From Fidelibacterota bacterium (GTDB lineage: Bacteria > Fidelibacterota > Marinisomatia > Marinisomatales > TCS55): a stretch of DNA of 10,421 nucleotides. Under the pieces are notes generated by a model. That model saw only the letters and a program-made list of their open reading frames with translations. It was not told where the DNA came from and made no database searches. The stretch covers positions 15,449 to 25,869 of the forward strand of contig NZXC01000029.1 of NCBI GenBank assembly GCA_002701785.1, written 5' to 3'. Numbering within the stretch: position 1 is the first letter of the stretch; the number at the start of each line of letters is the position of its first letter. Made by a program: the position numbers and the translations under genes. Positions 1 to 10,421 of the stretch are shown piece after piece.

Positions 1-1
1 A

Positions 2-883
2 ACACCCTCAATGTATAGTTTAATGAACTATGCTGACATTTGCTTGGGTACATGGTACCCAAATGGAGGAATTAGGAGTATTGCAACGGCAATGTATAAA
101 AATTCTTTAGACTTAGGTGTTAAATATGAATTTTCATGCCCTGTTAATAAGATACATTTAACTAATAGTGAAAAAAATGTTAAAGGAATTCAATGTAATG
201 GGGAGGTTATTGAAACCGATATATTACTTGTAAATGGTGATTATCAATATATTGAACAAAATTTATTATCTAATAATGTGAGAAATTATTCAAATAAATA
301 TTGGGACAATCGAGTATTTTCACCAAGTAGTCTAATATTTTATATTGGCCTAAATAAAAAAATACAAAATATTCCACACCATGCATTATTTTTTGATACA
401 TCATTTAATTTACATGCTCAAGAAATATATGATAAACTATGTTGGCCATCAGATCCTTTATTCTATGTTTCCTGTACTTCAAAAACGGATTCAAGTACTG
501 CCCCAAAGAATGGTGAAACTTTATTCGTTTTGATACCAACCGCAAACGGATTGGATGATAATAATAAAATAAGAGAGAAATTTTTTAATATGGTTATTTC
601 TAGGATAGAAAATAATATTGGTGATTCAATAAGAAATAATATTGTTTTTCAAAAATCATATGCACATCGAGACTTTACAAAAGATTTTAATACTATGAAT
701 GGTAATGCGTATGGATTAGCAAATACATTATTTCAAAGTGCATTTATGAAGCCAAAAATGAAAAATAAAAAGATACACAATCTTTATTATACCGGGCAAC
801 TTACTGTTCCTGGTCCAGGTATGCCTCCATCAATAATCTCAGGTAAGATTGCAGCTAGCCTTATTGGTAAAGAACATGACTGA
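2..883 (+). CDS. crtI: Phytoene desaturase CrtI, C-terminal part (5' end outside window)
   Basis: This is the C-terminal part of a CrtI-type, FAD-dependent phytoene desaturase, which converts phytoene to lycopene at the membrane. The frame is open from base 2, before the first ATG at 11, and the residues there (TPSMYSLMNYAD, then LGTWYPNGG) match the interior CrtI stretch that precedes the GTWYPxGG motif. The gene therefore begins upstream and is cut by the window edge, not started at 11. About 293 residues of a roughly 490-residue family are present. The end has the typical CrtI FAD-binding tail (YYTGQLTVPGPGMPPSIISGK split around position 830), followed by a short KEHD end. The stop at 881-883 overlaps the crtB start by 8 bp, which indicates translational coupling. 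The substrate range (phytoene versus a C30 analogue or a diapo form) cannot be read directly. The CrtB and lycopene cyclase neighbours support the C40 pathway. Confidence 0.93.
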   Translation, partial: TPSMYSLMNYADICLGTWYPNGGIRSIATAMYKNSLDLGVKYEFSCPVNKIHLTNSEKNVKGIQCNGEVIETDILLVNGDYQYIEQNLLSNNVRNYSNKYWDNRVFSPSSLIFYIGLNKKIQNIPHHALFFDTSFNLHAQEIYDKLCWPSDPLFYVSCTSKTDSSTAPKNGETLFVLIPTANGLDDNNKIREKFFNMVISRIENNIGDSIRNNIVFQKSYAHRDFTKDFNTMNGNAYGLANTLFQSAFMKPKMKNKKIHNLYYTGQLTVPGPGMPPSIISGKIAASLIGKEHD

Positions 884-1724
884 TCGTGAAATTTATGATG
901 ATCTCGCTAAGACAATTAGCGAAGTAACTACAAAGAGATATAGTACTTCATTCTCTTTAGGAATTAATTTTTTCAGCCGGGATATACGTCAAAGTATTTA
1001 TGGTATTTATGGATTTGTTCGTTTTGCTGATGAAATTGTTGATACATTTTTTGAACAAGATCAAGAAAAAATAATTATTGATTTTGGAAATGAAACACTT
1101 TTATCAATAAAAAGAATGTATAGTTCGAATCCTATTCTTCATTCATTTCAGATGGTAGTAAATAACTACAATATTTCAATAGATTTAATTGAATCATTTC
1201 TAAATAGTATGAAAATGGATATTTACCAAGTTAAACATTCCAAGAATTCCTACAATAATTATATATATGGATCAGCAGAAGTAATTGGTTTAATGTGTAT
1301 TAACGTTTTTTGTAAAGGTGATAATCAAAGAATTAAAGAATTAACATATTCTGCACAAAAACTAGGTTCTGCATTTCAAAAAGTGAATTTTCTTCGTGAT
1401 TTTAAAGATGATTACGAAGGGAAAGGAAGATTATATTTTCCTGAATTGAATAAAAATAATGTTTTAGATAATGTTTCAAAAATCATGATTGAGGAACAAA
1501 TTGAAAATGATTTTGATGAGGGGATTAAAGGAATAAAAAGATTACCAAATAATTCTCGTTTGGGTGTTTACCTCGCTTATCGCTATTTTCGTGTTTTATT
1601 TAATAAATTAAAAAAAACTGATGCGAAAGAGATAACGGAAAATCGACTACGGATAAATAACTTTAGTAAATTATCTTTAATTCCAATAACATATTTAAGA
1701 GAAAAAACTGGACAGTTTATTTAA
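876..1724 (+). CDS. crtB: Phytoene synthase CrtB
   Basis: Phytoene synthase condenses two geranylgeranyl diphosphates to phytoene, the first committed C40 carotenoid step. The 282-residue protein carries both Asp-rich Mg-diphosphate motifs: D52-E53-I-V-D56 within FVRFADEIVD, and the N171-F-L-R174-D175 to D179 motif within QKVNFLRDFKDDYE. It also has the RYSTSFSLG substrate-pocket segment near residue 21 and YGSAEVIGLM near 131. I chose ATG 876 because the N-terminus MTDREIYDDLAK fits family length. An upstream in-frame TTG at 849 would extend deep into crtI. The start lies inside the crtI stop (ATGACTGA, 8-bp overlap) and no good Shine-Dalgarno is visible, so re-initiation from crtI is likely. 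A squalene- or dehydrosqualene-synthase role is less likely given the crtI, crtYcd and crtZ neighbours. Confidence 0.95.
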   Translation: MTDREIYDDLAKTISEVTTKRYSTSFSLGINFFSRDIRQSIYGIYGFVRFADEIVDTFFEQDQEKIIIDFGNETLLSIKRMYSSNPILHSFQMVVNNYNISIDLIESFLNSMKMDIYQVKHSKNSYNNYIYGSAEVIGLMCINVFCKGDNQRIKELTYSAQKLGSAFQKVNFLRDFKDDYEGKGRLYFPELNKNNVLDNVSKIMIEEQIENDFDEGIKGIKRLPNNSRLGVYLAYRYFRVLFNKLKKTDAKEITENRLRINNFSKLSLIPITYLREKTGQFI

Positions 1725-1728
1725 TTAA

Positions 1729-2175
1729 ATGTTAAACGCTATTTTAATAACTATCACATCTTTTATGGCTATGGAATTTATTGCGTGGGCAACTCACAAG
1801 TTTTTAATGCACGGTCCTCTATGGATATTACATGAAGACCATCATGTTTTAACCGGAAAATGGTACCAAAAAAATGATTCCTTCGCGTTAATCTTCGCAA
1901 TACCAAGCATATCATGTTTCTTCGTAGGAAGCTTTTTATCTCCAAAATGGTTAGTGTTTGTTGGATTAGGAATCCTTCTATACGGAATTGCTTATATGCT
2001 AGTTCATGATATATTCATTCACCGCAGAATTAAATTATTTAAAAAACCTAAAAATAGTTATCTAAAAGGGCTCCTTCTTGCACATAGAAAGCATCATGTA
2101 AATTTAGGCAAATATGATTGTGAATATTTTGGAATGTTATTTGTGCCACCAAAATTAATTAAATCAATAAAATAA
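1729..2175 (+). CDS. crtZ: Beta-carotene hydroxylase CrtZ
   Basis: This is a non-haem di-iron membrane hydroxylase of the CrtZ/fatty-acid-hydroxylase type, which adds 3-hydroxyls to beta-ionone rings (beta-carotene to zeaxanthin). The 148-residue protein has all four histidine boxes: H23/H28 in HKFLMH, H35/H38/H39 in HEDHH, H93/H98 in HDIFIH and H119/H122/H123 in HRKHH. Hydrophobic segments lie near residues 2-20, 52-70 and 74-92. The length is normal for bacterial CrtZ. ATG 1729 lies 4 bp after the crtB stop with no evident Shine-Dalgarno. The gene sits between phytoene synthase and lycopene cyclase, as in many Bacteroidota-type clusters. The expected end product of the four crt genes in this operon is zeaxanthin. 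Confidence 0.94.
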   Translation: MLNAILITITSFMAMEFIAWATHKFLMHGPLWILHEDHHVLTGKWYQKNDSFALIFAIPSISCFFVGSFLSPKWLVFVGLGILLYGIAYMLVHDIFIHRRIKLFKKPKNSYLKGLLLAHRKHHVNLGKYDCEYFGMLFVPPKLIKSIK

Positions 2176-2177
2176 AT

Positions 2178-2870
2178 TTGAATACCTACCTGTACTTTTT
2201 ACTAAATACTTCGGCTATTTCTGTACCTCTAATTTTTTCATTTTATCATAAGACTAAGTATTGGGCTACATGGAAAAAACTTCTTCCTGGCTTATTCATC
2301 ATGGATAGTATATATATTATATGGGATATTATATTTACACAATTAGGGGTCTGGGGATTCAATGAAAAGTATATAATTGGATATCATATTTTTAATCTTC
2401 CTATAGAAGAATGGTTGTTTTTTATTTGTATCCCTTATGCTTCTTTGTTTATTCATTACAGTATGTTAAAGATTTTTCCGGATTGGAAATTTTCAGTTTT
2501 TAATACCAAAATAATATTCTATCTAATTATCTTGACCTTATTAATTCTCACTATTATTAATTTTGGCAAACTATATACGACTTGTTGTTTTTTGAGCACA
2601 ATTATTCTTTTATATTGGGTATCAATAAAAAAAATGGAATTATTACAAACTTTTTTTCTATCATACCTTTTTATATTAATCCCGTTTTTCATCATTAATG
2701 GTATTCTGACAGGCACATTTATTATAGATCAGGTTGTTTGGTATAATAATCATCATAATATGGGAATACGACTAGGAACGATACCATTCGAAGATATATT
2801 CTATGGATTCACATTATTACTTGGTATAATAATTATTTCTGATAAAAAATTAATTAGTAAAAAACAATAA
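2178..2870 (+). CDS. crtYcd: Lycopene beta-cyclase, fused CrtYc-CrtYd membrane type
   Basis: This is an integral membrane lycopene cyclase of the CrtYc/CrtYd family, the type that is heterodimeric in some actinobacteria and fused in Bacteroidota, archaea and fungi. It is not related to FAD-dependent CrtY. The 230-residue protein contains two tandem lycopene-cyclase domains. The first has WDIIFTQLGVWGFN (residues 49-62) and the acidic signature P75-I-E77-E78. The second has P203-F-E205-D206 in IPFEDIFYG, preceded by RLGT. At least six hydrophobic helices are apparent. The start codon is probably TTG at 2178, 2 bp after the crtZ stop. No in-frame ATG gives the conserved N-terminal helix. It should make beta-carotene from lycopene for CrtZ. 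The second motif has D in place of the second E, a mild variation. Confidence 0.9.
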   Translation: MNTYLYFLLNTSAISVPLIFSFYHKTKYWATWKKLLPGLFIMDSIYIIWDIIFTQLGVWGFNEKYIIGYHIFNLPIEEWLFFICIPYASLFIHYSMLKIFPDWKFSVFNTKIIFYLIILTLLILTIINFGKLYTTCCFLSTIILLYWVSIKKMELLQTFFLSYLFILIPFFIINGILTGTFIIDQVVWYNNHHNMGIRLGTIPFEDIFYGFTLLLGIIIISDKKLISKKQ

Positions 2871-2871
2871 A

Positions 2872-3846
2872 ATGATAATACGTCATCCTAGTGCTTATCA
2901 TGGTAGAAAGAATAAAAGGCCATTCTTTGAAGGGTGGTATCATAAATTAACAACCATAAGCAAAAAATCGTTAGCAATCATTCCTGGTATTTATCATAGT
3001 GGAATATCAGATAATAAAACAGCATTTATAATGATTTTTGAGGGTAATAATGGTAACGTATTTTTTGAAAGATTTGGAGCTACAGAATTTGAGTGTAGTA
3101 AATCAGAATACAATCTTCAGATTGGTCCAAACTTTTTTTCACTAAATGAAATGAAACTTGATATAAGTACAAATAATCTTCAATTAAAAGGGAAAGTAAA
3201 TACAAAACATCTTAAGCCATGGCCTGTAACTCTATTTGAGCCAGGATGCATGGGTATGTATGCATACATACCAACAATGGAATGTTTTCATGGAATATTA
3301 AGTATGGATCATTCATTAAATGGGAAATTAGAATTAAATGAATCGGTATATGATTTTTCAGATGGTCGCGGTTATATAGAAAAAGATTGGGGCAAAAATT
3401 TTCCAGAAGATTGGATTTGGGCACAAGCAAATCATTTCGAAAATAATCATGCAAGTATTTCAGCTTCACTGGCTACAATTCCATGGAAAAGAATGAAATT
3501 TGCTGGATTCATAGTGGGTTTATATTTTGACAATAAGTTTTATCGGTTCACTACTTATAGAAATACTATTATAAAAGATATATATTTTGATTCAAAAAAA
3601 TTTTACTGGCTATTACAACGAAAAGATTTATCATTACATTTAACAATTGAGAGAGGTAAAAAGGATGGATTGCTTTTTGCCCCAGATAAAAATGATATGA
3701 TACCAAAAGTAATAGAGAATCTTGATGGTAAAATACGTTGTCAATTATATCATAATGATTCAAAAATATTTGATGATTATTCTAATTTATGTGCAACTGA
3801 ATTCATTGGGAATACAAAACAACTAATAAAAATGACATTGAATTAA
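2872..3846 (+). CDS. Tocopherol-cyclase-like protein (TocC family)
   Basis: The 324-residue protein resembles the tocopherol cyclase family (plant VTE1/SXD1 and bacterial homologues). Signatures visible are FFEGWYHKL (residues 18-26), the SLAIIPGIYHSG strand (33-44), GRGYIEKDWGKNFP (165-178) and WIWAQANHF (181-189), corresponding to the family's FEGWY, GYxEKxWG and WxWxQxN blocks. Plant members close the chromanol ring of tocopherols. Most bacterial members have no assigned substrate, and the carotenoid 1,2-hydratase CrtC is regarded as a distant structural relative. No signal peptide is seen. ATG 2872 follows the crtYcd stop by 1 bp, and the stop precedes the SOUL gene by 1 bp, so it is an integral part of the carotenoid operon. 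No tocopherol prenyltransferase or methyltransferase is in the window, so action on a quinol or a carotenoid derivative is inference only. Confidence 0.8.
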   Translation: MIIRHPSAYHGRKNKRPFFEGWYHKLTTISKKSLAIIPGIYHSGISDNKTAFIMIFEGNNGNVFFERFGATEFECSKSEYNLQIGPNFFSLNEMKLDISTNNLQLKGKVNTKHLKPWPVTLFEPGCMGMYAYIPTMECFHGILSMDHSLNGKLELNESVYDFSDGRGYIEKDWGKNFPEDWIWAQANHFENNHASISASLATIPWKRMKFAGFIVGLYFDNKFYRFTTYRNTIIKDIYFDSKKFYWLLQRKDLSLHLTIERGKKDGLLFAPDKNDMIPKVIENLDGKIRCQLYHNDSKIFDDYSNLCATEFIGNTKQLIKMTLN

Positions 3847-3847
3847 A

Positions 3848-4414
3848 TTGAAAATATTATTTACTATATTTATAACAATAGGAACTATTATGGCTTCACA
3901 AATAGAGACACCAGAATACCAACTTTTAGAAAAACATGGACAATTTGAAATACGTTTGTATGAACCCATGATTATTGCCATGACTAATATTAATAGTAAT
4001 TATCGTGAGTCTACTTACACCGGTTTTAGACGCATAGCTAATTATATATTTGGTGGAAATGATCAAAATATAGAAATCGCAATGACAGCCCCAGTAATTT
4101 CAAGTAGCCCTGTAAATAATGATGGTATTTACGATGTGGCATTTGTGATGCCTAAGAAAAATTCATTATCTAACCTACCAGAGCCCAATTATGATAATAT
4201 AATCATAAAAGAAAAGAATCTTGGAAAGATGGCAGTTTTACGTTTTGGAGGATGGGCAACAGAAGAAAAAGTAATCAAGTACCAGAAAAAACTAGAAAAA
4301 ATATTAATAGAAAATAGATATACTATTACCGGAAATTTTATGGTTGCCCAATATAATTCGCCTTGGGCTCTTCCTCCTTTTCGAAGAAATGAGATAATGG
4401 CTCCTATTGAATGA
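3848..4414 (+). CDS. SOUL/HBP-type haem-binding family protein, probably exported
   Basis: This 188-residue protein belongs to the SOUL haem-binding family (PF04832). Recognisable blocks are EYQLLEKHGQFEIRLYEP (residues 23-40), FRRIANYIFGGN (60-71), IEIAMTAPV (75-83) and the C-terminal YNSPWALPPFRRNEIM (169-184), all typical of the family. The first 17 or so residues (MKILFTIFITIGTIMAS) are a hydrophobic signal-like segment with a plausible cleavage site after MAS, suggesting export to the periplasm. Family members bind haem or porphyrins in animals, and some bacterial genes lie beside photoprotection genes. The precise role is unknown. The start is probably TTG 3848, 1 bp after the previous stop, because it gives the complete signal peptide. 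The TGA stop overlaps the pirin ATG (ATGA, 4 bp), implying coupled translation. Tetrapyrrole handling would fit a photo-oxidative stress context, as inference. Confidence 0.85.
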   Translation: MKILFTIFITIGTIMASQIETPEYQLLEKHGQFEIRLYEPMIIAMTNINSNYRESTYTGFRRIANYIFGGNDQNIEIAMTAPVISSSPVNNDGIYDVAFVMPKKNSLSNLPEPNYDNIIIKEKNLGKMAVLRFGGWATEEKVIKYQKKLEKILIENRYTITGNFMVAQYNSPWALPPFRRNEIMAPIE

Positions 4415-5238
4415 AAGTTCGGAAAATAGAGAAAATTATCCAAGGAGTAGAAACTTCAGATGGCGCAGGAGTCAATCTTACACGAATTATTGGAAGTCCA
4501 GATCTAAATATGTTAGATCCATTTTTACTATTAGATGAATTTGGAAGCGAAAATCCAAAAGATTATATATCAGGATTTCCACCGCACCCACATAGAGGAT
4601 TTGAAACCATAACCTACATGATTAATGGCAAATTTCGTCATAAAGACTCAGCCGGTAATGAAGGAATTCTTTCTGATGGTTCTGTTCAATGGATGACTGC
4701 TGGAAGAGGGGTTATACATAGTGAAATGCCTGAACAGACGGATGGGTTAGTGCGAGGATTCCAACTATGGCTTAATCTTCCTAAGGAATTGAAAATGATT
4801 AGGCCAAGCTATTATGATATACCCCAAGATCGAATACCACAAATAGATATTCCTGGGGGGACAATAAAGATTATTGCAGGAAAATATAATAATATTAAAG
4901 GTCCTGGAAATCCTCATACTGGCATGTTTTATCATGATGTAAACTTAAAAAAGAATACAAATTTTAATAAGTCCTTGATTGATGGATGGAATGTTTTCAT
5001 ATATGTCTATGAAGGAAATATTATGATTGATAGTAAAGTTTTAAAAAAAGATTTAGCGGTGATGAATAGTATAGGAGATTTAGAATTACATACAGTAAAT
5101 GATGGTGCAAAATTTATCATAATTGGAGGAAAGCCTCTCAATGAGCCTGTGGCACGAGGAGGACCATTTGTAATGAACACAAAACAAGAAGTCTTACAGG
5201 CATTTTCTGACTATCAAAATGGATTATTAGATCAATAA
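4411..5238 (+). CDS. Pirin family bicupin protein
   Basis: This is a pirin of 275 residues, a bicupin metal-binding protein. The N-terminal cupin has the pirin signature PPHPHRGFETITYM (57-70) and the four expected Fe ligands H59, H61, H103 and E105. RGFQLWLNLP (115-124) and the C-terminal cupin block LNEPVARGGPFVMNT (243-257) are also present. Bacterial pirins include quercetin 2,3-dioxygenases (YhaK/YhhW-like) and redox-responsive proteins of unknown substrate, so no reaction should be assigned. The ATG at 4411 overlaps the SOUL stop by 4 bp. It is the last gene of the carotenoid operon, followed by about 88 bp of non-coding sequence holding the first CGCTCATA repeat. Cytoplasmic location is expected, as there is no signal peptide. 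Confidence 0.92.
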   Translation: MKVRKIEKIIQGVETSDGAGVNLTRIIGSPDLNMLDPFLLLDEFGSENPKDYISGFPPHPHRGFETITYMINGKFRHKDSAGNEGILSDGSVQWMTAGRGVIHSEMPEQTDGLVRGFQLWLNLPKELKMIRPSYYDIPQDRIPQIDIPGGTIKIIAGKYNNIKGPGNPHTGMFYHDVNLKKNTNFNKSLIDGWNVFIYVYEGNIMIDSKVLKKDLAVMNSIGDLELHTVNDGAKFIIIGGKPLNEPVARGGPFVMNTKQEVLQAFSDYQNGLLDQ

Positions 5239-5246
5239 TATAAAAG

Positions 5247-5270
5247 ATTACAATTAATTTATTTTGTAAT
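5247..5270. repeat. Inverted repeat ATTACAA-N10-TTGTAAT downstream of pirin
   Basis: A perfect 7-bp inverted repeat with a 10-base AT-only spacer lies 8 bp after the pirin stop and about 24 bp before the tandem CGCTCATA repeat. It contains no G-C run and is not followed by a clean T tract, so it is a poor intrinsic terminator. It could be part of the promoter region or a second protein-binding site. In DNA this AT-rich, a chance origin is quite possible. Confidence 0.25.
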
Positions 5271-5292
5271 TAATATATATTCTTCTTAATAT

Positions 5293-5309
5293 CGCTCATA
5301 ACGCTCATA
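5293..5309 (+). promoter_or_regulatory. Tandem CGCTCATA operator-like repeat, site A
   Basis: Two perfect CGCTCATA octamers at 5293-5300 and 5302-5309, separated by a single A, form a direct repeat of 9-bp period. The 14-bp core GCTCATAACGCTCA (5294-5307) recurs exactly at two other intergenic places in this window, before the MerR-type regulator gene and before the SRPBCC gene. Site A ends 17 bp before the ATG of the zinc-ribbon gene, immediately upstream of TATAAAGGAG, so bound protein would probably cover promoter or early transcript DNA. I infer it is the binding site of the regulator encoded at 7593-8474. No -35/-10 pair is convincing nearby. Confidence 0.7.
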
Positions 5310-5326
5310 CTATAAAGGAGAATATC

Positions 5327-5575
5327 ATGACTATTTTAGAATCATTAGCACTTGGAAAAAATAAAGAAAATAAAAAAGTAAACAGTAAATCTTCTTATAA
5401 CTCCAAAGAAGGAAAAATAACTGATAAATATTTAATTGTTTGCCCAGCTTGCAACGTTGTATGGGAAAAAGTTCATTGGCGAAATAAAATTTTGATTGAA
5501 TATTACCATGAAATACCTAGGTATGGGAAAAAAAACGAAGTATGTCCTGAATGTTCAGAAAAAGCAGTTTTATAA
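5327..5575 (+). CDS. Small zinc-ribbon protein of unknown function
   Basis: The 82-residue protein has a low-complexity, Lys/Asn/Ser-rich N-terminal third and a C-terminal zinc-ribbon-like region with two CxxC knuckles, C39-P-A-C42 and C73-P-E-C76, about 30 residues apart. Between them is a basic/aromatic stretch (VVWEKVHWRNKIL and YYHEIPRYGKK). I do not recognise a named family. A zinc-binding fold is likely from the paired CPxC motifs, but a nucleic-acid or protein partner cannot be told. It has one of the best ribosome binding sites in the window (AAAGGAG at 5314-5320, 6 bp before ATG 5327) and is the first gene after repeat site A, so it leads the second operon. The stop at 5573-5575 is followed by 29 bp before the VOC gene. 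Confidence 0.75.
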   Translation: MTILESLALGKNKENKKVNSKSSYNSKEGKITDKYLIVCPACNVVWEKVHWRNKILIEYYHEIPRYGKKNEVCPECSEKAVL

Positions 5576-5604
5576 ACCGATTATTAAAGGAAAACATACT
5601 TATT

Positions 5605-5934
5605 ATGAAAAAACTTTCACTAGTAGATCATATAGCAATACAAACAACAAATATCAAATCCACTATAAATTGGTATTTAAGCAATTTTTCCTGCGAAACT
5701 ATTTTCAAAGATAAAACATGGGCATTATTAAAATTTGATAACATAAATATTGCTTTGGTTAATCCAAATGAACATCCTCCACATATTGCATTCAAGGTGA
5801 GTAATATATTTGAATATGGAAAACCATGCACTCATCGTGATGGGATTAACTACATTTATAAAGAAGATGATTTTGGCAATGTAATAGAACTCGTTGAAAA
5901 TAGTTTCAATCTGAAGAAGGAGAAAAGTCAATGA
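5605..5934 (+). CDS. Small VOC/glyoxalase-fold protein
   Basis: The 109-residue protein fits one vicinal-oxygen-chelate module. It has the N-terminal LVDHIAIQTTNIKSTINWYLSNF strand-helix (residues 6 to 28), H60 in HPPHIAFKV, and the C-terminal DDFGNVIELVE (88-98). H9, H60 and E95 are at the positions typical of VOC metal ligands, so a metal-dependent glyoxalase, dioxygenase or resistance-protein-like activity is possible, but the substrate is unknown. It would need to dimerise to complete the usual active site. I chose ATG 5605 because the protein then begins MKKLSLVDHIAI, the usual VOC start, and AAAGGA lies at 5586-5591, though the 13-base spacing is long. The in-frame ATG at 5551 is inside the zinc-ribbon gene. 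The TGA overlaps the next ATG by 4 bp, with AAGGAG at 5917-5922. Confidence 0.8.
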   Translation: MKKLSLVDHIAIQTTNIKSTINWYLSNFSCETIFKDKTWALLKFDNINIALVNPNEHPPHIAFKVSNIFEYGKPCTHRDGINYIYKEDDFGNVIELVENSFNLKKEKSQ

Positions 5935-6128
5935 AATTTAATGATAATAAATCAAAAATATATTTAAAAGAAAAATACTGTATTATATCAACTCCCATCG
6001 AATTTATAGAAAATTCCGTAAAAGTTGCTGGTGACATGATCAACAGAGGGTGGATACCCGTATCAGGAGTTTCATTTGATGATGGAAAAATATTTCATAC
6101 ACTTGTAAAGGAGCCTAATAATGTCTAA
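5931..6128 (+). CDS. DUF1737-like small protein
   Basis: The 65-residue protein has a layout like DUF1737 proteins: an N-terminal strand (YCIISTPIEFIENSVKVAG), a helix ending in the characteristic INRGWIPVSGVSFDDG (38-53), then a final strand IFHTLVKEP. The GWxPxGGV-like segment (GWIPVSGV) is the best recognition point. The function of DUF1737 is not known to me, and the assignment rests on this short motif only. The coding status is well supported: AAGGAG lies 8 bp before ATG 5931, the start overlaps the preceding stop in an ATGA junction, and the stop overlaps the SDR start by 8 bp. Such coupling suggests stoichiometric production with the VOC and SDR proteins. Confidence 0.72.
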   Translation: MKFNDNKSKIYLKEKYCIISTPIEFIENSVKVAGDMINRGWIPVSGVSFDDGKIFHTLVKEPNNV

Positions 6129-6837
6129 TTACATTATAATAGGTGCAAGTGGTGGAATTGGTTCTCAACTGACGGAATATCTTCAGGGTAAAGGTCATTC
6201 AGTCCTCCTTGCACAACACAATAACCCTATTAGCAAACAATCGCTTGTGCAATCCTTAACCCATATTTCGTCAGTTGAAGCTACGGATTTTGACTCTGTT
6301 GCCAATTTATTTAATTACGGAGTTGAAAAATTAGGAAACATTCATGGCGTGGTGAATCTTGCTGGAAGCATCATATTAAAACCTGCTCATAGGACTTCAA
6401 ATAATGAATTTGAGCATACCATAGATCAAAACTTAAAGACTTCTTTTAGCGTAGTACGTTCAGCCGGTCTAATATTAGAAAATTCATCTGTTGTCCTTAT
6501 ATCTAGTGCAGCTGCCTCAGTGGGATTAAATAATCACGAAGCAATTGCAGCTGCAAAAGCTGGAATTGAAGGCTTAGCTCGTTCTGCTGCGGCTACATAT
6601 TCCAAGAAAAATCTACGATTTAATGTAATTGCTCCTAGTTTAATTGACACACCGCTTGCCGCTGGAATTACTTCAAATGCACTAGCCTTAAAAGCTAGTA
6701 AAAAAATGCATCCTCTTGGAAGAATTGGGACTCCTCGGGATATAATTAATATGATTGGGTTACTTCTAGATGAAGAAAATAACTGGATAACTGGCAATGT
6801 GTTTCACATTGATGGTGGAATATCAAAAATAAAATAA
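6121..6837 (+). CDS. SDR-fold protein lacking the catalytic tyrosine
   Basis: The 238-residue protein has a classical short-chain dehydrogenase fold. The dinucleotide motif GASGGIG is at residues 8-14, NLAG at 79-82 (the NNAG equivalent), the active-site serine S129 in ISSAAAS, K146 in AAAKAG, and the tail NVFHIDGG at 226-233. Using FabG spacing (Ser, then Tyr 13 later, then Lys 4 later), the catalytic Tyr position falls on I142 in NHEAIAAAK, so the YxxxK motif reads IxxxK. Standard SDR hydride-transfer chemistry is therefore doubtful, although cofactor binding should remain. The substrate is unknown. It has an excellent AAAGGAG at 6107-6113 before ATG 6121 and overlaps the DUF1737-like stop by 8 bp. 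It may act as an NAD(P)-binding sensor, or use altered chemistry; that is inference. Confidence 0.88.
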   Translation: MSNYIIIGASGGIGSQLTEYLQGKGHSVLLAQHNNPISKQSLVQSLTHISSVEATDFDSVANLFNYGVEKLGNIHGVVNLAGSIILKPAHRTSNNEFEHTIDQNLKTSFSVVRSAGLILENSSVVLISSAAASVGLNNHEAIAAAKAGIEGLARSAAATYSKKNLRFNVIAPSLIDTPLAAGITSNALALKASKKMHPLGRIGTPRDIINMIGLLLDEENNWITGNVFHIDGGISKIK

Positions 6838-6855
6838 AATTGTAAAGGAAAAAAT

Positions 6856-7428
6856 ATGTTAATGAAAATTATACTTACAGTACCATTTTTTATGGTTTTT
6901 CTATGGGCCTATAATAATTCAAGTATTAACGCAGAGGAAAACACTACATCAATCACTTCGTTTTATGATCAAAGAATCAAATTATTAAATAATAAAGAAA
7001 TAAGTTTGAGTCAGTTTCGTGGTAAAAAGCTTTTAATAGTAAATGTTGCCTCTAACTGTGGATATACAAATCAGTACAAAGACCTTCAGATGCTTTATGA
7101 TATCCATGGAGATAAAGTTGAAATATTGGGATTCCCATGTAATGATTTTGGCTCACAAGAACCTGGAATTGCCTCAGAAATTGAAAACTTTTGTAGAATA
7201 AATTATGGAGTCACTTTTACGATCGCTGAAAAGATTCAGATTAAAGGAGAAAATATCCACCCTGTATATAAATGGTTGACTGATAAAACAGCAAATGGAT
7301 GGAATTCATCAAAGCCTTCTTGGAATTTCTGTAAATACCTGATTGATGAAAAAGGTAATCTTATGAAATATTACAGAAGTGGAGTAAATCCGATGAGCGA
7401 TGAACTAATTGCTGATATAATGAACTAG
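6856..7428 (+). CDS. Exported cysteine glutathione peroxidase (thioredoxin-type likely)
   Basis: This is a glutathione-peroxidase-family thiol peroxidase, which reduces hydrogen or lipid peroxides. The 190-residue protein starts with a hydrophobic signal-like segment (residues 3-19, cleavage plausibly near INA-EE at 26), so it probably acts outside the cytoplasm. The core shows NVASNCGYT with peroxidatic C68 (not selenocysteine), LGFPCNDFGSQEPG with Q101, and SWNF with W156 and N157, completing the catalytic tetrad. C113 in NFCRINYGVTF or C95 could be the resolving cysteine, and many bacterial members use thioredoxin. AAAGGA at 6844-6849 is 6 bp before ATG 6856; M3 is an alternative start. 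It follows the SDR gene by 18 bp and ends the second operon. Removal of peroxides fits a photo-oxidative stress set. Confidence 0.92.
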   Translation: MLMKIILTVPFFMVFLWAYNNSSINAEENTTSITSFYDQRIKLLNNKEISLSQFRGKKLLIVNVASNCGYTNQYKDLQMLYDIHGDKVEILGFPCNDFGSQEPGIASEIENFCRINYGVTFTIAEKIQIKGENIHPVYKWLTDKTANGWNSSKPSWNFCKYLIDEKGNLMKYYRSGVNPMSDELIADIMN

Positions 7429-7534
7429 ATATGAAAATGCTGTTCTCAATGTATGATAAGAAAAGTAATGAACAGAAAATAAATTATAATAATATCAACC
7501 TACAATTTAACTAATTATTTACTTATATAGAATA

Positions 7535-7551
7535 TGCTCATAACGCTCAAC
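7535..7551 (+). promoter_or_regulatory. Tandem CGCTCATA operator-like repeat, site B (regulator gene leader)
   Basis: TGCTCATA (7535-7542), A, then CGCTCAAC (7544-7551) is a slightly degenerate copy of the tandem repeat. The 14-bp core GCTCATAACGCTCA is identical to the other two sites and lies at 7536-7549. It is in the 164-bp gap before the MerR-type gene, with 43 bp between core and GTG start. This nearly equals the 42 bp at site C, suggesting the same promoter geometry. It would give autoregulation if the encoded regulator binds it. The rest of the gap holds AT-rich sequence with no clear terminator, promoter or gene. Confidence 0.7.
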
Positions 7552-7592
7552 TATTGTTTCATTTTTATTGCTATTTTTTGTAACCTTTCTAT

Positions 7593-8474
7593 GTGAGATA
7601 TCTTAATTCAAAAGAAGTTGCTAATATTTTAGGAATTAATATCTCCACATTAAAACGTTGGACAGAAAATGGAACTCTTGAATGCAAAAAAACTGTTGGG
7701 GGACATAGAAAGTTCACTATGCAACATATTCGCAATTATTACAAAAAAAATAGACAATCAGGTAAAAATCTTGGAGCAGTTTTGGATACTGTTGAACACA
7801 AGGAAATATATAATTTTATTAAAAAGGATGAATATGATAATCTTGCTCACAGACTTGCAAAAACAAGTATTTCATCCGATGATCTTTCTGTTAATACTAT
7901 AATTCGTAGTGCATATATGTCGGGATATAATGTGTCTGATATTTTTGATAAAATAATTGATCCGGCATCTGATATTGTAGAAAAACAGTTGCAAAAAAAA
8001 TCAATTTCACATGTTGAAGAATATATTTCAAGGAAACTGATCACACGTGGAGTCGAATCTTTAAGTCAAGATAAGCCAAATGGATCTTTTAATGGTAAGT
8101 CAGCATTATGCATTAATTTTGAAGATGATTTACCTGACTTAGGTATAGCAATGTCAGAAGTAGTTTTAAGAGATTATGGATATAATGTGTTTAATACAGG
8201 ATCTCATGCAGAACTTGGTAGTTTAAAAAGTATTCTAAAAAAAGAAAGAATAGATCTAGTGATTTTCTATTTATGTGATCGTCAATGCTGTCGCGCCACA
8301 GCATTAAATAATTTAAAAAAGACTGGAAATCAAATAAGTGAAATAATCATGATTGCTCAAAACACGGGTTTGCAAATCATTTTTGGTGGAGAAGGTTTAA
8401 AACACCTTAAAAAAATACCTAAAGATATAGTAAAATCATTTAAAAGCTACAACGAACTTTCCTCATTAGTCTAA
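7593..8474 (+). CDS. CarH/LitR-like MerR-family regulator with degenerate cobalamin-binding site
   Basis: The 293-residue protein has a MerR-type winged helix at the N-terminus (MRYLNSKEVANILGINISTLKRW, residues 1 to 23, with wing TVGGHRKF at 34-41), a helical bundle (about 75-160) and a C-terminal Rossmann-like domain (about 168-285), the layout of the light-sensing B12 regulators CarH and LitR. The key cobalamin motif DxHxxG reads D179-L-P181-D-L-G184, so the lower-ligand His is Pro. The bundle EEH motif reads E142-E143-Y144, and the expected Trp shortly before it is not seen. The GG of the nucleotide-tail pocket (265-266) persists. The start is GTG 7593; the ATG at 7591 runs straight into TGA. 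There is no clear ribosome binding site. It sits beside the photolyase gene and between repeat sites, so a light or oxidative-stress regulator is likely; ligand unknown. Confidence 0.88.
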   Translation: MRYLNSKEVANILGINISTLKRWTENGTLECKKTVGGHRKFTMQHIRNYYKKNRQSGKNLGAVLDTVEHKEIYNFIKKDEYDNLAHRLAKTSISSDDLSVNTIIRSAYMSGYNVSDIFDKIIDPASDIVEKQLQKKSISHVEEYISRKLITRGVESLSQDKPNGSFNGKSALCINFEDDLPDLGIAMSEVVLRDYGYNVFNTGSHAELGSLKSILKKERIDLVIFYLCDRQCCRATALNNLKKTGNQISEIIMIAQNTGLQIIFGGEGLKHLKKIPKDIVKSFKSYNELSSLV

Positions 8475-8502
8475 TTTAATACCTAAGATAAATTTATTAT
8501 TT

Positions 8503-9837
8503 ATGTCAACCCTTGCAAGTCGTACCCTTGAATTAAGGAAAGGATTAACAAAAGGAAATTCTGTCCTCTATTGGATGGTAAGAGATAAAAGGGCTAAAGA
8601 TAATTGGGCTCTTATTGCAGCACAAAAACATGCAATCAAACATAAAATACCATTAATCGTCTGCTTCCAATATATTGGAAAATTTTCGAATGCAAATATT
8701 CGTCAGTATAAATTTCTATTCAATGGTCTCAAAGAAACATTACAAATATTACAATCATATAATATTCCATTATTTATAGTTCAGGGAAAGGCGGAAATAA
8801 AGATTCCTGAATTAATAAATAAATTTAATGTTGGTGCAGTTTTCACTGATTTTTCTCCATTAAATATTTATAAAAGAAGGTTAAATAAAGTGCTTTTAAA
8901 AACTAGCATTCCCTTTTATCAAGTAGATGCGCATAATATAATTCCTGTTTGGAAGGCTAGTGATAAACAAGAATATGCAGCATATACAATTCGACCAAAA
9001 ATATTATCTAAATTAAATAATTTCTTAATCGAATATCCAACGCTCGGTAAGCATCCATTCGCAATAAAAGATCAACCAGAAAAAATAGAATTTGATAATA
9101 TATATAATGGGCTAAAAATTGATTATACAATTAAGGAATTAGATTGGATTATTCCTGGAGAGTCAGCAGCTATAGACACTTTACAAACATTTATTGATAA
9201 TAAACTTGTTGATTATGATGAGAAAAGAAATAATCCAAATTTTCAACAATTATCAAATCTTAGCCCATATCTTCATTTTGGTCAAATATCAGCGCAACGT
9301 ATTGCACTTGAATTAGAACAATTTGATAATGCAGATAGTTTCTTGGAACAATGTACAATTAGAAGAGAATTATCAGATAATTATTGTTATTACAATGAGC
9401 AATATGATACTTATGACGGTTTCCCTGAATGGGCAAAACAATCATTAAACAAACATCGAAATGATTCTAGAGAATATATATATAATAAAGATGAATTTGA
9501 AAATTCCGCAACTCATGATAAGCTATGGAATGCTGCTCAAAATGAAATGAAAACTAAGGGAAAAATGCATAGCTATATGCGTATGTATTGGGCAAAAAAA
9601 ATTTTAGAGTGGAGCAATAACCCCGAATCAGCACTACAGATTGCAATAGATTTAAATGACAAATATTCTTTAGATGGTCGTGACCCAAATGGCTATACAG
9701 GAATAGCCTGGAGTATCGGAGGCGTTCATGATCGACCATGGTTTGAACGCCCAGTTTTCGGTAAAATTCGATATATGAATTTTAATGGGTGCAAAAGGAA
9801 GTTTAAAATAGAAAATTATATACATATAAATCAATAA
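8503..9837 (+). CDS. phr: Class II CPD photolyase
   Basis: Deoxyribodipyrimidine photolyase repairs UV-induced cyclobutane pyrimidine dimers using FAD and light. The 444-residue protein is the class II type. It has the start-proximal LYWMVRDKRAKDNWAL (22-37), LSPYLHFGQISAQR (253-266), RRELSDNYCYYN (287-298), THDKLWNAAQNEM (337-349), GKMHSYMRMYWAKKILEW (353-370) and the DGRDPNGYTGIAWSIGGVHD block (391-410) with RPVFGKIRYM after it. The length is normal and all catalytic blocks are intact. ATG 8503 is 28 bp after the regulator stop without an obvious terminator, so the two genes are probably co-transcribed from the site B promoter. The TAA at 9835-9837 directly abuts repeat site C. Class I photolyase or cryptochrome is excluded by the motif set. 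Confidence 0.96.
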   Translation: MSTLASRTLELRKGLTKGNSVLYWMVRDKRAKDNWALIAAQKHAIKHKIPLIVCFQYIGKFSNANIRQYKFLFNGLKETLQILQSYNIPLFIVQGKAEIKIPELINKFNVGAVFTDFSPLNIYKRRLNKVLLKTSIPFYQVDAHNIIPVWKASDKQEYAAYTIRPKILSKLNNFLIEYPTLGKHPFAIKDQPEKIEFDNIYNGLKIDYTIKELDWIIPGESAAIDTLQTFIDNKLVDYDEKRNNPNFQQLSNLSPYLHFGQISAQRIALELEQFDNADSFLEQCTIRRELSDNYCYYNEQYDTYDGFPEWAKQSLNKHRNDSREYIYNKDEFENSATHDKLWNAAQNEMKTKGKMHSYMRMYWAKKILEWSNNPESALQIAIDLNDKYSLDGRDPNGYTGIAWSIGGVHDRPWFERPVFGKIRYMNFNGCKRKFKIENYIHINQ

Positions 9838-9854
9838 CGCTCATAACGCTCATT
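9838..9854 (+). promoter_or_regulatory. Tandem CGCTCATA operator-like repeat, site C
   Basis: CGCTCATA (9838-9845), A, then CGCTCATT (9847-9854) is the third tandem repeat, with the invariant 14-bp core at 9839-9852. It starts on the base after the photolyase stop codon. There are 42 bp from the core to the SRPBCC ATG at 9895, like site B. A TTGACT at 9859-9864 follows, with TAGATT 18 bp further on; this would place the transcript start almost at the ATG, so it is only a weak promoter candidate. The position implies that the SRPBCC gene has its own promoter and is not simply a continuation of the photolyase transcript. Confidence 0.7.
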
Positions 9855-9894
9855 TTTATTGACTTATTACTTCCTATATTATTAGATTATTATT

Positions 9895-10392
9895 ATGAAA
9901 TTGTATACTTTAGATTCAATTCAGCTTATAGAAAAACCTATTGAAGATGTCTTTAATTTTTTTTCTAAACCTGAAAATTTGTCTATAATTACACCTCAAA
10001 AATTAGGATTCAAACTTCTAACCCCGACGCCAATCAAAATGGGAACTGGTTGTATAATTGATTATAAGATTTATTTAATAAAAATTCCAATTCATTGGAG
10101 AACATTAATAACAGACTTTAACCCTCCTCATATGTTCGTAGATCAACAAATTAAAGGTCCATATACTATGTGGCATCATACGCATACTTTTCAAGAAGTT
10201 GAAGATGGTGTAGAGATTAGAGATAAGGTGGTTTATTCTATACCTATAGGTATTTTCGGTCGAATATTAAATTATTTTTGGATAAAAAAAGATTTAGAAA
10301 ATATCTTCAAGCATCGCAAAAAAGTAATTGATAAACTTTTTGAAAATAACGATTACAAATCATATACTTCCGATTCAATAATGGAGAAATAA
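9895..10392 (+). CDS. SRPBCC (START-like) ligand-binding family protein
   Basis: The 165-residue protein matches the SRPBCC/COG4276 type of START-like lipid or hydrophobic-ligand-binding fold. It has IEKPIEDVFNFFSKPENLSIITP (12 to 34), the MGTGCIIDYKI strand (49-59), IHWRTLITDFNPPHMFVDQQIKGPYTMWHHTHTF spread over 66-99 with FVDxQxxGPYxxWxHxHxF, and a C-terminal helix (FGRILNYFWIKKDLENIF). This family is often encoded next to, or fused with, TIGR01777 epimerases, and here such a gene begins 2 bp downstream. No biochemical role is established to my knowledge. ATG 9895 gives the conserved N-terminus; upstream sequence is AT-rich without a clear Shine-Dalgarno. It is the first gene after repeat site C. 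The last 15 residues are probably disordered. Confidence 0.87.
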   Translation: MKLYTLDSIQLIEKPIEDVFNFFSKPENLSIITPQKLGFKLLTPTPIKMGTGCIIDYKIYLIKIPIHWRTLITDFNPPHMFVDQQIKGPYTMWHHTHTFQEVEDGVEIRDKVVYSIPIGIFGRILNYFWIKKDLENIFKHRKKVIDKLFENNDYKSYTSDSIMEK

Positions 10393-10394
10393 TT

Positions 10395-10421
10395 ATGAAA
10401 GTGGCTTTGTTTGGTGGAACA
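10395..10421 (+). CDS. Start of a probable TIGR01777 family epimerase (3' end outside window)
   Basis: Only nine codons are visible, reading MKVALFGGT. The hydrophobic strand followed by GGT is the beginning of a Rossmann GGTGxxG nucleotide-binding motif. GGAG at 10383-10386 is 8 bp before ATG 10395, and the start is 2 bp after the SRPBCC stop. The usual partner of this SRPBCC family is an NAD(P)-binding epimerase of the TIGR01777 (YfcH/SulA-like) group, so that identity is inferred mainly from the neighbour. Any Rossmann-fold oxidoreductase is possible from the sequence alone. Confidence 0.55.

Follow-up and report, generated by a model that had tools for sequence, protein, structure and literature searches.

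Background

Operators have been described for the closest known systems: those of CarH in Thermus, Bacillus and Myxococcus are given as 11-bp repeats, nnnnTnnACAn (as outlined in PMC9304148), that of class II LitR as TGTACA-N12-TGTACA (in the account of PMC9758184), while BldC, a MerR-like protein from Streptomyces, is reported to bind 9-bp direct-repeat units, AATTXXXX(C) (PMC5859096, in the parts dealing with its binding sites). The window analysed here, a stretch of 10,421 nucleotides, carries three copies of a 9-bp direct repeat, probable operators through which the CarH-like MerR protein encoded at 7593-8474 would repress photoprotection genes. As a first-pass annotation of this DNA had proposed, the repeat differs from both the 11-bp CarH repeats and the TGTACA boxes: the three leaders contain no exact 11-bp TnnACA pair, with best scores no better than those of shuffles, and TGTACA-N12-TGTACA is absent from the leaders and from the window. 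Both were rejected as leader elements. The suggestion of a distinct operator architecture holds with respect to CarH and LitR, but 9-bp direct repeats have a precedent in BldC, as far as described in PMC5859096.

Results

The repeat in the window and in its genome

GCTCATAACGCTCA occurs exactly at 5294-5307, 7536-7549 and 9839-9852, always intergenic and on the + strand; these are the 3 copies of the window, in which no other was found at up to 3 mismatches. At this threshold 0.39 copies are expected by the window control, and three were reached in 1 of 200 shuffles. Three identical same-strand copies in gene leaders, with no full copy inside the genes of the window, had been claimed from the letters alone, and both points are borne out.

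In the assembly of the same genome (1,823,205 bases, or 1.82 Mb, in 57 contigs; 92.83% complete), GCTCATANCGCTCA has 19 matches at up to 2 mismatches: the exact ones are the three window copies, while the 16 with 1-2 mismatches all fall within ORFs. The latter look like background, since the reversed pattern also gives 7 matches at up to 2 mismatches; it gives 0 at 0 mismatches. In this assembly exact copies are confined to the three leaders rather than scattered, and the earlier judgement that chance recurrence is very unlikely agrees with both controls.

The register that best fits the three sites is AWAWCGCTC twice plus A, with a period of 9 bp (Table 1). At shift 9, operators 1, 2 and 3 are self-identical at 9/10, 7/10 and 10/10 bases; at the other shifts from 6 to 13, at 4/10 at most. 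T replaces C at 7535 in the merR site. The unit proposed at first, CGCTCATA-N-CGCTCATA, fits in part: it is exact at 5293 only, with 1 mismatch in the third site and 3 in the merR site. When the flanks were compared between copies, no longer shared sequence was found beyond the motif.

Table 1. Putative operators, promoters and genes of the window
Feature	Position	Strand	Sequence, basis or remark
Operator 1	5289..5307	+	ATATCGCTC ATAACGCTC + A; sequence, register; on -10/start region of zinc-ribbon operon promoter
Putative promoter	5264..5292 (-35 5264-5269, -10 5287-5292)	+	TTGTAA-N17-TAATAT; consensus match only
Putative operon downstream of operator 1	5327..7428	+	structure inferred from spacing
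Zinc-ribbon protein	5327-5575	+	ORF
VOC-like	about 5605-5934	+	reading by eye; no Pfam or NCBIfam match
65-aa protein	5931-6128	+	ORF
SDR	6121-6837	+	ORF, Pfam
Glutathione peroxidase	6856-7428	+	ORF, Pfam GSHPx
Operator 2 (putative autoregulatory)	7531..7549	+	AATATGCTC ATAACGCTC + A; 43 bp upstream of merR GTG
Putative promoter after operator 2	7557..7584	+	TTTCAT-N16-TGTAAC; by eye, weak
CarH-like MerR regulator, 293 aa, GTG start	7593..8474	+	Pfam HTH_17/MerR_1, AlphaFold2, Foldseek
Class II-type DNA photolyase	8503..9837	+	NCBIfam TIGR00591 phr2 above cut-off; Pfam DNA_photolyase
Operator 3	9834..9852	+	ATAACGCTC ATAACGCTC + A; 42 bp upstream of SRPBCC gene ATG
Putative promoter	9859..9888	+	TTGACT-N18-TAGATT; top downstream pair at operator 3; consensus match only
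SRPBCC-like protein	9895..10392	+	ORF; name by reading, no Pfam or NCBIfam match
NAD-epimerase-like ORF	starts after SRPBCC gene, at window end	+	name by eye from relatives

The promoter pair at operator 1 is the top upstream pair by the scoring script; in G001 and G002, where operator 1 has a counterpart 18-19 bp upstream of the ATG, as in the window, the same pair was seen by eye, while the script favoured others. The pair after operator 2, 8 nt upstream of the merR start codon and also visible in G002, is not the top pair of the script. The photolyase gene, separated from merR by a 28-bp gap, is probably cotranscribed with it. At operator 3 the -10 lies six bases upstream of the SRPBCC gene ATG, and the transcript is possibly leaderless.

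Distribution in the phylum

The relatives of the source organism belong to Candidatus Neomarinimicrobiota. Across this phylum, the exact motif was found at 75 sites in 41 of 245 genomes, and the reversed control at 1 site. As in the window, it recurs upstream of merR, of SRPBCC genes and of the zinc-ribbon gene; some relatives also have it in front of photolyase and proteorhodopsin genes. Fetched loci were picked for holding the motif or merR, so the following fractions are not genome-wide: at up to 2 mismatches, the motif is present in 31 of 61 merR leaders (200 shuffled motifs gave a mean of 0.015 and never more than 1, the reversed motif 0; 1 of 62 merR copies was excluded, its leader being too short), it lies within 130 bp upstream of merR in 32 of 59 relatives' copies, and it stands at 37-43 bp in 6 of 16 SRPBCC relatives. 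The gene caller missed the merR fragment of G001, which is too short for it, and the regulator tree has 59 rows. Site placement was examined for 71 of the 75 exact sites (the second G011 site, G019, G051 and G020 being outside the site table): 22 are inside called ORFs, 7 of these close upstream of a start.

That the motif is a product of chance or a dispersed mobile repeat can be set aside almost completely: the few exact matches elsewhere that fall inside ORFs would fit it, but window shuffles, the reversed phylum control and merR-leader shuffles are all contrary, the copies have no longer common flanks, and conserved placement already contradicts it.

The local regulon proposed by the first-pass annotation is upheld as to the sites in its promoters, which relatives share and which are linked to the merR gene, but its extension to crtI, whose operon had been suggested as a further target, is not supported. 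No site at up to 3 mismatches is present in the 15.5 kb upstream on the same contig, and the motif precedes 0 of 12 crtI copies in the fetched relatives; crtI was rejected as a target.

Position of the motif relative to promoters

When sites that are not intergenic or have no start within 60 bp are excluded (15 of the 71), 56 remain. In 19 of them a TTG begins 8 bp beyond the motif, whereas no other offset from 0 to 29 has more than 4; for CTTG the corresponding figures are 15 of 56 and no more than 1. This preference indicates a motif position fixed relative to a -35. The promoters of G120 and G121 read TTGACA-N16-TATAAT. At some merR and SRPBCC genes, the start follows a -10-like box at a distance of 6-10 bases.

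An RNA element of the 5' leader would account for the motif being always on the coding strand of the three window genes. It is highly improbable and was rejected on promoter geometry: the fixed spacing to a -35-like TTG puts the motif outside the transcript at those 19 sites, and the short distance from the -10-like box at some merR and SRPBCC starts is also against it.

The same geometry bears on the sign of the regulation. Only operator 1, together with CarH, points to repression, and sites upstream of a -35 would suit an activator too. The regulator might act from directly ahead of the -35 by recruiting or positioning RNA polymerase: a motif ending 8 bp before TTG is in the typical place for an activator, and two such promoters (G120, G121) have the sequence given above. 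Activation is nevertheless unlikely: at the zinc-ribbon operon, in the window as in G001 and G002, a motif-to-ATG distance of only 18-19 bp implies that the promoter must lie upstream, with the motif on the start region, and both CarH and class II LitR are repressors in the descriptions available to us.

In the proposed repression mechanism an operator is a pair of 9-bp direct units (AWAWCGCTC ATAWCGCTC A), and one winged-helix domain would read each unit, head to tail as in BldC: via the minor groove where it is AT-rich, and with helix 2 (Arg22) at CGCTC. At operator 1 bound regulator would cover the -10/start, while operators 2 and 3 would place it immediately ahead of the -35, in each case keeping the promoter repressed. 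Under photo-oxidative conditions, merR itself would be derepressed together with the photolyase, SRPBCC, SDR and glutathione peroxidase genes.

Linking the motif to the regulator

Binding by the MerR protein is predicted from computed features: the repeats, their conservation and placement, the link to merR and the covariation with the recognition helix, which in the window protein carries R22/W23. For helices ending in KRW (n=49) the half-site is GCTC in 32, GTGC in 1 and neither in 16, the f30 group among the latter; for those ending in RRW (n=13) it is GTGC in 12 and GCTC in 1 (Fisher 4.2e-9, on called half-sites only and ignoring kinship). Both kinds of helix are present in G168 and G170, each with its own half-site.

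At the genome level, motif and merR occur together in 26 genomes, the motif alone in 15, merR alone in 36 and neither in 168 (Fisher p 1.1e-8, kinship ignored). No merR is detected, at E up to 1e-20, in 15 of the 41 motif genomes, and the exact motif is absent from 36 of the 62 merR genomes. Convincing sites in genomes with no detectable merR (4 intergenic ones in G008, 3 in G015, others in G122, G125 and G137) are what would be expected if another transcription factor bound the repeat, coregulating merR and other genes. Incomplete assembly (76-88%) may be the reason in these genomes; in G008 merR may be off the contig, which begins inside the photolyase-like gene that adjoins merR in G046 and G050. 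As the motif is also found in merR leaders of many families, including distant Wx9EH relatives (G168, G184, G186), and changes along with the merR recognition helix, a separate factor seems quite unlikely.

The motif also occurs on viral contigs. There, a phage-encoded protein whose helix (VNVSTIRRW) is similar was at first taken for a reader of the half-site; this idea was dropped, since TRATIHNW or SSVTIHKW accompanies the motif in other phages of this kind, so that the phage helix gives no support.

The regulator

The AlphaFold2 model of the regulator (pLDDT 83.4) has a CarH-like C-terminal fold, a helix bundle plus a Rossmann-like domain, and by Foldseek it matched CarH and other B12 domains (8jbs, 8jbt, 5c8d-f). 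In Pfam, HTH_17 and MerR_1 score above cut-off and B12-binding below; in NCBIfam, the CarH equivalog NF052513 reaches 20.2 bits against a cut-off of 400 and HTH_BldC 35.7 bits (E 5.7e-9) against 77.

The CarH contacts with B12 are lost: Trp133 is replaced by Leu and the axial His181 by Pro, and an insertion carries C228-x3-C232-C233 (LCxxQCC, CX3CC). The first-pass annotation had overlooked both features. Among aligned members of the sub-family, Trp is replaced by Leu in 42 of 43 and the axial His by Pro in all 43, which all have the insertion with three further cysteines. Neither Wx9EH nor the axial-His motif [DE]xHxx[GP] is present in any of the 274 homologues listed. No description of a sub-family combining lost B12 contacts and the LCxxQCC insertion was found in print.

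An ordinary B12-dependent CarH using a diverged sequence would agree with the fold matches, with the sharing of the operator by Wx9EH-type relatives, and with a possible supply of AdoCbl: of 40 genomes selected among the 62 that have merR, 35, including the source genome, encode a PduO-type adenosyltransferase, and 2 the CobA/BtuR type. Weighed against the substitutions, the cysteine insertion and the missing motifs just listed, it is very improbable. Loss of AdoCbl supply is not the simple reason for the lost B12 site, given those 35 genomes, and was discarded as unsupported.

The regulator is most likely a B12-independent repressor with a cysteine-based signal, which would be sensed via the CX3CC insertion rather than B12. 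Sequences of the relatives indicate that the repeat would be read by a CarH-like switch devoid of B12 contacts and provided with a fixed cysteine cluster. Tentatively, and with somewhat less than even confidence, a new class of CarH-descended photoprotection switch may be envisaged in marine Neomarinimicrobiota: a cofactor or redox centre bound by cysteines (LCxxQCC, possibly joined by Cys173) would stand in for the B12 chromophore, the BldC-like 9-bp operator would be inherited from B12-type ancestors, and a single cell could harbour both types of regulator, each with a half-site of its own.

Discussion

In the source organism the same repeat stands ahead of three groups of genes concerned with light damage. 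This provides an abundant, uncultured phylum of the ocean with a concrete, testable candidate for a light- or oxidation-responsive regulon, together with its cis-element. The pairing of a CarH-type regulator with an operator of 9-bp direct repeats, as known from BldC, bears on whether operator spacing follows from the DNA-binding domains, not from the B12 tetramer, and points to a sub-family that may have retained the regulon while swapping the B12 site for conserved cysteines.

With CarH/class I LitR (Thermus, Bacillus megaterium, Myxococcus) the predicted system shares a MerR-type DNA-binding domain joined to a CarH-like C-terminal fold, a direct-repeat operator over a sigma-70-type promoter and photoprotective targets. 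It differs in the units, 9 bp and of another sequence compared with the 11 bp described in PMC9304148, in the lack of Wx9EH and the axial His, and in that crt genes are not among the targets. At the sole outside-looking CarH locus (L092, 27% identity), no repeat was seen by eye in 200 bp. CarA of Myxococcus xanthus is likewise a CarH relative working without B12; unlike the regulator studied here, it has operators with 11-bp repeats and retains the axial-His motif as well as EH of Wx9EH (PMC9304148), and the account of CarA drawn on from that source does not mention a cysteine insertion such as the one found here.

Class II LitR (PplR1 and PmlR2, from Pseudomonas), as presented in PMC9758184, is also B12-independent and controls photolyase and neighbouring light-induced genes. 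That source describes it as keeping only the four-helix part, with a LOV partner as the switch; the model obtained here, in contrast, also has the following alpha/beta domain.

BldC offers a parallel for the operator. The DNA-binding domain of the regulator matches it in PDB (6ama, 6amk) and, below the model cut-off, in NCBIfam, and AWAWCGCTC has the format of the BldC unit: 9-bp direct repeats, an AT-rich stretch with C four bases on, and a directional site. Arg30 of the BldC RW pair (numbering deduced from chain and protein lengths of 71 and 68 residues) aligns with Arg22. BldC, according to the portion of PMC5859096 considered, is a 68-residue DNA-binding domain only and regulates development, whereas the protein described here, of 293 aa, continues after its DNA-binding domain into a large, sensor-like C-terminal domain.

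Occurrence of the repeat

Three identical intergenic repeats, forming a local regulon, had been proposed in the first-pass annotation. Three exact copies of the 14-mer GCTCATAACGCTCA do lie between ORFs, on the + strand of the window, and the gene leaders which contain them hold the only exact copies of GCTCATANCGCTCA in their own assembly (92.83% complete). With 1–2 mismatches 16 matches are found there, all 16 inside ORFs; the reversed pattern, at up to 2 mismatches, gives 7. The best-fitting register consists of two 9-bp AWAWCGCTC units, followed by an A.

Recurrence in related genomes, suggested as a check, was found: the exact motif occurs in 41 of the 245 genomes of the phylum (75 sites in total, against one for the reversed pattern) and in 15 of the 40 genomes of the family. 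The closest named records holding the regulator, a CarH-like MerR protein, are Candidatus Neomarinimicrobiota / Marinimicrobia, and the phylum assignment is based on them. Placement was examined for 71 sites: 49 are intergenic, 7 are inside a called ORF, yet 35–43 bp before a start, and 15 are neither.

Gene leaders were scored at up to 2 mismatches, within 130 bp upstream, in fetched loci picked for having the motif or merR. The motif precedes 32 of 59 merR, 8 of 10 zinc-ribbon and 6 of 16 SRPBCC genes, but only 2 of 27 SDR and 2 of 22 VOC-like genes. Control of the crtI operon, also envisaged, is not borne out in these loci: no motif is found directly before crtI (0/12) or crtB (0/9). The same holds for window-type photolyases (0/15) and glutathione peroxidases (0/12); those of the window would come under control only as operon members.

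Many motif-adjacent genes of relatives, listed below as further candidate targets, fit light stress or UV repair; acquisition of photolyases and proteorhodopsin by surface-ocean Marinimicrobia is described in the accessible text of PMC6143742. Outside these functions are a PhoX-like gene (genome G140) and a TonB-type receptor gene (G228), where the sites may be due to chance.

Features of the window, of related genomes (G handles) and of single loci (L handles)
Feature	Location	Basis
Putative operator 1, before zinc-ribbon operon	5289–5307 (14-mer 5294–5307)	
Putative operator 2, before merR	7531–7549 (14-mer 7536–7549)	
Putative operator 3, before SRPBCC gene	9834–9852 (14-mer 9839–9852)	
merR, with LCxxQCC insertion	7593–8474 (+)	alignment
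Carotenoid cluster (crtI, crtB, crtZ-like, lycopene cyclase domain), then tocopherol-cyclase-like, putative SOUL-like and pirin-like genes; no motif upstream	1–5238	
Putative promoter TTGTAA-N17-TAATAT	-10/start covered by operator 1	promoter scoring
Weak putative promoter TTTCAT-N16-TGTAAC	downstream of operator 2	by eye
Putative promoter TTGACT-N18-TAGATT	downstream of operator 3	promoter scoring
-10-like box to start codon	7579–7593; 9883–9895	
Photolyase or its FAD domain	G015, G118, G136	Pfam
Proteorhodopsin	G008; G012, G052	Pfam; sequence inspection
DUF2878	G041; G123, G125	Pfam; inspection
DUF2237	G122	Pfam
DoxX_2	G136	Pfam
Rieske proteins	G012, G136; G052	Pfam; inspection
DUF6370, divergent orientation	G136	Pfam
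Phage repeats	L231 1904–1984; L232 4933–5013; L239 1082–1162; L242 849–929; others	

A similar repeat, CGCTCA-N3-CGCTCA, is present in 2–4 copies, several at 33-bp intervals, in some IMG/VR phage contigs, adjoining a gene resembling a terminase small subunit; it is possibly a packaging-site array.

Link between motif and regulator

At up to 2 mismatches, the motif is found in 31 of 61 merR leaders: 19 belong to the cysteine type (regulators with an LCxxQCC insertion), 12 to the Wx9EH type (relatives keeping the CarH B12-contact motif). Over the same leaders, shuffled motifs average 0.015 (maximum 1), the reversed motif scores 0 and the reverse complement 2. Motif and merR, the latter called at E up to 1e-20, occur together in 26 genomes, motif alone in 15, merR alone in 36 and neither in 168 (Fisher 1.1e-8, kinship ignored). 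Distant Wx9EH-type regulators of other families also carry the exact repeat in their own leaders (G168, G184, G186).

In the sequences compared, the half-site changes together with the recognition helix: ...KRW helices are associated with GCTC in 32 cases, GTGC in 1 and neither in 16, ...RRW helices with GTGC in 12 and GCTC in 1. The 9-bp period is retained at GTGC sites, as in AAAACGTGC units. G168 and G170 (L148, L186, L204, L159) have both a Wx9EH-type and a second, RRW-helix regulator, each with the matching 9-bp half-site; in both genomes the assembly covers the second copy only in part, and the cysteine region lies outside that part.

Promoter geometry

In 19 of 56 operator-like sites a TTG begins exactly 8 bp past the motif, while each other offset from 0 to 29 is found at most 4 times. 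Upstream, A at -5 (49/56), A at -3 (49/56) and C at -1 (39/56) make the first AWAWCGCTC unit complete. On visual inspection G001 and G002 show a counterpart of the putative promoter overlapping operator 1, but the scoring script favoured other pairs in these two genomes.

Sites 37–45 bp before a start, in the window and in relatives, often show a -10-like box 4–10 bases before the start codon, a proximity which might point to leaderless transcripts. Cysteine-type leaders of family f16 (L172, L173, L169, L176) feature two 9-bp repeat pairs in opposite orientations, which look as if serving divergent promoters.

The regulator and its proposed action

The C-terminal domain of the regulator (293 aa) has a CarH-like fold (predicted model, pLDDT 83.4), with 8jbs as top Foldseek match, followed by 5c8d-f. 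In an alignment of 43 cysteine-type and 9 Wx9EH-type rows (52 in all), the former have the Ado-capping Trp replaced by Leu (42/43), the axial His replaced by Pro (43/43), the insertion with C228, C232 and C233 (43/43) and a conserved C173 (42/43); the insertion is absent from all 9 Wx9EH-type rows. Among the matches listed, 274 homologues, CxxQCC is found in 272, CxxKCC in one and one is a fragment; none shows Wx9EH or [DE]xHxx[GP]. In an unrooted 59-row tree, a branch with support 100/99 separates the Wx9EH rows from all others; since the Wx9EH form is known from other phyla (PMC8156234, accessible text), the change probably went from Wx9EH to cysteine type. AdoCbl supply is probably intact.

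CarH and class II LitR repress, and release upon light, according to the accessible text of PMC8156234 and PMC9758184, and the position of operator 1 on the start region fits repression best; we therefore propose that the regulator would bind these operators as a repressor. Its 9-bp pitch might result from a head-to-tail packing of winged helices like that of BldC. Release may proceed via the cysteine insertion, with oxidants formed in the light, a metal or a cluster as the trigger.

Comparison with known systems

A literature search, which reached few subscription papers, found neither a CarH-like protein with a 9-bp direct repeat nor a paper on both Marinimicrobia and CarH. The distinct operator architecture initially suggested is thus new, within that search, for CarH-like proteins, but has a precedent among MerR-like domains: 9-bp direct repeats are already known for BldC (PMC5859096, accessible text).
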